Source: Verrucomicrobia bacterium Ga0077533 (GTDB taxonomy: Bacteria > Verrucomicrobiota > Verrucomicrobiia > Opitutales > Opitutaceae). From it: a stretch of DNA of 64,000 nt. The notes beneath the pieces are model-generated. The model made no database searches. It was given only the letters and a program-made list of their open reading frames with translations, and was not told the origin of the DNA. Within the stretch, counting starts at the first letter, position 1. Each line of letters starts with the position of its first letter. The stretch is taken from assembly GCA_001464505.1 (NCBI GenBank), contig LNEH01000155.1, forward strand, positions 1-64,000, read 5' to 3'. Both the position numbers and the translations under genes were made by a program. Below are positions 1 through 64,000 of the stretch, one piece after another.

Positions 1-523
1 CGCCGTCCTCGCCGCGTTGAGCGGGACGGGGGCGTCCCGCCTCCATTGATTTCTTGGGCGCTTCGAGCAGCTTCTTGACCTGCTCGACAAACTGCGGCGT
101 GGGCATGCCCCCGGCGAGGCGCGTCCACTGCACGCGCATGAACTGCTCCGGCACCAGCGCGGCGGACTCGGTGGTGGCGTCGATCACGACCGGCACGATG
201 AAGGGCACGCCGTCGGCCATGTCGTGCGTGCGTTCGACCGCCAGCTTCCACTCGCGGCGGAAATAGCCCTCGGCGCGCGCCTGGGTGTGCGCCGAGACCA
301 CGGCCATGAACAAGGCGCATTCGCGGATTTGTTTTTTGATCTTCGCATCCCACGAATCGCCGCCGCGCAGCTCGCTCTGGTCAAACCACACCTCGACGCC
401 AAAGCCCCGCAACGCCTCGGCGATGTGGCGGGCCGCCTCCGTGTCCTCACGGGCGTAACTCAGGAACATCGCACCTTTCGGCGCGGAACGCTCAACGTTC
501 AACTCGGAACGCTCAACGCTCAA
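1..523 (-). CDS. TIR domain protein, N-terminal part (runs off left edge)
   Basis: Minus-strand open frame reads MFLSYAREDTEAARHIAEALRGFGVEVWFDQSELRGGDSWDAKI..., closely matching the TIR domain of the next gene; start either TTG at 523 or ATG at 469. Confidence 0.75.
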   Translation of the reverse strand, partial: MSVERSELNVERSAPKGAMFLSYAREDTEAARHIAEALRGFGVEVWFDQSELRGGDSWDAKIKKQIRECALFMAVVSAHTQARAEGYFRREWKLAVERTHDMADGVPFIVPVVIDATTESAALVPEQFMRVQWTRLAGGMPTPQFVEQVKKLLEAPKKSMEAGRPRPAQRGEDG

Positions 524-606
524 GGATCAGACCTCCGGGGTTGTTGGATTATTTCTGTCATTGGGCGTTAAAAGTTAAACGTTGAGCGTTGAGTGTTTGC
601 GCCGCG

Positions 607-2940
607 CTACAGCGGCTTGGCGGACTTCAGGATTTCCTCGAAGCGCGGGTCGGACTTCAGCTTCGCGAAGAAGGGATCATGGCGCAGCTCATGCGGAACT
701 TCATTGCTCGGGCCGGACATCAACCGTCGCAGGCAGTCCAGGGCCTCCTCGTTGCGTCCGGCCGCGGCCAGTGTGCGAGCGGCTTCCACCCAAGTCAGCG
801 AGAGATACTTCTCGCGCTGGACCTGTATTTCCATCGCCTGCAGCAATTCCGTCGCCGCGCCCGCTTCGCCGGCGCAGACGCGGGCCCGGGCCAAGGCGAT
901 TCGGACCGCCGGTTCCTGCCGGGGCGACCAGTGGCCCGCCCGGAGGGTTGCGATTGCCTCGGTGGCATGTTTTTTTGCCGCCACCCGGTCGCCGCGCAGC
1001 AGGGCCAGTTCGGCCCGGAACGAGGCTACGGGCAGGTTGATGACCTGGCCAGTGCTCGGCAACCAAGTCTGCCGGGGATCGTTCAGCACCTGCTCGGCCG
1101 CGACCAAGTCGCCGGCCCGCATCGCCGTGAGGTAGGTTTTGTTCAGACCGTGCAGATCGTTCGGCAGCGGGGGCAGGGCCGCGCGCTGGCGCAGCCAGAC
1201 CGCCCGGTCGCCATCCAACGCATACTGTGCGTCCACAAAGAACCGCAGCAGCCCGACATCGTCGGGGAAAAGCGAAAGAAAACGCGGAGCCAGTCCCGGC
1301 AAGGCCGCATACCGCCGCATGGAGAACATGGTTTCCACCAACGTCGTGCCCGAGCGCCGGTCATAGGGATTCAGGTCCACCGCCCGCTGCACATGGCCGA
1401 GGGCTTCCGGCAGGAGGCCGAGACGGCGGTGGGTGATCGCGAGCAGATACTGGAGCTGGTCGTCGTTGGGCAGGCCGGCCTCGGCCGCGCGCAATTCCGC
1501 CAGGGCCTTGGTCCAGTTGTTCTCGCACAGGTAGGCAAAGGCCCCCTGAGCCATGCGGGTTTCGGGAGCGTCGGGGGCGAGCCGCTGTGCCTCCGCCAGC
1601 GCGGCGGCGGCGCGCGCCCGGCGTTCCGGCGTGGGGTCAACCGCGCCAAACCAATACATGATGCCGTGGATCAAGGTCAGGTCGCCGTGGGCCAGCGCCA
1701 GATTGGGATCGCGCGCCAGGGCCTGCTCGTAGAGTGCGGCGGCCGCCTCGTATTCCGCGCGCACGGCACTCACGCTCAACGATTGCTTCAGGAGTTTCGC
1801 GCGTTGATAGAACTCATAAGCCTGCGCGTCCTGCGTCGGGCGGCGCTCGATGAGCGTGCGCTCGCCCGGTGTCAGGGTCGCTTTGAGGGCGGCGGCGATC
1901 TGTTGCGCGAGCTTGGCCTGGAGCGCAAAGACGTCGGTGAGGTCGCCGTCGTAGTTCTCCGCCCAGAGGTGTTCGTCGGTCCGCGCGTCGATGAGCTGCG
2001 CCGTGACGCGCACGCGATTGCCGGAGCGGCGCACGCTGCCCTCGAGCACCACGGCCACGCCGAGGTCGGCCGCGATCTTTTTCAGGTTCCGCGAAGCGGT
2101 GTCGCGGTAGGCCAGCACCGACGTGCGCGAGATGACCTTCAGGTCGCGGATCTTGGCCAGGCTGGTGATCACGTCCTCGTGGATGCCGTCGGCCAAAAAC
2201 TCGTTTTCCTTGTCCGTGCTCATGTTGGCGAACGGGAGCACGGCGATGGACTTCGCATCCGCCTGCGGCGGACGCGCGGGAGTGAGGGATGAGGGGGTGA
2301 GGGGTGCGGCCACGTTGCTGGCCGGCGCGGTGGACGGTGCAACAACCGGCGCAGGCTGGCGGAGGAACACGACGCCCGCGCCCACGGCGACAATCACGGC
2401 GGCCGCCACGGCCCACATCCAGCCGGGGAAAGCGGGTTTCTTCGGCACCTGGCTGTCCTCTGTCTTCTGTCCTCTGTCCTCTGCTTTCTGGGCCGCCGGC
2501 TTTTTGGGCGCCTCGAGCAACCGTTTCACGAGCGCGACAAACTCCGGCGTCGGCGCGCCGCCGGACAGGCGCGTCCACTGGTAGCGCATGAACTCCTCCG
2601 GCACGTCGGCGCCGGTCTCCTTCGTGCCGTCGATCACGACCGGCACGATGAACGCCCGGCTGCTGCCCATGTCCTGCGTGCGGTCGATCGCGATTTTCCA
2701 CTCGCGCCGGAAGTAGCCTTCGGCGCGCTCCTCGGTCTGCTGCGAGACGAGCGGGACGAACAGCGCGCACTCGCGGATCTGCCGGCGGATCTTCGCATCC
2801 CAGGCATCGCCGCCGTGCAATTCCGCCTGATCGAACCACACCTCGACGCCGAAGCCGCGCAGCGCCTCGGCGATGCGCCGGGCCGCGTCCGTGTCCTCAC
2901 GGGCGTAACTTAAGAATACAGCTTTGGTGGGATCGCTCAT
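607..2940 (-). CDS. TIR domain - TM - TolB/FlgO-like - TPR protein
   Basis: 777 aa; N-terminal AVFLSYAREDTDAARRIAEALRGFGVEVWFDQAEL (TIR), single hydrophobic segment, IAVLPFANMSTDKENEFLADGIHEDVITSLAKI (TolB/FlgO-like), TPR-like C-terminus. Confidence 0.88.
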   Translation of the reverse strand: MSDPTKAVFLSYAREDTDAARRIAEALRGFGVEVWFDQAELHGGDAWDAKIRRQIRECALFVPLVSQQTEERAEGYFRREWKIAIDRTQDMGSSRAFIVPVVIDGTKETGADVPEEFMRYQWTRLSGGAPTPEFVALVKRLLEAPKKPAAQKAEDRGQKTEDSQVPKKPAFPGWMWAVAAAVIVAVGAGVVFLRQPAPVVAPSTAPASNVAAPLTPSSLTPARPPQADAKSIAVLPFANMSTDKENEFLADGIHEDVITSLAKIRDLKVISRTSVLAYRDTASRNLKKIAADLGVAVVLEGSVRRSGNRVRVTAQLIDARTDEHLWAENYDGDLTDVFALQAKLAQQIAAALKATLTPGERTLIERRPTQDAQAYEFYQRAKLLKQSLSVSAVRAEYEAAAALYEQALARDPNLALAHGDLTLIHGIMYWFGAVDPTPERRARAAAALAEAQRLAPDAPETRMAQGAFAYLCENNWTKALAELRAAEAGLPNDDQLQYLLAITHRRLGLLPEALGHVQRAVDLNPYDRRSGTTLVETMFSMRRYAALPGLAPRFLSLFPDDVGLLRFFVDAQYALDGDRAVWLRQRAALPPLPNDLHGLNKTYLTAMRAGDLVAAEQVLNDPRQTWLPSTGQVINLPVASFRAELALLRGDRVAAKKHATEAIATLRAGHWSPRQEPAVRIALARARVCAGEAGAATELLQAMEIQVQREKYLSLTWVEAARTLAAAGRNEEALDCLRRLMSGPSNEVPHELRHDPFFAKLKSDPRFEEILKSAKPL

Positions 2941-3024
2941 GGCTGACTAAACACAAAGGTCGCGGAGAACGCGGATAAAAGCCGAAAGCGTCCGGCCTGC
3001 CCGCCATAGCCTTGGCGACGGCAG

Positions 3025-3107
3025 GTGTCCTCGCGGGCATAGCTCAGGAACACCGCGCCTTGCGGCGCGGAATTTTCAACGCTGAACGCTGAACGCTCAA
3101 CACTCAT
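3025..3107 (-). pseudogene. Truncated N-terminus of a third TIR gene
   Basis: Minus strand reads MSVERSAFSVENSAPQGAVFLSYAREDT then homology stops abruptly at an interspersed repeat (2994-3024). Confidence 0.7.
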
Positions 3108-3133
3108 GTCTTGAAGCCGGGCCCGGCATTTTT

Positions 3134-3212
3134 AACCACAGATGAACACGGATTAAACCGGATTGAAATCCGCTCTTGATCCGGATTGATCCGCGAAATC
3201 CGTGGTAACTGC
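3134..3212. repeat. Interspersed palindromic repeat (ACCACAGATGAACACGGATT...AATCCGGATTGATCCGCGAAATCCGTGGT)
   Basis: Imperfect inverted repeat read directly; resembles widespread CCACGGATTTC-type intergenic repeats. Confidence 0.55.
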
Positions 3213-3398
3213 TTTGGTCTGGTGCAGTCATTCAGCGTTAATCGTTAAAAGTTGGGCGTTGGGCGTTTCGGTCCGCTCAAGAGCAGCGGACCGCAGGTGT
3301 GTTGTCCGGCATAATAGCGCGGCCATACATGCCGATGAACCTTAGGCCTTGCCAGCCCAAACCCATGCTGGCACCCGTTTTAAATCCTCCCAGGCCGA

Positions 3399-5303
3399 AT
3401 GCCCCCTCTCCCCACCCCCGCCGCGAAGTTTGCCCTCACCCCGACCGCGAGCGGCCCGGAGGCCATCAGCGCGATCCGCGGCTTGATCCGGCGGGGCGAA
3501 TATCTCGCGGCCTATGATGCGGCGGAAGAAGCGGAAGGGCATGATTTTCATCCCGCCCTCAACCCGCTGGCCCTGGCGGAAATCAGGTATCTGCAGGTGC
3601 TGGCGCTGGCCCGTTCGGGCAGTTCCCGCCGGGCGCTGGCGGAGGCGGCGAGCCTCACCACCGCCCTGCCGGTGGATCAGCTGCCGCCGGCGCTGGCCGA
3701 GGACATTGCCGCGCTCTCCGCCCGCGTCGCCAAGGAACACGCCTTGCAGGCGCCCCCGGCCGAGCGGCCGGCGCTGGCCGCGACCGCGGCGGCCGCGTAT
3801 GAGGATGTGTATCGGCGCCTCCACCGGTCTTATGCCGGCATCAACGCCGCCACCATGTGGCGGATCGCCGGGCACACCGAGCGCGCGCACCAACTCGCCC
3901 GCGAAGTGCTGGAACTTGTCGCGCCAGAGCTGGCCGCCATGTCCGACCGCAAGGACGCCAGCCACTACTGGGCCTGGGCGACACAGGCGGAAGCCCTGCT
4001 GGTCCTCGGTGACACGGCCGGGGCGATGGCGGCGTTGGAGAACGCCGCCGTGGGGCACAAGGACGACCTCGGACCCCACGCCACGACCCGCCGCCAGCTG
4101 CGCTTCCTGTGTCAGGCCACCGGCGTCGATCCCGAGCCGATCGTCGAGGTGCTGGCCCAACCCGATGTGGTCCATTTTTGCGGACACATGACCGCGCCGC
4201 CCGGGACACCCTCGCGGTTTCCGCAGGCCCAGCAGGCGGGAGTGGCGGAAAAAGTGCGGGAGCGCCTGCAGGCCCGGCCCGTCGGCTTTGCGCACGGCTC
4301 GCTGGCCTGCGGCGCCGACATCATCATCGCGGAAATCGCGCTGGAACTCGGGGCCGAGCTGCACCTGGTGCTGCCGTTCGACATCGAGGAATTCGTGGAG
4401 ATCAGCGTGGCCCCGGGCGGCCCGGAATGGACGGACCGTTTCCGGCGCTGCCTGCACGCCTCGACCTCGGTCACGATCGCCAGTGACAGCGCCTACAGCG
4501 GCGACGCCGTATTGTTCGCCTACGCCGCCCGCATCGCGATGGGCCAGGCGATGAACCGCGCCGCGAGCATCGACGCCCGCACGTGGCAACTGGCCGTGTT
4601 CGACGGCGAAATGGGCGCCGAGACCGGCGGCACCGCCCACGACATCCAGCAATGGCAGCGCGCCGGCGGCACGACCGACATCATCCGGATCAACTCCACC
4701 CGCAGCGGGCAGACGAACTCGCCCTTCTCGATGGCCTCGAAGCGGGTGATCCGCTCGGTGCTGTTCGGCGACTTCAAGGGTTTCAGCCGGCTGCGCGACG
4801 AGCACATCAAGCTCTTCCTCACCACGGTGATGCAGCCGGTGGCGGAGGTGTTGGACCGCTACGGCGCCCACGTGATTGTGCGCAACACGTGGGGCGACGG
4901 GCTGTTTCTGGTGTTGGACAACGCGGTGAACGGCGCCCGCTGCGCCCTCGACCTGCAGGAGCGCCTGCACTCGGTTGATCTGGAGGCGGCGGGGCTGCCC
5001 TCCGACATGGGCCTGCGCCTGGGCGGCCACACGGCGCCGCTGGTTTCGGTGTATGATCCGGTGCTGAAGGCGCCGATGGAGATGGGCCGGGGTCTCACCC
5101 GCGCCGCGCGCATCGAGCCCCGCACCCCGACCGGCGAGGTTTACGTGACCGCCGCGTTCGCGGCCCTGCTGCGGCTGGACCCGGAGGCCGGCGTGACCCC
5201 GGAATACGTCGGGCACCTCAGCACGGCGAAGAATTTCGAGACCACGCCGATGTATTTGCTGCGACGCCAGGAGGCGGCGGCCCGGCGAGGTGGAGCGCGC
5301 TGA
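3399..5303 (+). CDS. TPR-S-like / SLOG-like / class III nucleotidyl cyclase fusion protein
   Basis: 634 aa; helical N-terminus; VHFCGHMTAPPG...ARPVGFAHGSLACGADIIIAEIALELGAELHLVLPF (SLOG-like Rossmannoid); C-terminal VLFGDFKGFSRL...NTWGDGLFLV...GRGLTRAARIEPRTPTGEVYVT cyclase motifs. Confidence 0.8.
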   Translation: MPPLPTPAAKFALTPTASGPEAISAIRGLIRRGEYLAAYDAAEEAEGHDFHPALNPLALAEIRYLQVLALARSGSSRRALAEAASLTTALPVDQLPPALAEDIAALSARVAKEHALQAPPAERPALAATAAAAYEDVYRRLHRSYAGINAATMWRIAGHTERAHQLAREVLELVAPELAAMSDRKDASHYWAWATQAEALLVLGDTAGAMAALENAAVGHKDDLGPHATTRRQLRFLCQATGVDPEPIVEVLAQPDVVHFCGHMTAPPGTPSRFPQAQQAGVAEKVRERLQARPVGFAHGSLACGADIIIAEIALELGAELHLVLPFDIEEFVEISVAPGGPEWTDRFRRCLHASTSVTIASDSAYSGDAVLFAYAARIAMGQAMNRAASIDARTWQLAVFDGEMGAETGGTAHDIQQWQRAGGTTDIIRINSTRSGQTNSPFSMASKRVIRSVLFGDFKGFSRLRDEHIKLFLTTVMQPVAEVLDRYGAHVIVRNTWGDGLFLVLDNAVNGARCALDLQERLHSVDLEAAGLPSDMGLRLGGHTAPLVSVYDPVLKAPMEMGRGLTRAARIEPRTPTGEVYVTAAFAALLRLDPEAGVTPEYVGHLSTAKNFETTPMYLLRRQEAAARRGGAR

Positions 5304-5397
5304 CCTCAGCGCGCTTCGAGTGTCCGCCCCAAACCAACGCGTCGGGGGCAACGCGTTCCACCCAGTTACAGCCCGTGGGGACAACAGCCCGACCCCG

Positions 5398-5428
5398 GAA
5401 ATGTGTAACGTATTGCGTTACACATTTC
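5398..5428. repeat. Perfect 13-bp inverted repeat GAAATGTGTAACG-tattg-CGTTACACATTTC
   Basis: Read directly; lies between convergent genes. Confidence 0.8.
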
Positions 5429-5457
5429 GTGCCCCTGTTCCGGGAAATAGGGATCCG

Positions 5458-6951
5458 CTACTTCGTGGAGCGCTGGCGGTATTTGTCGTAGAGCTGCGTG
5501 TGGCGGCTGTGGAGCTGGATCGAGGCGCCGTCGATGAAGGCGAGCGACACCTGCGTGGGAATCTCCAGCGGGTCGCCGTCGGTCACGATCAACGTCGCGC
5601 GCTTGCCGACCTCGATCGAGCCAAGCTCGCCCCCGACGCCGAGAATCTGCGCCGGGTAGAGGGTGATGGCCTTCAGCGCCTCCCCGGCTGGCAGACCGAA
5701 GGCCGCGGCCATGGCCGCCTCGTAGGGCAGGTTGCGGAGGTCCATCGCCCCGTTGGCCGAGCCGGCGATGCAAAACCGCACGCCGGCGGTGTGCAACCGT
5801 CCCGCGTTCGAATAAACGTCGTCGTAACCATCATCGCGCCGCGCCGGCAGGTCAAAGGGGCTGCCGATGATCACGGGCACGTCCGCCGCCTTCAGGCGGT
5901 CGGCCAGACGCCAGGCGTCGCGTGCGCCCACCAGGATCAGTTTGAGCCCCTCCGCCCGCGCCCAGTCGAGCGCCGCGCTGATCTGGTGAAGGGAGTTTGC
6001 GTGGACAAAGACGGGCTGGTCGCCGCGCAGGGCCGGGCGCATGGCTTCCCACCGGAGGTCGGTCTCGGTCGGTCGGCCGCCGGCGGCGTCACGCGCCTGG
6101 GCGTAGGCGCGGGCGGTGGTGAACGCGTGGCGCAGCAACTTCAGCTGCTCATCGAATTTTTTCTGGCGATCGTCGGCCGCGACGGTGCCGCGACGGGTGG
6201 GCGCGGCCAGCTCGGGCCAGTAAACGTGGATGCCCACGGCGGCGCGCAGCGTCATGTCTTCCCAGGTCCAGCCGTCGAGCCGGAGGAGCGTGGACGTGCC
6301 GGCGATGAGGCCGGGCGCGGCCTGCGCCTCGCTTTGCGCGGCGGGAGTGGTATGCACGGTGAGCACGCCGTTGGCGCGGGTGACCGGGATCAGCTCGCTG
6401 TCGGGATTGACCGCGACCTGGGTCCGCGCGTTGGGATTGATCAGGCCGACTTCGGCCGTGTCGACGGTCGCGCGGACCGCGGCGATCTCCTCCAGCCCGA
6501 GAGTGGTGTTCGCCGAGAGAAAACCGGGATAGACCCGCCGGCCACTGACATCGATCACCTGCGTGCCGGCGGGCGTCTTCAGGCCGGTGCCGATCTGCGC
6601 GATCATGCCGCCGGCGAGCAGCACGTCGGTCTTTGGCAACACCGCGCCGCTGACGGTGTGAACCTCGCCGCCCTTGAGCAACACGGGCGCGGCCGGACGC
6701 TGGGCGGGCGTGACGGTCGAGGCAGCGGCGAGCGACGCCGAGAAGATCAGGGCGGCCGCAAGGTGGAGCGGCCTGCTCGTCCGTCGAAGCCTTGGCGAAG
6801 TCGGAACCCCAAGACGCGGGGTTTTTTGCGGGAGGGGGCAGCGCGTTGAGGACAACGCGCTCCACCTCGGGTGTGTTTGCAAAATCAGTTTGTCATTCTG
6901 AGCGCAGCGAAGAATCCACGGCATCGAACACTGCATCACGAGCGAAAGCAT
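5458..6951 (-). CDS. Amidohydrolase family protein (start uncertain, N-terminus repeat-derived)
   Basis: LLKGGEVHTVSGAVLPKTDVLLAGGMIAQIG...GRRVYPGFLSANTTLG...LGSIEVGKRATLIVTDGDPLE. Confidence 0.8.
   Translation of the reverse strand: MLSLVMQCSMPWILRCAQNDKLILQTHPRWSALSSTRCPLPQKTPRLGVPTSPRLRRTSRPLHLAAALIFSASLAAASTVTPAQRPAAPVLLKGGEVHTVSGAVLPKTDVLLAGGMIAQIGTGLKTPAGTQVIDVSGRRVYPGFLSANTTLGLEEIAAVRATVDTAEVGLINPNARTQVAVNPDSELIPVTRANGVLTVHTTPAAQSEAQAAPGLIAGTSTLLRLDGWTWEDMTLRAAVGIHVYWPELAAPTRRGTVAADDRQKKFDEQLKLLRHAFTTARAYAQARDAAGGRPTETDLRWEAMRPALRGDQPVFVHANSLHQISAALDWARAEGLKLILVGARDAWRLADRLKAADVPVIIGSPFDLPARRDDGYDDVYSNAGRLHTAGVRFCIAGSANGAMDLRNLPYEAAMAAAFGLPAGEALKAITLYPAQILGVGGELGSIEVGKRATLIVTDGDPLEIPTQVSLAFIDGASIQLHSRHTQLYDKYRQRSTK
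6762..6867. repeat. Composite interspersed element AGGTGGAGC..[GTCCGTCGAAGCCTTGGCGAAGTCGGA]..GCGCTCCACCT
   Basis: Inverted GGTGGAGC/GCTCCACC ends with a CCTTGGCGAAG core; overlaps amidohydrolase N-terminus. Confidence 0.75.
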
Positions 6952-6993
6952 GGATTCTTCACTACACCCTAGTGAAAAGAAGATTCGTGGTTT

Positions 6994-9900
6994 TCATTGG
7001 TGACCTCCGTCGACGTGCGAGCAGGTGTGGACGTTGCCGCCGTTGTGGTAGATGGCGCGGAATTCGTCGTGATCGTCCGACTGCGCCATCGCGTAGGCCG
7101 GCTCCGCCGGCGGCCCGTCCCCGCCGCCGCCTCCGCCCCGAGCCAGGACTTTCTGCCGCTCGGCGAGGGCTTTTTGGAGGAGGGCCGCGCGCTCGGTGGC
7201 GGCGGCGGCCCGCAGGAGCTTGTCCTCGTCGCGGTCGAAGTAGCGGCGGCCGTCGATCCAAGTCTGGTTGGGCCGCGCCAAGGTCGAGAGCGGATTCGCA
7301 TTCCAAAGGACAAAGTCGGCATCCTTGCCCGGTTCGAGCGAACCCACGCGATCGTCGATCCGCAGCTGTTTCGCCGGGTTGAGGGTGACGAATTTCCAGG
7401 CCTCGGTCGGCGGGACCCCGCCGTATTTGACGGCCTTGGCCGCCTCGGTGTTGAGCCGGCGGGCGAGGTCGTCGCTGTCGGAATTGAAGGACACGACCAC
7501 GCCGGCGGCGTGCATCAGCGCGCCATTGTAGGGAATGGCGTCGATGACCTCGTATTTGAAGGCCCACCAGTCGGAGAACGACGAACCGCCCGCGCCGAGC
7601 CGGGCGATCTCGGGCGCGACCTTGTAGCCCTCGAGGATGTGCTGGAAGGTGGCGACCTTCAGTTGCAACTGCTCGGCCAGCCGGATGAAGGCGAGGATCT
7701 CATCCTGCCGGTAGGAATGGATGTGCACGATGCGCTCGCCGTTCAGGATTTCCAGCGCGGCCTCGAGCCGGAGGTCGCGGCGGGGTGGCAACAGCGTCCG
7801 GCCCTCGCGGTGGGCGGCCCAGGTGCTCCCGTATTCGCGGGCCCGGTTGAAGGTATCGAGCATGATTTCCGGCACGCCCATGCGGCTCATCGGATAACGG
7901 GTGCGCGGGCCGGTGGCGTTGGCGCGCACGACGTTTTCCCCGAGGGCGAACTTCACGCCGGGTTTCGCGCCGGCGAATTTCATTTCCTCGGCCCCCGCGC
8001 CCCACCGGAGCTTGATGACCTGGTTTTGTCCGCCCATCGCGTTGGCGGAGCCGTGCAGGATGTTGGCGGTGGTGAGGCCGCCCGCGAGCTGGCGGTAGAT
8101 GCCGATGTCGGTCGGATCAATGATGTCGGCCACGCGCACCTCGACGGTGACGGAGCTGGCGCCCTCGTTGACGCCGCGGCTCATGGCGGTATGCGAGTGG
8201 CAGTCGATCAGGCCGGCGGTCACGTGCTGGCCGGTCGCATCAATGACCACCGCGCCCGCCGGAGCGGTGAGGTTCCGGCCCACTTTCTCAATTTTCCCGC
8301 GCGTGATCAGGACATCGCCGCCCTCGATAATGCCAGCGGAGCCGCTGGTCCAGATGGTGCCGTTCCTGATCAGAACATGGTCCGGTTGGGCCGGAAGGTT
8401 TTTGCGGCCATAGGCCCCGGCCGGATAGACATCGGTGGTGGCGAGGTGTTTTTCCTCGGCGGCCGGCTTGGCGTTGGCGGCGGGCTCCGGTTTCACGGGC
8501 GCCGTGCGTTGGGCGGTCCAGCGCAGGGCGGTGCCGTCGGGCAGCTCGCCCGTGCCGGTGAGCAAGTCGCCCTTGCCGCCGGCCACAAGGCGCGCCGTGC
8601 CGCCGGTCGCGCTGAAAAGCTCGGCCGGCAGGTAGAGCAGCACGGTGTGCTTGTCGGGCAGGCTCGCGGCGATGTCCCTGTCGCCCGCTTTCGCCTTCAG
8701 GCGGTTCGGCTTGGCGCCATTGATGACGATCTCGCCGGGGCCCTGCGGGCCGCTCCAGGTGAATTTCCACGTGCCGCGCGCGTCCAGCCGCTGCCAGTCT
8801 TCCTGCTCGAAAGGCTCGCCGTCCACCCACAGGAGCTCGATGGCGGCGTCCTCGGATTTAAAGAGGTCGCCGTTCGCCACGACGACGTTGGCCGTCATCC
8901 CCTTTTCCAACGTGCCGTGCGTGGCAGCGACGCCGAGCAAGGCGGCGGGAGTGGTGGTCAGGGCGGCCAGCGCGCGATCGGCAGCGAGCCCGCGGGTCAC
9001 GGTCTTGCGCAGGCGCGGCCAGAACTCGGTCTCCGGTTTTTTCAGTTTCGCGCTGGTGAAGGCAACCGGCACGCCGACCTCGGCGAGACGCGCGGCGTTG
9101 GCGGGCGCCGTCTCCCATTTCTGCAGGTCCTGCAGCGACACCTCGAGCGCCTTGTCCGGCACCTCGACTTCAGGCGCGTCGGGAAAATCCAGCGCCAGCA
9201 CGACGGGGGTCTTCGCCTGGGCGAGCAGGTCGCGCACGCGGTATTCCGTGCCGACGCCCCGCAGGGCGATCCGCAGCTTGAACTCCTCGCCCAATTTCAA
9301 CACGCGCGCCACATCGAGTTCGTCCACCAGCTCAAACATCAGCAGCTGCTCGCCCCGGACCAACGGGCCGAGCGCGGCGAGCGAATCGTTGGTCTCGGGC
9401 CGCTCCCGACCCGCGCCGGACCCGGCGGCGTAGGCCGCCTGCGTGGCGGCATACCATTGCGCGTCGAGCAAGGTCTGGCGCACCAGCGCGACCGCGCCCA
9501 TGAGCGAAGTCGGGTAGGTGCGGTCAAAGAACGAGCCAAACTCAAAGGCGACCTCCTGGGCGGTATCGGGGCGGACGACGCCGGCATTGAAATTCGCGGC
9601 CCCGGTGCTCACCAGCGCGCTGCGGCCCCGGAAGATGCCGCGCGCGGGCGCGGAGTTGACCAGGGCGAAGCCAAGTCCGCGCAATTTTTCCGCCGCCTTG
9701 GGATCGGCGATGAGCGCGCGGGCGGCGGATCGCTCGGGCATGACGCGCGAGTTCCAGCCCGGCGCACCCGGCGGCGGCTCGGCGCGGACCGCCGCCGGTG
9801 GGCCGACGGGCGGGGCGTCGGGTGCGCGCGGCGGGACGGGTTTGAAAGACTCCGGCAGATAGAGCGCCGAGTTGCTCTCGATGAACCCGGCGTAAAGGGT

Positions 9901-10188
9901 GCGGCCGGTGACATCCCACACGCGGGCGTCGGCCGGAGCGATCACACCGGCACCGACCGACTCGATGACGCCGTCGCGCAGCACGAGCGTGCCCTGCTCG
10001 ATGACCTGGCCCGGGGCGGTGACGATGCGGCCGCCCACCAAGGCATGCACGCGCGGGCTGGTCTCACGCAGGCCCTCGACGGGCGCGGAGACGACACGAG
10101 AAGCCGCCGAGGCGGAAACCGGCAAAAGCGAGGCCAGACCAAGCAACAGGGCACCACGCGCAAACGGACCGAGGGGAAGTGATTTCAT
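6994..10188 (-). CDS. Large secreted amidohydrolase with two amidohydrolase-like modules
   Basis: ATG at 10188 gives signal peptide MKSLPLGPFARGALLLGLASLLPVSASA; second module VIDATGQHVTAGLIDCHSHTAMSRGVNE and C-terminal VGSLEPGKDADFVLWNANPLS. Confidence 0.85.
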   Translation of the reverse strand: MKSLPLGPFARGALLLGLASLLPVSASAASRVVSAPVEGLRETSPRVHALVGGRIVTAPGQVIEQGTLVLRDGVIESVGAGVIAPADARVWDVTGRTLYAGFIESNSALYLPESFKPVPPRAPDAPPVGPPAAVRAEPPPGAPGWNSRVMPERSAARALIADPKAAEKLRGLGFALVNSAPARGIFRGRSALVSTGAANFNAGVVRPDTAQEVAFEFGSFFDRTYPTSLMGAVALVRQTLLDAQWYAATQAAYAAGSGAGRERPETNDSLAALGPLVRGEQLLMFELVDELDVARVLKLGEEFKLRIALRGVGTEYRVRDLLAQAKTPVVLALDFPDAPEVEVPDKALEVSLQDLQKWETAPANAARLAEVGVPVAFTSAKLKKPETEFWPRLRKTVTRGLAADRALAALTTTPAALLGVAATHGTLEKGMTANVVVANGDLFKSEDAAIELLWVDGEPFEQEDWQRLDARGTWKFTWSGPQGPGEIVINGAKPNRLKAKAGDRDIAASLPDKHTVLLYLPAELFSATGGTARLVAGGKGDLLTGTGELPDGTALRWTAQRTAPVKPEPAANAKPAAEEKHLATTDVYPAGAYGRKNLPAQPDHVLIRNGTIWTSGSAGIIEGGDVLITRGKIEKVGRNLTAPAGAVVIDATGQHVTAGLIDCHSHTAMSRGVNEGASSVTVEVRVADIIDPTDIGIYRQLAGGLTTANILHGSANAMGGQNQVIKLRWGAGAEEMKFAGAKPGVKFALGENVVRANATGPRTRYPMSRMGVPEIMLDTFNRAREYGSTWAAHREGRTLLPPRRDLRLEAALEILNGERIVHIHSYRQDEILAFIRLAEQLQLKVATFQHILEGYKVAPEIARLGAGGSSFSDWWAFKYEVIDAIPYNGALMHAAGVVVSFNSDSDDLARRLNTEAAKAVKYGGVPPTEAWKFVTLNPAKQLRIDDRVGSLEPGKDADFVLWNANPLSTLARPNQTWIDGRRYFDRDEDKLLRAAAATERAALLQKALAERQKVLARGGGGGGDGPPAEPAYAMAQSDDHDEFRAIYHNGGNVHTCSHVDGGHQ

Positions 10189-10327
10189 AGGGGTAGAAAC
10201 CGGCGGAATTGAAATGCGCAGGTTGGGCAGCCAGCCAAACCGCCGCAATGCCAAAGCCGCAGTCAGCCGATGCATCCCGTCTCCCTGCCGCAGCTGCCGT
10301 CCCAACCCGATGGCCACCCGTGCCTAT

Positions 10328-10381
10328 GTAAACTAATAGTTGACATCAGCGCCCCTCGGTTGATGTCAACCAATAGTTTAC
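10328..10381. repeat. Inverted repeat GTAAACTAATAGTTGACATC / GATGTCAACCAATAGTTTAC
   Basis: 18 of 20 positions pair around a 14-nt loop. Confidence 0.75.
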
Positions 10382-10424
10382 TTAATGTCCGGGCCGGACG
10401 GAAAAACGGCGGGCCGGCCGGGCA

Positions 10425-12584
10425 TTAGAAGCGGCAGACGGCGGTCAAACCGATCTGGCGCGGGTCGGCGCGGGTCTCGTAGCGGGTCTCGATGTAATCG
10501 GGATCCTCGTTGCCAAAAAAATAGACGCGCTTGTCGTATTCCCCATCGAGGAGGTTTTTCACCCAGAGCGTGAGCGTCCACCGCTGCCAGGTGTAGCCCG
10601 CGCTGGCGTTGACGACGTGGAACGCCCGCCGCGCCTCGTTCTGGTTGTTCGAATCGAACTGCCGCGCGCGGCCCACGAGATCGGCGTTCGCAAAGAAGCC
10701 CGTCGCGGTGCCGTAGCGTGTCCCGAGCGTGTAACCGTAGTGCGGCGTGTTCGCGAGGTCGCGCCCGCCGCCGATGTTGCCGTTGACGAGCATGAACGGA
10801 TCCAGCGCGGAGCGCAGCAACGCCAGCGAGCCACGCACCGACCAGTCCTTGGTGAGCGCATAGGCCCCAGCAGCCTCGAGGCCGTAGACGTGCGAGCCGT
10901 GGCCGTTGTCGGTGAAGAAACGGTAATTGCCCCCGAAGCCGGCCGAGTCGCGCACCTGCGTGTCCTGCCGCCGCAGGTAGAAGGCGGTGAATTCACCGGT
11001 CAGACGCTGTCCCAGCCAGTGGCCGCGCAGACCGGTCTCACAGTTCCACAGCGTCTCGGTGCCGTAGGTCAGCGGGTCGGCCGTCGGATCGATGCGCGCA
11101 TCGACGTTGATGCCGCCGGCCTTGTAGCCGCGCGTGACGGACACGAAGACGAGCTCGTGCTCACTGACGTCGTGTTCGAGTGCGATCTTGCCGCCGGCGA
11201 GCGTGTCGTGGAACGACGGACGGATGACCACGACCGGATCAAAGGTGCCTGGGCTGGCGCGGAAGCGCGTCTTGGTGCCGTCGCCGTCCAGGTCGATCCG
11301 CTCCAGGCGCAGGCCGGCGACCAACCGCGTGCGCGGCGAAAATTCATGACTGACCTGGCCGAAGAGGGCGGTGTTGGCCGAGTGGTAGGTGGTCTTCAAG
11401 CCGCGGACATTGCCGGGATCCGTGTTGGTGTAGCGCGTGGTCTCGTCGATTGCGGAAAAAAAGGCGCCGAGAGTCCAGCGGTTGATCCAGCCGGCGGTGG
11501 CTGAGGTCTCGGAGTCGAGGCGCAGCTCCTCGTTCACCACCCAGCGCTGGCGGTGCAGATCACTGAAGCCCCGGTAGGAAGCCGCGGTCCAGTCGTCATC
11601 GTAGGCGTAGCGCGAACGGGTGCGGGAGCCACTGGTGACGGTCGTGAAGCGCACACCTTCCCAGCCGCGGTAGGTGCCGCGCAAACTGGCGGCCAGCGAC
11701 TGCTGCGTGTCGGCGCCGGGCTGGTCGCTGAAGGTGTGGCGGCCGTTGTTATCGAGGGCGAACTCGTCGTAGCCATTGGCGTAATCGGCCGCGAGGACGG
11801 CGGCTTCCCAGCGCCAAGTCGTGTTTGGGTTCCAGGTCAGTCGCAACCGCGCCGTGAATTCATCGCGGGCGTTCGTATCGCGGCTGAGCGTGAGGTTGCG
11901 GCGGAAGCCGTCGCTTTGGCTCTGTTGCACCGCGAAGCGCATCATCAGCTCCTCCGATTTTGCCGCCACCAGCGGCCCACCGACGGCGAAGCCACCGGTG
12001 AGGAGCGAGTCCCCGCCGACGGTCAGTTCAGAGCGGCCGGTCCAATAGGGCGTGGGGGCGTGGGTCACGAGCCGCACCACGCCGCCCGCGGCGTTGGCGC
12101 CGAACGCGCCGGCCTGCGGACCGCGCAGCACCTCGATTTGCTGAACATCGAAAGCGCCGCCAATCATGCCGAGACCGGTGAAGTCCAGATCATCGACCAG
12201 AAATCGCACCGCGGCGTCCGGCGTCTCGCCCTCGAACTGGGAATTTTCACCGATGCCGCGAATCTGCAGGTAGCGCGGACGCGAGGTGCCGCCGGTCCAC
12301 GTGAGATTGGGAATCTGGTCGACCAGGTCGCCAAAGTGCCGGACCGCGCCGGCGCGGAGTGCCGCCTCATCATAGACCGTGACGCTGGCCGGAATGCGGG
12401 CGAGCGGCGCGGCCCACAGATCCGCCGTGACGCGCAGGGGTTCGAGCACGACGGTCTCGGAGGTGGAACCCGGTCTGTCCGCCGTAGCCTTGGCGAAGGC
12501 GGAAGGCCGCGCTCCACCTTGGGTCTGGGCGCACAACGGCAGAGACGTGGCCAGGAGGAACAGGATTCTTGTCGGGAGTTGCAT
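10425..12584 (-). CDS. TonB-dependent receptor, candidate thiamine(-precursor) transporter
   Basis: 719 aa with signal peptide, plug VLRGPQAGAFGANAAGGVVRLVTH, C-terminal beta-barrel ending in aromatic F; TPP riboswitch upstream. Confidence 0.88.
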   Translation of the reverse strand: MQLPTRILFLLATSLPLCAQTQGGARPSAFAKATADRPGSTSETVVLEPLRVTADLWAAPLARIPASVTVYDEAALRAGAVRHFGDLVDQIPNLTWTGGTSRPRYLQIRGIGENSQFEGETPDAAVRFLVDDLDFTGLGMIGGAFDVQQIEVLRGPQAGAFGANAAGGVVRLVTHAPTPYWTGRSELTVGGDSLLTGGFAVGGPLVAAKSEELMMRFAVQQSQSDGFRRNLTLSRDTNARDEFTARLRLTWNPNTTWRWEAAVLAADYANGYDEFALDNNGRHTFSDQPGADTQQSLAASLRGTYRGWEGVRFTTVTSGSRTRSRYAYDDDWTAASYRGFSDLHRQRWVVNEELRLDSETSATAGWINRWTLGAFFSAIDETTRYTNTDPGNVRGLKTTYHSANTALFGQVSHEFSPRTRLVAGLRLERIDLDGDGTKTRFRASPGTFDPVVVIRPSFHDTLAGGKIALEHDVSEHELVFVSVTRGYKAGGINVDARIDPTADPLTYGTETLWNCETGLRGHWLGQRLTGEFTAFYLRRQDTQVRDSAGFGGNYRFFTDNGHGSHVYGLEAAGAYALTKDWSVRGSLALLRSALDPFMLVNGNIGGGRDLANTPHYGYTLGTRYGTATGFFANADLVGRARQFDSNNQNEARRAFHVVNASAGYTWQRWTLTLWVKNLLDGEYDKRVYFFGNEDPDYIETRYETRADPRQIGLTAVCRF
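12461..12521. repeat. Composite interspersed element inside TonB receptor 5' end
   Basis: AGGTGGAACCCGGTCTGTCCGCCGTAGCCTTGGCGAAGGCGGAAGGCCGCGCTCCACCTT; encodes GGARPSAFAKATADRPGST just after the signal peptide. Confidence 0.8.
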
Positions 12585-12654
12585 TGCGGATAAATGCCCG
12601 ACCCAAATCGGACTCCCGGGTCGGAATAAGAGGACGGCGGCGTGCGGCCCTGGC

Positions 12655-12748
12655 TTGTTTCCTTCGCCGGTATGATCCGTTTCAGGTTCAAAGGGTCGAA
12701 CGGCCGAGCGCGCCGCAATCTCAGTCCTTCGCGAAGGACACCCCTACG
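12655..12748 (-). promoter_or_regulatory. TPP (THI element) riboswitch
   Basis: Minus strand reads AGGGGTGTCCTTCGCGAAGGACTGAGATTGCGGCGCGC...GACCCTTTGAACCTGAAACGGATCATACCGGCGAAGGAAACA, containing CTGAGA and ACCCTTTGAACCTGA..GGATnATACCnGCGAAGGAA core. Confidence 0.92.
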
Positions 12749-13146
12749 AGCACACGCAGGTTCGGTGGCACTTTGGCCGCCGTCAACCGCACAACGCGTC
12801 ATCTTCGGCCCCAAAAACATGAAGGGCGCCCCCTGCGGGACGCCCTGCATGACCTAACACCAAGCAAACCGTAAGAACTACAAACAATGTTTCGTCTATG
12901 AAAACGACGCACTGATGTCGTTAGGATAGACGCGACACTTTCAAAAACGTTGAATCTTTCCGGCGGGAATTTTTGTGAACAAGTATTCGGCAATTTGGCT
13001 GGTGCTTCATCTTGGCCCTTAATTGGTTGCGGGCTAATCGGGTTCCGGTTTCCACGCGCATTCAGTCACGCTGTCTTGTCATAAACTTACGAAATCAGGA
13101 ACCCGCCCCATCCACCCAAAGGCATCCTCTGACCGCCAGCTCTGCC

Positions 13147-14331
13147 CTACAAATGGATCTCCGCCGGCATCACGATGCCGGCGTTTTCTTTCACGGGCGC
13201 CGCCTTCAAGGGATAGCGGAATTGCTTCCCCTCGAAATTGCGGAAGACGACCTCGTCGTCGGTGATTTGCTCTACATAGTCGGGATTGACCGGCACCTTG
13301 CCACCGCCGCCGGGTGCATCGATGACGTATTGCGGGACCGCGTAGCCGGTCGTGTGGCCGCGGAGCGCCCGGATGATCTCGATGCCCTTGCGCACATCCA
13401 CCTTGAAGTGGGCGCCGCCGGTGATCAGGTCCATCTGGTAAATGTAGTAGGGCCGCACGCGCATCCGCAGCAGGCGATGCACGAGCGCCTTCATGACGTC
13501 CGCGTCGTCGTTCACTCCCCTGAGCAGCACGCTCTGGTTGCCGAGCGGCACGCCGGCGAACGACAGGCGTTCACACGCGTCCTTCAGCTCCTGCGTCGCC
13601 TCCTTCGGGTGGTTGACGTGGATGCTCATCCAGACCGGGCCGTGTTTCTTGAAAATCTCCGCGAGTTCCGGCGTGATGCGCTGCGGCAGGAACACCGGAA
13701 TGCGTGAGCCGATGCGGATGAACTCGACGTGCTTGATGGCGCGCAAGCGGCCAAGCAGGTGGTCGAGCTTCTTGTCGGAAAGCAGCAGCGGGTCGCCCCC
13801 CGAAAGGAGCACGTCGCGGATCCCGGGGTGCGCCTCGATGTAGCGGAGCGCCTGCTCGTATTCGGGATGAAAGTTGTAGTCCTGCGCGTTGCTCACGAGG
13901 CGGCTGCGGGTGCAGTAGCGGCAGTAGGCGGCGCAGCGATCAGTCACGAGAAACAGCACGCGGTCGGGATAGCGGTGAATGAGGCCGGGGACGGGCGAGT
14001 GTTCGTCCTCGCCGAGCGAGTCGAGCATCTCACCCGAGGAAACCACCATCTCATCGCCGCGCGGTATGACCTGCTTGCGGATCGGGCAGTGCGGGTCGTG
14101 GCGGTCGATCAGGTTGAAAAAATACGGCGTGATCGCCAGCGCCAGCTTCTCCTTGGCGAAGAGGCAGCCCGCCCGTTCCCCGGGGGTCAGCGTCAGGTGG
14201 CGCTCCAGCTGCTCAAGGGTCGTGAGCCGGTTCTTCAGCTGCCAGGTCCAGTCCTTCCAGTCCGACTCCGGCACGTGCGACCATAGCCCCTGCCCGGCGA
14301 ACCATGTGGAGCGGTCTTCGGTGTAGGGCAT
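13147..14331 (-). CDS. kamA: KamA family radical SAM protein (lysine 2,3-aminomutase-like)
   Basis: CAAYCRYCTRSRLV radical SAM CxxxCxxC motif; GDPLLLSD; HVNHPKE. Confidence 0.88.
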   Translation of the reverse strand: MPYTEDRSTWFAGQGLWSHVPESDWKDWTWQLKNRLTTLEQLERHLTLTPGERAGCLFAKEKLALAITPYFFNLIDRHDPHCPIRKQVIPRGDEMVVSSGEMLDSLGEDEHSPVPGLIHRYPDRVLFLVTDRCAAYCRYCTRSRLVSNAQDYNFHPEYEQALRYIEAHPGIRDVLLSGGDPLLLSDKKLDHLLGRLRAIKHVEFIRIGSRIPVFLPQRITPELAEIFKKHGPVWMSIHVNHPKEATQELKDACERLSFAGVPLGNQSVLLRGVNDDADVMKALVHRLLRMRVRPYYIYQMDLITGGAHFKVDVRKGIEIIRALRGHTTGYAVPQYVIDAPGGGGKVPVNPDYVEQITDDEVVFRNFEGKQFRYPLKAAPVKENAGIVMPAEIHL

Positions 14332-14355
14332 CGGCGGGAAGCAGGAATAGCCGGA

Positions 14356-15582
14356 TTGCTCCTGGTGTCAAATGACGGGATTTCCGCGCGGCCCACGAAA
14401 ACCACTAGACAGACGGGGACGAAACCCGCGATCCTGGCCCTCGAAGATGGCAGTGTGTTCCGCGGTGCCGCGTTTGGCGCCGCCGCCACCATCGCCGGCG
14501 AGTGTGTTTTCAACACCTCGATGACCGGCTATCAGGAAATCATCACCGATCCGTCCTACTTCGGGCAAATCGTGACCATGACGGCGGTGCAGATCGGCAA
14601 CTACGGCATCAACGCCGAGGATGAGGAGCACGCCGGGCCCAAGGCCAGCGGCTTCGTGGTCCGCGAGGTGTCGCCGATCGTCAGCAACTGGCGCAGCACG
14701 ATGTCACTCGACGCCTACCTGAAAAAACACGGCATCCCCGGCATCAGCGAGGTGGACACCCGGGCCATCACCAAAAAACTCCGCGTGGACGGCGCGCTGA
14801 AATGCTGCCTCTCCACCCTGCCGCTCAGCGACCCTGAAGCGGTCGCGCGCGCCAAAGCCTGGCAGGACATGGCCGGCAGCGACTACGTGAAAGACACAAC
14901 CTGCGCCGCGCCCTACCCCTGGCAGGCCGGCGACGCCACGCGGCACAACGCCCAGTATCTCCCGGTCGGCACCTCGCAGGGCGCCACGGTCACGCCGAAA
15001 AGGAAGTTCCGGGTCGCGGCGTTCGACTACGGCGCGAAATACACGATTTTCCGCAAACTCGTCCGCCACGGCTTCGAGGTGCACGTGTTTCCCGCCACGG
15101 CGACGCACGAGCAGGTGCGCGAGTATGGCGTGGACGCCGTGTTCCTCTCCAACGGCCCGGGCGACCCGTCCGCCCTGCCCTACATCCACCAGACCGTGAC
15201 GGGCCTGCTGCCGGACTTCCCGATCTTCGGCATCTGCCTCGGCCACCAGATGCTCACGCACGCGCTGGGCGGCACGACATTCAAACTGAAGTTCGGCCAC
15301 CGCGGCGGCAACCAGCCGGTGAAGAACCTCGAAACCGGCAAGGTCTCGATCACGGCGCAGAACCACGGCTTCGCCACCGACCCCAAGTCGCTCGAGAAGC
15401 GCAGCGCAGTCGTCACTGAGATCAACTTGAACGACCGCACGGTCGAGGGCCTGCGCCACCGGGAGCTGCCGGTGTTCTCCGTGCAGTATCACCCCGAGGC
15501 CGCGCCCGGCCCAAACGACGCCGATCCGCTGTTCAGCGATTTCTACCACTTGGTCGAAAAGCGGAAGGCCGGGAAGATTTAG
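14356..15582 (+). CDS. carA: Carbamoyl-phosphate synthase small subunit (start uncertain)
   Basis: AILALEDGSVFRGAAFGA, GLLPDFPIFGICLGHQMLTHALGG, NHGFA, FSVQYHPEAAPGP. Confidence 0.93.
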   Translation: MLLVSNDGISARPTKTTRQTGTKPAILALEDGSVFRGAAFGAAATIAGECVFNTSMTGYQEIITDPSYFGQIVTMTAVQIGNYGINAEDEEHAGPKASGFVVREVSPIVSNWRSTMSLDAYLKKHGIPGISEVDTRAITKKLRVDGALKCCLSTLPLSDPEAVARAKAWQDMAGSDYVKDTTCAAPYPWQAGDATRHNAQYLPVGTSQGATVTPKRKFRVAAFDYGAKYTIFRKLVRHGFEVHVFPATATHEQVREYGVDAVFLSNGPGDPSALPYIHQTVTGLLPDFPIFGICLGHQMLTHALGGTTFKLKFGHRGGNQPVKNLETGKVSITAQNHGFATDPKSLEKRSAVVTEINLNDRTVEGLRHRELPVFSVQYHPEAAPGPNDADPLFSDFYHLVEKRKAGKI

Positions 15583-15593
15583 CCTGTCACTCC

Positions 15594-15643
15594 TGTAGGT
15601 GGCGCGCTTGCGCGCCACGTTGCGAGCAAGCTCGCAACCTACA
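15594..15643. repeat. REP-like palindrome TGTAGGTGGCGCGCTTGCGCGCCACGTTGCGAGCAAGCTCGCAACCTACA
   Basis: Outer arms TGTAGGT/ACCTACA plus two internal hairpins. Confidence 0.8.
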
Positions 15644-15659
15644 AAATTTGGCGACCGCC

Positions 15660-16403
15660 TTACCCGAGGTGGGCTTCGAACTTCTTCGCATCCTCCGGCG
15701 TATCCACGCCGATGGTCGGGTCGGCTGTGGCCGCGATGGCGATCGGATAACCGTTTTCCAACGCGCGGAGCTGCTCAAGTTTCTCGATCTGCTCGAGCCG
15801 GCCCGGCGGCAGGGCCACGAATTTTTCGAGAAAGCCGGCCTGGTAGGCGTAAAGCCCGAGGTGCTTGAAGCAGGGGTTGGCGGCGACCCAGGCGTCGTCC
15901 ACGGTCTGGCCGAGGTCGCGGGAATGGGGCATGGGCGACCGTGAGAAATAGAGCGCCCGGCCGGTTTGGGACATGACGACCTTGACCTGGTTGGTGTTGT
16001 TGAAATCCACCGCCCGTTTGAACGGCGTGCAGAGCGTCGCCATCGGACAATCGCCCTGGATGAGCCGGGCCAAGGCCTGCAACTGCCCGGCGCTGACCAA
16101 AGGTTCGTCGGCCTGCACGTTGAGCACATAGTCGGCTCGGACGGTGCGGTTGGCCTCGGCGATGCGATCGGTGCCGCTGGGGTGGCTGGCGGCGGTCATT
16201 AGCGCCTTAAATCCGGCGCTCTCAATGCATTCGGCCAGCGATTCATGGTCCACCGCAAACCACAGCGGAAAATCAGGTGCTTGCGTCGCGATGCGCTCGG
16301 CCACCCACAACACAAGCGGCTTGCCCCTAATCGGATGCAACAGTTTCCGCGGAAACCGCGTGGACTCCAGACGGCACGGCACAATGATGGCGAAGGCGGG
16401 CAT
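15660..16403 (-). CDS. kdsB: 3-deoxy-manno-octulosonate cytidylyltransferase
   Basis: AIIVPCRLESTRFPRKLLHPIRGKPLVLWVAERI; NVQADEPLV; ATG at 16403. Confidence 0.92.
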   Translation of the reverse strand: MPAFAIIVPCRLESTRFPRKLLHPIRGKPLVLWVAERIATQAPDFPLWFAVDHESLAECIESAGFKALMTAASHPSGTDRIAEANRTVRADYVLNVQADEPLVSAGQLQALARLIQGDCPMATLCTPFKRAVDFNNTNQVKVVMSQTGRALYFSRSPMPHSRDLGQTVDDAWVAANPCFKHLGLYAYQAGFLEKFVALPPGRLEQIEKLEQLRALENGYPIAIAATADPTIGVDTPEDAKKFEAHLG

Positions 16404-16483
16404 GCGGGGGTCTTTGTGATTGCAAGCCGGGGCGCTACCGGCTTTTGCGTTACCCTTTAATCCGACCCCACAGGTCGACCGCA

Positions 16484-16780
16484 ATGGAAAAGAGCAACAC
16501 TACGACAGCCGCCACCCACACGAAGGAACTCCTCGTGCAGAACAAGATGGGCATTCACGCGCGGCCGGCGGCCATGATTGTGCGGGTGACCAACAAGTTC
16601 AAATCGGAGGTCCTGGTCGAAAAGGATGAGGAGCAGGTCAACGGCAAGAGCATCATGGGCCTGATGATGCTGGCCGCGGCCAAGGGCTCGACCGTCAAGT
16701 TCATCGTCACGGGTGAGGACGCCCCCCAGCTGTTAATTGAGCTGGAAGCGCTGTTTGCGAAAAAATTCGAGGAAGCCTGA
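16484..16780 (+). CDS. HPr family phosphocarrier protein
   Basis: VQNKMGIHARPAAMIVRVTNKF, GKSIMGLMMLAA. Confidence 0.92.
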   Translation: MEKSNTTTAATHTKELLVQNKMGIHARPAAMIVRVTNKFKSEVLVEKDEEQVNGKSIMGLMMLAAAKGSTVKFIVTGEDAPQLLIELEALFAKKFEEA

Positions 16781-16783
16781 GCC

Positions 16784-17626
16784 TTACAGACCGTAAAAGG
16801 CCCGGGCATTCCGGGTCGTGGCCAGGGCGAAGACCTCGTAACTGACGCCGAACATCCCGGTGCAGAACTCCGCCGTGTGCCGCAGGTAAGCCGGCTCGTT
16901 GGGTTTCCCCCGGTGTGGCATGGGCGTCAGGTATGGCGCGTCGGTCTCGATCATCAGCCGGTCCAGTCCCTGCGCCAGCGCGGCCGCGCGGATCGTCTCG
17001 GCCGTCTTGTAAGTGATGATGCCCGTGACCGACCCGCAGCCACCGCGCTTGGTCAGCTCCGCCATCTCGTCCGGCCCCTCCGTGAAGCAATGGAATACCA
17101 CCCGTCTCCACTCCACCCCGGAAGCGTCGATCACCTCCACGCACTCGGCAAAGGCCCCGCGCGAATGCACCACCACCGGGCAACCCAACCGCTTCGCCAG
17201 CCCGAGCTGCGCGGCAAACGCGGCCCGCTGCCACCCAAAAACCTCCGCCGCCGCGGCCGCCTCCTTCGGCAGATGAAAGCGGTCGAGGCCGATTTCGCCA
17301 AGCGCCACAGGGTGGAACGCGACCTCCGGGCGCATTTTATCCGTCGCTAGCGCGTCCGGAGGCCGCGCTCCACCCCAGAACTCCTCCAACTCCGCCACCC
17401 GCCCGGCCCAATCCACCCCGACACTGCACGGATGCAACCCGGCCGTGTAATGGACAAAGCCTGGGTTTTCCCGCGCCAGATTACGATAGAGCGTCCAGTC
17501 GTCGGGGTCAGTGCCGATGGTCACCATCGCCTCCAGTCCGGCCGACTTCGCCCGCGCCAAAACCGTCGGCAATTCGCCGCGCCGGGCGAATGAGTCGAGG
17601 TGCGTGTGCGTATCAATTAGTCCCAT
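16784..17626 (-). CDS. TatD family hydrolase
   Basis: MGLIDTHTHLDSF, GEIGLD, VVHSRGAF, HCFTEG, IETDAPYLTP. Confidence 0.92.
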   Translation of the reverse strand: MGLIDTHTHLDSFARRGELPTVLARAKSAGLEAMVTIGTDPDDWTLYRNLARENPGFVHYTAGLHPCSVGVDWAGRVAELEEFWGGARPPDALATDKMRPEVAFHPVALGEIGLDRFHLPKEAAAAAEVFGWQRAAFAAQLGLAKRLGCPVVVHSRGAFAECVEVIDASGVEWRRVVFHCFTEGPDEMAELTKRGGCGSVTGIITYKTAETIRAAALAQGLDRLMIETDAPYLTPMPHRGKPNEPAYLRHTAEFCTGMFGVSYEVFALATTRNARAFYGL

Positions 17627-17639
17627 GATATTTTCTTGG

Positions 17640-17707
17640 TCATTCTGAGCGCAGCAAAGGATCCACGTCGGCGATGACACTGGATTCTTCGCTGCGCTCA
17701 GAATGAC
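17640..17707. repeat. Interspersed palindromic repeat TCATTCTGAGCGCAGC...GCTGCGCTCAGAATGA
   Basis: ~26-bp near-perfect inverted arms; degenerate second copy at 6893-6960. Confidence 0.85.
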
Positions 17708-17892
17708 ACGCAAGGAAAGTAATGCACCGGCCTGGGTCAGTTTGCTGTAGGTCGGACTTTATGCCCGGCAATCGCACGCCCGCTGTCGGGGATAAACCCC
17801 GACCCACAAAAAGGGTCCGCCAAAAATCAGAAGCCAGCGCTTTCGCGCTGGCTTCCTTTGCACACACACACCGGGGTTTGCCTGGTGAAAGA

Positions 17893-18726
17893 TCAGTCGG
17901 TCCGGACCGAGATGTCGCCGCCGCTGGAGCGGAGCTTCAGACGGGGTCCGCCGCCGTTGACATTGCCGACGAGCCGGCTCCGGCCCACGCCGCCCTTGGC
18001 GATGGTGATGGTCAGGCCCTCGGCCCGGACATCGCCGCCCGAGGTGCTGGCGTCGAGTTCGAAACCGGCACCCGGCGCGACCCGCACGCGCACGTCGCCA
18101 CCGGAAGTGCTGAGCACGGTGTCCTGCTTGAGCGGCTCGGTGAGGGTCGCCCTGACGTTGCCCCCCGAGGTGGTCGCGCTGAGCAACTGGGCGACGGAAT
18201 TAATGGTGATGTCGCCGCCGGAGGTCGACACCTCTGTGGGGCCGCCGGCGCGATCAATTTCGATGTTGCCGCCGGAGGTGCCCAGCTTGGCGCGGGCCGT
18301 GCCTTCCTTGAGGGCGATATCGCCGCCCGAGGTGTTGAGGTTGAGATTGAAATTCTTGGGCACGGTGACCGTGAACGAAACCCTCACCGGCGGCCAGCTG
18401 CCCCAATGAAAACCTCCGAACTGTTTTTCGTATTTGGCCTCGGCCGTCACATCGTTGCCCTGCTGGTCGAAGGTCAGGCTGAGTTTTTCCAGAATTTCGT
18501 CCGCTTCCTTGTCCGTGGAGGCGCGAATGACCTGCCGGGCGGTGACACGAATCTCATTGGTGTCGGCGGTCTTGATCGTGATATCGCCGCCTTGGGTGGC
18601 GGCCTTGAAGTTGCCGCCGGGCTGCACGGTGAAGGTCTTCTCGACCGTGCGGATGATCTTGGCCGGAAGCGCCACCGGCGACGCCAGCAGGACCCCGAGG
18701 GTCAGCAGGGAAAGGAGGGATTTCAT
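17893..18726 (-). CDS. DUF4097-like beta-strand repeat protein, secreted
   Basis: Signal peptide; repeated (S/T)SGGD(I/V) motifs. Confidence 0.8.
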   Translation of the reverse strand: MKSLLSLLTLGVLLASPVALPAKIIRTVEKTFTVQPGGNFKAATQGGDITIKTADTNEIRVTARQVIRASTDKEADEILEKLSLTFDQQGNDVTAEAKYEKQFGGFHWGSWPPVRVSFTVTVPKNFNLNLNTSGGDIALKEGTARAKLGTSGGNIEIDRAGGPTEVSTSGGDITINSVAQLLSATTSGGNVRATLTEPLKQDTVLSTSGGDVRVRVAPGAGFELDASTSGGDVRAEGLTITIAKGGVGRSRLVGNVNGGGPRLKLRSSGGDISVRTD

Positions 18727-18854
18727 GGGTTGTTTCCCATAGAACACCGCCGACCGGGAAAAGTTACCGCTTTTTCAGACTTCGCCTGCCGCCAGCCACT
18801 TCAACGCTCTCCGCCAAGTGCCGCGGTTTCCGAGTGTAGAGACCGTTATCCGGC

Positions 18855-19661
18855 TTACTTCTTCGTTTGGAATATTTCCTGGAAAAACCCCTTCATGTGC
18901 GCCCAGGAACGTCTGTCCGCCGCGGCATGATAGGCGATGGGCACGCCAGTGGCCTGCGCGATTTTGTCGGCGCCAGGGTTGCTGAACGCATGCACGGCAC
19001 CGGCATAGCTGATGAACTGGTAGTCGAATTTGCCATCATTCATGCCTTTCATGAAAGCGGCGATTTCCTCCGCACTGATGAAGGGATCGACCGCCCCGTG
19101 GCAGACCAGGAACTTCGCTTGGTTTTTCGCCGCCGCTTCCGCCGACGCCGGGATCAGGCTGCCGTGAAAACTCACGATGCCGGCCAGCGGTGCGCCGCTG
19201 TAGGCCAGCGCCTGCGCCGTGGACCCGCCAAAACAATATCCGATCGCCGCGACGCGGGCGGGCTCGACAAGACCGGTGGCCAACAGTTGATCAAGTCCCG
19301 CCTGCGCCCGCTCGGCCATCAGTGGTTTGCCGTAGAATTGGCCGGCCAGCTCGCCCGCCTTCTTTGGATCGGCCGTCGTGACCCCCGCCCCATACATGTC
19401 GGCCGCGAAGGCCACATAGCCGAGCTTCGCCAGCTGTTCGGCGCGGTCCTTGGGGTAATCGGTCAGGCCCCACCATTCCGGAATCACCAGCACGCCGGGC
19501 GCCTTTTTGTCCGCAGACACCTTGGTGTCGTCGTAAGCCAGATAGCCCTCCAGCTTCACGCCGGCGTGTTCATAGGCGACGGACTTGGTGACCACCCTGG
19601 CACTCAACATTCCAGCCATGCCCAACGCAAGACCGACCAACAATGAATGGTATGGTTTCAT
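18855..19661 (-). CDS. Dienelactone hydrolase family protein with signal peptide
   Basis: GVLVIPEWWGL, AAIGYCFGGSTA, HGAVDPFIS, GAVHAFSNPG. Confidence 0.88.
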   Translation of the reverse strand: MKPYHSLLVGLALGMAGMLSARVVTKSVAYEHAGVKLEGYLAYDDTKVSADKKAPGVLVIPEWWGLTDYPKDRAEQLAKLGYVAFAADMYGAGVTTADPKKAGELAGQFYGKPLMAERAQAGLDQLLATGLVEPARVAAIGYCFGGSTAQALAYSGAPLAGIVSFHGSLIPASAEAAAKNQAKFLVCHGAVDPFISAEEIAAFMKGMNDGKFDYQFISYAGAVHAFSNPGADKIAQATGVPIAYHAAADRRSWAHMKGFFQEIFQTKK

Positions 19662-19731
19662 GCCGCCACCTTGGGCGGTCGCCCGCAAAACTCAACTCCG
19701 CCGTGTCCATCCCGGCGGGGAAACCGGCGAC

Positions 19732-20175
19732 TCAAGTCGAGAGGTCGCCGGCGATGTATTGCCGCAACGACTCCGCCTCGGCCCGGTGCGAGTTGGCCAC
19801 CCAGCGCGAGACGTCGCCGATGGAAATCAAACCGACCAGCTGGTCGTTCTGGATCACCGGGAGGTGCCGGCAGCGCTTCTCCGTAAAAATGTCCATCACT
19901 TGCTGCACCGTGGCATCGGGCGCGATCGTGAGCACATCGGAGGACATGACCTGGCTGACGGGCGTCACCTGGGGATTGAGACTGGCGGCGATGACCCGGG
20001 TCAGCACGTCGCGCTCGGTGAAAATACCGGCCAGCTTGGCGCCGTCCATCACAAGTATGGCGCCGATCCGGTGCTGGTTCATGGCTTCAACGGCTTCATA
20101 CACCGTTACTGTCACCGGCACCGCGTGCAGCGCCCGGCCCTTCCCATCCAACAAAGTGGCAATAGAGGTATTCAT
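19732..20175 (-). CDS. CBS domain pair protein
   Basis: Two CBS units, 147 aa: IGAILVMDGAKLAGIFTERDVLTRV and CRHLPVIQNDQLVGLISIGDVSRWV. Confidence 0.9.
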   Translation of the reverse strand: MNTSIATLLDGKGRALHAVPVTVTVYEAVEAMNQHRIGAILVMDGAKLAGIFTERDVLTRVIAASLNPQVTPVSQVMSSDVLTIAPDATVQQVMDIFTEKRCRHLPVIQNDQLVGLISIGDVSRWVANSHRAEAESLRQYIAGDLST

Positions 20176-20239
20176 GGGGTAAATCGATTGAGCGCAGCTT
20201 ACCCGGTGTCGCTCCGCCGCTACAACGCCAAATCTCCGC

Positions 20240-23200
20240 CTACTTCCGAAAAAGCTGATCGAGCGCGCCGAGGCTCTTCAACGGCGCTCCCTTCCTGGCC
20301 GTGGTCGTCGGCGCCACCTTTGCCGTCGGCGCGACCGGCTCCTTGCTCCCCGCAGCCGGCAGACCCTGGAGCAGCCGCTCCAGCCGCACTGCCGACACCG
20401 GCTCCGCCGTGCCAAGTTCCTGGGCGAACAGGCTCACGCGGAATTCCTCCACCAGCCAGCGGAAGTCACCGGCTGCCCCCTGTAGCGGCGGTCTGCCTGT
20501 CGTCCATAGGCCTGGCGAAGGATGATGACCGCCGGTCCGGCGCTCATAGAGCGCCGCTACCGCTTTGGCAAACGGCGCCAGTTCCTTCGCCCGCGTGGCG
20601 TCCTTGGCCGCGTCGCGCTTCCACCGCTCCGCCCGCACCTGCATGCCGCGCAGGTAGCGCGGCAGGTGTTGCACCCGCTCAAACGGCATCCGCCGCAGGA
20701 AATCCGACGGCAGCAGCGCCGCGAGGTCGTCCGCCAGTCCGGGATACGGCGTCTGGTTCGTCTCCAGTGCGAGCCGCAGCGTGAAGGTTTCCTTCAGCCA
20801 ATCGGTGAGCTTCGGCACCAGCCCGCGCAAATCCTGCTTCGCCGCGGCCAGCTGCTGCGCGAACACCACCGCGTGCAATGGCGCCACCGGCCGCGCGCAC
20901 GCCCAGCACCGGATGGATTCCAACGCGTCCTGCTGCAACGCGTCAGGCGTCGTGAGTGTCACCGCCAGCGTCCCGAGCGTGCGCAGGGCATTGAGTTCCT
21001 TCTGCAGCCAGCCGAGATCGTGGCGCAATTGCGTCTCGAACAGTTTGCGCAGTCCCTCGCGCGTCGCCGCGGCCGCCTCCTCGGGCGTGGCGAACAGCCG
21101 CACGGCCACGCCCGCCGCCATCGCCTTCAGCCCGGGATGCGCCAGCACGGGCACGCCGTGGTGTTCGCTCACCGTGATCTTCTCCGGCAGGTCGCCAAAT
21201 TTCCATGCGTCAGCCGGCTCGCCCTCCCACTTGGCCCGTGCCGCCCGCCACGCGCTGTTGTCCCCCGACGCGGCCTGCCGGCTCACCGTGCGCGAACGGC
21301 GGTGCAGCTGCGTCTGGATCTCCGCCAGGTCGCGGCTGGCCCCGAGCACCTTGTTCGCGTTGTCCACCACCTCGATTCGCACCCGCAAATGATCGGGCAG
21401 CACGTGGTTGCTCCACAGCGCCGGATCGATCCGCACCCCCAGCCGCGGGGAGAGCAATTCCGCCAGCGCCGCGGCCAGCGTCGGCGGCTTCGCGCGGCCG
21501 CTGAGCAACCCCAGGTTTTTCGCCAGTTTCTGCGCCGTCTCGGCCAGCGGAATCAGGTCGCGCCGCTGTTCCTTCGGCAGCGCCTTGAGCATCAGCTCCA
21601 CCTTCTCCACCAGATGGCCCGGCACCGCCCAGTCGAGCACCGCGGGCGTCAGCGCCCCGGCCTCGGCGAGGCTCACGCGCACCGTCACGCCGTCGCTTTC
21701 CTGGCCAGGCTGATAGGCGTAGGCTAGGGGCAGCACGCGGTTGTCCACCGGCAGGGCCTCGGGAAAAGCCTCCGCGTCGTGCTCGGTTTCCACCGGCGGA
21801 CGCAGGCTGTCCTCCGTCATGAAAAGAAACTTCGGCTTCGTCGCCTGTTGGTGCCGCACAAAATCCACCAGCTCCCCCACGCTGCTAATGCCTTGGGGTG
21901 GAACCTGACCTCCGGGCAGGTTTTTTTCGGTGCCGGAACCCGGCAAGCCCGTCCGGCCTGCCAGCCGTAGCCTTGGCGAAGGCTGGAGCTCGGGCTCCAC
22001 CCTGGCAAATTCCTGCGCATAAAACCGATAGACCGCCTCGTCCAGGTTCAGGTAGCCGGCGCTGCGCGTGCGCGTGAGGATGGTCTCGGTCTGCTCGCGC
22101 AGCCGGCGGTTGTGCGCGAGGAAATCAAACGGCCACGTGATCGTGTCGTTGACCAGTCCCTCGCGGATGAAGATCTCGGTCGCGTGCCCCGGGTTGATCT
22201 TGCCGTAGCTGGCCGACCGCGTCTCCAGCTCGAGGTTGTAGAGCCGGCGGCGCTCCTTCACCAGCACGCGGCCGGCCTCGGCGCTCCAGAACGGCTCGCT
22301 GTGCGCCACGCGCAGCAAGTGCGCGCCGAGGTCGAGCACCCACGCCGGGTCGATGCGCGCGCAGGTGCGGGCGTAGACGCGCGCCGTCTCCATGATTTCC
22401 GCCGCCATGAGCCATTTCGCAACTTTGGCCTTCGGTGGTGGAACAGTTCCTCCGGACGCGCTTTTCTTACGTTCGATCCGTTCAAACAGCGCCGAGCCGG
22501 GAAAAAAGTCCACCCGGCGGTCATGCGCGGCATGATAGTCGCCCTCCTCCGTCCGCGTTGCGATGTTGCCGAGCAAGCCCGATAGAATGGAGCGATGCAC
22601 CGCCCGGTAGGCCGGCGTGGCCGGAGCGAACTTCACCTCCTCCCCTTTTTTCACGCCGTCATACACCGAGGTCCATGCGAACCCGGCGCGCTCCCGCAGG
22701 CTTTCCTCCAGCTGGGCATACACGTCGCGCCACTCCCGCATCCGCAGGAACGACAGGAAATGCGCCGTGCAGAACTTCCGCAGCTTGCCGAGCGTCATCC
22801 GCTCGAACTCGTCGTGGTAGATCTCCCAGATGGCCAGCAGCGTGAGAAAATCCGAGTCGGGATGCGTGAAGCGTTTGTGCGCCTTGTCCGCCTTCTCCTT
22901 CTGGTCCATCGGACGCTCGCGCGGATCCTGGATGCTCAGCGCCGCCGCGATGATCAGCACCTCGCGCAACGCCTTTTCGTTCCGCGCCTGCAGGATCATC
23001 CGCCCGACCGTCGGGTCCACCGGCAGGCGCGCCAGCTCACGGCCGAGGTCGGTCAACACGCCGGCATCGTCGATGGCGCCAAGCTCGTGCAGCAGCGCGT
23101 AACCGGCGCGAATGCCCTTGGCCGGCGGCGCGTTCAGGAAGGGAAACTCCTCGATGTCGCCCAGCCCGAACGCCTTCATGCGCAAAATGACGTCCGCCAG

Positions 23201-24433
23201 GTTGCTGCGCTGGATCTCCGGCTGCGTGAAACGCGGTCGGTCGAGGTAATCCTGCTCCGAATAAAGCCGGATGCAGACGCCGTCACTCACGCGGCCGCAC
23301 CGGCCCTTGCGCTGGTCGGCGCTGCTCTGCGAAACCGGCTCGACCGGGAGCCGGCGCGTGCGGCTCTGCGGTGTGTAGCGGCTGAGACGCGCCAGCCCGG
23401 TGTCGATGACGAAGCGGATGCCGGGAATGGTCAAAGAGGTCTCGGCGATGTTGGTCGCGACGATGACCTTCCGGACCGGCGACGCCGCAAACACGCGCTG
23501 CTGTTCGGCGTTGGTCAACCGGCCGAAAAGCGGCACCACTTCGATTTTGGATTTTCGATTTCCGATTTTCGATTGGCCACCTTCCAAAATGTCCCGCGTT
23601 TCACGAATGTCCCTTTCTGTGGGCAGGAAGACCAGAATATCCCCTTGCGCGCTCTCCTGTAACACGCGTTCGACCGCCTCGACCGCCGCGTCGATGTAGG
23701 TGAAATCGTCCGGACGGGATTTCCTTTGGTAGGGCGCGGACTCCGTTCCGCGCCGCTCGGCGGGCAACGGAGTGCCCGTCCTACCCTCATCCACCATCTC
23801 CTCCAACGGGGAATAAATTACCTCGACCGGAAAGACCCGCCCGGACACCTCGATGATCGGCGCGCCGTCAAACGCCTTGGAAAAGGCCTCGGTGTCGATT
23901 GTGGCCGAGGTGATGATGATTTTCAGCTCCGGCCGGTCTTTCCGCAGCCGGCGGAGGTGGCCGAGGATGAAATCAATGTTCAGCGAGCGTTCGTGCGCCT
24001 CGTCCACGATGACCGTGTCGTATTCGCGCAGCGCGGGGTCGGCCTGCAGCTCGGCGAGCAGCATGCCGTCGGTCATGAATTTGATGACGGTGGCGCCCGA
24101 GGTCTGGTCGGCGAAACGGATCTTGCAGCCGACCTCGCGGCCGAGCGGCACGTTCAGTTCCTCGGCCACGCGCCGGGCCACCGAGGTCGCGGCGACGCGG
24201 CGCGGCTGGGTGCAGGCGATGCGGCCGCGCTCGCCCCGGCCGGCCACGAGGCACATTTTGGGGATTTGCGTGGTCTTGCCCGAGCCGGTCTCGCCCGCGA
24301 GGATCAGCACCTGGTGGTCGCGGATGGCCGCGATGATCTCGTCCGCCCGCGCGCTGATGGGCAGCTCGGGCGGATACTCGATCCGGAAGGGCCAGGGTTT
24401 TTTGTGTCGCGACGGCATGCCGGTGCCAGCCAT
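20240..24433 (-). CDS. hrpA: ATP-dependent RNA helicase HrpA
   Basis: GETGSGKTTQIPKMCL, DEAHERSLN, TSATID, ISQ/QRKGRCGR-type motif (SQSSADQRKGRCGRVSDGVCIRLYSE), C-terminal HrpA domain WLVEEFRVSLFAQELGT; ATG at 24433 or 24418. Confidence 0.92.
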   Translation of the reverse strand: MAGTGMPSRHKKPWPFRIEYPPELPISARADEIIAAIRDHQVLILAGETGSGKTTQIPKMCLVAGRGERGRIACTQPRRVAATSVARRVAEELNVPLGREVGCKIRFADQTSGATVIKFMTDGMLLAELQADPALREYDTVIVDEAHERSLNIDFILGHLRRLRKDRPELKIIITSATIDTEAFSKAFDGAPIIEVSGRVFPVEVIYSPLEEMVDEGRTGTPLPAERRGTESAPYQRKSRPDDFTYIDAAVEAVERVLQESAQGDILVFLPTERDIRETRDILEGGQSKIGNRKSKIEVVPLFGRLTNAEQQRVFAASPVRKVIVATNIAETSLTIPGIRFVIDTGLARLSRYTPQSRTRRLPVEPVSQSSADQRKGRCGRVSDGVCIRLYSEQDYLDRPRFTQPEIQRSNLADVILRMKAFGLGDIEEFPFLNAPPAKGIRAGYALLHELGAIDDAGVLTDLGRELARLPVDPTVGRMILQARNEKALREVLIIAAALSIQDPRERPMDQKEKADKAHKRFTHPDSDFLTLLAIWEIYHDEFERMTLGKLRKFCTAHFLSFLRMREWRDVYAQLEESLRERAGFAWTSVYDGVKKGEEVKFAPATPAYRAVHRSILSGLLGNIATRTEEGDYHAAHDRRVDFFPGSALFERIERKKSASGGTVPPPKAKVAKWLMAAEIMETARVYARTCARIDPAWVLDLGAHLLRVAHSEPFWSAEAGRVLVKERRRLYNLELETRSASYGKINPGHATEIFIREGLVNDTITWPFDFLAHNRRLREQTETILTRTRSAGYLNLDEAVYRFYAQEFARVEPELQPSPRLRLAGRTGLPGSGTEKNLPGGQVPPQGISSVGELVDFVRHQQATKPKFLFMTEDSLRPPVETEHDAEAFPEALPVDNRVLPLAYAYQPGQESDGVTVRVSLAEAGALTPAVLDWAVPGHLVEKVELMLKALPKEQRRDLIPLAETAQKLAKNLGLLSGRAKPPTLAAALAELLSPRLGVRIDPALWSNHVLPDHLRVRIEVVDNANKVLGASRDLAEIQTQLHRRSRTVSRQAASGDNSAWRAARAKWEGEPADAWKFGDLPEKITVSEHHGVPVLAHPGLKAMAAGVAVRLFATPEEAAAATREGLRKLFETQLRHDLGWLQKELNALRTLGTLAVTLTTPDALQQDALESIRCWACARPVAPLHAVVFAQQLAAAKQDLRGLVPKLTDWLKETFTLRLALETNQTPYPGLADDLAALLPSDFLRRMPFERVQHLPRYLRGMQVRAERWKRDAAKDATRAKELAPFAKAVAALYERRTGGHHPSPGLWTTGRPPLQGAAGDFRWLVEEFRVSLFAQELGTAEPVSAVRLERLLQGLPAAGSKEPVAPTAKVAPTTTARKGAPLKSLGALDQLFRK
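20481..20560. repeat. REP-like element inside hrpA with a nested second repeat
   Basis: TGTAGCGGCGGTC + TGCCTGTCGTCCATAGGCCTGGCGAAGGATG + ATGACCGCCGGTCCGGCGCTCATAGAGCGCCGCTAC; outer part matches 49082-49131. Confidence 0.8.
21896..22001. repeat. Composite interspersed element inside hrpA
   Basis: GGGTGGAACCTGACC...GTCCGGCCTGCCAGCCGTAGCCTTGGCGAAGGCTGGAGCTCGGGCTCCACCC. Confidence 0.8.
23541..23577. repeat. SKIGNRKSKI-type simple repeat inside hrpA
   Basis: TCGATTTTGGATTTTCGATTTCCGATTTTCGATTGG encodes QSKIGNRKSKIE on the minus strand. Confidence 0.65.
23729..23785. repeat. Palindromic repeat inside hrpA
   Basis: GTAGGGCGCGGACTCCGTTCCGCGCC...GGCGGGCAACGGAGTGCCCGTCCTAC; encodes EGRTGTPLPAERRGTESAPYQ. 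Confidence 0.75.
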
Positions 24434-24464
24434 TCTGGGCGAAAACAGGAATCCACAACCTGAA

Positions 24465-24995
24465 ATGCAATCTCCGCCCATTCTTCCTGCAAACCGCCTC
24501 CGGCGGGTGCTGGCCATTTCCCGGGCGGACGGCTGGAGTGTTGTCGGTGTGGCGGGCCTGAGCGCGCTTCTGTCACTATGGCAGGGGAGCCCTCTCATGG
24601 TTGCGGTCGCCCTGGTGGTCGCGCTGGCGGGTGGGATCGAATTGCACGGCCACCGTCTTTTGCTCCGGCAGCAACCGCAGGGCCTCAGCCTGATGGTCGG
24701 CGCCCAGGTTTCCCTGCTGTTCATCATCTGGCTCTACGCCTGGTATCGCTGGCACTTCCTTGACGCGACGGCGCTGTGGGCCGAGCTGCCCGGGTTCATG
24801 CAGGCCCATGTGACCAATTCGCTGCTGGACGCCGGGCTCGATCCTGAGTTTCACCGCCAGCTCCTGCTTAAGTTGACCAACCAGCTGACGTGCGTGGTGC
24901 TCGCGCTCGTCAGCCTGGTCTATCAGGGCGGACTGGCTTGCTGGTATGGGCGGCAACGCTCGTGCATCCGGCAGGCGCTGCTGGCGTCGCCCTGA
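24465..24995 (+). CDS. Small integral membrane protein
   Basis: 177 aa from ATG 24465 with several hydrophobic segments (LMVAVALVVALAGGIEL, VSLLFIIWLYAWY, LTCVVLALVSLVYQGG). Confidence 0.6.
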   Translation: MQSPPILPANRLRRVLAISRADGWSVVGVAGLSALLSLWQGSPLMVAVALVVALAGGIELHGHRLLLRQQPQGLSLMVGAQVSLLFIIWLYAWYRWHFLDATALWAELPGFMQAHVTNSLLDAGLDPEFHRQLLLKLTNQLTCVVLALVSLVYQGGLACWYGRQRSCIRQALLASP

Positions 24996-25097
24996 CCGAT
25001 AAGCAGACTGCCATGACGGCGGCGACCCCGCCGTGGAATTTTATTCGTGTCTCTTCGTGTTTATTCGTGGTTCAATGACTCGGTTTCAGCCCACCCC

Positions 25098-26456
25098 ATG
25101 AGCTCCCCGACTTTTTTCCCGCAGGACATCATCATCAAGAAACGCGACGGCGGCGCGCTGACCAAGGACGAGATCGAGTTTTTCGCCCGCGGCGTGTCCG
25201 ACGGCAAGTCGTTCGCCGATTACCAGGCCACCGCGCTGCTCATGGCCATCTTCTGGCGCGGCATGACCCCGCAGGAAACCGCGTGGCTCACCGACGCCAT
25301 GATGCGCTCGGGCGAGGTGATCGACCTGAGCGACCTGCCCGGCGCCAAGGTCGACAAACACTCCACCGGCGGCGTCGGCGACAAGGTCTCGCTCATCCTC
25401 GCCCCGCTCGCCGTCGCCTGCGGCCTCAAGGTCCCGATGATGAGCGGCCGCGGCCTCGGCCACACCGGCGGCACGCTCGACAAGCTCGAGGCCATCCCAG
25501 GCTTCAAGGTCAACCTGAGCGTGCCGGAGTTCCGCACCATCCTGCAGAAGGTCGGCTGCGCCATGATCGGCCAGACCCCGCAGGTCGTGCCCGCCGACCG
25601 CAAGCTCTACTCCCTGCGCGACGTCACCGGCACCGTCGAATGCATTCCGCTCATCTGCGCGAGCATCATGAGCAAGAAACTAGCCGAGGGCATCGACTCG
25701 CTCGTGCTCGACGTGAAGTTTGGCAAGGGCGCCTTCATGAAAAGGAAGGAGGACGCCCTGACCCTGGCCCGGGCCATGGTCGAGGTCGGCCGCGCCGGTG
25801 GCAAACCCGTCCGCGCGCTGCTCACCGCCATGAACCAACCGCTCGGCCGCGCGGCCGGCCACACCACTGAGGTCATTGAGTCCATCGAGTGCCTCAAGGG
25901 TCGCGGCCCCGCCGACCTCATGGAGGTCACCTACGCGCTCACCGGCCAGATGCTTCTGCTCGGCGGCAAGGCGAAGAACGAGGCCGATGCGCGCCAAAAA
26001 ATAGAGGCTGCCATCGCCAACGGTGCGGCGTTGAAAGTCTTCCGCGAGATGTGCGTCGCCCAAGGCGGCGACCCGAAGGTGATCGACGACTACAAGATAC
26101 TCCCGACCGCGAAAAAACTCCTGGAGGTGAAGGCCCCCGCCGGTGTGCAGGGCTTCGTCAGTGAAGTGGACGCGCTCAAGTGCGGCCACGCCATCATGGC
26201 GCTCGGCGGCGGCCGCGCCGCCGTGACCGACAAGGTCGACCACGCCGTCGGCATCGCCGATCTTATCAAAATCGGCGAGCCCGTCAGGGCCGGCGCCCGG
26301 CTCTGCACGCTGCACATCAACGACGACGCCAAGGGTGCCCGCGCCGACTTGTCCGCCATAGCCTCGGCGAAGGCGGAGGCCTTCATCCGCGAAGCCGTTA
26401 AATTCTCCGCCACGGCCCCGAAGCAGGAGCCGTTGATCCAGGACTTGATCCAGTAA
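25098..26456 (+). CDS. deoA: Thymidine phosphorylase
   Basis: PQDIIIKKRDGGALTKDEIEFF, KVDKHSTGGVGDKVSLILAPL, SGRGLGHTGGTLDKLEAIPGF. Confidence 0.95.
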   Translation: MSSPTFFPQDIIIKKRDGGALTKDEIEFFARGVSDGKSFADYQATALLMAIFWRGMTPQETAWLTDAMMRSGEVIDLSDLPGAKVDKHSTGGVGDKVSLILAPLAVACGLKVPMMSGRGLGHTGGTLDKLEAIPGFKVNLSVPEFRTILQKVGCAMIGQTPQVVPADRKLYSLRDVTGTVECIPLICASIMSKKLAEGIDSLVLDVKFGKGAFMKRKEDALTLARAMVEVGRAGGKPVRALLTAMNQPLGRAAGHTTEVIESIECLKGRGPADLMEVTYALTGQMLLLGGKAKNEADARQKIEAAIANGAALKVFREMCVAQGGDPKVIDDYKILPTAKKLLEVKAPAGVQGFVSEVDALKCGHAIMALGGGRAAVTDKVDHAVGIADLIKIGEPVRAGARLCTLHINDDAKGARADLSAIASAKAEAFIREAVKFSATAPKQEPLIQDLIQ

Positions 26457-26516
26457 AATTCCGGGAAGCCGGACTTGCGAGTGTAACATTTGCCCGCTCT
26501 GCTTTGTCTGCGCTCC

Positions 26517-29500
26517 ATGACTGTCGCTGAATTCAAAAAGAAGTGGCTCCGCTACCGAGGCAAGGAAACCTCCGCCTACCAGGAGCACTTCAATGATCTC
26601 TGTGGGATTCTCGGTCAAAAAACCCCCGCCGAGGCCGATCCCTCGGGCAGCGACTGGTTCTGTTTCCAGAAGCGGGTCGTCAAGGACATGGAGTTGTTCG
26701 CCGTCGGGCAAAGCGGCACCGCGCCGGAGGAGCGCGAACGGGGCTTCGCTGACGTTTGGCGGAAGGACTGCTTCGCCTGGGAATACAAGGGCAAGCGCAA
26801 GAATCTCGCCGAGGCCTACAAGCAGCTCCAGCAATACCGCGAATCGCTGCTGAACCCGCCCCTGCTGGTCGTCTGCGATTTCGAGCGCTTCATCATCCGC
26901 ACCAACTTCAACGGCACGGTCCAGGAAACCTACGACTTCGACCTGGAACGGATGGATCAGCCGGTGAACTGGCGGGTGCTGCGAGCGCTCTTCACCGACC
27001 CCGACTCGCTCAAGCCCGCCCTCACCACTGCCGAGGTCACCGAGGGCCTGGCCGGGCATATCGCCGCGATCGCCAAGTCCCTCCAGAAGCGCGAGGCCGT
27101 CGAACTGGCCGACGCCAAGACCCGGGCGGAGATGAACCTCGCCCAGCGCAAGAACCTCCGCATCGCCCGCTTCCTCAACCGCCTCGTTTTCTGTTTCTTC
27201 GCCGAGGACACCGGCCTGCTCCCGCCGGACCTCTTCTCCAACCTCCTCAAGCTCGGTCTCGACGACCCGCACCACCTCGCCATCACCATGGAGAATCTCT
27301 TCGCGGTCATGGCCAAGGGCGGCACTTTCGGGAAAGACAAGATCCGCCACTTCAACGGCCACCTCTTCGAAGAATCCACCGTCTTTGAGCTCTCCGACGA
27401 GGAGCTGAAGAAACTGGCCGAGGCCGGCGAGTCCAACTGGCAGTTCATCCAGCCCAGCATCATGGGCACCCTCTTTGAGCGCGCCCTTGAGCCCGGGCAG
27501 CGCGCCCAGCTCGGCGCCCACTACACCAGCGAGGCCGACATCAAGACCCTCGTCGAGCCGATCCTCATGGCCCCGTTACGCCGCGAGTGGGCCGCGCTCA
27601 AGGGCGAACTCGCTCTCGATTACGCCAAGAGCAAGGGCATGGCGGCCCTGCGCGAGAAGCTGGCCGCCTTCCAGAAAAAGCTCGCCGCGACCACCGTGCT
27701 CGACCCGGCCTGCGGCAGCGGCAACTTCCTCTACGTCTCCCTCCAACTCCTGCTCGGTCTGGAGAAGGAGGTCGTGGCCTATGCCACCCAGCTCGGCTTC
27801 AAGTTCCAGCCGCAGGTGGGCGTGCAGCAGCTCCGCGCCATCGAGATCAACCCCTACGCCTACGAGCTGGCGCAGGTCTCGGTGCAGATCGGCTGCCTCC
27901 AATGGCGGCGCGACAACGGCTTCGACAACGACCGCTCACCCGTCCTGCAAAACCTCGACGGCTTCCAGAACGAGGACGCCCTCCTCATGCCTCATTTCCA
28001 CAGCAAGGCGAAGAACCTGAAGCAGGCCCAGGCCAGTGAGCACAAATCCGATGATGCCCTGAAATTCTACACCGAGCGCGACTGGCCGAAATGCGAGGTC
28101 ATCGTCAGCAATCCGCCGTTTCTCGGCGGCAAGCTGCTGCGGCGCGAGCTCGGAGACGATTATGTGGGTGCGTTGTTTTCAAATTATCAAAAGCGCGTCG
28201 AACCGCAGGCCGACCTTTGTTGTTATTGGTTCGAGAAAGCGCGGGACTCCCTTGCGCGCCAGCGGTGCAATCGCGCCGGACTGCTGGCGACCCAAGGCAT
28301 CCGGGGCGGAGCCAACCGGGAAGTGCTCAAACGGATCAAGGAGACGGGCGACATTTTCTTCGCGGTGAGCGACCGTGAGTGGGTGCTCAACGGCGCCAAT
28401 GTGCATATTTCGATGGTCGGTTTCGACAGCGGTTCCGAGACCACGCGGCTGCTTGACGGGGCGAGCGCTCAGCAAATCCACTCCAATCTTTCCGCCCAAG
28501 CCGGTGATACCACTCTCGCGCGACGCCTGCCCGCGATGGCTGGCATCGCCTACATGGGCGACACGAAAGGCGGCGCGTTCGACGTGGACGACGCCACCGC
28601 GCAAAGCTGGCTGCTCGCACCCAATCCCAGTGGGAGGCCAAACTCTGATGTGCTGGTGCCGTGGGCGAACGGTCTCGCCGTGACCCGGCGGATGCCGCCG
28701 ATGTGGATTGTCGATTTCGGCATGGGCAAGAAAGAGGCCTGGTGCGCAAGCTACAAGGCTCCGTTCGCCCATGTGGTAACTTTGATAAAGCAAGTGCGCG
28801 CTCAATCGCGGAGCACGGTTGGGATTTGGTGGCAACACGAGCGGGCGCGGCCAGATATGCAGGCCGCCATTGCTCCGCTCCCGCGGTTTCTCGCGACTGT
28901 TGCTGTCGCAAAACATCACTTGTTTGTATGGCTGGAGCGGCCGCTATTACCTGATCACGCTCTTTTCACGTTTGTGAATTCCGACGATTGGTTCTTCGGC
29001 ATTCTCCAATCCCGTTTCCATCGTCTATGGGCCCACAAACAAGGCACCCGGCTGGAAACGCGCCCGCGCTACACGCCGACGACCTGCTTCGAGACCTTTC
29101 CGTTTCCCTTTCCGCTGAAGGAGCCGCTCCCGCAGGGCGAGAGCACGCCGCAATCGGAAGCGTTGGCAGCGCACCATTACTTCATGGCCAAGGAAGCCCC
29201 CGCGCCTTACGGCGCTGATGCGCATCGCGTCGCCATCGCCGCCGCCGCCAAGGAGCTGAACGAGCTGCGCGAGCGCTGGCTCAACCCGCCCGAGTGGACG
29301 GAGACCCGCACCCTCGAATTCCCCGGCTCCGTCAACGGCCCGTGGGCCCGCTACCTTGATCCCAAGACCGTGAAACCCAGGACGGGCGTCGGCACCGTCC
29401 GCTACCCGCGCCTTGAACCGCGCGACGCCGAATGCGCCGCCAAGCTGAAGAAGCGCACCCTCACCAATCTCTACAACGAGCGTCCCGTCTGGCTCGACCT

Positions 29501-29687
29501 CGTCCACAGGAAGCTCGATGCCGCCGTCGCCGCGGCCTACGGCTGGCCCACCGACCTGACCGACGAACAGATCCTCGGAAAACTCCTCGCCCTCAATCTC
29601 GAGCGCGCCGCCGCTGAGGCCAAAGATGCCGCGGCCCCGAAGAAGCCCAAACCCCAGCGCGAAAAACACACCGACGAGCTGATCTGA
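26517..29687 (+). CDS. MmeI-like type IIL restriction-modification enzyme (single-chain nuclease-methyltransferase)
   Basis: N-terminal FAWEYKGKRKNL (ExK nuclease motif), SAM motif DPACGSGNFLYVS, catalytic SNPPFLGGK, C-terminal target-recognition-like region. Confidence 0.85.
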   Translation: MTVAEFKKKWLRYRGKETSAYQEHFNDLCGILGQKTPAEADPSGSDWFCFQKRVVKDMELFAVGQSGTAPEERERGFADVWRKDCFAWEYKGKRKNLAEAYKQLQQYRESLLNPPLLVVCDFERFIIRTNFNGTVQETYDFDLERMDQPVNWRVLRALFTDPDSLKPALTTAEVTEGLAGHIAAIAKSLQKREAVELADAKTRAEMNLAQRKNLRIARFLNRLVFCFFAEDTGLLPPDLFSNLLKLGLDDPHHLAITMENLFAVMAKGGTFGKDKIRHFNGHLFEESTVFELSDEELKKLAEAGESNWQFIQPSIMGTLFERALEPGQRAQLGAHYTSEADIKTLVEPILMAPLRREWAALKGELALDYAKSKGMAALREKLAAFQKKLAATTVLDPACGSGNFLYVSLQLLLGLEKEVVAYATQLGFKFQPQVGVQQLRAIEINPYAYELAQVSVQIGCLQWRRDNGFDNDRSPVLQNLDGFQNEDALLMPHFHSKAKNLKQAQASEHKSDDALKFYTERDWPKCEVIVSNPPFLGGKLLRRELGDDYVGALFSNYQKRVEPQADLCCYWFEKARDSLARQRCNRAGLLATQGIRGGANREVLKRIKETGDIFFAVSDREWVLNGANVHISMVGFDSGSETTRLLDGASAQQIHSNLSAQAGDTTLARRLPAMAGIAYMGDTKGGAFDVDDATAQSWLLAPNPSGRPNSDVLVPWANGLAVTRRMPPMWIVDFGMGKKEAWCASYKAPFAHVVTLIKQVRAQSRSTVGIWWQHERARPDMQAAIAPLPRFLATVAVAKHHLFVWLERPLLPDHALFTFVNSDDWFFGILQSRFHRLWAHKQGTRLETRPRYTPTTCFETFPFPFPLKEPLPQGESTPQSEALAAHHYFMAKEAPAPYGADAHRVAIAAAAKELNELRERWLNPPEWTETRTLEFPGSVNGPWARYLDPKTVKPRTGVGTVRYPRLEPRDAECAAKLKKRTLTNLYNERPVWLDLVHRKLDAAVAAAYGWPTDLTDEQILGKLLALNLERAAAEAKDAAAPKKPKPQREKHTDELI

Positions 29688-29806
29688 GCCCATAGACCTG
29701 CCGGCTGAACCGATTGTCGTTTGACGCAGGGTAGGGATTGCCCAAGCCTCCGCCCATCGCCCGGGGCCACTGGCGGCACTTATCTTCCCTGTTCCCCTTT
29801 CCTGCC

Positions 29807-30834
29807 ATGCCTAACCGGAATCTTCATCAGAAGCCTTTCGATGCTGGAACGCTTGCAAAGCTCGAAATCTTCAAGCTGACCGCTGAGGGTTTTCTTGGAG
29901 TATTCATAGGTAGCGGACAATCCCGATGTATGCGGATTCAGATTCTCGATTTTTTCTGCGGTCCCGGCCTCGACTCCCAAGGGAATATGGGTAGCCCGGT
30001 AATGCTGCTCAGGCATCTCCAAAACTTGGGCAAGAAAATTCAGGAGGAGGGCTACAAGGTGTCGGTGCTGCTGAACGATGCCGAAGATGATAAAGTTGAA
30101 GTGTTGAAGAAAAACCTAAAGGAAACGAAATTGGATTCGGGGCCTTATGATTTACGATTCGCCAACCGGGAATTTCTTGAGGTCTTTCCTGAAGAAGCAG
30201 CCCGCATGGAGGGGGCGGCAAACTTAGTATTGATTGATCAAAATGGCGTCAGGCAATTCCCGCCGGATGTTTTCACCAAATTGCGTAAACTGCCCACCAC
30301 GGACGTGCTGGTTTTTATGTCTTCGTCATATGCCTGGCGCTTCCAAGATGCCCCGGAGATGCAGCGCCATTTGGAAACAGCCAAAGCATTCGGTCCCACG
30401 ACACGGACGAAGAGTATTATCTGGCGCCTTTTTCCATCAAAAAGGGGAGCAATATCCACGGCGTGATGTTTGGCTCATCCAACTTGAAGGGGTTGGAGAA
30501 ATTTCTGGAGGCGGCCTGGCATTTGGATGATCGGACCGGCGAAGCGAATTTCGACATAGACCGCGAAGGACGTTTCAATCTCCCCGGAGAGCTTCCAATG
30601 GACTGGGGCAAGACAAACAAGTTGCAGGTCTTCGAAAGCGAACTCTCCACTGCCATCCTTGCCAAAGTCCTTGGGACCACGGCTGCCATCTATCGTTTTA
30701 CGTTGGAGAAGGGATTTTTGCCTAAACACGCGAATACAGTGCTCAAATCGCTCCATGCCACGGGCAAAATGGAGAAAGTGTTCGGTCTGGGCTACTCGTC
30801 GCTTGAGAATCCACAGCCGGTGGTCCTACAGTAG
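29807..30834 (+). pseudogene. tcmP: Three-Cys-motif partner protein TcmP, frameshifted with apparent internal deletion
   Basis: Frame 1: MPNRNLHQKPFDAGTLAKLEIFKL...SSSYAWRFQDAPEMQRHLETAKAFG; another frame continues SHDTDEEYYLAPFSIKKGSNIHGVMFGSSNLKGLEKFLEAAW...EANFDIDREG to 30834. Confidence 0.75.
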
Positions 30835-30837
30835 AAC

Positions 30838-31587
30838 ATGCGCGGCAAATCCCACATTGAATGGACCGAATCCACCTGGAACCCGGTGACGGGGTGCAGC
30901 AAGGTCAGCGCGGGCTGCAAGCACTGTTATGCCGAGCGCATGGCGCTGCGGCTCCAGGCGATGGGCAACGAACGGTATGCCAATGGTTTTGCCGTCACCT
31001 TGCACGAGGATCTGGTTGAGGCGCCCAAATTTTGGAAGACCCCGCGCGTGATCTTTGTGAATTCGATGAGCGATCTTTTTCACGAGAAAGTCCCGCTGGA
31101 ATTCATCAAAAAAGTCTTCGCGACCATGCGGGCCTGTCCTCAGCATACGTTTCAAATTCTTACCAAAAGAAGCGACCGATTGGTTGAAATAGCCGGGCAG
31201 CTCGACTGGGCTCCGAACGTCTGGATGGGGGTGAGCGTGGAAGATTCCCGCGTTGTCCACCGCGTGAATGATCTCCAGCGCGTCCCTGCAGCGGTTCGAT
31301 TTCTTTCCCTCGAACCACTTATCGGCGCGATCGACGATCTGCCGCTCGAAGGCATCGATTGGGCAATTGTCGGCGGGGAAAGTGGACCCGGAGCCCGGGA
31401 AATGAAGATCGAATGGGTCCGGTCGATTTTCCGGCAGTGCCGGAAGTCCGGGACGGCATTTTTCTTCAAGCAGTGGGGCGGTGTGCGAAAGGATCTGACT
31501 GGCCGCGAGCTCCGCGGTCGCACCTATGACGAGATGCCTACTCCGCGCGATCCAGAGGCAAGGCGCCTGGCGCTTTTGTCGGCATAG
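30838..31587 (+). CDS. Three-Cys-motif (phage Gp37/Gp68, DUF5131-like) protein
   Basis: SHIEWTESTWNPVTGCSKVSAGCKHCYAERMA (C-x6-C-x2-C), FVNSMSDLFHE, LTKRSDRL, IVGGESGPGAR. Confidence 0.87.
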   Translation: MRGKSHIEWTESTWNPVTGCSKVSAGCKHCYAERMALRLQAMGNERYANGFAVTLHEDLVEAPKFWKTPRVIFVNSMSDLFHEKVPLEFIKKVFATMRACPQHTFQILTKRSDRLVEIAGQLDWAPNVWMGVSVEDSRVVHRVNDLQRVPAAVRFLSLEPLIGAIDDLPLEGIDWAIVGGESGPGAREMKIEWVRSIFRQCRKSGTAFFFKQWGGVRKDLTGRELRGRTYDEMPTPRDPEARRLALLSA

Positions 31588-31663
31588 AGATCAGACAGAA
31601 TACCCGGCAAGGGGCTGGCTTTGTATTTTTCAAGCAACGCCCCTGCGCCTTCGACCCAGTGCC

Positions 31664-32209
31664 ATGAGCCTGCAGCAACTCCAGCAAAAGCTCCCGGACG
31701 TGAGGGCGTGGATCGACCGCACCCTCGCAGCCCACGCGGCGCAGGCGCGTCCGGTCGTTGATCTCGGGTTCCCGCGGCTGGGCTCCTACTATTCCCCAAC
31801 ACTGCTGGTGTCGACCAAGGTCATTGCCGTGGCCAAGGTGCCCGCACCTCCGCTTGCCAGCATGGGCCTGACCGGCTTCGACGAATTCGAGAACTTGGAT
31901 GCCGCCGGCATCACCTATCTCTCCTCCTTTTTCGTGCGGCACGGCTATGAACGCGATGAGTCGCTGCATTTCCACGAGCTCGTGCATGTGGTCCAGTGGC
32001 AGCACCTCGGCCCCGAACGCTTCATCATGGCTTATGCGTTGGGCCACCTCCTGTCCGGCGGCTACCGCACCAATCCCCTCGAAGAGATGGCCTATCGTCT
32101 ACAAGCCCGCTTCGATCAGCACGCTCCGCCCTTCGATGTGGCCGCCATCGTCCACCCTGAACTGGATCGCCTCGTCCCCGCTCTCCTCGGAAGCACTTTG
32201 AAGTCATAG
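31664..32209 (+). CDS. Hypothetical protein with HExxH zinc-protease-like motif
   Basis: ESLHFHELVHVVQWQHLG; ATG at 31664. Confidence 0.6.
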   Translation: MSLQQLQQKLPDVRAWIDRTLAAHAAQARPVVDLGFPRLGSYYSPTLLVSTKVIAVAKVPAPPLASMGLTGFDEFENLDAAGITYLSSFFVRHGYERDESLHFHELVHVVQWQHLGPERFIMAYALGHLLSGGYRTNPLEEMAYRLQARFDQHAPPFDVAAIVHPELDRLVPALLGSTLKS

Positions 32210-32305
32210 TTTTACCTATTTTACGCTGATCGGGCTCAAGTTTCGGATGCTTCGTCCGTTTCGATTATTGCGTTTACTAACAAAGCCCTCAATTTAGGAA
32301 TCACT

Positions 32306-32788
32306 ATGGCCTCCCTCCCTGCTCAACGCCTGTCCGCACCCCCGGTCATGCCCACGCCTGACGACCAGGAAATGGCGCGCGAATCCAGCCGCACGCTGGC
32401 TGAATTGCTCGCCCAGCCCCGTCGCACCCTACCGCAATTGTCGTTTCCCGCCCATGGCCGCGGGCAGCCCGAGCTCGTGCCCCTGCCGGCCGCGACTGCG
32501 CCGCTCATCGCCCAGATCCTGGCCCAGTTGGCGCGCGGCAACGCGGTCACTGTCATTCCGGTGCATTCGGAGCTGACCACCCAACAGGCGGCCGATCTGC
32601 TGGGTGTATCCCGGCCTCATCTGGTCGAAATGCTCCGGACGAAGAAAATTCCCTACCGCAAGGTCGGGGCGCATCGCCGCATCCGATTCAGTGACCTCAT
32701 GGGCTTCAAGCTGACCGAGGACGTCGCCCGGCAGAAAGCGCTGGATACCTTGGCCGCCCAGGCTCAGGAACTCGACCAAGGCTACTGA
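32306..32788 (+). CDS. Excisionase/HTH DNA-binding protein, candidate antitoxin
   Basis: LTTQQAADLLGVSRPHLVEMLRTKKIPYRKVGAHRRIRFSDLMGF. Confidence 0.82.
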   Translation: MASLPAQRLSAPPVMPTPDDQEMARESSRTLAELLAQPRRTLPQLSFPAHGRGQPELVPLPAATAPLIAQILAQLARGNAVTVIPVHSELTTQQAADLLGVSRPHLVEMLRTKKIPYRKVGAHRRIRFSDLMGFKLTEDVARQKALDTLAAQAQELDQGY

Positions 32789-32802
32789 GCCGGTGAACCG
32801 AC

Positions 32803-33375
32803 ATGGGCACGCATTTCACCGCTCTGTTTGATGCCTGCGTGCTCTATCCGGCGCCCCTGCGCGATCTCTTGCTGCAGCTCGCCACCACCGGACTGTTTCG
32901 CGCCAAGTGGAGCAATCAAATCCATGAGGAGTGGATCGAGGCGGTGCTGGAGCAGCGCAAAGATCTCAGGCGGGAACAATTGGAGCGGACCCGCCAATTG
33001 ATGAACGCGCACGCCTACGACAGCCTGGTGACAGGCCATGAGGCCTTGATCGGCGGACTAACGATGCCGGATGCCGACGACCGCCATGTTCTGGCGGCGG
33101 CGATCCGGGGACGGGCCGATGTGATCGTGACCTTCAACCTCAAGCACTTCCCGGCCGCCGTTCTCGAACCGTATGAAATCGAGGCGCAACATCCCGATGA
33201 ATTCATCAGTAACCTGACCGACCTGATGCCGCAGGCGGTTTGCGCCGCAGCAAAGACCTGCAGAGCACGCCTCAAAAAACCAGCCAAGACGGTGGACGAA
33301 TACCTCGCGAGGCTGGCCAGTCAACAATTGCCCGTGACCGTGTCATTTCTCACTGAGAACCGACGCCTCCTGTGA
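32803..33375 (+). CDS. PIN domain protein, candidate toxin
   Basis: FTALFDACVLYPAPLRDLLL, TMPDADDRHVLAAAIRGRADVIVTFNLKHFP (PIN acidic residues). Confidence 0.85.
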   Translation: MGTHFTALFDACVLYPAPLRDLLLQLATTGLFRAKWSNQIHEEWIEAVLEQRKDLRREQLERTRQLMNAHAYDSLVTGHEALIGGLTMPDADDRHVLAAAIRGRADVIVTFNLKHFPAAVLEPYEIEAQHPDEFISNLTDLMPQAVCAAAKTCRARLKKPAKTVDEYLARLASQQLPVTVSFLTENRRLL

Positions 33376-33406
33376 AGTCACTCGCTCCGCGATGTGGAGC
33401 GAAGGA

Positions 33407-33491
33407 TGGTGCCCGAGGCGAGACTCGAACTCGCATGCGATTAAGCACAGGCTTCTGAGACCTGCGTGTCTACCAATTCCACCACCCGGGC
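33407..33491 (-). tRNA. tRNA-Leu (CAG anticodon)
   Basis: Minus strand GCCCGGGTGGTGGAATTGGTAGACACGCAGGTCTCAGAAGCCTGTGCTTAATCGCATGCGAGTTCGAGTCTCGCCTCGGGCACCA folds as a class II tRNA with encoded CCA. Confidence 0.93.
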
Positions 33492-33596
33492 AAAAAACAG
33501 AAGGGGCATGGATACGCCCCGCCGGGGGTGGCGCAAGTGTTTTGTTGCAGAGGTGGAACGCGTTGACCTCAACGCGTTTCTCCCAAGCGCGCCGGG

Positions 33597-34703
33597 TCAG
33601 CGCGCTCCACCTGGCGCAAACTTGCGCTCGTGTTCCAGCAACCGCTGCTTGCGCCAGACGCCGCCCGCGTAGCCGTTCAGCGAACCGTCGGCATTGATCA
33701 CGCGATGGCAGGGAATGACGAGGGCCAGCATGTTCGAGCCGTTGGCCCGGCCGATGGCGCGCGGGGCCTTGGGCAGGCCCAGCTGGCGGGCCATCTCCGC
33801 ATAACTGCGGGTGCGACCGGCCGGGATGCGCTGCAACTCGGTCCACACGCGCCGCTGAAAATCTGACCCGACCGGCGCGAGCGGCAGATCAAAGGCCAGC
33901 GATTCGCCGGTGAAATAACGGGTCAACTGCCGCTGTGTTTCCTCCAGCACCGCGCTGCTGCCCGGCACGATCGCGCACTTCAAACGGCGGCGTAGACCGG
34001 CCAGTTCGCGTTCGAGCCCGCGGCGATCGACAAACTCCAGCAAACGCAACCCGTGCTCGTCGGCCAGCGCGAGCACGGTGCCGAGCGGCGTCTCCAGCCG
34101 CTGAGCGAGCAGGCAGGCACCGGCCTTGGCGTCCCGGGGCGGCTGGCCGAAGATGCGCGTGAACGCCTCGCGAAATCCGCTGGTGGACTCGTAGCCGCGG
34201 GCCAGTTGCACCTCGATGACGGCCTTGCCGGCTTTCACATCCCGCAGGGCCAGGCCCATCCGGCGCGCGCGCTGATAGGCATGGAAGGTCATGCCGTGAT
34301 AGGCTTGGAACTGCCGGCGCGCGGTCGAGGGCTCGATGCCCATCGTGGCCAGATTCTTGTCCGTCACGCGGCCATCCACGGATTCCTCGACGGCGCGCCG
34401 CAGGCGCTCAACGAGCGGCGGCACCGGCTTGGTGCGATCCATCGGCCGGCACAGCCGGCACGGGCGGTAGCCGCCGTGCAGCGCCTCGTTGATGGTGGGG
34501 AAAAACTCAACGTTCTGTGGTTTGGGTTTCTTGGCGCGGCAGGTCGGACGGCAGAAGATGCCGGTCGTCTTGACGCCGGTGAAAAAGACGCCCTCGTAGG
34601 CGGCGTCGCGCCGGGCGAGCGCCCGATACATCGTGCGCGGAGTGGGCAGAGACTGGACGGGAGCGGACAAGACGGGTTCAGGTTGAATCATGCGCCGGAG
34701 CAT
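33597..34703 (-). CDS. ada: Bifunctional Ada regulator / O6-methylguanine-DNA methyltransferase
   Basis: DAAYEGVFFTGVKTTGIFCRPTCRAKKPKPQNVEFF, LVIPCHRVINADGSLNGYAGG. Confidence 0.92.
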   Translation of the reverse strand: MLRRMIQPEPVLSAPVQSLPTPRTMYRALARRDAAYEGVFFTGVKTTGIFCRPTCRAKKPKPQNVEFFPTINEALHGGYRPCRLCRPMDRTKPVPPLVERLRRAVEESVDGRVTDKNLATMGIEPSTARRQFQAYHGMTFHAYQRARRMGLALRDVKAGKAVIEVQLARGYESTSGFREAFTRIFGQPPRDAKAGACLLAQRLETPLGTVLALADEHGLRLLEFVDRRGLERELAGLRRRLKCAIVPGSSAVLEETQRQLTRYFTGESLAFDLPLAPVGSDFQRRVWTELQRIPAGRTRSYAEMARQLGLPKAPRAIGRANGSNMLALVIPCHRVINADGSLNGYAGGVWRKQRLLEHERKFAPGGAR

Positions 34704-34744
34704 AGCGCAACCGAGGGCGGCAATTCCGCCGATATTCGGGCGGG

Positions 34745-35494
34745 TTATTTTTTGGGCAGGTAATCGCGCAGAACGGGAACGGTTTTTTCGCGCCGGCCGT
34801 TGCCCAGCCGCACAAAATAGGGTTCGGGGGGGAGCAGGCCGGTGTCTTCTTCCTCCTCCTCATCGTCCGTCTCCAGGCCCTCGATCTCGCAGGTCTCGCC
34901 CTCGTCGAAGTATTGCGAGACCCGGCGGGCGGTGGGATCAAGCCACACCAGCGGCGTCGCCAGGTCGCCTTTCGACTTTACCTGGACGAAGTGACACGGA
35001 AACCGCTCGTGGGTGTAATGCTTGATGAAGTCGCTGAGCCACTTGTTGGCGAGGCCCTCGCGATGGGTGAGAAACACGACGTCGGCAAAATGGATGCAGG
35101 CGTCGAACCATTGCCGGAGCACCGGCTGTTTCTCCGCGAGCCGGCAATCCACGACACAAAAAATCCGCGCGAGGGTGGCGCCGTGCTCCTCCAGCCAGGG
35201 TTTCAGGGCTTCCAACTGGTCGATCGGGCTGGCCAGCGAGTCCGTCAAAAAGAAAACCGTCGTGCCCGGCGGCAGATCGACCGGCGGCAGGGCCGGCTCA
35301 TGCCAGGTCCAGCGGCGAACCTCGGCATTGGGCAGGCCGGCCAGCCTGACGTCGAGCGGGTCGGCGGCCTCACCCTCCGCCAGCAACACCAGCGCCCGGT
35401 CCTCCGCCGCGAGTCCGTTCTCGATCAGGTCGCGCACGAGGGCGCGCCGGCCCGAACCGGGCGTGCCGAGGACAAAATAAACCGGGGAGCTCAT
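34745..35494 (-). CDS. P-loop (CobW/G3E-like) NTPase
   Basis: VYFVLGTPGSGRRALVRDLIENGL (Walker A), ARIFCVVDCRLAEKQPVLRQWFD. Confidence 0.65.
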   Translation of the reverse strand: MSSPVYFVLGTPGSGRRALVRDLIENGLAAEDRALVLLAEGEAADPLDVRLAGLPNAEVRRWTWHEPALPPVDLPPGTTVFFLTDSLASPIDQLEALKPWLEEHGATLARIFCVVDCRLAEKQPVLRQWFDACIHFADVVFLTHREGLANKWLSDFIKHYTHERFPCHFVQVKSKGDLATPLVWLDPTARRVSQYFDEGETCEIEGLETDDEEEEEDTGLLPPEPYFVRLGNGRREKTVPVLRDYLPKK

Positions 35495-35627
35495 GTAGCC
35501 GCAAAGAGGCGCAAATCGCGCAAAAGACAATCTGCGTTTTGTTTGGGAAGGGTGGAACGCGTTGACCTCAACGCGTTGATTTTGCCAGGGGGCGGTCTAG
35601 GCGCGTTGGGGTCAACGCGCCTCACCT

Positions 35628-36719
35628 TCAGAATTTAAACGTCTGGTTCTGCGCCGCCTGACGCATCCAGTGGTCCACCAGCACGAGCGCCGCCATGGCC
35701 TCGACCATCACCACGGCGCGCGGCAGCACGCACGGATCGTGCCGGCCCCGCGCCTGCAGTTCGGTCTCCTGGCCGTGGATATCCACGGTCTTCTGCGGCT
35801 GGAGGATGGTCGCGGTGGGCTTGAAGGCGGTGCGGAAGACAATCTCCTCGCCGTTGCTGATGCCACCCTGCACCCCGCCCGAATAGTTGGTCGCCGTGCG
35901 AACCTGGCCGCCCTGGGAGACAAAGGCGTCGTTGTGGACGGAACCCTTGAGGAGCGTGCCGGCAAAGCCGCTGCCGATCTCAAACCCCTTGGTCGCGGGC
36001 AAGGAGAGCATGGCCTTGGCCAAATCAGCCTCGAGCCGGTCGAACACCGGCTCGCCGAGCCCGACGGGCATGTGGCGCACGCGGCACTCGATGATGCCGC
36101 CCACGGAGTTGCCCTCGCTGCGCGCCTGCTTGATGCGCTCGATCATCTTCGCGGCAGCGGCGGCATCGGGACAACGCACGGCGTTGGCCTCGACCTCGGC
36201 GAGCGTGGGAAACCCGGTGATTGTCGGCGCGGCGATGTCGTGGATGCGCGTCACGTAGGCACGGACCTCGAGCTTGTTCGCCAGATGGAGAATCTTCTTG
36301 GCGACGGCTCCGGCGGCCACCCGACCGATGGTTTCGCGGGCCGAGGAGCGCCCGCCGCCGCGATGGTCACGGTGGCCGTATTTGGCCTGATAGGTGAAGT
36401 CGGCGTGTGACGGGCGGAATTTTTCCCGCATTTCGGCGTAGGCCTCGGGCCGCTGGTCGCTGCTGTGCACCACCAGGGCGATGGGTGCGCCGGTGGTCCG
36501 GCCTTCGAAGACCCCGGACAATATCTCGACCTTGTCGGCCTCTTTGCGCGGCGTCGTGATGTCACTCTGGCCCGGACGGCGGCGATCCAGATCGGGCTGG
36601 ATGTCCTCCGCCGCCAGCGGCAGACGCGCCGGGCAGCCGTCGATGACCACGCCCACGGCCGGCCCATGACTTTCGCCCCAGGTGGTGATACGGAAAAATT
36701 GGCCGAAGGAATTGGACAC
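35628..36719 (-). CDS. aroC: Chorismate synthase (GTG start proposed at 36719)
   Basis: [66 protein letters not shown]. Confidence 0.94.
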
Positions 36720-36781
36720 GGGCCGGAATGTTTGAGCGCGCTCTGCTTGCAAGCAAGCCCTAGGTGGGGCATAGGGAGCGC

Positions 36782-37390
36782 ATGAAATTTTTCATCCTGA
36801 GCGGCAGCCACCGCGCGGAAGCCCAGTCGCTCAAGGTCGCGAAATATGTGCAGGCGGTGCTGGCGCGCGAACATTCCGGGGCCGAAACCCATCTCTGCAG
36901 TCTGAGCGGCAATCCCCTGCCCCTGTGGGACGAGACCACCGGCGGCGCCCCCGATGCGCTGTGGGATCCGATCTCCGCCGAGTTGAAGGCGGCGGACGCG
37001 TTGGTCGTCGTGACACCGGAGTGGAGCGGCATGGCGACGCCCGGCGTGAAGAACTTCCTGCTCAACTGCACGGCCGGCGAAGTCGGCCACAAGCCCGGCC
37101 TCATCGTAACCGTGTCGGCGAGCCGCGGCGGCAGTTACCCGGTGGCGGAACTGCGCATGAGCGGCACCAAGAACAACCGGCTTTGCTGGATTCCCGAGCA
37201 CGTCATCATCCAGCACGCCGAGCAGAACCTGAACGCCGCCGATGGCGCGGCTGACCTCGGCAAGGAAGACGCCATGCAGCGGAAGCGCCTGCGCTATGCC
37301 CTGCGGCTGCTGGAGGATTACGGCAAGGCACTCAAGCTGGTGCGGGCCGGCGGCGCGGTGGATCACAAAGCCTTTCCCAGCGGGATGTAG
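36782..37390 (+). CDS. NADPH-dependent FMN reductase family protein
   Basis: [41 protein letters not shown]. Confidence 0.82.
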
Positions 37391-37609
37391 TCTGCCTCCG
37401 CCCTGCGGGCTACGGCGAGACAGCCTTCGCGGCGCGGTGGCTTGCCGAGCCGTAGCTCCATAGGAGCGAAGGCCATTTTATTTCCGCCCCGGAAAAAGAA
37501 AGCTGGCCTGCCAGCCGTAGCCACACTCGGGCTGCATAGCGGATCACACCCCCTCCTTCGCCAAAGGCTTCGGAGGGCAGCCTTCGTCCACGCATTGCTC
37601 GGCGAAGGC

Positions 37610-37685
37610 TGGTGCCCCCGCCCGGAATTGAACCGGGATCACACGTTTAGGAAACGCGTGCTCTATCCATTTGAGCTACGGGGAC
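37610..37685 (-). tRNA. tRNA-Arg (CCT anticodon)
   Basis: Minus strand GTCCCCGTAGCTCAAATGGATAGAGCACGCGTTTCCTAAACGTGTGATCCCGGTTCAATTCCGGGCGGGGGCACCA folds as a cloverleaf. Confidence 0.93.
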
Positions 37686-37787
37686 TAAAGGCCTGCCCAA
37701 GCATGGCCGCCGCAAGGGTTTGGCAAACCAAAAATGCCCGTTGACAGGGGTAGACTGAAAGCCAACCTTCCGAATCCTTTTCCCATC

Positions 37788-37982
37788 ATGAGCACGACCG
37801 AAACCAAGACCCAGACCCTCAAGCCCGAGGAAATTCCCTTTACCAGCCCCCAGCTGATGAGCCGCTTCATCACGGACACCGGCAAGATCCTGCCCCGCAA
37901 ATACACCGGCTTTTCCGCCAAGCAGCAGCGCCGCGTCACGTCGAACATCAAGCGCGCGCGCAACATGCTGACGATGCAATAA
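37788..37982 (+). CDS. rpsR: 30S ribosomal protein S18
   Basis: [43 protein letters not shown]. Confidence 0.92.
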
Positions 37983-38043
37983 GCCGTTGCCGGCTTACCT
38001 TTTCCGCCGGAGCATGTGCTCCGGCTTTTTTGTCGCCCGAAAT

Positions 38044-39027
38044 ATGCAGGTCCATGTTCATTCCCCCTCCCTCACCAGCCTGCGCCGTCTGGCCAAGGCG
38101 CTGCAACGCGGTGCGCTGGTGGCGATCCCGACCGAAACGGTCTATGGACTGGCCGCCCATGCGCTCGATGCCAAAGCCTGCCGCGCAATCTTCCGGGCCA
38201 AGCGAAGGCCGGCCAATGACCCGCTGATCGTGCATGTGCTCGATTTGGCCCAGGCCGAGCAACTGGCTGAATTTAATGACACGGCGCGCCGGCTGGCCCG
38301 GCGCTTCTGGCCCGGCCCGCTGACCCTCGTGCTGCCCAAAAAAAACCTGGTGCCCGGTGTCGTGACCTCCGGCGGCCCGACGGTCGCGATCCGCGCCCCG
38401 TCGCATCCGCTGGCCCGCAGGTTACTGCGGCTGGCCAAAATCCCGCTGGCGGCGCCCAGCGCCAATCTTTTCGGCTACATCAGCCCCACCACGGCGGAGC
38501 ATGTGCGCGAAGGCCTGGGCCGGCGCATTCCGCACCTTCTTGACGGCGGGGCGTGCCCCGTGGGCGTGGAATCCACCGTCCTCGATGTGACCAATCCAGG
38601 AAAAGCCCGGATCTTGCGACCGGGCGCGGTGACGGCGGATCAGCTCGGGCGCTTCCTCGGCCGAAAGGTGCCCACGGCCAGATCCCGCCATCCGCAGGCG
38701 CAGCAACTCGCGCCCGGAATGCTGGAGCGGCATTACAGCCCGCGCACCCCGCTGGTCTTGCGCCGCCCCGCCGGCAAGCTGCCGACGGGCGTGGCGGCGG
38801 TGTTCCTGCGCCCGCCGGGCAAAAAAAACCTGCCGCACGCGTTTTGGCTGAGCCGGCGGGGCGCCCTCAAGGAAGTGGCGCGCAATCTCTACGAAGTGCT
38901 GCGGCGGGCCGACGCCGGCGGCTACCGGCAGATCTGGGTGGAGCCTTTGCCGGCGGAGGGCGGCGGATTGGCGGCGGCCATCCATGACCGCCTGAAGCGC
39001 GCGGCCGCGAGAAAACGCGGCCGTTAG
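38044..39027 (+). CDS. L-threonylcarbamoyladenylate synthase (Sua5/YwlC)
   Basis: LQRGALVAIPTETVYGLAAHALD, IFRAKRRPANDPLIVHV, C-terminal Sua5 domain ending at 39027. Confidence 0.9.
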   Translation: MQVHVHSPSLTSLRRLAKALQRGALVAIPTETVYGLAAHALDAKACRAIFRAKRRPANDPLIVHVLDLAQAEQLAEFNDTARRLARRFWPGPLTLVLPKKNLVPGVVTSGGPTVAIRAPSHPLARRLLRLAKIPLAAPSANLFGYISPTTAEHVREGLGRRIPHLLDGGACPVGVESTVLDVTNPGKARILRPGAVTADQLGRFLGRKVPTARSRHPQAQQLAPGMLERHYSPRTPLVLRRPAGKLPTGVAAVFLRPPGKKNLPHAFWLSRRGALKEVARNLYEVLRRADAGGYRQIWVEPLPAEGGGLAAAIHDRLKRAAARKRGR

Positions 39028-40122
39028 TCAAGTGGGCAGGATTTCCGCCAGCGCCGCCAACAGGCGCTCGTTTTGCGCCCGAGTGCCCACCGTGATGCGC
39101 AGCCACTCCGGCAGCCCATAGGGGTTCACCGGCCGGGTGATGACGCCCCGCTGCTGCAACGCCCCGAAGACACGCGCGCCGTCACCCACCTTAACGAGCA
39201 GGAAATTCCCGCCGCCGGGCACGAAGGCGAGCCCGAGCCTGCGGAAGCCATCGGCCAGCAGCGTCCGGCCGGCCGCATTTTCCCGCCGGTATTTTTCCAC
39301 AAACTCGTGATCATCGAGCGCTGCGATCGCGGCCGCGACGGCGATGCCGTTCACATTGAACGGCTGGCGGGCGCGCTGCACGATGGCGATCAGCTCCGGC
39401 GCCGCATAACCGTAGCCCACCCGGAGCGCGGCGAGACCGTAGATTTTTGAAAAAGTCCGCAGGCAGATCACCTTCCGGCCCTCAGCGATGAGCGGCCGCA
39501 AATCGGGCGCCGGATCAAGAAATTCCGCATAGGCCTCGTCGAAGACCAGGATCACGTGCGGGGGCAACGACCGCACCAGTTCGGATATTTCCTCTGCGGA
39601 ATTTGTCGCTCCGATTGGATTAGCTGGGCTCGCCAGAAAAACCAGCCGCGTGCGCGGGGTCACCGCCGCCACCAGCAGTTTGAGATCCTGCCGCATGTCC
39701 ACCAAGGGCACCTCCACCGGGGTCGCCCCGAACATCAGCGTGACCAGCTTGTAGACCATGAACGAGGATCGGGGCATCACGCACTCCACGCCTGGCGCGA
39801 GGAATGCGTGGCCGAGCAATTCGATGAGCTCGTTCGAGCCGTCACCGATGATGAACTGGTCCATGCCCAGATTCCACTTGGCCGCGAGTTTCTGCCGCAG
39901 CGCATAATAGCCGCCGTCGGGATAAAGGTTCGCCTCGCGCAACGCCCGCTCCGCCGCCGCGACGGCTTTGGGTGACGGCCCGAACGGATTCTCGTTCGAC
40001 GCGAGCTTGATGATGCCCGCCGGGTCCAGCCCCAGTTCCCGCGCCACCTGGTCAATCGGCTTGCCGGGCTCATAGAGCGGTTGGGTCAGGATCCCCTGGT
40101 TGGCGAGTTCGGCAAATGTCAT
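39028..40122 (-). CDS. hisC: Histidinol-phosphate aminotransferase
   Basis: IIKLASNENPFGPSPKA, DEAYAEF, RTFSKIYGLAALRVGYGYA. Confidence 0.92.
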   Translation of the reverse strand: MTFAELANQGILTQPLYEPGKPIDQVARELGLDPAGIIKLASNENPFGPSPKAVAAAERALREANLYPDGGYYALRQKLAAKWNLGMDQFIIGDGSNELIELLGHAFLAPGVECVMPRSSFMVYKLVTLMFGATPVEVPLVDMRQDLKLLVAAVTPRTRLVFLASPANPIGATNSAEEISELVRSLPPHVILVFDEAYAEFLDPAPDLRPLIAEGRKVICLRTFSKIYGLAALRVGYGYAAPELIAIVQRARQPFNVNGIAVAAAIAALDDHEFVEKYRRENAAGRTLLADGFRRLGLAFVPGGGNFLLVKVGDGARVFGALQQRGVITRPVNPYGLPEWLRITVGTRAQNERLLAALAEILPT

Positions 40123-40173
40123 GCGTTCAGCCCACCGCGTGGCGGGTTTTGAGACAAACCAAAAGCGGCCGGT

Positions 40174-40767
40174 TCAGGTCCGGCTCGGCACCCGCACCCA
40201 TTTCATCCCGGCCGCCTTGGCCGCCTGGATGCCCGGCTCCGCATCCTCAAACACCAGACACTTCAGTGGCGGCACGCCCATCTTTTCAGCCGCGAGCAAA
40301 AACATGTCGGGGGCCGGCTTGCCGTGCGCCACATCCTCCGGCGTCACCACCACCGGGAAAAGCTCATGCAGATGCATGAGCTCCAGGGTGTGCCGCACGG
40401 TGTGGCGCGGTCCGCCGGACGCGACACTGACCGGAACGCCCTGCGCCACTGCCCGCCGGGCGAACGCCACCACCGCCTCGATCAGTTTCATTTCCGCGCG
40501 CAATTCGAGAAACAACGCCTCTTTCTGGTGGAAGACCTTTTCGACATCGACGCTGAGCCCGTAGTGGTCGGCCAAGATTTTCGCCACGCGGCGCGACGGC
40601 ATGCCCCCGAGCGAATAAAACATGTCCTCGTCCAATTCCTCCTTCAGTCCCGCCTGCTGCATCGCCCGGTTCCACGCGCGGTAATGCAGCGGCATCGTGT
40701 CCACCAGCGTGCCGTCGAGGTCGAAGATGTAGCCGGCGAAATCACCGGCGGGAATGTGGAGTTTCAT
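40174..40767 (-). CDS. HAD family hydrolase (beta-phosphoglucomutase-like)
   Basis: GYIFDLDGTLVDTMPLHYRAWNRAM, ASGGPRHTV, HGKPAPDMFLLA. Confidence 0.88.
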   Translation of the reverse strand: MKLHIPAGDFAGYIFDLDGTLVDTMPLHYRAWNRAMQQAGLKEELDEDMFYSLGGMPSRRVAKILADHYGLSVDVEKVFHQKEALFLELRAEMKLIEAVVAFARRAVAQGVPVSVASGGPRHTVRHTLELMHLHELFPVVVTPEDVAHGKPAPDMFLLAAEKMGVPPLKCLVFEDAEPGIQAAKAAGMKWVRVPSRT

Positions 40768-40824
40768 GAAAGCCGGCCAGCGAAACGCCTGCCCCGCCCC
40801 GCGCAACTCCATTCCCGCGAGCGC

Positions 40825-41277
40825 TCAGCGCGGTGCGGACTTCAGGGCGTCCCGCCGCCCGGCGGCATAGGCCTCGAACCGGCGCCGGATCTCGTCGCGC
40901 ACGCGGCGGAAGACGGCGAGTTGCTCCGCCTCCGTGCCCGTGGCGAGCGCCGGGTCGTCAAAAGGCCAGTGGTGACGGTTCACCTGCCCCGGAAAGATCG
41001 GACACGCCTGGTCGGCGTTGCCGCACACCGTGATCACCGTCTCGATTGGCGTGGACAGGAACTCGGCCATGGATTTCGAGCGGTGTGCCGCGATATCGAT
41101 CCCGATCTCACGCATCACCTGGATCGCCAGGGGATGCACATGGCCGGCGGGCTTGGAACCCGCACTCTGCACGTCAAACAGATCTCCGGCGGCCGCGCGC
41201 AAAATGCCCTCCGCCAGATGACTGCGGCAGGAGTTGCCGGTGCAAAGGATCAGCACGGTGGGTTTGGCGGATGGCAT
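40825..41277 (-). CDS. arsC: Arsenate reductase, low-MW phosphatase fold
   Basis: [34 protein letters not shown]. Confidence 0.87.
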
Positions 41278-41361
41278 GGATTGAGGCGACCCGGTGAGTC
41301 CGCTCGTTTCAAGCCCTTCTCGTATCGTCACCCCATCGTTGCCTGTCCCGGAAGACGGCCC

Positions 41362-42788
41362 TCAGCGCCGCCCGCCGCGCATCAGGCGGCTTTTCGGTTT
41401 CTCGGGCGCCACCTGCGGCATGCCGCCGCCATCGAAGATGCCCGAGTAGGTGTAGTCGAAGCCTTCGACCTTTTTCCACTCGATGCTCATGCCGATGAAG
41501 CGCTCGATGCTGCGCGCGTCGCGCCACGTCTCCTCCGTCACCAGCGTGAAGGCGTCGCCCGTCTTCTGGGCGCGGCCGGTGCGGCCGATGCGGTGGACAT
41601 AGTCCTCGGGGTTCTCCGGGACGTCGAAATTGATGACGTGCGACACATCGGCGATGTCGAGCCCGCGCGCGGCGACATCGGTGGCGACGAGCACCTCGAA
41701 TTGGCCGGACTTGAAGCCCTTGAGCGCATCCACCCGCTCCTGCTGGCTGCGGTCGGCGTGCATCACGGCGCAGGTGTGGCCGGCCTGCTTGAGCCGGCTG
41801 GCCACGTAGTCGGCGCCGCTCTTGGTGCGCGAGAAGATGAGGACGCTGTGGTATTGGGTCTGTTCCAGCAGGTGCGCCAGGAGCTCGAATTTCTGCGCCT
41901 GCACCACCGGGTAGAAGGCGTGCGTGATGGTCTCGGCGGTGGAACGCTCGCGGCTGACGGCGATCTTGAACGGATCGCGCAGCGCCCACGCCGCCAGTTG
42001 CTCGATTTCGGGTTCTTCGACACCTTGGCCACGATGCGCTTCACATCCGGGAGGAAACCCATGTCGAGCATGCGGTCCACCTCGTCGAGCACGAGGGTCT
42101 GGACCTGGTCGAGCCTGATCTCACCCTGCTCCATGAAGTCGAGCAGCCGGCCGGGCGTGGCGACGAGGATGTCCATGCCGCGCGCGAGATCCTCGCGCTG
42201 CTTGCCGTAGCCGACCCCGCCGTAGATCACAGTGGTGCGCAGATCGGTGAACTTGGAATATACCTTAAAGGACTCCTCGACTTGGAGGGCGAGTTCCCGG
42301 GTGGGCTCGAGCACGAGGCAACGGATGGGGCCGTGCGTGCCGAGCCGTTGGAGGATGGGCAGGGAAAACGCCGCCGTCTTGCCCGTGCCCGTCTGCGCCG
42401 AGCCGATGACGTCCCGGCCGGCCAATACGACCGGGATGGCCTGGGCCTGAATGGGAGTCGGAATCTCGTAGCCCTTTTGCTGCACTGCATAGGCGATGCG
42501 GTCGCTCAGACCGAGGGCGGTGAAAGCCGTGTCCATTTTCGGCACCTCGGGCAGCGGCTTGGCGATGTGCGCGGTGCGCGGCGGGTGCGCGGCGGGTCTG
42601 GCCGCAGCATGGGCCGGGGCGGGATGCCGGGGCGCATCGGAACGGGGAGCGTGGCCGCCCCGCTTTTCGTGGCGCGGGTGGCCGCTTTTGAGTGCGGGCC
42701 GGACGGATTTGTGGACTGGCTTGGTCTCCGGGCGCTTCGCGTCCCTATTGAAGGTCTGCCGGATTTTGGAAATGAGCTTACGTAACAT
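41362..42788 (-). pseudogene. DEAD-box RNA helicase, frameshifted near 42011 with motif III (SAT) missing
   Basis: [15 protein letters not shown], then frame change at [50 protein letters not shown]...RIGRTGRAQ. Confidence 0.8.
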
Positions 42789-42861
42789 GGAATAGTAAGC
42801 CCTTGGTATCAGACGCGCCTGCCTGCATTGCAACCCGCATCTCCACCCACCGGCGGCGCCC

Positions 42862-43272
42862 TCAGAGCCGGGACTTGATTTTGTCCAATATCTTCATCGA
42901 AAGCTCCTGATCACCGATCAGGCCGACGCGAATCTTGATGTTGGTCAGGGTCTTGCCGGTGTTGCTGACGATGATCTCCACCTTCTTGTCCATGGCGGTG
43001 CGGGAGACCAGCACGGCCTTTAACGCGTCCTTGTTCTCACTGACTTTGGCGAACTCCAGGTCTTCGACCGCCTTCCGGGCCGCCTTGAGCACCTGGGCGT
43101 AGTCATGCTCCAGATTGGCCTCCAAGTCGCCGCGCACATACGCCACGGCTCCCGCCCCGGCCCCGGCCGCCACCGCAATGCAGCCGGACAAGGCGGCAAG
43201 GGAAGCACCGAGCAGGATCACCACCAAACCGCGCCGCAGAACCCAGACCGAACAGGGGATATGATGTTTCAT
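42862..43272 (-). CDS. DUF3568-like lipoprotein
   Basis: Lipobox [31 protein letters not shown]. Confidence 0.65.
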
Positions 43273-43415
43273 GTTGATTGGCTGGGACACCAACCGCGGC
43301 CGGTTGCTCCCGCAATGGGATAATCCGGCGGTGCCGGATTTTTACGCCCGATTGCGCCCTTGACGGCCGGATGATGCTCTCGCCACTGCGGCACCCGGCA
43401 CCTTATGATCCGCCC

Positions 43416-43889
43416 ATGCCCTGCTCAATCCGTTCCGCCACTGCCGCCGATGTGCCGCTGATCTTGAATTTCATCCGTGACCTCGCGGTCTACGAGAAAC
43501 TGGCGCACGAGGTCGTCGCCACCGAGACGGCGCTGCACCACACGCTCTTCGGGTCGCCGCCTGCGGCGCAGGTTGTGATCGCGGAGGTCAACGGCCACCC
43601 GGCCGGCTTCGCTTTGTATTTCTTCAATTACTCCACCTTCCTCGCCAAGCCCGGCCTCTACCTCGAGGATCTGTTCGTGAAACCGGAGTTCCGCGGCGCC
43701 GGCGCCGGCAAGGCCCTGCTCCTCCACCTCGCCAAGATCGCTAACGCCCGTGGCTGCGGCCGGATGGAGTGGTCCGTGCTGGACTGGAACGAGCCGGCGA
43801 TCAAGTTTTACGAATCCCTCGGCGCCAAGCGCATGAAGGAATGGCAGATCTGCCGTCTGACGGGGACCGCACTCGCGCAATACGCCTGA
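43416..43889 (+). CDS. GNAT family N-acetyltransferase
   Basis: IRSATAADVPLILNFIRDLAVYEK, LYLEDLFVKPEFRGAGAGKALL. Confidence 0.92.
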   Translation: MPCSIRSATAADVPLILNFIRDLAVYEKLAHEVVATETALHHTLFGSPPAAQVVIAEVNGHPAGFALYFFNYSTFLAKPGLYLEDLFVKPEFRGAGAGKALLLHLAKIANARGCGRMEWSVLDWNEPAIKFYESLGAKRMKEWQICRLTGTALAQYA

Positions 43890-44118
43890 CCCGGCCGGCG
43901 CCAGACAGCTTTTGCTGGCACTCCTTGGTGCTTTCCCGCCCGGTTTTTCCCGTTCTCCGGATAATTGTGTTGGTCACAGCACCATGCCGATGGTGCTGTC
44001 GCAATTACAGTTTACAAATGGTCGCGCCGCAACCTTCGGGCACTCCTGTCCAATTGAAACGCGGCAGCTTCTAGTGTATCGTGCAACTGGTGCATTGACC
44101 GCAGTTGATGGCATTGGT

Positions 44119-45099
44119 ATGAAGCAGCCATTGAATCCCATTTTTGATGCCTTAAAGAAGGGGCAGAGATTTCATTTTTCGCTTTTGGCGGGCGAGGTAG
44201 AGGATTTAAAGCTGTATTGGAATTGGTGGTGGGGAAAACATGGTTACGACAAAATCGCCCAGCCTTTTACGATTTCGGACGATGATCCCATCCTTACTCA
44301 GACGATAAATAAGAATTTCGTAGATACCCAAAGCGCCGCAGACTTCTTCGATGATTTTCTTAATAAATGTTTAGCAAAGAAAATGCTCCCAAGTGGTCCC
44401 GCTATTTCTAGAAATGAATATCGGGCGCATTTAATTAAGATTTTAAGCACCCTTGCTCCCAAACTAGAAACCCCGACGGCGATTCTTTCTGGGGGCGGTT
44501 ACGGAAGCGGAAAGACCAATGTCTTGGATTTTATGCGGGTAAATGGATGTTTTCCATTTTCTGCGGCTTCGGTTTTGGGCGTGGATACCTTTAAGTTATA
44601 CTTCCCCGAATTTGATCAAATCCGTATGGTTGCCGATGGTAGAGCAAGTGACGTTGTCCAAGCTGAATCTAAAATGCTCGCAAAGGTGCTTTTTAATCAG
44701 TTGGTGGCAGACAAGCGAACCTTTGCGTGGGATGCCTCTATGGCCAGTGGAGACGAGCCCAGGGCCCGTTTAAAGGCATTGCGCAATGCCGGCTACTTAA
44801 TTAAATTTGTGGCTGTTTTTACACCTTTAAAAAGCGCCATTAGGCAGGTGATGTTCCACGCCAAACAAACCAGGCGATTTGTGTCCGCTGGATATGTTGA
44901 AGCCTCACATAAGGCGTTTCTGGAACATTTTTTATCCTATTTGGACTATTTTGACGAAATACAGGTGTATTATAATAATCCAGATAAGTTAGGGGTAAAT
45001 ACCCCGCCCGATTTAATTGCCGAGAAGATTGCGCCGAATAAGAATCTTGTCATCTTTAAGAGTGACCTATTTCACTCTTTCGTTCCCAAATCCAAATAA
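44119..45099 (+). CDS. Zeta toxin family protein
   Basis: AILSGGGYGSGKTNVLDFM (Walker A), GVDTFKLYFPEFDQI, FAWDASMASGDEPRARLKALRNAGY. Confidence 0.78.
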   Translation: MKQPLNPIFDALKKGQRFHFSLLAGEVEDLKLYWNWWWGKHGYDKIAQPFTISDDDPILTQTINKNFVDTQSAADFFDDFLNKCLAKKMLPSGPAISRNEYRAHLIKILSTLAPKLETPTAILSGGGYGSGKTNVLDFMRVNGCFPFSAASVLGVDTFKLYFPEFDQIRMVADGRASDVVQAESKMLAKVLFNQLVADKRTFAWDASMASGDEPRARLKALRNAGYLIKFVAVFTPLKSAIRQVMFHAKQTRRFVSAGYVEASHKAFLEHFLSYLDYFDEIQVYYNNPDKLGVNTPPDLIAEKIAPNKNLVIFKSDLFHSFVPKSK

Positions 45100-45101
45100 C
45101 C

Positions 45102-45281
45102 ATGAACCTCGAATATAAAGAGCAGGACAAGGCCAAGACCCTTAATGAGGTCTGTGGCGTAGATGCGAAGGCATTTGAGCGTTATATGGAGGCCAAAAAT
45201 GCCTTCCTAGAAAAACGCGATGAAAAATCCATTAAGCGCATCATGGAGTCTGTTTCATGGCAGATGGGTCGTGTGGCGTGA
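45102..45281 (+). CDS. Small 59-aa protein directly downstream of the zeta-like gene
   Basis: ATG 45102 to TGA 45281: MNLEYKEQDKAKTLNEVCGVDAKAFERYMEAKNAFLEKRDEKSIKRIMESVSWQMGRVA; 2-nt gap; below ORF-track cutoff. Confidence 0.6.
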   Translation: MNLEYKEQDKAKTLNEVCGVDAKAFERYMEAKNAFLEKRDEKSIKRIMESVSWQMGRVA

Positions 45282-45341
45282 TCTTATCGTCATTTAGAAA
45301 CACCCAAGCGCCATATTCACGGCGCTTTTTTATCTCCGGAA

Positions 45342-46184
45342 TTAAGCCGCTAGACGCTCTGCCACGTCCAACAGGTCTGCAATATCGGCCAGTTCCCAAA
45401 CCTTGTCGGTGACGCCGGCAGCCATAGCGGGCGTGCAGCGCAGCGTGGAATGGATGCGGCAGAAGTTGTAGTGCATGAAATGCAGAGCGCAGGCGTGCTC
45501 GTGATTCTCGATCTTCTTGGAGTGGCCGTTGGTCAGGCGGGTGAAGCGGCGCATACCCATCCGCATGGAGAGATTAGCCCGTTCAACGTAGCTCGTGCTG
45601 ACGTGGTTATAGTCAGGCGAGCCGGTCATAAGGGTTTTCTTCGTGCCCATGCATTGCGCAGGACTATAACGGGCCATGTCCGGCGGAACGTCGCCGTAGA
45701 TTTTCACGAGCTGGGCAAAGTCGATGTCATTGCCAAACGCCCCATAGACCGCGCCAATGTAAGCCTTGAGCCCGTCTGTTGTCAGTTGCACGCGGTTGGA
45801 CAAGCGAGCGGCCAGATCGTTCATAAAATGGGCGGCGGCTACCGCGCTGCGTTCACCAACCAACCAGCAGGGGATGAGCTTGGTTTCGGTATCAATGGCC
45901 GTCCACGTCCACACGTCGCCCCAACGCTTCTCTTTCATCGCGGGACTGACGTTGCGGGCCTTGGCCCCGACAAAACTCCAAATCTCGTCGCATTGCAGGC
46001 GCTTGCAGGGGAGATTCACGAAGTGCTTGTCCTGATAGACCGAGCAGACCCGGCCCACATCCACCACGAACTTCATAACGGTGTTCACGGCCACGCCGGT
46101 CATGCGGGCAGTAGCGCGGAGGCTGTTACCTTCGACAAGGCAGGATATGAGTTGGGTGCGTTTGGCGATGGAGAGCTTCTTCAT
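45342..46184 (-). CDS. IS1-like family transposase, single ORF
   Basis: MKKLSIAKRTQLISCLVEGNSLRATARMTGVAVNTV, KRLQCDEIWSFVGAKARN, TSYVERANLSMRMGMRRFTRLTNGHSKK. Confidence 0.88.
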   Translation of the reverse strand: MKKLSIAKRTQLISCLVEGNSLRATARMTGVAVNTVMKFVVDVGRVCSVYQDKHFVNLPCKRLQCDEIWSFVGAKARNVSPAMKEKRWGDVWTWTAIDTETKLIPCWLVGERSAVAAAHFMNDLAARLSNRVQLTTDGLKAYIGAVYGAFGNDIDFAQLVKIYGDVPPDMARYSPAQCMGTKKTLMTGSPDYNHVSTSYVERANLSMRMGMRRFTRLTNGHSKKIENHEHACALHFMHYNFCRIHSTLRCTPAMAAGVTDKVWELADIADLLDVAERLAA

Positions 46185-46278
46185 GCCCAGAAGCCTGATG
46201 CCTGCTAGCAAGCATAGCAAGCACTAAACCAAGAAAGCAGTTGACATTCCTGCTACAATGGCCAGCCTCCTTTCCACC

Positions 46279-47310
46279 ATGAATGAACCTGACTCAAAGG
46301 AACCACTCTATCAGTCGCTTGGCGGCTTAGCTCGGGCAGAAAAGCTTTCCCCTGAAGATCGCTCTGCCATTGCTAGGGCAGCAGCAGAGGCGCGGTGGGA
46401 GAAGGAGGCGGAACATGACCCTAACCGCCCCGTATATCCCAAGGCGTCCCACGTTGGCGTTTTGAAGATAGGCAAGAACGTGGAAATAGAGTGCGCGGTT
46501 CTTGAGGACGGCACCCGGATTCTAAGCCGCGCCGGATTTGTCCGCGCTATTGGACGCACCGGCAAGGTCAAAGGAGGTGCGGATTATGAGCCGGAATCCA
46601 AACTGCCCGTTTTCTTGGGTGCCGAGAACCTACAGCCTTACATCAGCAACGATTTAAGCAGTAATTCAAACCCGGTCTATTTTAAGCAAATCAAGGGCGG
46701 TGTTTCAATGGGCTATCGCGCCGAGCTTTTGCCGGCGGTCTGCAATGTGTTTCTCGACGCCAAAGATGCGGGCGCACTCCGCGACAATCAAAAGCACATT
46801 GCCAAACAGTGTGAGATTTTGGTGCGCGGCTTGGCTGTGGTCGGCATCACGGCAATGGTTGATGAGGCTACGGGGTATCAAGAGGTGCGCGACCGGCTCG
46901 CTCTACAGCAGATATTGGAAAAGTATATCTCGGGGGCGTTACTCGAATGGACGAAAACGTTTCCGCTGGAGTTCTACAAAGAAATCTTCCGCCTCAAGGC
47001 ATGGGAGTGGAAGGCTGGCAAAATGTCTCCGCTAGTCGGCCGCTATACCAACGATCTAGTTTATCAGCGACTTGTCCCAGGAGTCCTAGAGCAATTGCAG
47101 GCAAAGAATCCGGTCACAGAGAAGGGCTATCGGTTGCACAAGCATCACCAGTGGCTTACCCGAGATATTGGGCATCCCGCCTTGACTCATCATATTTACC
47201 GGCTGCTTGGCATGATGGAGGGCTCTAACTCGTGGGAGGAGTTCAAGCGCAAGGTGGACGTGAAGATTCCCAAGGTAAACGCCACCCTAGCGTTCGACTT
47301 GGACGCCTAA
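46279..47310 (+). CDS. P63C-domain-like protein
   Basis: C-terminal FPLEFYKEIFRLKAWEWKAG...YQRLVPGVLEQLQAKNPVTEKGYRLHKHHQWLTRDIGHPALTHHIYRLLGMM. Confidence 0.75.
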   Translation: MNEPDSKEPLYQSLGGLARAEKLSPEDRSAIARAAAEARWEKEAEHDPNRPVYPKASHVGVLKIGKNVEIECAVLEDGTRILSRAGFVRAIGRTGKVKGGADYEPESKLPVFLGAENLQPYISNDLSSNSNPVYFKQIKGGVSMGYRAELLPAVCNVFLDAKDAGALRDNQKHIAKQCEILVRGLAVVGITAMVDEATGYQEVRDRLALQQILEKYISGALLEWTKTFPLEFYKEIFRLKAWEWKAGKMSPLVGRYTNDLVYQRLVPGVLEQLQAKNPVTEKGYRLHKHHQWLTRDIGHPALTHHIYRLLGMMEGSNSWEEFKRKVDVKIPKVNATLAFDLDA

Positions 47311-47429
47311 AGCTTAGACTCGCCGTCCGTAATACTCCGCAAGATTGAAGCGGCCCGCTGGTTAATATCCATGCGGGCCTTTTTCTTGGCCGGTTTCTTC
47401 ACCTTCTTCGCGGGCTTCTTCTTTGCCAT
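47307..47429 (-). CDS. 40-aa Lys-rich small ORF
   Basis: MAKKKPAKKVKKPAKKKARMDINQRAASILRSITDGESKL; antiparallel, overlapping the stop of the P63C-like gene. Confidence 0.45.
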   Translation of the reverse strand: MAKKKPAKKVKKPAKKKARMDINQRAASILRSITDGESKL

Positions 47430-47601
47430 GCCGCACCGTCGCACGGTCTGGACTTGCCCGCAAGTGAGGATTCGTCAGTTGTAAAGTGTAACTGAGACAG
47501 CACCATGCCGATGTAACTGTGCTGGTTCCAATATCGCCCTGCTGCTGCTGCCCGTCCCGGGCCGTTTCCCCTATCTTCCGTCGCCCCATTCCCACCCCGT
47601 C

Positions 47602-49068
47602 ATGATCCAGACCCTGCCCCCATCCCCCGCGAAGCCGGCTTCCCCGGGGTCGTCGCTGTCGCTCTATGCCGAGCTGGCCGGCTCCCTTCAATCCCTCATC
47701 GATCAAGGCACCCTGCGTCCGGGTCATCGCGTGCCATCGGTCCGCATGATGTCGCGGCAACGCGGCGTCAGCATCGCCACCGTGCTGCAGGCTTACACCG
47801 TGCTTGAAAACCGCGGTTATCTCGAGGCCCGGCCGCAATCGGGCTATTACGTCCGGCCGCGCCCGCCGAGCTTCGCGCCCGAGCCGCGCATGGCCCGGCC
47901 CATGGCCAAACCCGCCTATGTCGGGGTCAAGGATCTCACCACCGCCATCATGGAGCGCGCGGCGGATGGCGACTTCATTCCCTTCGGCGCGGCGTGTCCC
48001 CACCACAGCCTTTTCCCGAACAAGAAACTCGCGCGCCTCCTCGGCTCCGTCGCCCGCCGCGACCCCACGCTGATCAGCCGCCACGGCATGAACTGGGGTT
48101 ACGAGCCGCTCACCCGCGAAATCTCCCGTCGTTACCTGCAAGGCGGCGTGCCGCTGGCGCACGATGAGCTGGTCGTCACCATCGGCTGCTCCGAGGCGCT
48201 CAACCTCTGCCTGCGCGCCGTCACCAAGCCCGGCGACACCGTCGCCATCGAGACGCCGGCCTACTTCGGTTTCCTCGAGATGATCGAGAGCCTCAACCTG
48301 CGCGCGCTCGAGATCCCCACCTGCTCCCGCGCCGGGATCTGCCTCGACGAGCTGCGCGAAGCCATCGAGCAGAACGACGTCAAGGCCGTGCTCGTGATGC
48401 CCAATTTCCACAATCCGCTCGGCAGCCTCATGCCCGACGAAAAAAAGCAGCGCCTCTTCGACCTGCTCTGTGAATACGACCTGCCCGCCATCGAGGACGA
48501 CATCTACGCCGACACGCATTGCGGCGACTGCCGCCCGAAGCCGCTCAAGGCCTGGGATCGCGACGGCCGCGTGATGCTCTGCTCCTCCTTCGGCAAGACC
48601 CTCGCGCCGAGTTTCCGCATCGGCTGGACCGCGCCCGGCCGCTACCTCGAGCGCGTGCGCCGGCTCAAGTTCACCAACACCATGGGCACGCCGGTGGTGC
48701 TGCAAAAGACCATCGCCGAGTTTCTCCGCGACGGGGGCTACGACCACCACCTCCGCACGCTCCGCCGCGCCTACCAACAGCAGCTCCACCAGTTCGCGCA
48801 GGCCATGCAGCGTTATTTTCCCGAAGGCACGCGTTACAGCCGGCCGCAGGGCGGCAACGTCATCTGGGTCGAGTTCCCGGCCAAGGTCGACACGCTCAAG
48901 CTCCACCACGAGGCGCTCAAGCACCGCATCAACACCGCGCCGGGCGCGTTGTTCTCGGTGAAGGACCGCTACCGCAACTGCCTGCGCATGAGCTGCGGCC
49001 TGCCTTGGTCCGACGAGATTGACGCCGCGCTCAAGACGCTCGGCGAGCTGGTCAAGAAGCAGCTCTGA
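47602..49068 (+). CDS. MocR-like GntR-type HTH / PLP aminotransferase fusion regulator
   Basis: LRPGHRVPSVRMMSRQRGVSIATVLQAYTVLENRGYLEARPQSGYYV plus fold-type I aminotransferase VMPNFHNPLGSLMPDEKKQRL, SSFGKTLAPSFRIGW. Confidence 0.9.
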   Translation: MIQTLPPSPAKPASPGSSLSLYAELAGSLQSLIDQGTLRPGHRVPSVRMMSRQRGVSIATVLQAYTVLENRGYLEARPQSGYYVRPRPPSFAPEPRMARPMAKPAYVGVKDLTTAIMERAADGDFIPFGAACPHHSLFPNKKLARLLGSVARRDPTLISRHGMNWGYEPLTREISRRYLQGGVPLAHDELVVTIGCSEALNLCLRAVTKPGDTVAIETPAYFGFLEMIESLNLRALEIPTCSRAGICLDELREAIEQNDVKAVLVMPNFHNPLGSLMPDEKKQRLFDLLCEYDLPAIEDDIYADTHCGDCRPKPLKAWDRDGRVMLCSSFGKTLAPSFRIGWTAPGRYLERVRRLKFTNTMGTPVVLQKTIAEFLRDGGYDHHLRTLRRAYQQQLHQFAQAMQRYFPEGTRYSRPQGGNVIWVEFPAKVDTLKLHHEALKHRINTAPGALFSVKDRYRNCLRMSCGLPWSDEIDAALKTLGELVKKQL

Positions 49069-49081
49069 AGGCCGGTGAGAC

Positions 49082-49131
49082 TGTAGCGGCGGTCTATGAC
49101 CGCCGACGGCGCTCACAGAGCGCCGCTACAG
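49082..49131. repeat. REP-like element TGTAGCGGCGGTCTATGACCGCCGACGGCGCTCACAGAGCGCCGCTACA
   Basis: Outer arms TGTAGCGGCG/CGCCGCTACA with internal hairpins. Confidence 0.85.
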
Positions 49132-49207
49132 AATCTCTTGCCCGGATTCCGTTCTCCCCACCGCTGTCTCTCCCTTTCACCTTCACTTTCACTTTGACTT
49201 TCCCTCC

Positions 49208-50164
49208 GTGACCGCCGTCGAGAAAAACCCCACGCAAGCCGCCCTCATCGCCGGCTTCGCCGCCATCTACCTTATCTGGGGCTCCACCTACCTCGCCATC
49301 CGCATCGCGGTGGAGACGATGCCGCCCTTCCTGATGGCGAGCATGCGTTTCATCGTCGCCGGCGGCCTGCTCACCCTCTGGATCGCCTGCACCGGTGGTT
49401 TTCGGGCGACCGCCCGCCAATGGTTCGACAACACCCTCATCGGTGGCCTGCTGCTCCTCGGCGGCAACGGCCTGGTCTGCTGGGCGGAGCAGAAAGTTCC
49501 CTCGGGCATCGCCACGCTCATCATCTCCATCAGCCCGCTCTTCATCGTGCTGCTCGACTGGCTGATGCTCGTCGTGGGCAAAGATGTGACGCGCGGCACG
49601 CGGCCGACGATCGCCACCTTTGTCGGCCTCGCCCTCGGCTTTCTCGGCCTCGCTTTGCTCGTCGGTCCTGATCTCGGCAGCCACGCCGGCAACCTGGACC
49701 CCTGGCGTGTGTTCGGGCTGGTCATCGCCTGCTTCTCGTGGGGCGTCGGCTCCATCTACACCCGCTATGCCCGCAGCCCCGCCCCCCCGTTTACCGGCGC
49801 CGCCATCCAACAACTCACCGGCAGTGTCTGGCTGCTCCTCGTCAGTGCCGGCCTGGGCGAGCCGTGGCATTTCGATCTCGCCGCCGTGTCCGGCCGCTCG
49901 TGGCTTGCCTGGGCCTACCTTGTGACGGCCGGCTCGCTGGTGGGGTTCACGACGTTTGTGTGGTTGATGAAGCACAGCACGCCGGCCCGCGTGTCCACCT
50001 ACGCCTACGTCAACCCCGTCGTCGCCGTCTTCCTCGGCTGGCTTCTGCTCCACGAATCGGTGTCGCCGCGCATCTTCGTCGCCGCCGGCATTATCATCGC
50101 CGGCGTCGCCATCATCACCGTGGCCAAAAACAAGAAGTCCGTGGCGGCACCGACAAAAGACTGA
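49208..50164 (+). CDS. EamA/DMT family transporter
   Basis: AAIYLIWGSTYLAIRIAVETMPPFLMASMRFIVAGG; ~10 TM. Confidence 0.9.
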   Translation: MTAVEKNPTQAALIAGFAAIYLIWGSTYLAIRIAVETMPPFLMASMRFIVAGGLLTLWIACTGGFRATARQWFDNTLIGGLLLLGGNGLVCWAEQKVPSGIATLIISISPLFIVLLDWLMLVVGKDVTRGTRPTIATFVGLALGFLGLALLVGPDLGSHAGNLDPWRVFGLVIACFSWGVGSIYTRYARSPAPPFTGAAIQQLTGSVWLLLVSAGLGEPWHFDLAAVSGRSWLAWAYLVTAGSLVGFTTFVWLMKHSTPARVSTYAYVNPVVAVFLGWLLLHESVSPRIFVAAGIIIAGVAIITVAKNKKSVAAPTKD

Positions 50165-50192
50165 GCGTGGGGGCGCCGCCTTGCTGCGCCCT

Positions 50193-51257
50193 TTAGGAAA
50201 GCAATGCTCGCAGTTTGGGCCCGATCCGCCGGGCCAGTGACCGATTAGCGTAGCCCACCCACGCCACGGGCGAGGTGGTGTCGAGCGGCGCCCGCAGCGG
50301 TTGACCGTCGGGCGCGGTGATCACGCAGCCCAGCTCCTGTGCGATCAAAGCCGTGCAGATGTCGTAGGGATGACACGCCAGCCCCGAACGGATTCGCAGC
50401 TTGGCGAACGCCAGCGGCCGCAGATCCGCGATGAACCGGTCGTGCCCCATCAGCAGTTCGTAGATCTGCCCGCCGCTGCTCAGGTATTGGTCGTCAAAGA
50501 TCTCCACCCCGTCGCCGGCCGCACGCCACAGCTTTTCCTCGCGCTCCGCCAGCCAGGACTTGCCCGGCGGGAAAAACTTGGTGAACGACGCAAACCCATG
50601 CGCCAGGGTCGTCGCCCGCGAGGGTCGCGGCTTGAATTTCACCCGCCGTCCCGTGCGCAGATCGATCCGCTCGGCCTGCACGCCTTTGCCTGTCCTGAAC
50701 GAAGTCGAAGGACCCCGCCCGGCGCTCAACTGGTCGGCAAAACCGGCCTTGCTGGTCGGCAGCTCCGTCATGACCGCGACGATGATGTCACTCAGGTTCG
50801 TCCTCGCCCCGCGCTGCGGCGCGAGCGCGGCGAGACTCCACGCGCTGCGCTTTTCATACATCAGCCCGCGCGTGCCATCGATCGGGTCGAGAATACACTT
50901 GAACAAGGTCTTCGCCACCGGCGTCCCGCGCGGAAAAGTAACCGTCTCACCTTCGAGCCCTTCCATTACCAGCTCGACCGGCCAGCGTCTCGGCCAGTTT
51001 TTGGCAAACCATGCCAGCACCGCGCGTTCGCTGACCCTGTCGATCGTGTAGATCGTGTCCGCCGACGTCACCCCCGCCACCCCGGTCATCCGCTTGGTGC
51101 CCATGCGCTGGGCAGTCCGCACCGAAGCGCGGATGGCATCCTGCAACCGGCAAAGCAACCGGCGGGCCTGGTCGAGTGGGGCGGAAGTCACGCGACCGAT
51201 TCTTCCCCTGCGCCCCGGTGAGGCCAGCCTGAAAAGCCAGGCAACCATTGGTCTCAT
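50193..51257 (-). CDS. Inositol monophosphatase / 3'(2'),5'-bisphosphate nucleotidase family protein
   Basis: FKCILDPIDGTRGLMYEKRSAWSLAALAP; ACHPYDICTALIAQELGCVIT. Confidence 0.82.
   Translation of the reverse strand: MRPMVAWLFRLASPGRRGRIGRVTSAPLDQARRLLCRLQDAIRASVRTAQRMGTKRMTGVAGVTSADTIYTIDRVSERAVLAWFAKNWPRRWPVELVMEGLEGETVTFPRGTPVAKTLFKCILDPIDGTRGLMYEKRSAWSLAALAPQRGARTNLSDIIVAVMTELPTSKAGFADQLSAGRGPSTSFRTGKGVQAERIDLRTGRRVKFKPRPSRATTLAHGFASFTKFFPPGKSWLAEREEKLWRAAGDGVEIFDDQYLSSGGQIYELLMGHDRFIADLRPLAFAKLRIRSGLACHPYDICTALIAQELGCVITAPDGQPLRAPLDTTSPVAWVGYANRSLARRIGPKLRALLS
50684..50722. repeat. TGTCCTGAACGAAGTCGAAGGA-type repeat inside the IMPase-family gene
   Basis: Encodes RGPSTSFRTGKG on the minus strand. 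Confidence 0.7.
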
Positions 51258-51276
51258 GAGCCGTGCCCCCTTCTCC

Positions 51277-52764
51277 TCACGCCACCAGGAGCATGATCGT
51301 GGCGACCAACAGCGTAACGCCGACGATATCGAGCCAGAAGCCGTGGCGCACCATTTCGATGAGCCGCACGTGTCCGGTGCCGTAGGCGACCGCGTTCGTG
51401 CCCGTGGAGACCGGCAGCATGTTGCCGAAACTGCACGCCAGGCAGGTCGCGATGCCCACGGGCACCGGGTTGACTCCGGCAGCCTGGGCCACGGCCAGCA
51501 TCATCGGCACCATGACGTTGGCGGAGGCGGTGTTGGACGTGAGCGTGCTCAGCAGCACGCTGAGCCCCACACTCGCCAACACCACGGCGAAGAGACCGGG
51601 CTGCCCCAGTGTGGCGATCACGACGCGCCCGCCCGCGTCGGCGAGCCCGGTGTCAAATATTTGCCGCCCCAGCGACATGCCCCCGCCAAAGAGCACGATT
51701 GTGGACCAGTCGAGTTTAACCGCGTCGCTCCAGGCCACGGCAAATTCGCGTCTGCCCTTGCCGCCGGGTAGGAAAAAAAGGGCCACCCCCGCGAGCAAAC
51801 CCACCATCTCCTCCGGGAAATGCGTCTCCAGCCACGCGGCCCCCCACCGTTTGTCCTCGAAGACAAACTCGACCAGGCCCGGATACATCCAGAGCAGGAT
51901 CGCGCCCAGAAACGACCATTGGGTGCTGAGCTCCCCGAGCGAGCGCTCCCCGAGCGCGGCCTTTTGCCGGAGAAACTCGGTGCGGAGATCGCGGGCGCCC
52001 GCTTGGGCTCCGACCGGGCGCAACCGCCAGACGAGAAACGCCACCAGCGCCACCGTCAGCGGCAACGTGTAGCGCATCCACTCGAAAAAATTCACCTTGT
52101 CGCCCGTCATCTGCTCCAGGAGGCCGATGCCGATCAGGTTGGGCGGAGTGCCGACCGGGGTGGCCAGTCCGCCCATCGAAGCGGAAAAGGCGATGAGCAG
52201 CACGAGCGACCCGCGGTGGCGCGGCTCCTCGCCCCATCCGGGATTGGCGCGCATCGCCCCAAGCCCGATGGGGATCATCACCGCCGCCGCCGCGATATTG
52301 CTCATCCACATCGACAGCAGCGCGGTCAGGGTCGCGAGGGCGCCAAAGGTGATCACGGGAGACCGGCTCACCCCCGGCCAACTGAGCACCGTAAGGGCGA
52401 TACGCCGGTCGAGCCCGTGTTTCTGCATCGCGATCCCGAGGGTGAACATGCCGATGAACAGGAAGGTGGTGGGACTGCCAAACGGTGCGAAAATCGCGCC
52501 GGCCTTACCCACCCCCAGCACCACACAGAGGGCCGGAGCCAGCAGGGCCGTGGCCGCCAGCGGCACGGCCTCACTCACCCAAAGCACGGTCGTGAACGCG
52601 ACCACTGCGAGCAGTTTGTGGGCCGCCGGAGTGAGCCCCGGAATCGGCACCAGCAGGATCACCACCAGCAGCAGCGGAGCCAGCACGAGTCCGAGCGATT
52701 TGCCGGTGGTATCGAGCCAGCGCTCCAAGCCGAGCACGGGGCGCACTTCGGGTTCGCCGCTCAT
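51277..52764 (-). CDS. DASS/SLC13 family anion:sodium symporter
   Basis: MWMSNIAAAAVMIPIGLG, SASMGGLATPVGTPPNLIG, TLTSNTASANVMVPMM. Confidence 0.9.
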   Translation of the reverse strand: MSGEPEVRPVLGLERWLDTTGKSLGLVLAPLLLVVILLVPIPGLTPAAHKLLAVVAFTTVLWVSEAVPLAATALLAPALCVVLGVGKAGAIFAPFGSPTTFLFIGMFTLGIAMQKHGLDRRIALTVLSWPGVSRSPVITFGALATLTALLSMWMSNIAAAAVMIPIGLGAMRANPGWGEEPRHRGSLVLLIAFSASMGGLATPVGTPPNLIGIGLLEQMTGDKVNFFEWMRYTLPLTVALVAFLVWRLRPVGAQAGARDLRTEFLRQKAALGERSLGELSTQWSFLGAILLWMYPGLVEFVFEDKRWGAAWLETHFPEEMVGLLAGVALFFLPGGKGRREFAVAWSDAVKLDWSTIVLFGGGMSLGRQIFDTGLADAGGRVVIATLGQPGLFAVVLASVGLSVLLSTLTSNTASANVMVPMMLAVAQAAGVNPVPVGIATCLACSFGNMLPVSTGTNAVAYGTGHVRLIEMVRHGFWLDIVGVTLLVATIMLLVA

Positions 52765-54098
52765 GGCCGCGCCACCTTGAACTCGTGCCGGACGAGCACC
52801 TCGTCCGCGGCATTGCGGCCCGTCCATTCGACGCGGATTTCGTCACCGCCGTCGTCGGACACGCGCATCAGGCCGAATTGCCCGGACCCGGGGAAAGCGC
52901 CGTGACTGTAGGGTCCGCCTTTGCGGGAACCCGACCGGTCAAGCGCCGCCGCCTGGAACACGGGAAAGAGCGGCCGCCCTTCCCCCCCGTAGCGGTTGTG
53001 CCTGCCATCATCAATGGCGAGCATATGGGCGTCGCCGCTGAGCATGCAGAGCTGGCGGATGTCGTGCTGCTCGATGAACACCGCGAGTTCGCGCCGTTCC
53101 TCGGCAAATCCCCCCCAGTGGTCGGCGCCTTCTTGGGCGGCGGCGATCCATGGCACGGGGTTTACCCAGACAATGAGCGCGGCCTCGCTGCGCGCGGCCA
53201 GCAATTCGCCTTTCAGCCATTCTTTTTGCGCCGCGCCCAGCAGCGAGCGCCTGCCGGCGCGCGGCGGCTCGCGCCCGGAGCGGGCGTCGGTGACGATGAA
53301 CCGGACCCGCCCGATGGTGAAGGCATGGCCGATGGTCTCCGGGGCCAGGGGATAGTGCGGCACGGCCTCCTGGTAGGCGCGGCGGGCCGCTGCGTGGCCG
53401 GGAGACAACGCATCGGCCGGCTTGGCCCCGTAGTCGTGGTCGTCCCACACATAATCAATGGCGGTCGAGCCATACAGCGAGGATTGCGCAGCGCTGGCCA
53501 GCACCCGGTCGAAGGCGGCGTGAAACGCCCCGGGGTTGTTCGCGGCGATGTCCTCGTAGTGCAGATCGCCCAGGTGGAGAAAGAGCAGCGGCTCCTGTTT
53601 CGCAACGGACGCAAACACCGGATGCTCGGAGCCCGTCTCCGCGCAGGAGCCGAAAGCCACGGTGAAGGACTGCGGACCGGCGGGAAAGGCGCGGAAGCGA
53701 CCGGCCTGGCCGGAGACCTCGTAGTGATACAGGGTGTCAGGCGCCAGGCCGGTGAGCGCATAGGTGACGATCATGCCGCCCGCCACTTTCACCGCCGAGG
53801 CGGGCGCCACCAGGCGGGCGGAACCCGCCGGCTTCGCCGCGACGAGCCGCAGGGGCTGAGCCTCTCCGCCGGGGAGCTTCGCCTTGATGATCGCGGTGGT
53901 GGGGGTGACGGCGCCGCACCAGACCCAGCCCGCCGGGGCGGCGTGGGCCGCAACCAGCGCCCCGGCCAACAGGAAACTCGCGACAGCCAGCAGAGGCCGG
54001 CCACTCTTCAAGCCGAAGCCGCGGCCCCGCGAGAATCCGGGACCAGCCCCGGCTTCCGCGCGCAGGCGCCGAGGCAGGGGCGGCGGGGAGACAGGCAT
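52761..54098 (-). CDS. PhoD-like metallophosphatase
   Basis: VAFGSCAETGSEHPVFASVAKQEPLLFLHLGDLHYED, YVWDDHDYGAKPAD, MLSGDAHMLAID. Confidence 0.88.
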   Translation of the reverse strand: MPVSPPPLPRRLRAEAGAGPGFSRGRGFGLKSGRPLLAVASFLLAGALVAAHAAPAGWVWCGAVTPTTAIIKAKLPGGEAQPLRLVAAKPAGSARLVAPASAVKVAGGMIVTYALTGLAPDTLYHYEVSGQAGRFRAFPAGPQSFTVAFGSCAETGSEHPVFASVAKQEPLLFLHLGDLHYEDIAANNPGAFHAAFDRVLASAAQSSLYGSTAIDYVWDDHDYGAKPADALSPGHAAARRAYQEAVPHYPLAPETIGHAFTIGRVRFIVTDARSGREPPRAGRRSLLGAAQKEWLKGELLAARSEAALIVWVNPVPWIAAAQEGADHWGGFAEERRELAVFIEQHDIRQLCMLSGDAHMLAIDDGRHNRYGGEGRPLFPVFQAAALDRSGSRKGGPYSHGAFPGSGQFGLMRVSDDGGDEIRVEWTGRNAADEVLVRHEFKVARP

Positions 54099-54102
54099 CG
54101 GT

Positions 54103-56934
54103 TCAGAAGCTCAGTTTGACGCCGACGTTGGCCGACCAGGAATAGAATTCGGCCTGGCGCAGGCGCTGCGACACATCGAACGAGGTGTAGAGCGGCTCGT
54201 CGGTGAGGTTCTGCGCCTCGGCGAAGAGCGTGACGCGTTCCGAGATGGTGTAGCTGGCGGAGGCATCCAGTTGGAAGTGCTCGCGCACATAGATGTCGCT
54301 CGCGCGGGCTCCGCCGAGGAGCAGGAGGTAGTCGCTGCGGTAGTTGGCGGCCAACCGGAGAAAGATGCCGTCTCTCTCATAGGTCAGCGCGACGTTGTAG
54401 ATCCGATCCGACTGGCCGAGGAAGGGCACGGTCTCGCCGGGGCGCGCGGCGCCCGGCTGCGCCTTGCTCTCGGTGAGCGTGTAATTGGCGCTGAAGCCGA
54501 ACCCGTCAAACGGCGCGGGCATTCCCGTAAGCTGGTATTGCCAGTCGGCCTCGATGCCGTTGATCACCGCGGACTCGCCGTTGAGCGGGAGCGAGAGATC
54601 GTTGAGCCCGTTCGGCGCGCCGCCGGTGAGCGTTTGCGTGAACACAAAGTCGTCAATCTCCTTGCGGAACACGCCGACCGTGAAAACGCCCACCGCCTTG
54701 GGATAGAACTCAATCGAGGCGTCCCAGTTGCGCGCGCGGTAGGGTTTGAGGGCCGGGTTGCCCTGTGTGATGTTGCCATCGGTGTCGATGACCCGGCTCA
54801 GGTTGGAGTCGGAAAATTTCGGGCGGGCCATCGTGCTCGTCCAGGAGGCCCGCGCGACCAGATTGGGCCGGAGGTTGTAGCGCAGCACGAGGCCGGGCAG
54901 GATTTCGGTGTAATCGTTGCTGGCCGACGTGCGGGCGAGCGTGGCGACGTTGGCGCCTTGGATTTCCCAGCCCTTGGTGGAGAAGCGTGTGTTTTCCATG
55001 CGGATGCCGCCGATCGCGGTGAGGGGGCCGCGGGTCACGCTCGCCATGCCGTAGGCCGCGAGCACTTCCTCGCGCGAGATGTAGTCGTTGATCGTGGAGT
55101 TGAGCGTGGTGGTCGCGCTGTTCAGCGCGAAGTGCCCGGGGTTGGCCGCGAACCAAGCGCGCTCGGCGCCCGGATTGATGCTCGGGAAAGCGGGCGTCAC
55201 GCCGCGGGCGCTGGTGCGCACGACATTGGCGAGCGTGAAGGCGCCGCCGCTGGCGTTGGCGTAGGTGGCGAGGTTGAAGTCGATGTTCTTTTCCTTGGTC
55301 CGGTATTTCGCCCCGAACTTCACGAAGCCCGGTTGGCCGGCAATATCCATCTCGTGCCGGAAGTTGGCCATCGCCGAGGATTCCTCGTCCTGGTTGCGGT
55401 TGTTGTCGAAGATGATGTTGTTGAAGGCGAACGCCGAGGCCGGGAGGCTGAGCGCGGCGCCGGTGATGACGGGGCGCAGCTCGTCCGCGAAATCGTAGGT
55501 CCACGACGTGTTCGGGCTGCGGAAGGTGGAGTCCGAGCGGTTGCGGGTCGATGTCTCCGAGTAGGAGTGGGCGACCTTGTAATCGAAGGAATTGGCCCCG
55601 CGCCGGTGCTCGCCGCCGGCGGAGAGCGACCACAGGTAGGACTCGTCGAACCGGTCCTTGAGATTCACCTCGACGGGGCGGTTCGCCACGGTGCCGACCA
55701 GGTCGCTGGCGGGGGTGGTGGTCGCGGGAGTGCCGCGGAAGCGGGTGCGGTAGCGGTTCTCGAAGTCGGAGAAATAATTGTGCATGCCCCGGACAAAGAA
55801 CTCGTCGTCCCCCGTCGGCCGGTAGTCGAGGGAGAAGCTCGCGCCGCGGCGTTCGCGGCCGATCTCGTATTCGCGATACTGCACGTCGCTGCCGGGCACC
55901 AAAAACCCGTTCTTGGGCGCCCACGCGGTGTCGGTCAGCTCGCGGTTGTCGGAGCCGAAATCGCGCTGGGCGTCGCTGTAGGAGAGCAGCAGGCCGAGCT
56001 TCCCGTCCATGAAACGGTCGGCGTAGCTGGCGCTGAACTTGCGCCCCCAGTCGCCGGTGAGCTCGCCGTATTGCCCCTCGGCGGAGACGCGCAGCAGCCG
56101 GCCTTCCTGGCTGAAGGCGGTCTGGCTGATCAGGTTCACGCTGCCGCCGATCGCATCGCCATCCATGTCGGGCGTGACGGCCTTGGTGACCTCGATGGAC
56201 TCGATGAGCTCCGAGGCGATCAGGTCGAGGTTCACCTTGCGGGCGCCCTCCTCGATACCGCCGGCGGCGGGCAACGAGATGCCGTTGAGCTGGGTGTTGT
56301 TGAGGTCGGGATCGAGACCGCGGACGGTGATGAAACGGCCCTCGCCCTGATCCCGCTCCAAGGCCACGCCGGGGATGCGCTGCAACGACTCCGCCGCGTT
56401 CTGGTCGGGAAACCGGCCCAGCGTGTCGGAGGTGACGATGTTCTTCAGGTTGCCGGCGTCGCGTTGCCGGTTGAGGGCCTTGGCTTGGCCCGCGCGCTGG
56501 CCCTCAACTTTGTAGGTTTCCAGCTTGACCACATCGTCAGCGCCTTGGGTGGTCCGGGTCGGGCGGTCGCTCGCTTTCTGCGCCACCCTTGGGTCGTTTG
56601 GGAGCGGACCCTTTTTCACAGCGAGCGCACCGGTCTTCTCGTCCTGCACCGCCACCAGGCCGGTGCCATCGAGCATTTTATCCAGCGCGGCTCGCGGCGT
56701 GAGTTCACCTTTCACGGCGGCGGTCTTCACGTCTTTCACCGTGTCGGCGGGGAACATGATTTCCACCCCGCCCTGCTGCGCGGCTTGCTTCAGCGTCGCG
56801 ATGGCGTCACCCGCCGGCACGTCGAAGGATTTTACGGCTTCTGCGGCCAAGATGGATTGAACAGCCAGGAAAAATAGCGCACAAAAAAGCAGCGGGACGC
56901 TGCGGCGAATCTCGGAACCGAAGGTGGGTGTCAT
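54103..56934 (-). CDS. TonB-dependent receptor with N-terminal STN signalling domain
   Basis: FDVPAGDAIATLKQAAQQGGVEIMFPADTVKDVKTAAVKGELTPRAALDKMLDGTGL (STN), plug DTLGRFPDQNAAESLQRIPGVALERDQGEG, C-terminal ...VGVKLSF. Confidence 0.92.
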   Translation of the reverse strand: MTPTFGSEIRRSVPLLFCALFFLAVQSILAAEAVKSFDVPAGDAIATLKQAAQQGGVEIMFPADTVKDVKTAAVKGELTPRAALDKMLDGTGLVAVQDEKTGALAVKKGPLPNDPRVAQKASDRPTRTTQGADDVVKLETYKVEGQRAGQAKALNRQRDAGNLKNIVTSDTLGRFPDQNAAESLQRIPGVALERDQGEGRFITVRGLDPDLNNTQLNGISLPAAGGIEEGARKVNLDLIASELIESIEVTKAVTPDMDGDAIGGSVNLISQTAFSQEGRLLRVSAEGQYGELTGDWGRKFSASYADRFMDGKLGLLLSYSDAQRDFGSDNRELTDTAWAPKNGFLVPGSDVQYREYEIGRERRGASFSLDYRPTGDDEFFVRGMHNYFSDFENRYRTRFRGTPATTTPASDLVGTVANRPVEVNLKDRFDESYLWSLSAGGEHRRGANSFDYKVAHSYSETSTRNRSDSTFRSPNTSWTYDFADELRPVITGAALSLPASAFAFNNIIFDNNRNQDEESSAMANFRHEMDIAGQPGFVKFGAKYRTKEKNIDFNLATYANASGGAFTLANVVRTSARGVTPAFPSINPGAERAWFAANPGHFALNSATTTLNSTINDYISREEVLAAYGMASVTRGPLTAIGGIRMENTRFSTKGWEIQGANVATLARTSASNDYTEILPGLVLRYNLRPNLVARASWTSTMARPKFSDSNLSRVIDTDGNITQGNPALKPYRARNWDASIEFYPKAVGVFTVGVFRKEIDDFVFTQTLTGGAPNGLNDLSLPLNGESAVINGIEADWQYQLTGMPAPFDGFGFSANYTLTESKAQPGAARPGETVPFLGQSDRIYNVALTYERDGIFLRLAANYRSDYLLLLGGARASDIYVREHFQLDASASYTISERVTLFAEAQNLTDEPLYTSFDVSQRLRQAEFYSWSANVGVKLSF

Positions 56935-57139
56935 GGGTTGAGTGGTGGGTTCACCTACAAGACGGGCTCACCGCGTGGTTACACTAAGGGGATCGAAAGA
57001 AAGTTGAGAGCTGAGTGCTGAGCGTTGAGAGAGCGCCGCGCGGCCAGTCCAAGAGTCAGGATAAAATGCCGTGGTTTCGTCCGGCATCCTGTCTGACTCT
57101 CAACTCTCATCCATCAACTCTCAACTGGGCGCGCCCGCG

Positions 57140-58174
57140 TCAGCGCGTCGCCCTCAGCGTGATCGTGTCGCCGCTGCGCTCGATGCGCACGCCGGAGGTC
57201 ACTTCCAGCAGGCGGACGAAGCCCTCGACATTGTCCGAGCGGAACGACGCCACGATGGGCAGGTCGGCCAGAGCGGGATCGGCGAGCACGAGCTGCGTGT
57301 GGTTGCGGCGGTTGAACTGCGCCACCACCTCGCCCAGCGGCTGGGAATTAAAATCGAACAGCACCGGTTTCCAAGCGAGCAACCGCTCCACCTCGCCGGG
57401 CGTAACCGCCGCCGCGGCCACCGGCGCGATGGGAGCCGCCTCGACTGTCACCCGCTGCCCGGCCGAGAGCACGGGTGTTTCGCCGGGCACGCTTGCGGCC
57501 AGCAGGGAATCGCCGCGCACCGCGTCGTTCACGCGCACCTTGCCCTCGGTGACGAGAACCTCGACGGACTTGGCGTCGAGCCGGACGTTGAAGGCCGTGC
57601 CGACGGCGCGCACCTCCACGCCCCCGGCGCGCACGATGAATGGGCGGTCGTAGTTCTTGGCGACGGTGAAGCTGGCCTCGCCTTGCACGAGGCGCACGCG
57701 GCGCTCGTCCGGCAGGTAGTGCACCGCAATTTTTGCACCGCGATTGAGCTCAATCACCGAGTCATCCTCCAGCACGCGGCGTTCGTAGCTTTGGGCGACC
57801 GTCTCCACCGGGGTTGTCGCCAGGGGCTGTCGCGACCAAGGTCGCTCCCACAGCAAAGCCAGAGCCAGGCATGCGGCGGCGGCCAATGGAGCACCCCAGA
57901 CCAGCCAGCGCGGGACGCGGCGGAGGGCCGGCTTGGCGAGCAGATCGGGATTGGGCTCGGCGCTGTGCTCGGGGCGCCACTGGGCGAGTTGGTTGAATTC
58001 TTTCCAGGTTTGCTGCTGGCGGGCAAATCTCTCGCCGTGACGCGGGTTGGCCCCCAGCCACTGGAAAAATTCGTCCTGCTCCGCAGCAGTCAGACCGCGA
58101 TCGCGCTTGATGAGCCACTCGGCCGCCAGCAGGGCAACCGGGTCGGTCTCGGGGGAGTTGGTCGGGAAGTTCAT
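57140..58174 (-). CDS. FecR family anti-sigma regulator
   Basis: AAEWLIKRDRGLTAAEQDEFFQWLGANPRHGERF, DDSVIELNRGAKIAVHY, GTAFNVRLDAKSVEVLVTEGKVRV. Confidence 0.92.
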   Translation of the reverse strand: MNFPTNSPETDPVALLAAEWLIKRDRGLTAAEQDEFFQWLGANPRHGERFARQQQTWKEFNQLAQWRPEHSAEPNPDLLAKPALRRVPRWLVWGAPLAAAACLALALLWERPWSRQPLATTPVETVAQSYERRVLEDDSVIELNRGAKIAVHYLPDERRVRLVQGEASFTVAKNYDRPFIVRAGGVEVRAVGTAFNVRLDAKSVEVLVTEGKVRVNDAVRGDSLLAASVPGETPVLSAGQRVTVEAAPIAPVAAAAVTPGEVERLLAWKPVLFDFNSQPLGEVVAQFNRRNHTQLVLADPALADLPIVASFRSDNVEGFVRLLEVTSGVRIERSGDTITLRATR

Positions 58175-58184
58175 TGCGATGCGG

Positions 58185-58712
58185 TTAATTTTCGCGGCGG
58201 TAGCGGGCCATGAATCCGGTGCATTTGTGGACGCCGATGGTGAGCTGGGCGGAGACCGTGTGCGCGGAGATGCCGAGTTTTTTGGCGATGTCGGGCTGGG
58301 ACATGCCATAGACCTTCCGCAAGGTGAACACCTGGCGGCAGCGGTCGGGCAGTGATTGGATGGCTTCAGTCAAAAGTTCGAGTTCCTGGTTGCGGGCGAC
58401 AGTCTCAGCGACGTCGACGTCGTCAAACAGGACGTCCCACTGCTCATCTTGCACTAAAGGCTCGGTGCGGGCGACCTGGCGGTGGCGCAGGCGGTCGAGG
58501 GTGAGGTTGCGGGCGATGGCAAAGAGAAAGGCCTTGGGCGACTGCAACTGACCGTCGGCGTGCGCCCGCAACACCCGCAGGTAGGATTCTTGGAGGATGT
58601 CGTCGAAATCGGTCTCCGACTGGAAACGGCTTTGCAGCCACGCCCGCAGCATCGGCTCGTGCGGGAGCACGTGCGCGGCGAACCAGCGGGACTGTTCCGA
58701 ATCGGGGGGCAA
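58185..58712 (-). CDS. ECF RNA polymerase sigma factor, FecI-like
   Basis: DILQESYLRVLRAHADGQLQSPKAFLFAIARNLTLDRLRHR, LPDRCRQVFTLRKVYGMSQPDIAKKLGISAHTVSAQL. Confidence 0.92.
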   Translation of the reverse strand: MPPDSEQSRWFAAHVLPHEPMLRAWLQSRFQSETDFDDILQESYLRVLRAHADGQLQSPKAFLFAIARNLTLDRLRHRQVARTEPLVQDEQWDVLFDDVDVAETVARNQELELLTEAIQSLPDRCRQVFTLRKVYGMSQPDIAKKLGISAHTVSAQLTIGVHKCTGFMARYRREN

Positions 58713-58907
58713 AGGGGATATGGCGGCGCAAGGGCTGTTGGTCTGGCGCGGCTATCACCCTAGACGGCCCAGCCCGCCAAGGACACTAAAAGATTTTTGA
58801 GAATCCGTCCGCCCCGTGTCAGGTCGTCACAGGACAATAGGTTGGGCGCATCGAATGGCCGCCACGCCACTAATAAATCCGCCCAAGGCAGGCTTGCCTT
58901 GGGATTT

Positions 58908-60746
58908 ATGACACAGCACGTTTTCGTCATGCCTAAGTCCCCGACCTCACCCAAGAAGGCCGCCAAGCCCGAGGCGCCCGCCGCCCGCATCCTTTCCCCT
59001 CGCCGCAAGACCACCGAGGCCACCTCGCTGCACGGGCTGGCCATCGAGCAACTGGAGCATTTCCACATCGATCCGCGGAGCGAGGCGGGCAAGCCGCTGC
59101 TCGCCCTCGCCGAGAAACTCTACGGCGCGCACGGCGACGTGATGGACCTGTGGGAGGCCACGACGCGCGAGCTGGGCCGCCTGCCGCGACAGGACCGCCT
59201 CGCGCTGTTCAACGCCAAGAAGTTCCTCTCGTTCCAGTTGGCGAAGCTGCTCGACACCCTGCAAAATCCGTCGCGCAAGACCCACCAGTCGCTCCGCTAC
59301 TCCAACGCGACGATGCTGGCGAAGGGCCCCTACCCGGTCTTCGACAACGTCACGGCCATCTTCTCGGCCACGCCCGTCATCACCCGCACCGCGACCTACC
59401 TCTACGCCTGCTCCGAGTGGATCGACGACGCTTTCCAGGGCCGCGAGTTCCTGCACGAGATCTACTCGCGCCTGATGAACCCGACCTCGATCTCGCTCGC
59501 CAACCACATCGTGGACATCGAGGCGGGCCCGATGGCCGGTGAATACATGGCCTGGAACTTCAACTCCGGCATGGGGGCCATCGACGCCGCGCTCTCGCAC
59601 CTTGTCGGCTACGAGGACGTCGTCCTCTCCTCGCGCAACATCTACGGCGGCGCCCACCAGTTGCTGCACGACTGGTTCGGCAAGCGCTCCAACCTGAACG
59701 TCGGCGTGGTGTTCTTCGACGGCTTCACCGCCGGTGATTTCACCAAGGCCCTCGCCGGGGTGAAGAAGCAATACGCCGACCGCCTCAAGGCCGGCCGCCG
59801 TGTCTATGTCTACCTGGAAAGCCCCTGCAACCCGCACGGCGTGTTTCTCGACGTGCCCGGCATCTGCGCCGCCGCGCATGCCGCCGGCCTGACCGTCATC
59901 TGCGACAGCACCGTCGGCACTCCCTTCCTCGTCCGTCCGTTGCAACAGAAGAATCCCGCCGAACGTCCCGATTACGTCATCCACAGCTACACCAAGGACC
60001 TCACCGGCCACGGCACCACGACCGCCGGCGTCGTCATCGGCCGCAATGAGGACATGTTCCTGCCCAAGGGCGACACCTCGCCCTCCGGCAAGAGCTGGCA
60101 CGACACGCTATTCTGGAACGTCTACTACATCAAGGGCGCGTTCCTCGACTCCGACAAGGCCTTCGAGGTGCTCACCGGCATGAAAACCCTCGAGCTGCGC
60201 ATGCTCAAGAAATGCATCAACACGCTCGTGTTCGCGCGCTGGCTGGCGAGCAACCCGCTGGTCACCGTCAGCGGCCCGGCCAACGAGGCCGATCCAAACC
60301 ACGCCATCGCCGCCCGCCTCTCCTACCTCGGCCTGCCTGCCCCGCTCTTCACCATCAACTTCGAGGCGGCGAAGATCACGCGGGTCACCCTGGAGCGTTT
60401 CTTCGATTCGCTCGCGCCGATGTTCGGCCACATGGTGTCGCTCGGCCAGAGCAACACCCTCGTGCTCTGCCCCGCGCTCACTTCGCACTCCGAACTCAGC
60501 CCCGCGGCCCTCAAGGAGGCCGGCATCACGCCGACCACGATCCGCATCTCGGTCGGCGACGAATCACCGCGCGAACTTATCGGCGATTTCCTGGCCGCCG
60601 CCCGGGCCATCAACGACGCAATCCCCGGCTTCACGAAGAAGTTCATGCCGACCGGCGCCATCGACGCGATGGTCGACGAGATCTACGCCGACGTCCACAA
60701 GCGCCACGCCGCGGCCCAGCCCCGCCTCGCCGAATGTGTAAGGTAA
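58908..60746 (+). CDS. Cys/Met metabolism PLP-dependent enzyme (cystathionine gamma-synthase-like)
   Basis: YLESPCNPHGVFLDVPGICAAAHAAGLTVICDSTVGTPFLVRPL, VIHSYTKDLTGHGTTTAGVVIG. Confidence 0.88.
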   Translation: MTQHVFVMPKSPTSPKKAAKPEAPAARILSPRRKTTEATSLHGLAIEQLEHFHIDPRSEAGKPLLALAEKLYGAHGDVMDLWEATTRELGRLPRQDRLALFNAKKFLSFQLAKLLDTLQNPSRKTHQSLRYSNATMLAKGPYPVFDNVTAIFSATPVITRTATYLYACSEWIDDAFQGREFLHEIYSRLMNPTSISLANHIVDIEAGPMAGEYMAWNFNSGMGAIDAALSHLVGYEDVVLSSRNIYGGAHQLLHDWFGKRSNLNVGVVFFDGFTAGDFTKALAGVKKQYADRLKAGRRVYVYLESPCNPHGVFLDVPGICAAAHAAGLTVICDSTVGTPFLVRPLQQKNPAERPDYVIHSYTKDLTGHGTTTAGVVIGRNEDMFLPKGDTSPSGKSWHDTLFWNVYYIKGAFLDSDKAFEVLTGMKTLELRMLKKCINTLVFARWLASNPLVTVSGPANEADPNHAIAARLSYLGLPAPLFTINFEAAKITRVTLERFFDSLAPMFGHMVSLGQSNTLVLCPALTSHSELSPAALKEAGITPTTIRISVGDESPRELIGDFLAAARAINDAIPGFTKKFMPTGAIDAMVDEIYADVHKRHAAAQPRLAECVR

Positions 60747-61702
60747 AGACCTTCGTTGCCGCCTGCGTCTTAGGCGCCACGGTCGCCAGTTTCGGCTCTG
60801 TGCCTGCCGCCACCACGGCCGGCACCGTGAGCGAAAATTCGTTTCCTTCTGCCAGCCTGCAGCACGACCTCGCATACATGCTTTACCTTCCGCCCGGCTA
60901 TGATGTGACGGCGGCAGTGCGATACCCCGTGCTCTACCTGCTGCACGGACGCGGCGACAAGATGGCCGCGTGGACGCACATCAAGGCCGACCTTGATGTG
61001 CTGATTGTTTCGGGTCGGATCCCGCCGGTCATTGCCATCATGCCCGACGCACCCGCCAGCCGGCGGGCGGGCTACTACATTGACTCGCAGTTCACCGGCT
61101 CGGCCGACCTCACGCTGCCGCCGGGCGAACCAGTGGAGACCGCCTTCACGCAGGATTTGATCGCGCATGTCGACGCCAACTACCCGACCCGGACTGACCG
61201 GGCCGGCCGCATCGTTGCCGGCTATTCGATGGGTGGCTACGGCGCGCTGCGCTACTCCCTCGCGCATCCTGAATTGTTCGGCGCCGCCATCGTGCTGAGT
61301 CCGGCGGTTTATTTCCCCCTGCCACCGACCGACTCCAGCACCCGCGAATTCGGCGCCTTCGGCAAGGGCGCGAAGCAATTCGATGACGAGGTTTACACGG
61401 CCAAAAACTATCCCGCGCTCATCCCGGGATTCGTCGCTGCGGGTCGGCCGTTGGTCATGTTCATCGCCGTGGGCGATGATGAAAAGGCCCTGACCGATCC
61501 GGCGGAGGCGGCCCACGACCTCGATTACGAGGCCCACACCCTCTACAACAAAATCCGCCGGATCCCGCTTGTCACCGCCCAGCTGCGGGTGATCGACGGC
61601 GGACATGGTTGGGACACGTGGCGCCCGGCCTTTGTCGAAGGCATCGAACACGTTTTCGGCCGGCTCAAGGCTGCTCCGGCGCCAGCCGCCCCGCGGCGTT
61701 GA
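60734..61702 (+). CDS. Esterase-D-like alpha/beta hydrolase, secreted
   Basis: ATG 60734 inside previous gene end: MCKVKTFVAACVLGATVASFGSVPA...YPVLYLLHGRGDKMAAW...IVAGYSMGGYGALRYSL. Confidence 0.85.
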   Translation: MCKVKTFVAACVLGATVASFGSVPAATTAGTVSENSFPSASLQHDLAYMLYLPPGYDVTAAVRYPVLYLLHGRGDKMAAWTHIKADLDVLIVSGRIPPVIAIMPDAPASRRAGYYIDSQFTGSADLTLPPGEPVETAFTQDLIAHVDANYPTRTDRAGRIVAGYSMGGYGALRYSLAHPELFGAAIVLSPAVYFPLPPTDSSTREFGAFGKGAKQFDDEVYTAKNYPALIPGFVAAGRPLVMFIAVGDDEKALTDPAEAAHDLDYEAHTLYNKIRRIPLVTAQLRVIDGGHGWDTWRPAFVEGIEHVFGRLKAAPAPAAPRR

Positions 61703-61723
61703 TTCAGGGCGCCAAGGCCGGCA

Positions 61724-63994
61724 TCACGCGGCGGTCTTGCTCTTCGGACTGAAGATCGTGAGGCCTTCCAACGACTGGGCGGGCGGCGGGAACAGGAGGC
61801 TGCCGAGATAGCCGGTCACAATGCAGATAAAAATCGAGATCGGCATGTAGAAATAGGGATGAACCAGGTTTTGCGACCAGGCGACGACGGTCAGCATGAT
61901 GCTGATCGTGATGCCGATGACCACCCCTTGCCAGTTGGCGCGCCGGGTGAACATTCCCAGGGTGTAGGCACCGGCAAACCCGCCGCTAAGCAGGCCGGAA
62001 AGCTCGATCGAGACGTCGAACAGGGAGTCGATATCATAGCGTGAAAGCAGAAGCGCCAACCCCATGCCGATGATGCCGGCGCCAACCGTCATCCACTCGG
62101 CCAGGCGCACGCTCACGGCGGGGTCCGGCTTTTTCACCAGCTTCTCGTAGAAATCAACCGAGGCGAGCGTGGCCACGCTGTTCAAGATGCTGGAGAGCGT
62201 CGACATCGAGGCGGCGAGAATGCCGGCAATGATCAGGCCAGTGACACCCACGGGGAGTTCCGCGGCGATGAAAAGCGGGAACGTGGCGTCGGTCGTGAGC
62301 AGCGGATTCATCCGCTCCGGGTGGGCCTTGTAGAAGACGTAGAGCGCGGTGCCAATCAGGTAGAACATGAAGCCGCCGGGCACCATGATGGCCGCGAAAG
62401 TCCAGATTGACCGGCTCGCCTCCGGCGCAGATTTGGTGGACAGCACCCGTTGCATCAGCACCTGATCCTTCGGAAAGGTGAGCACGACATCGAACAACAC
62501 GAGAAAGATGAAACCCCAGACCGTCGCCTTCGTCAGGTCAAAGCTCCAGTCGAAGAGCTGCGTCTTATTCTCGGCCGCCGCCGTCGCGAAGAATTCGCCG
62601 AATCCGCCATCGAGCTTGAAGACGATGAAGCCGATCGCGAAGAGCGCGCCGCCAAACATGACAAAGAGTTGCAGGCAGTCCGTCCAGATTACGGCCTTCA
62701 TCCCGCCCATCGCCGTGTAGCCGATCGTGACCGTCCCCATGATCAAAATGCTCCAGACGACATCGAGTCCGGTGATGGTGGAGATCGCGAGCGACGGCAG
62801 GAACAGCACCACGCTCATGCGTCCGCCCAATTGCATGGCGATGCAGAGCGCGCTCGAGATCGTGCGGATCGCGGGGTGGAAGCGGGTTTCAAGGTAGTGG
62901 AACACCGACATCAGGTCGAGGCGCCGGAGCAGCGGCACGATCCAGACGGCGACGAACATGAGAGCCAGCACCGCGACCAGGTTGTTCATCAGATACTGCC
63001 AGTTGGTCGCGAAGGCCTTGGCCGGAATCGCGATGTAACTGATCGAACTGGTGTTGGTGGCATAGAGGCTGATGCCTGCGGCCCAGTAGGGGATGCTGCG
63101 CCCGCCAACGAAAAACTCCGCCGTCGAGTGCTTCTTCTCGCGCAAGTAAAAATAGAGCCCGATGCCAATCGTGCCCCCGAGGTAGATGGCAACGACCAGC
63201 CAATCGAGCGACCCGACCAGCCGCTGGGTTGGCTCAAGCTCCGCGAACGAAACAGCCGTTGCCCCGGCCTTCGCCTCCGCCCACAAGACACCGTTCTTCC
63301 AGCCTGCGCCGGAACTGACCACCGGGTCACCCAACTCCTGCAATACGGCCGAAGAACCCGTGATCGTGTGAAATGACACCAGGCGCACCCCCGCCACCGG
63401 CGGCCCGTGCAGCAAGTAGAGAATGTGGCCTTGTCCAATGGGGCGCGCCGTGCCGCTGACCACCCGGCCCGGCAGCGAAGGCTTTGCCAGCCAGCCGGTC
63501 TCCAACGTCCAGCGCAGAAGGGAATCTACGCTCCCTTCGGGGCCGCGCACGGTAAGGAACAGCGCCTGGTCCTGCGCAACCAATGACGTCGCCTCGCCGG
63601 TGTCACCGGGCCAGTCGGCGTGCGGCGTCCAGCCCGTTGCGGGTGCCGCCAAGTTGAGCGAAAACATCTTCCCGACACCGCCGGAGTCGAGGCCAACAAC
63701 AAACAACTGATCCGCGCGCACCGCACCCTGCACGGATTGAAGCGCCGTCGGAAGCGGAGCCAGTGCGCGGGTGACGAGTCGGTTCCCCTCGAGGGTCAGG
63801 CGTTCAACTCGCGAAGTCGCATCGTCGTTTGTCCGGCCGGCGAGCAGGAAGGCTCCGATGCCGTCGGGCACGACGGCATTCACTGGTGCCGACGGCTGCG
63901 CCCACTCCAACGGCATCCACTCCCGGCGGTTTTCGTCATACGCCGAGACTGACGCCGAGGCGAACGCGACTGGGCGACCGGCCAGCACAGTCAA
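61724..63994 (-). CDS. Sodium:solute symporter family with N-terminal beta-propeller-like domain (likely partial at right edge)
   Basis: C-terminal half has SSS motifs (LREKKHSTAEFFVGGRSIPYWAAGISLYATNTSSISYIAIPAKAF, TDCLQLFVMFGGA); N-terminal ~270 aa look like kelch/propeller blades. Confidence 0.85.
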   Translation of the reverse strand: MTVLAGRPVAFASASVSAYDENRREWMPLEWAQPSAPVNAVVPDGIGAFLLAGRTNDDATSRVERLTLEGNRLVTRALAPLPTALQSVQGAVRADQLFVVGLDSGGVGKMFSLNLAAPATGWTPHADWPGDTGEATSLVAQDQALFLTVRGPEGSVDSLLRWTLETGWLAKPSLPGRVVSGTARPIGQGHILYLLHGPPVAGVRLVSFHTITGSSAVLQELGDPVVSSGAGWKNGVLWAEAKAGATAVSFAELEPTQRLVGSLDWLVVAIYLGGTIGIGLYFYLREKKHSTAEFFVGGRSIPYWAAGISLYATNTSSISYIAIPAKAFATNWQYLMNNLVAVLALMFVAVWIVPLLRRLDLMSVFHYLETRFHPAIRTISSALCIAMQLGGRMSVVLFLPSLAISTITGLDVVWSILIMGTVTIGYTAMGGMKAVIWTDCLQLFVMFGGALFAIGFIVFKLDGGFGEFFATAAAENKTQLFDWSFDLTKATVWGFIFLVLFDVVLTFPKDQVLMQRVLSTKSAPEASRSIWTFAAIMVPGGFMFYLIGTALYVFYKAHPERMNPLLTTDATFPLFIAAELPVGVTGLIIAGILAASMSTLSSILNSVATLASVDFYEKLVKKPDPAVSVRLAEWMTVGAGIIGMGLALLLSRYDIDSLFDVSIELSGLLSGGFAGAYTLGMFTRRANWQGVVIGITISIMLTVVAWSQNLVHPYFYMPISIFICIVTGYLGSLLFPPPAQSLEGLTIFSPKSKTAA

Positions 63995-64000
63995 ATGCCC

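Follow-up and report, generated by a model that had tools for sequence, protein, structure and literature searches.

A TPP riboswitch-linked TonB-dependent receptor as a probable outer-membrane thiamine importer in Opitutaceae, with a candidate NadR-like thiamine kinase

The riboswitch and the receptor gene

The analysed stretch, referred to here as the window, comprises the first 64,000 nucleotides of contig LNEH01000155.1 from Verrucomicrobia bacterium Ga0077533, a member of Opitutaceae (Verrucomicrobiota) whose relatives come mostly from lakes, rivers and groundwater. On its reverse strand, a gene for a TonB-dependent receptor of 719 amino acids (10425-12584) lies directly behind a TPP riboswitch aptamer (THI element, RF00059; 12642-12755). 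A cmscan of the whole window scored the element at 12755-12642(-) with 64.7 bits against a gathering score of 54.3 (E = 2e-10), and the match covers the full model, positions 1-105, without truncation. A preliminary description of this DNA had placed a THI element about 70 nt upstream of the receptor with no gene between, and had named Infernal with Rfam RF00059 as the check; the score confirms the element, the ATG lies about 70 nt from the last paired strand and 57 nt from the end of the model, and no gene separates aptamer and receptor ORF. This is the only TPP riboswitch detected in the draft genome (2.93 Mb, 82.75% complete). The same description had seen no other thiamine gene, and in agreement with it searches of the window for ThiC, ThiE, ThiL, thiamine pyrophosphokinase (TPK), PnuC/T and a second TPP riboswitch returned none.

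The receptor, which we assign to a type A ('RVTADLW') group, contains a Plug domain (PF07715, 50.7 bits) and a TonB barrel (PF00593, 103.2 bits), both above cut-off, while no NCBIfam equivalog scored above its cut-off. Pfam and the predicted model (pLDDT 71, barrel present, plug weak) agree with the plug and 22-strand barrel of an exported TonB-dependent receptor, the signal peptide being recognised by eye only. The closest solved structures in a fold search were FyuA, Fiu, OprC and PqqU, all generic receptor matches at about 14-16% identity. Since siderophore, copper and PQQ receptors come closest to it in sequence and fold, the ligand could be something else (a siderophore, B12 or similar) and the riboswitch captured by chance; we consider this extremely unlikely, given that type A receptors follow the riboswitch across Opitutaceae and at more distant loci, and that the occurrence of the receptor varies with the thiamine genes of the genome, as described below.

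A 25-nt dispersed repeat, GCCTTCGCCAAGGCTACGGCGGACA, occurs in four reverse-strand copies in the window (2998-3022, 12476-12500, 21959-21983 and 26350-26374; at most 3 mismatches, 0 copies expected by chance). The copy at 12476-12500 is in frame within the receptor gene, at about residues 28-37 (..SAFAKATADR..), directly after the signal peptide. Another apparent dispersed repeat gives rise to an ILxxAQNDx-type peptide that recurs at the 5' ends of the unrelated ORFs 5458-6951(-) and 16784-17713(-). The neighbouring genes run in the same direction as the receptor: downstream lies a 1107-aa ORF with two amidohydrolase-like halves (6994-10317(-)), and about 390 nt upstream of the riboswitch lies a KamA-family radical SAM aminomutase (13147-14331(-); TIGR00238, 368 bits) that scores slightly under the cut-off of the lysine 2,3-aminomutase equivalog.

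Riboswitch targets and the receptor leader across Opitutaceae

A TPP riboswitch was found in 141 of 150 genomes of the family, usually one in each. Classification of the downstream genes, covering nearly all riboswitch loci of these mostly draft assemblies, gave a type A receptor at 61 loci, a type B receptor at 33, thiC at 41 and thiM at 10, with five cut off by contig ends. All 13 of the more distant loci tested also had the riboswitch before a type A receptor. Control of the receptor by the riboswitch, as originally proposed, is supported by this conserved pairing. The two receptor types are only distantly related (a profile comparison aligned 252 barrel columns at 23% identity), and they interchange within genera: one genome of the window's own genus (G130) carries type B, and genera g4, g8, g39 and g45 contain both types.

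The stretch from the aptamer to the start codon contains a conserved leader block, CGGGAGTCCGATTTGGGTCGGGCAT, and in both receptor types conservation at the DNA level extends to codons 2-9 (CAACTCCCGACACGAATCCTC, encoding M-x-L-P-T-R-I-L). Nucleotide identity between types A and B was 57% over codons 2-9 and 36% over codons 10-25. The regulatory RNA may include the first nine codons, and two distantly related receptors may have been exchanged behind one conserved leader, a proposal that we grade below jointly with that for the kinase.

Two conserved leader boxes can pair with the coding start of the window's receptor, CTCCCGAC (12571-12578(-); codons 3-5 of M-Q-L-P-T-R-I-L), which the alignment identifies as the partner of both. 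The box CGGGAG (12613-12618(-)) can pair with CTCCCG in codons 3-5, enclosing the AUG (helix H2), while the box GGGTCGGG (12597-12604(-)) can pair either with coding CCCGAC (the alternative helix H1) or with the 5' arm of the hairpin at 12598-12624 discussed below. Across the alignment, 79% of H2 cells were paired and 6 of 7 pairs had changed in both partners, a number of double changes that 0 of 500 shuffles reached; slid controls paired less. The competing H1 (GTCGGG/CCCGAC) is less well supported: 76% of cells were paired, with little covariation above shuffles. RNAalifold alone on the leader predicted neither H1 nor H2 nor any other consensus helix around the start codon, and a swap test of leader/coding pairing energies was not significant, because the sequences involved are conserved and duplexfold permits other pairings. 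On account of these two results the support for the leader/coding pairing is moderate, and it is at that strength that we propose the start-codon-enclosing pairing CGGGAG/CTCCCG as the conserved element of the expression platform. The leader as a whole folded no better than shuffles (z = -0.34), and the window's own leader has three alternative folds no more than 4 kcal/mol apart.

The preliminary description had instead suggested a hairpin at 12598-12625 as a possible platform. The hairpin exists (CCGACCC-N13-GGGTCGG, 12598-12624(-)) and, at -13.1 kcal/mol, is the sole hairpin-plus-T-tail candidate in the window, but its tail is weak (GCATTTAT), the leader fold that contains it is not the one of minimum energy (-31.1 against -34.9 kcal/mol), and its 5' arm recurs in few relatives only (the window, L030, L034 and L179). 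As a conserved platform it was rejected on the last ground; the conserved element is a different one and extends into the coding sequence. That this hairpin acts as an intrinsic terminator and constitutes the platform here is unlikely: terminator-like hairpins do occur in 59 of 94 relatives, compared with 36 of 282 shuffles, but those of the relatives lie further upstream and have better U runs. A mixed mechanism of termination and translational control is possible. In an Opitutaceae subgroup (L047, L056, L077, L085, L088 and L089), another hairpin, GGATCTCAA...TTGAGATCC, stands directly before the ATG and replaces the CGGGAG leader.

From these patterns we infer both the direction of regulation and the mechanism of a platform centred on the start-codon-enclosing helix. 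At low TPP the leader would leave the receptor mRNA expressible; binding of TPP to the aptamer would lower expression, probably with the start codon occluded by the leader/coding-sequence hairpin, and in many relatives a terminator-like hairpin would lower it additionally. Counting against such regulation here, the riboswitch-linked transport operons of B. thetaiotaomicron showed no transcript change with thiamine (PMC5613172).

Thiamine gene content and the cargo of the receptor

We compared the thiamine genes of family members with and without the riboswitch-receptor pair. A PnuC/PnuT-family transporter was present in 90 of 94 riboswitch-receptor genomes and in 5 of 44 others (Fisher 3e-24), and ThiC was absent from 88 of the 94. 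The receptor/thiC state changes inside genera (g2, g7, g20, g31 and g48), and the pattern holds when each genus is sampled once (28 with receptor and PnuT but no ThiC; 11 with ThiC but neither receptor nor PnuT; 4 with all three; 2 others), so that shared descent alone is not enough to account for it. Among the seven genomes of the window's own genus, six of them about 99% complete, ThiL matches, PnuT and a NadR-like kinase were present, while profile searches detected no ThiC, ThiE or TPK. A ThiL of the genus lies at G000:C74:41514-42473, and the PnuT-like gene of the window's organism at L092:9163-9765; in this genus PnuT and the kinase occupy a locus apart from the receptor, with no TPP riboswitch detected there.

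Elsewhere the genes adjoin. PnuT and the kinase stand divergently beside the receptor in seven Opitutaceae (G008, G019, G048, G089, G101, G110 and G120). In Verrucomicrobiales, PnuT follows the riboswitch-receptor co-directionally at 8 loci and the kinase comes next at 7, so that riboswitch, type A receptor, PnuT and kinase share one strand in this order (L247, L248, L251, L252, L262, L264 and L265); at L259 PnuT is present with no kinase match. The PnuC/T tree was rejected as a guide to specificity, as its thiamine-linked clades sit on long branches with PnuC between them.

Control of the receptor in response to thiamine is supported by the conservation of the riboswitch-receptor pair, the co-occurrence with PnuT and the absence of ThiC, and the cargo, given in the preliminary description as thiamine or a precursor, can be narrowed. 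ThiE was absent from most receptor-carrying relatives tested and present mainly with ThiC or ThiM. The known route cannot join precursors without this enzyme, which makes intact thiamine or one of its phosphate esters the likely cargo. In favour of an import of HMP or a thiazole for later joining to thiamine, salvage of precursors can be under TPP riboswitch control, and in some relatives the riboswitch acts on thiM, those tested having ThiE. This joining enzyme is missing, however, from all seven own-genus genomes and from most of the receptor carriers tested, and we regard precursor import as very unlikely. Our reading of the ligand, which we infer from gene content, is that the receptor most likely imports intact thiamine or its phosphate ester. 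Taken as a whole, the locus very probably encodes an outer-membrane importer of thiamine that is repressed by TPP, the bacterium itself having no recognisable thiamine synthesis, as judged from its genes and regulatory RNA.

A NadR-like kinase and comparison with known systems

Imported thiamine has to be phosphorylated, and the catalytic domain of thiamine pyrophosphokinase (PF04263) was detected in 0 of 50 Opitutaceae and 0 of 10 further genomes, with 7 of 14 controls matching. ThiL was retained in 59 of these 60 genomes. The ten genomes of the Verrucomicrobiales set gave 0 ThiC, 0 TPK and 10 ThiL.

The gene after the window organism's PnuT-like gene (L092:8444-9037) encodes a 197-aa P-loop protein that matches PF13521 (AAA_28) with 117.5 bits; it has no N-terminal NMN adenylyltransferase domain and reaches 69.6 bits with TIGR01526, whose cut-off is 341. 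In a 50-genome panel, strong PF13521 matches were found in 37 of 37 receptor genomes and in 2 of 13 others. One of these two exceptions (G012) is similar to NadR kinases that serve nicotinamide riboside salvage; the match of the other (G034) gave no score with the kinase profile. All 43 kinases from receptor- or PnuT-linked loci carry a D-P-x(x)-R lid motif, although they come from three settings and form three separate clades, while the six NadR- or PnuC-linked kinases examined have a D-G-x-R or D-T-W-C-R lid. The predicted model of a relative's kinase (L265; pLDDT 86) had its best fold matches in NadR.

Both families are named after NAD salvage, the transporter scores above the TIGR01528 PnuC cut-off and the kinase's closest solved folds are NadR, so the pair might serve nicotinamide riboside salvage and have nothing to do with the receptor. 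To this we give a low probability: both genes lie in the TPP-riboswitch operon of Verrucomicrobiales and beside the riboswitch-receptor in the seven Opitutaceae, both follow the distribution of the receptor and tend to be missing where thiC is present, and separate NadR-type kinases with PnuC, bearing a different lid motif, exist in G003, G113 and G019. We propose instead that the NadR-like kinase is the missing thiamine kinase, giving thiamine monophosphate for ThiL. The broader reading, that a NadR-like ribosylnicotinamide-kinase fold was recruited in Verrucomicrobiota as a thiamine kinase for ThiL, replacing TPK within a receptor-PnuT-kinase module, and that the receptors were exchanged behind their common leader, is one joint claim that we hold to be somewhat probable.

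In the proposed pathway the receptor would use TonB energy to import intact thiamine, or its phosphates, through the outer membrane, a PnuT-type permease would take thiamine across the inner one, and the P-loop kinase would trap it as thiamine monophosphate for conversion to TPP by ThiL. One complete genome (G049; L101 / L271) has the riboswitch-receptor, PnuT and the kinase, with ThiL, ThiC, ThiE and TPK undetected. Because this genome carries the module without ThiL, the kinase-plus-ThiL route cannot be universal, and G049 would need pyrophosphokinase activity or another enzyme.

The arrangement recalls B. thetaiotaomicron, where TPP-riboswitch loci encode an outer-membrane TonB thiamine transporter (OMthi, BT2390) and pnuT-tnr3 (BT2396-BT2397), and most Bacteroidetes genomes, where OMthi, PnuT and Tnr3 form one operon (PMC5613172). 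Common to both systems are TPP riboswitches ahead of a TonB-dependent receptor and PnuT followed by a phosphorylating enzyme. In contrast to the Bacteroidetes system, a NadR-like kinase and ThiL here stand in place of Tnr3 (a TPK), most Opitutaceae lack synthesis, and the PnuT-kinase pair is usually at a separate locus. A putative TonB-dependent thiamine receptor, omr1, has also been described close to TPP riboswitches in gene clusters of SAR86 and Flavobacteriales; these papers call its specificity unclear (PMC10881298, PMC12442306) and report its transcription by Opitutales (PMC12442306), and we found in them no mention of an associated kinase or a two-receptor swap (PMC10881298, PMC12442306). 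With its TPP riboswitch and its genomic link to PnuT, the receptor is a further member of these known riboswitch-linked thiamine receptors (OMthi/Omr1). The kinase shares its P-loop fold and PF13521 with the ribosylnicotinamide kinase domain of NadR (PDB 6gyf, 1lw7 and 8x7f; TM 0.77-0.85 on the query), but differs in lacking the adenylyltransferase domain, in its D-P-x(x)-R rather than D-G-x-R lid and in its linkage to thiamine genes. We found neither the combination of receptor, PnuT, NadR-like kinase and ThiL nor the receptor swap behind a common leader in the open-licence papers searched.

The kinase is a concrete candidate for the step that is missing in thiamine auxotrophs of a group widespread in fresh and marine waters, the phosphorylation of thiamine. 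The two receptor types, A and B, together with the DPxR kinase could serve as gene markers for distinguishing organisms that consume B1 from those that produce it in metagenomes. Should the kinase prove specific for thiamine, many genes now annotated as PnuC plus a NadR-like kinase would have to be reinterpreted. The receptor swap behind the conserved leader may provide a test case of a riboswitch that keeps its role while the gene is replaced.

At four loci of some relatives (L099, L106, L276 and L280) we observed a separate PnuC adjoining a full-length NadR or a NadR-type kinase, an arrangement of nicotinamide riboside salvage that stands alongside, or instead of, the thiamine module.
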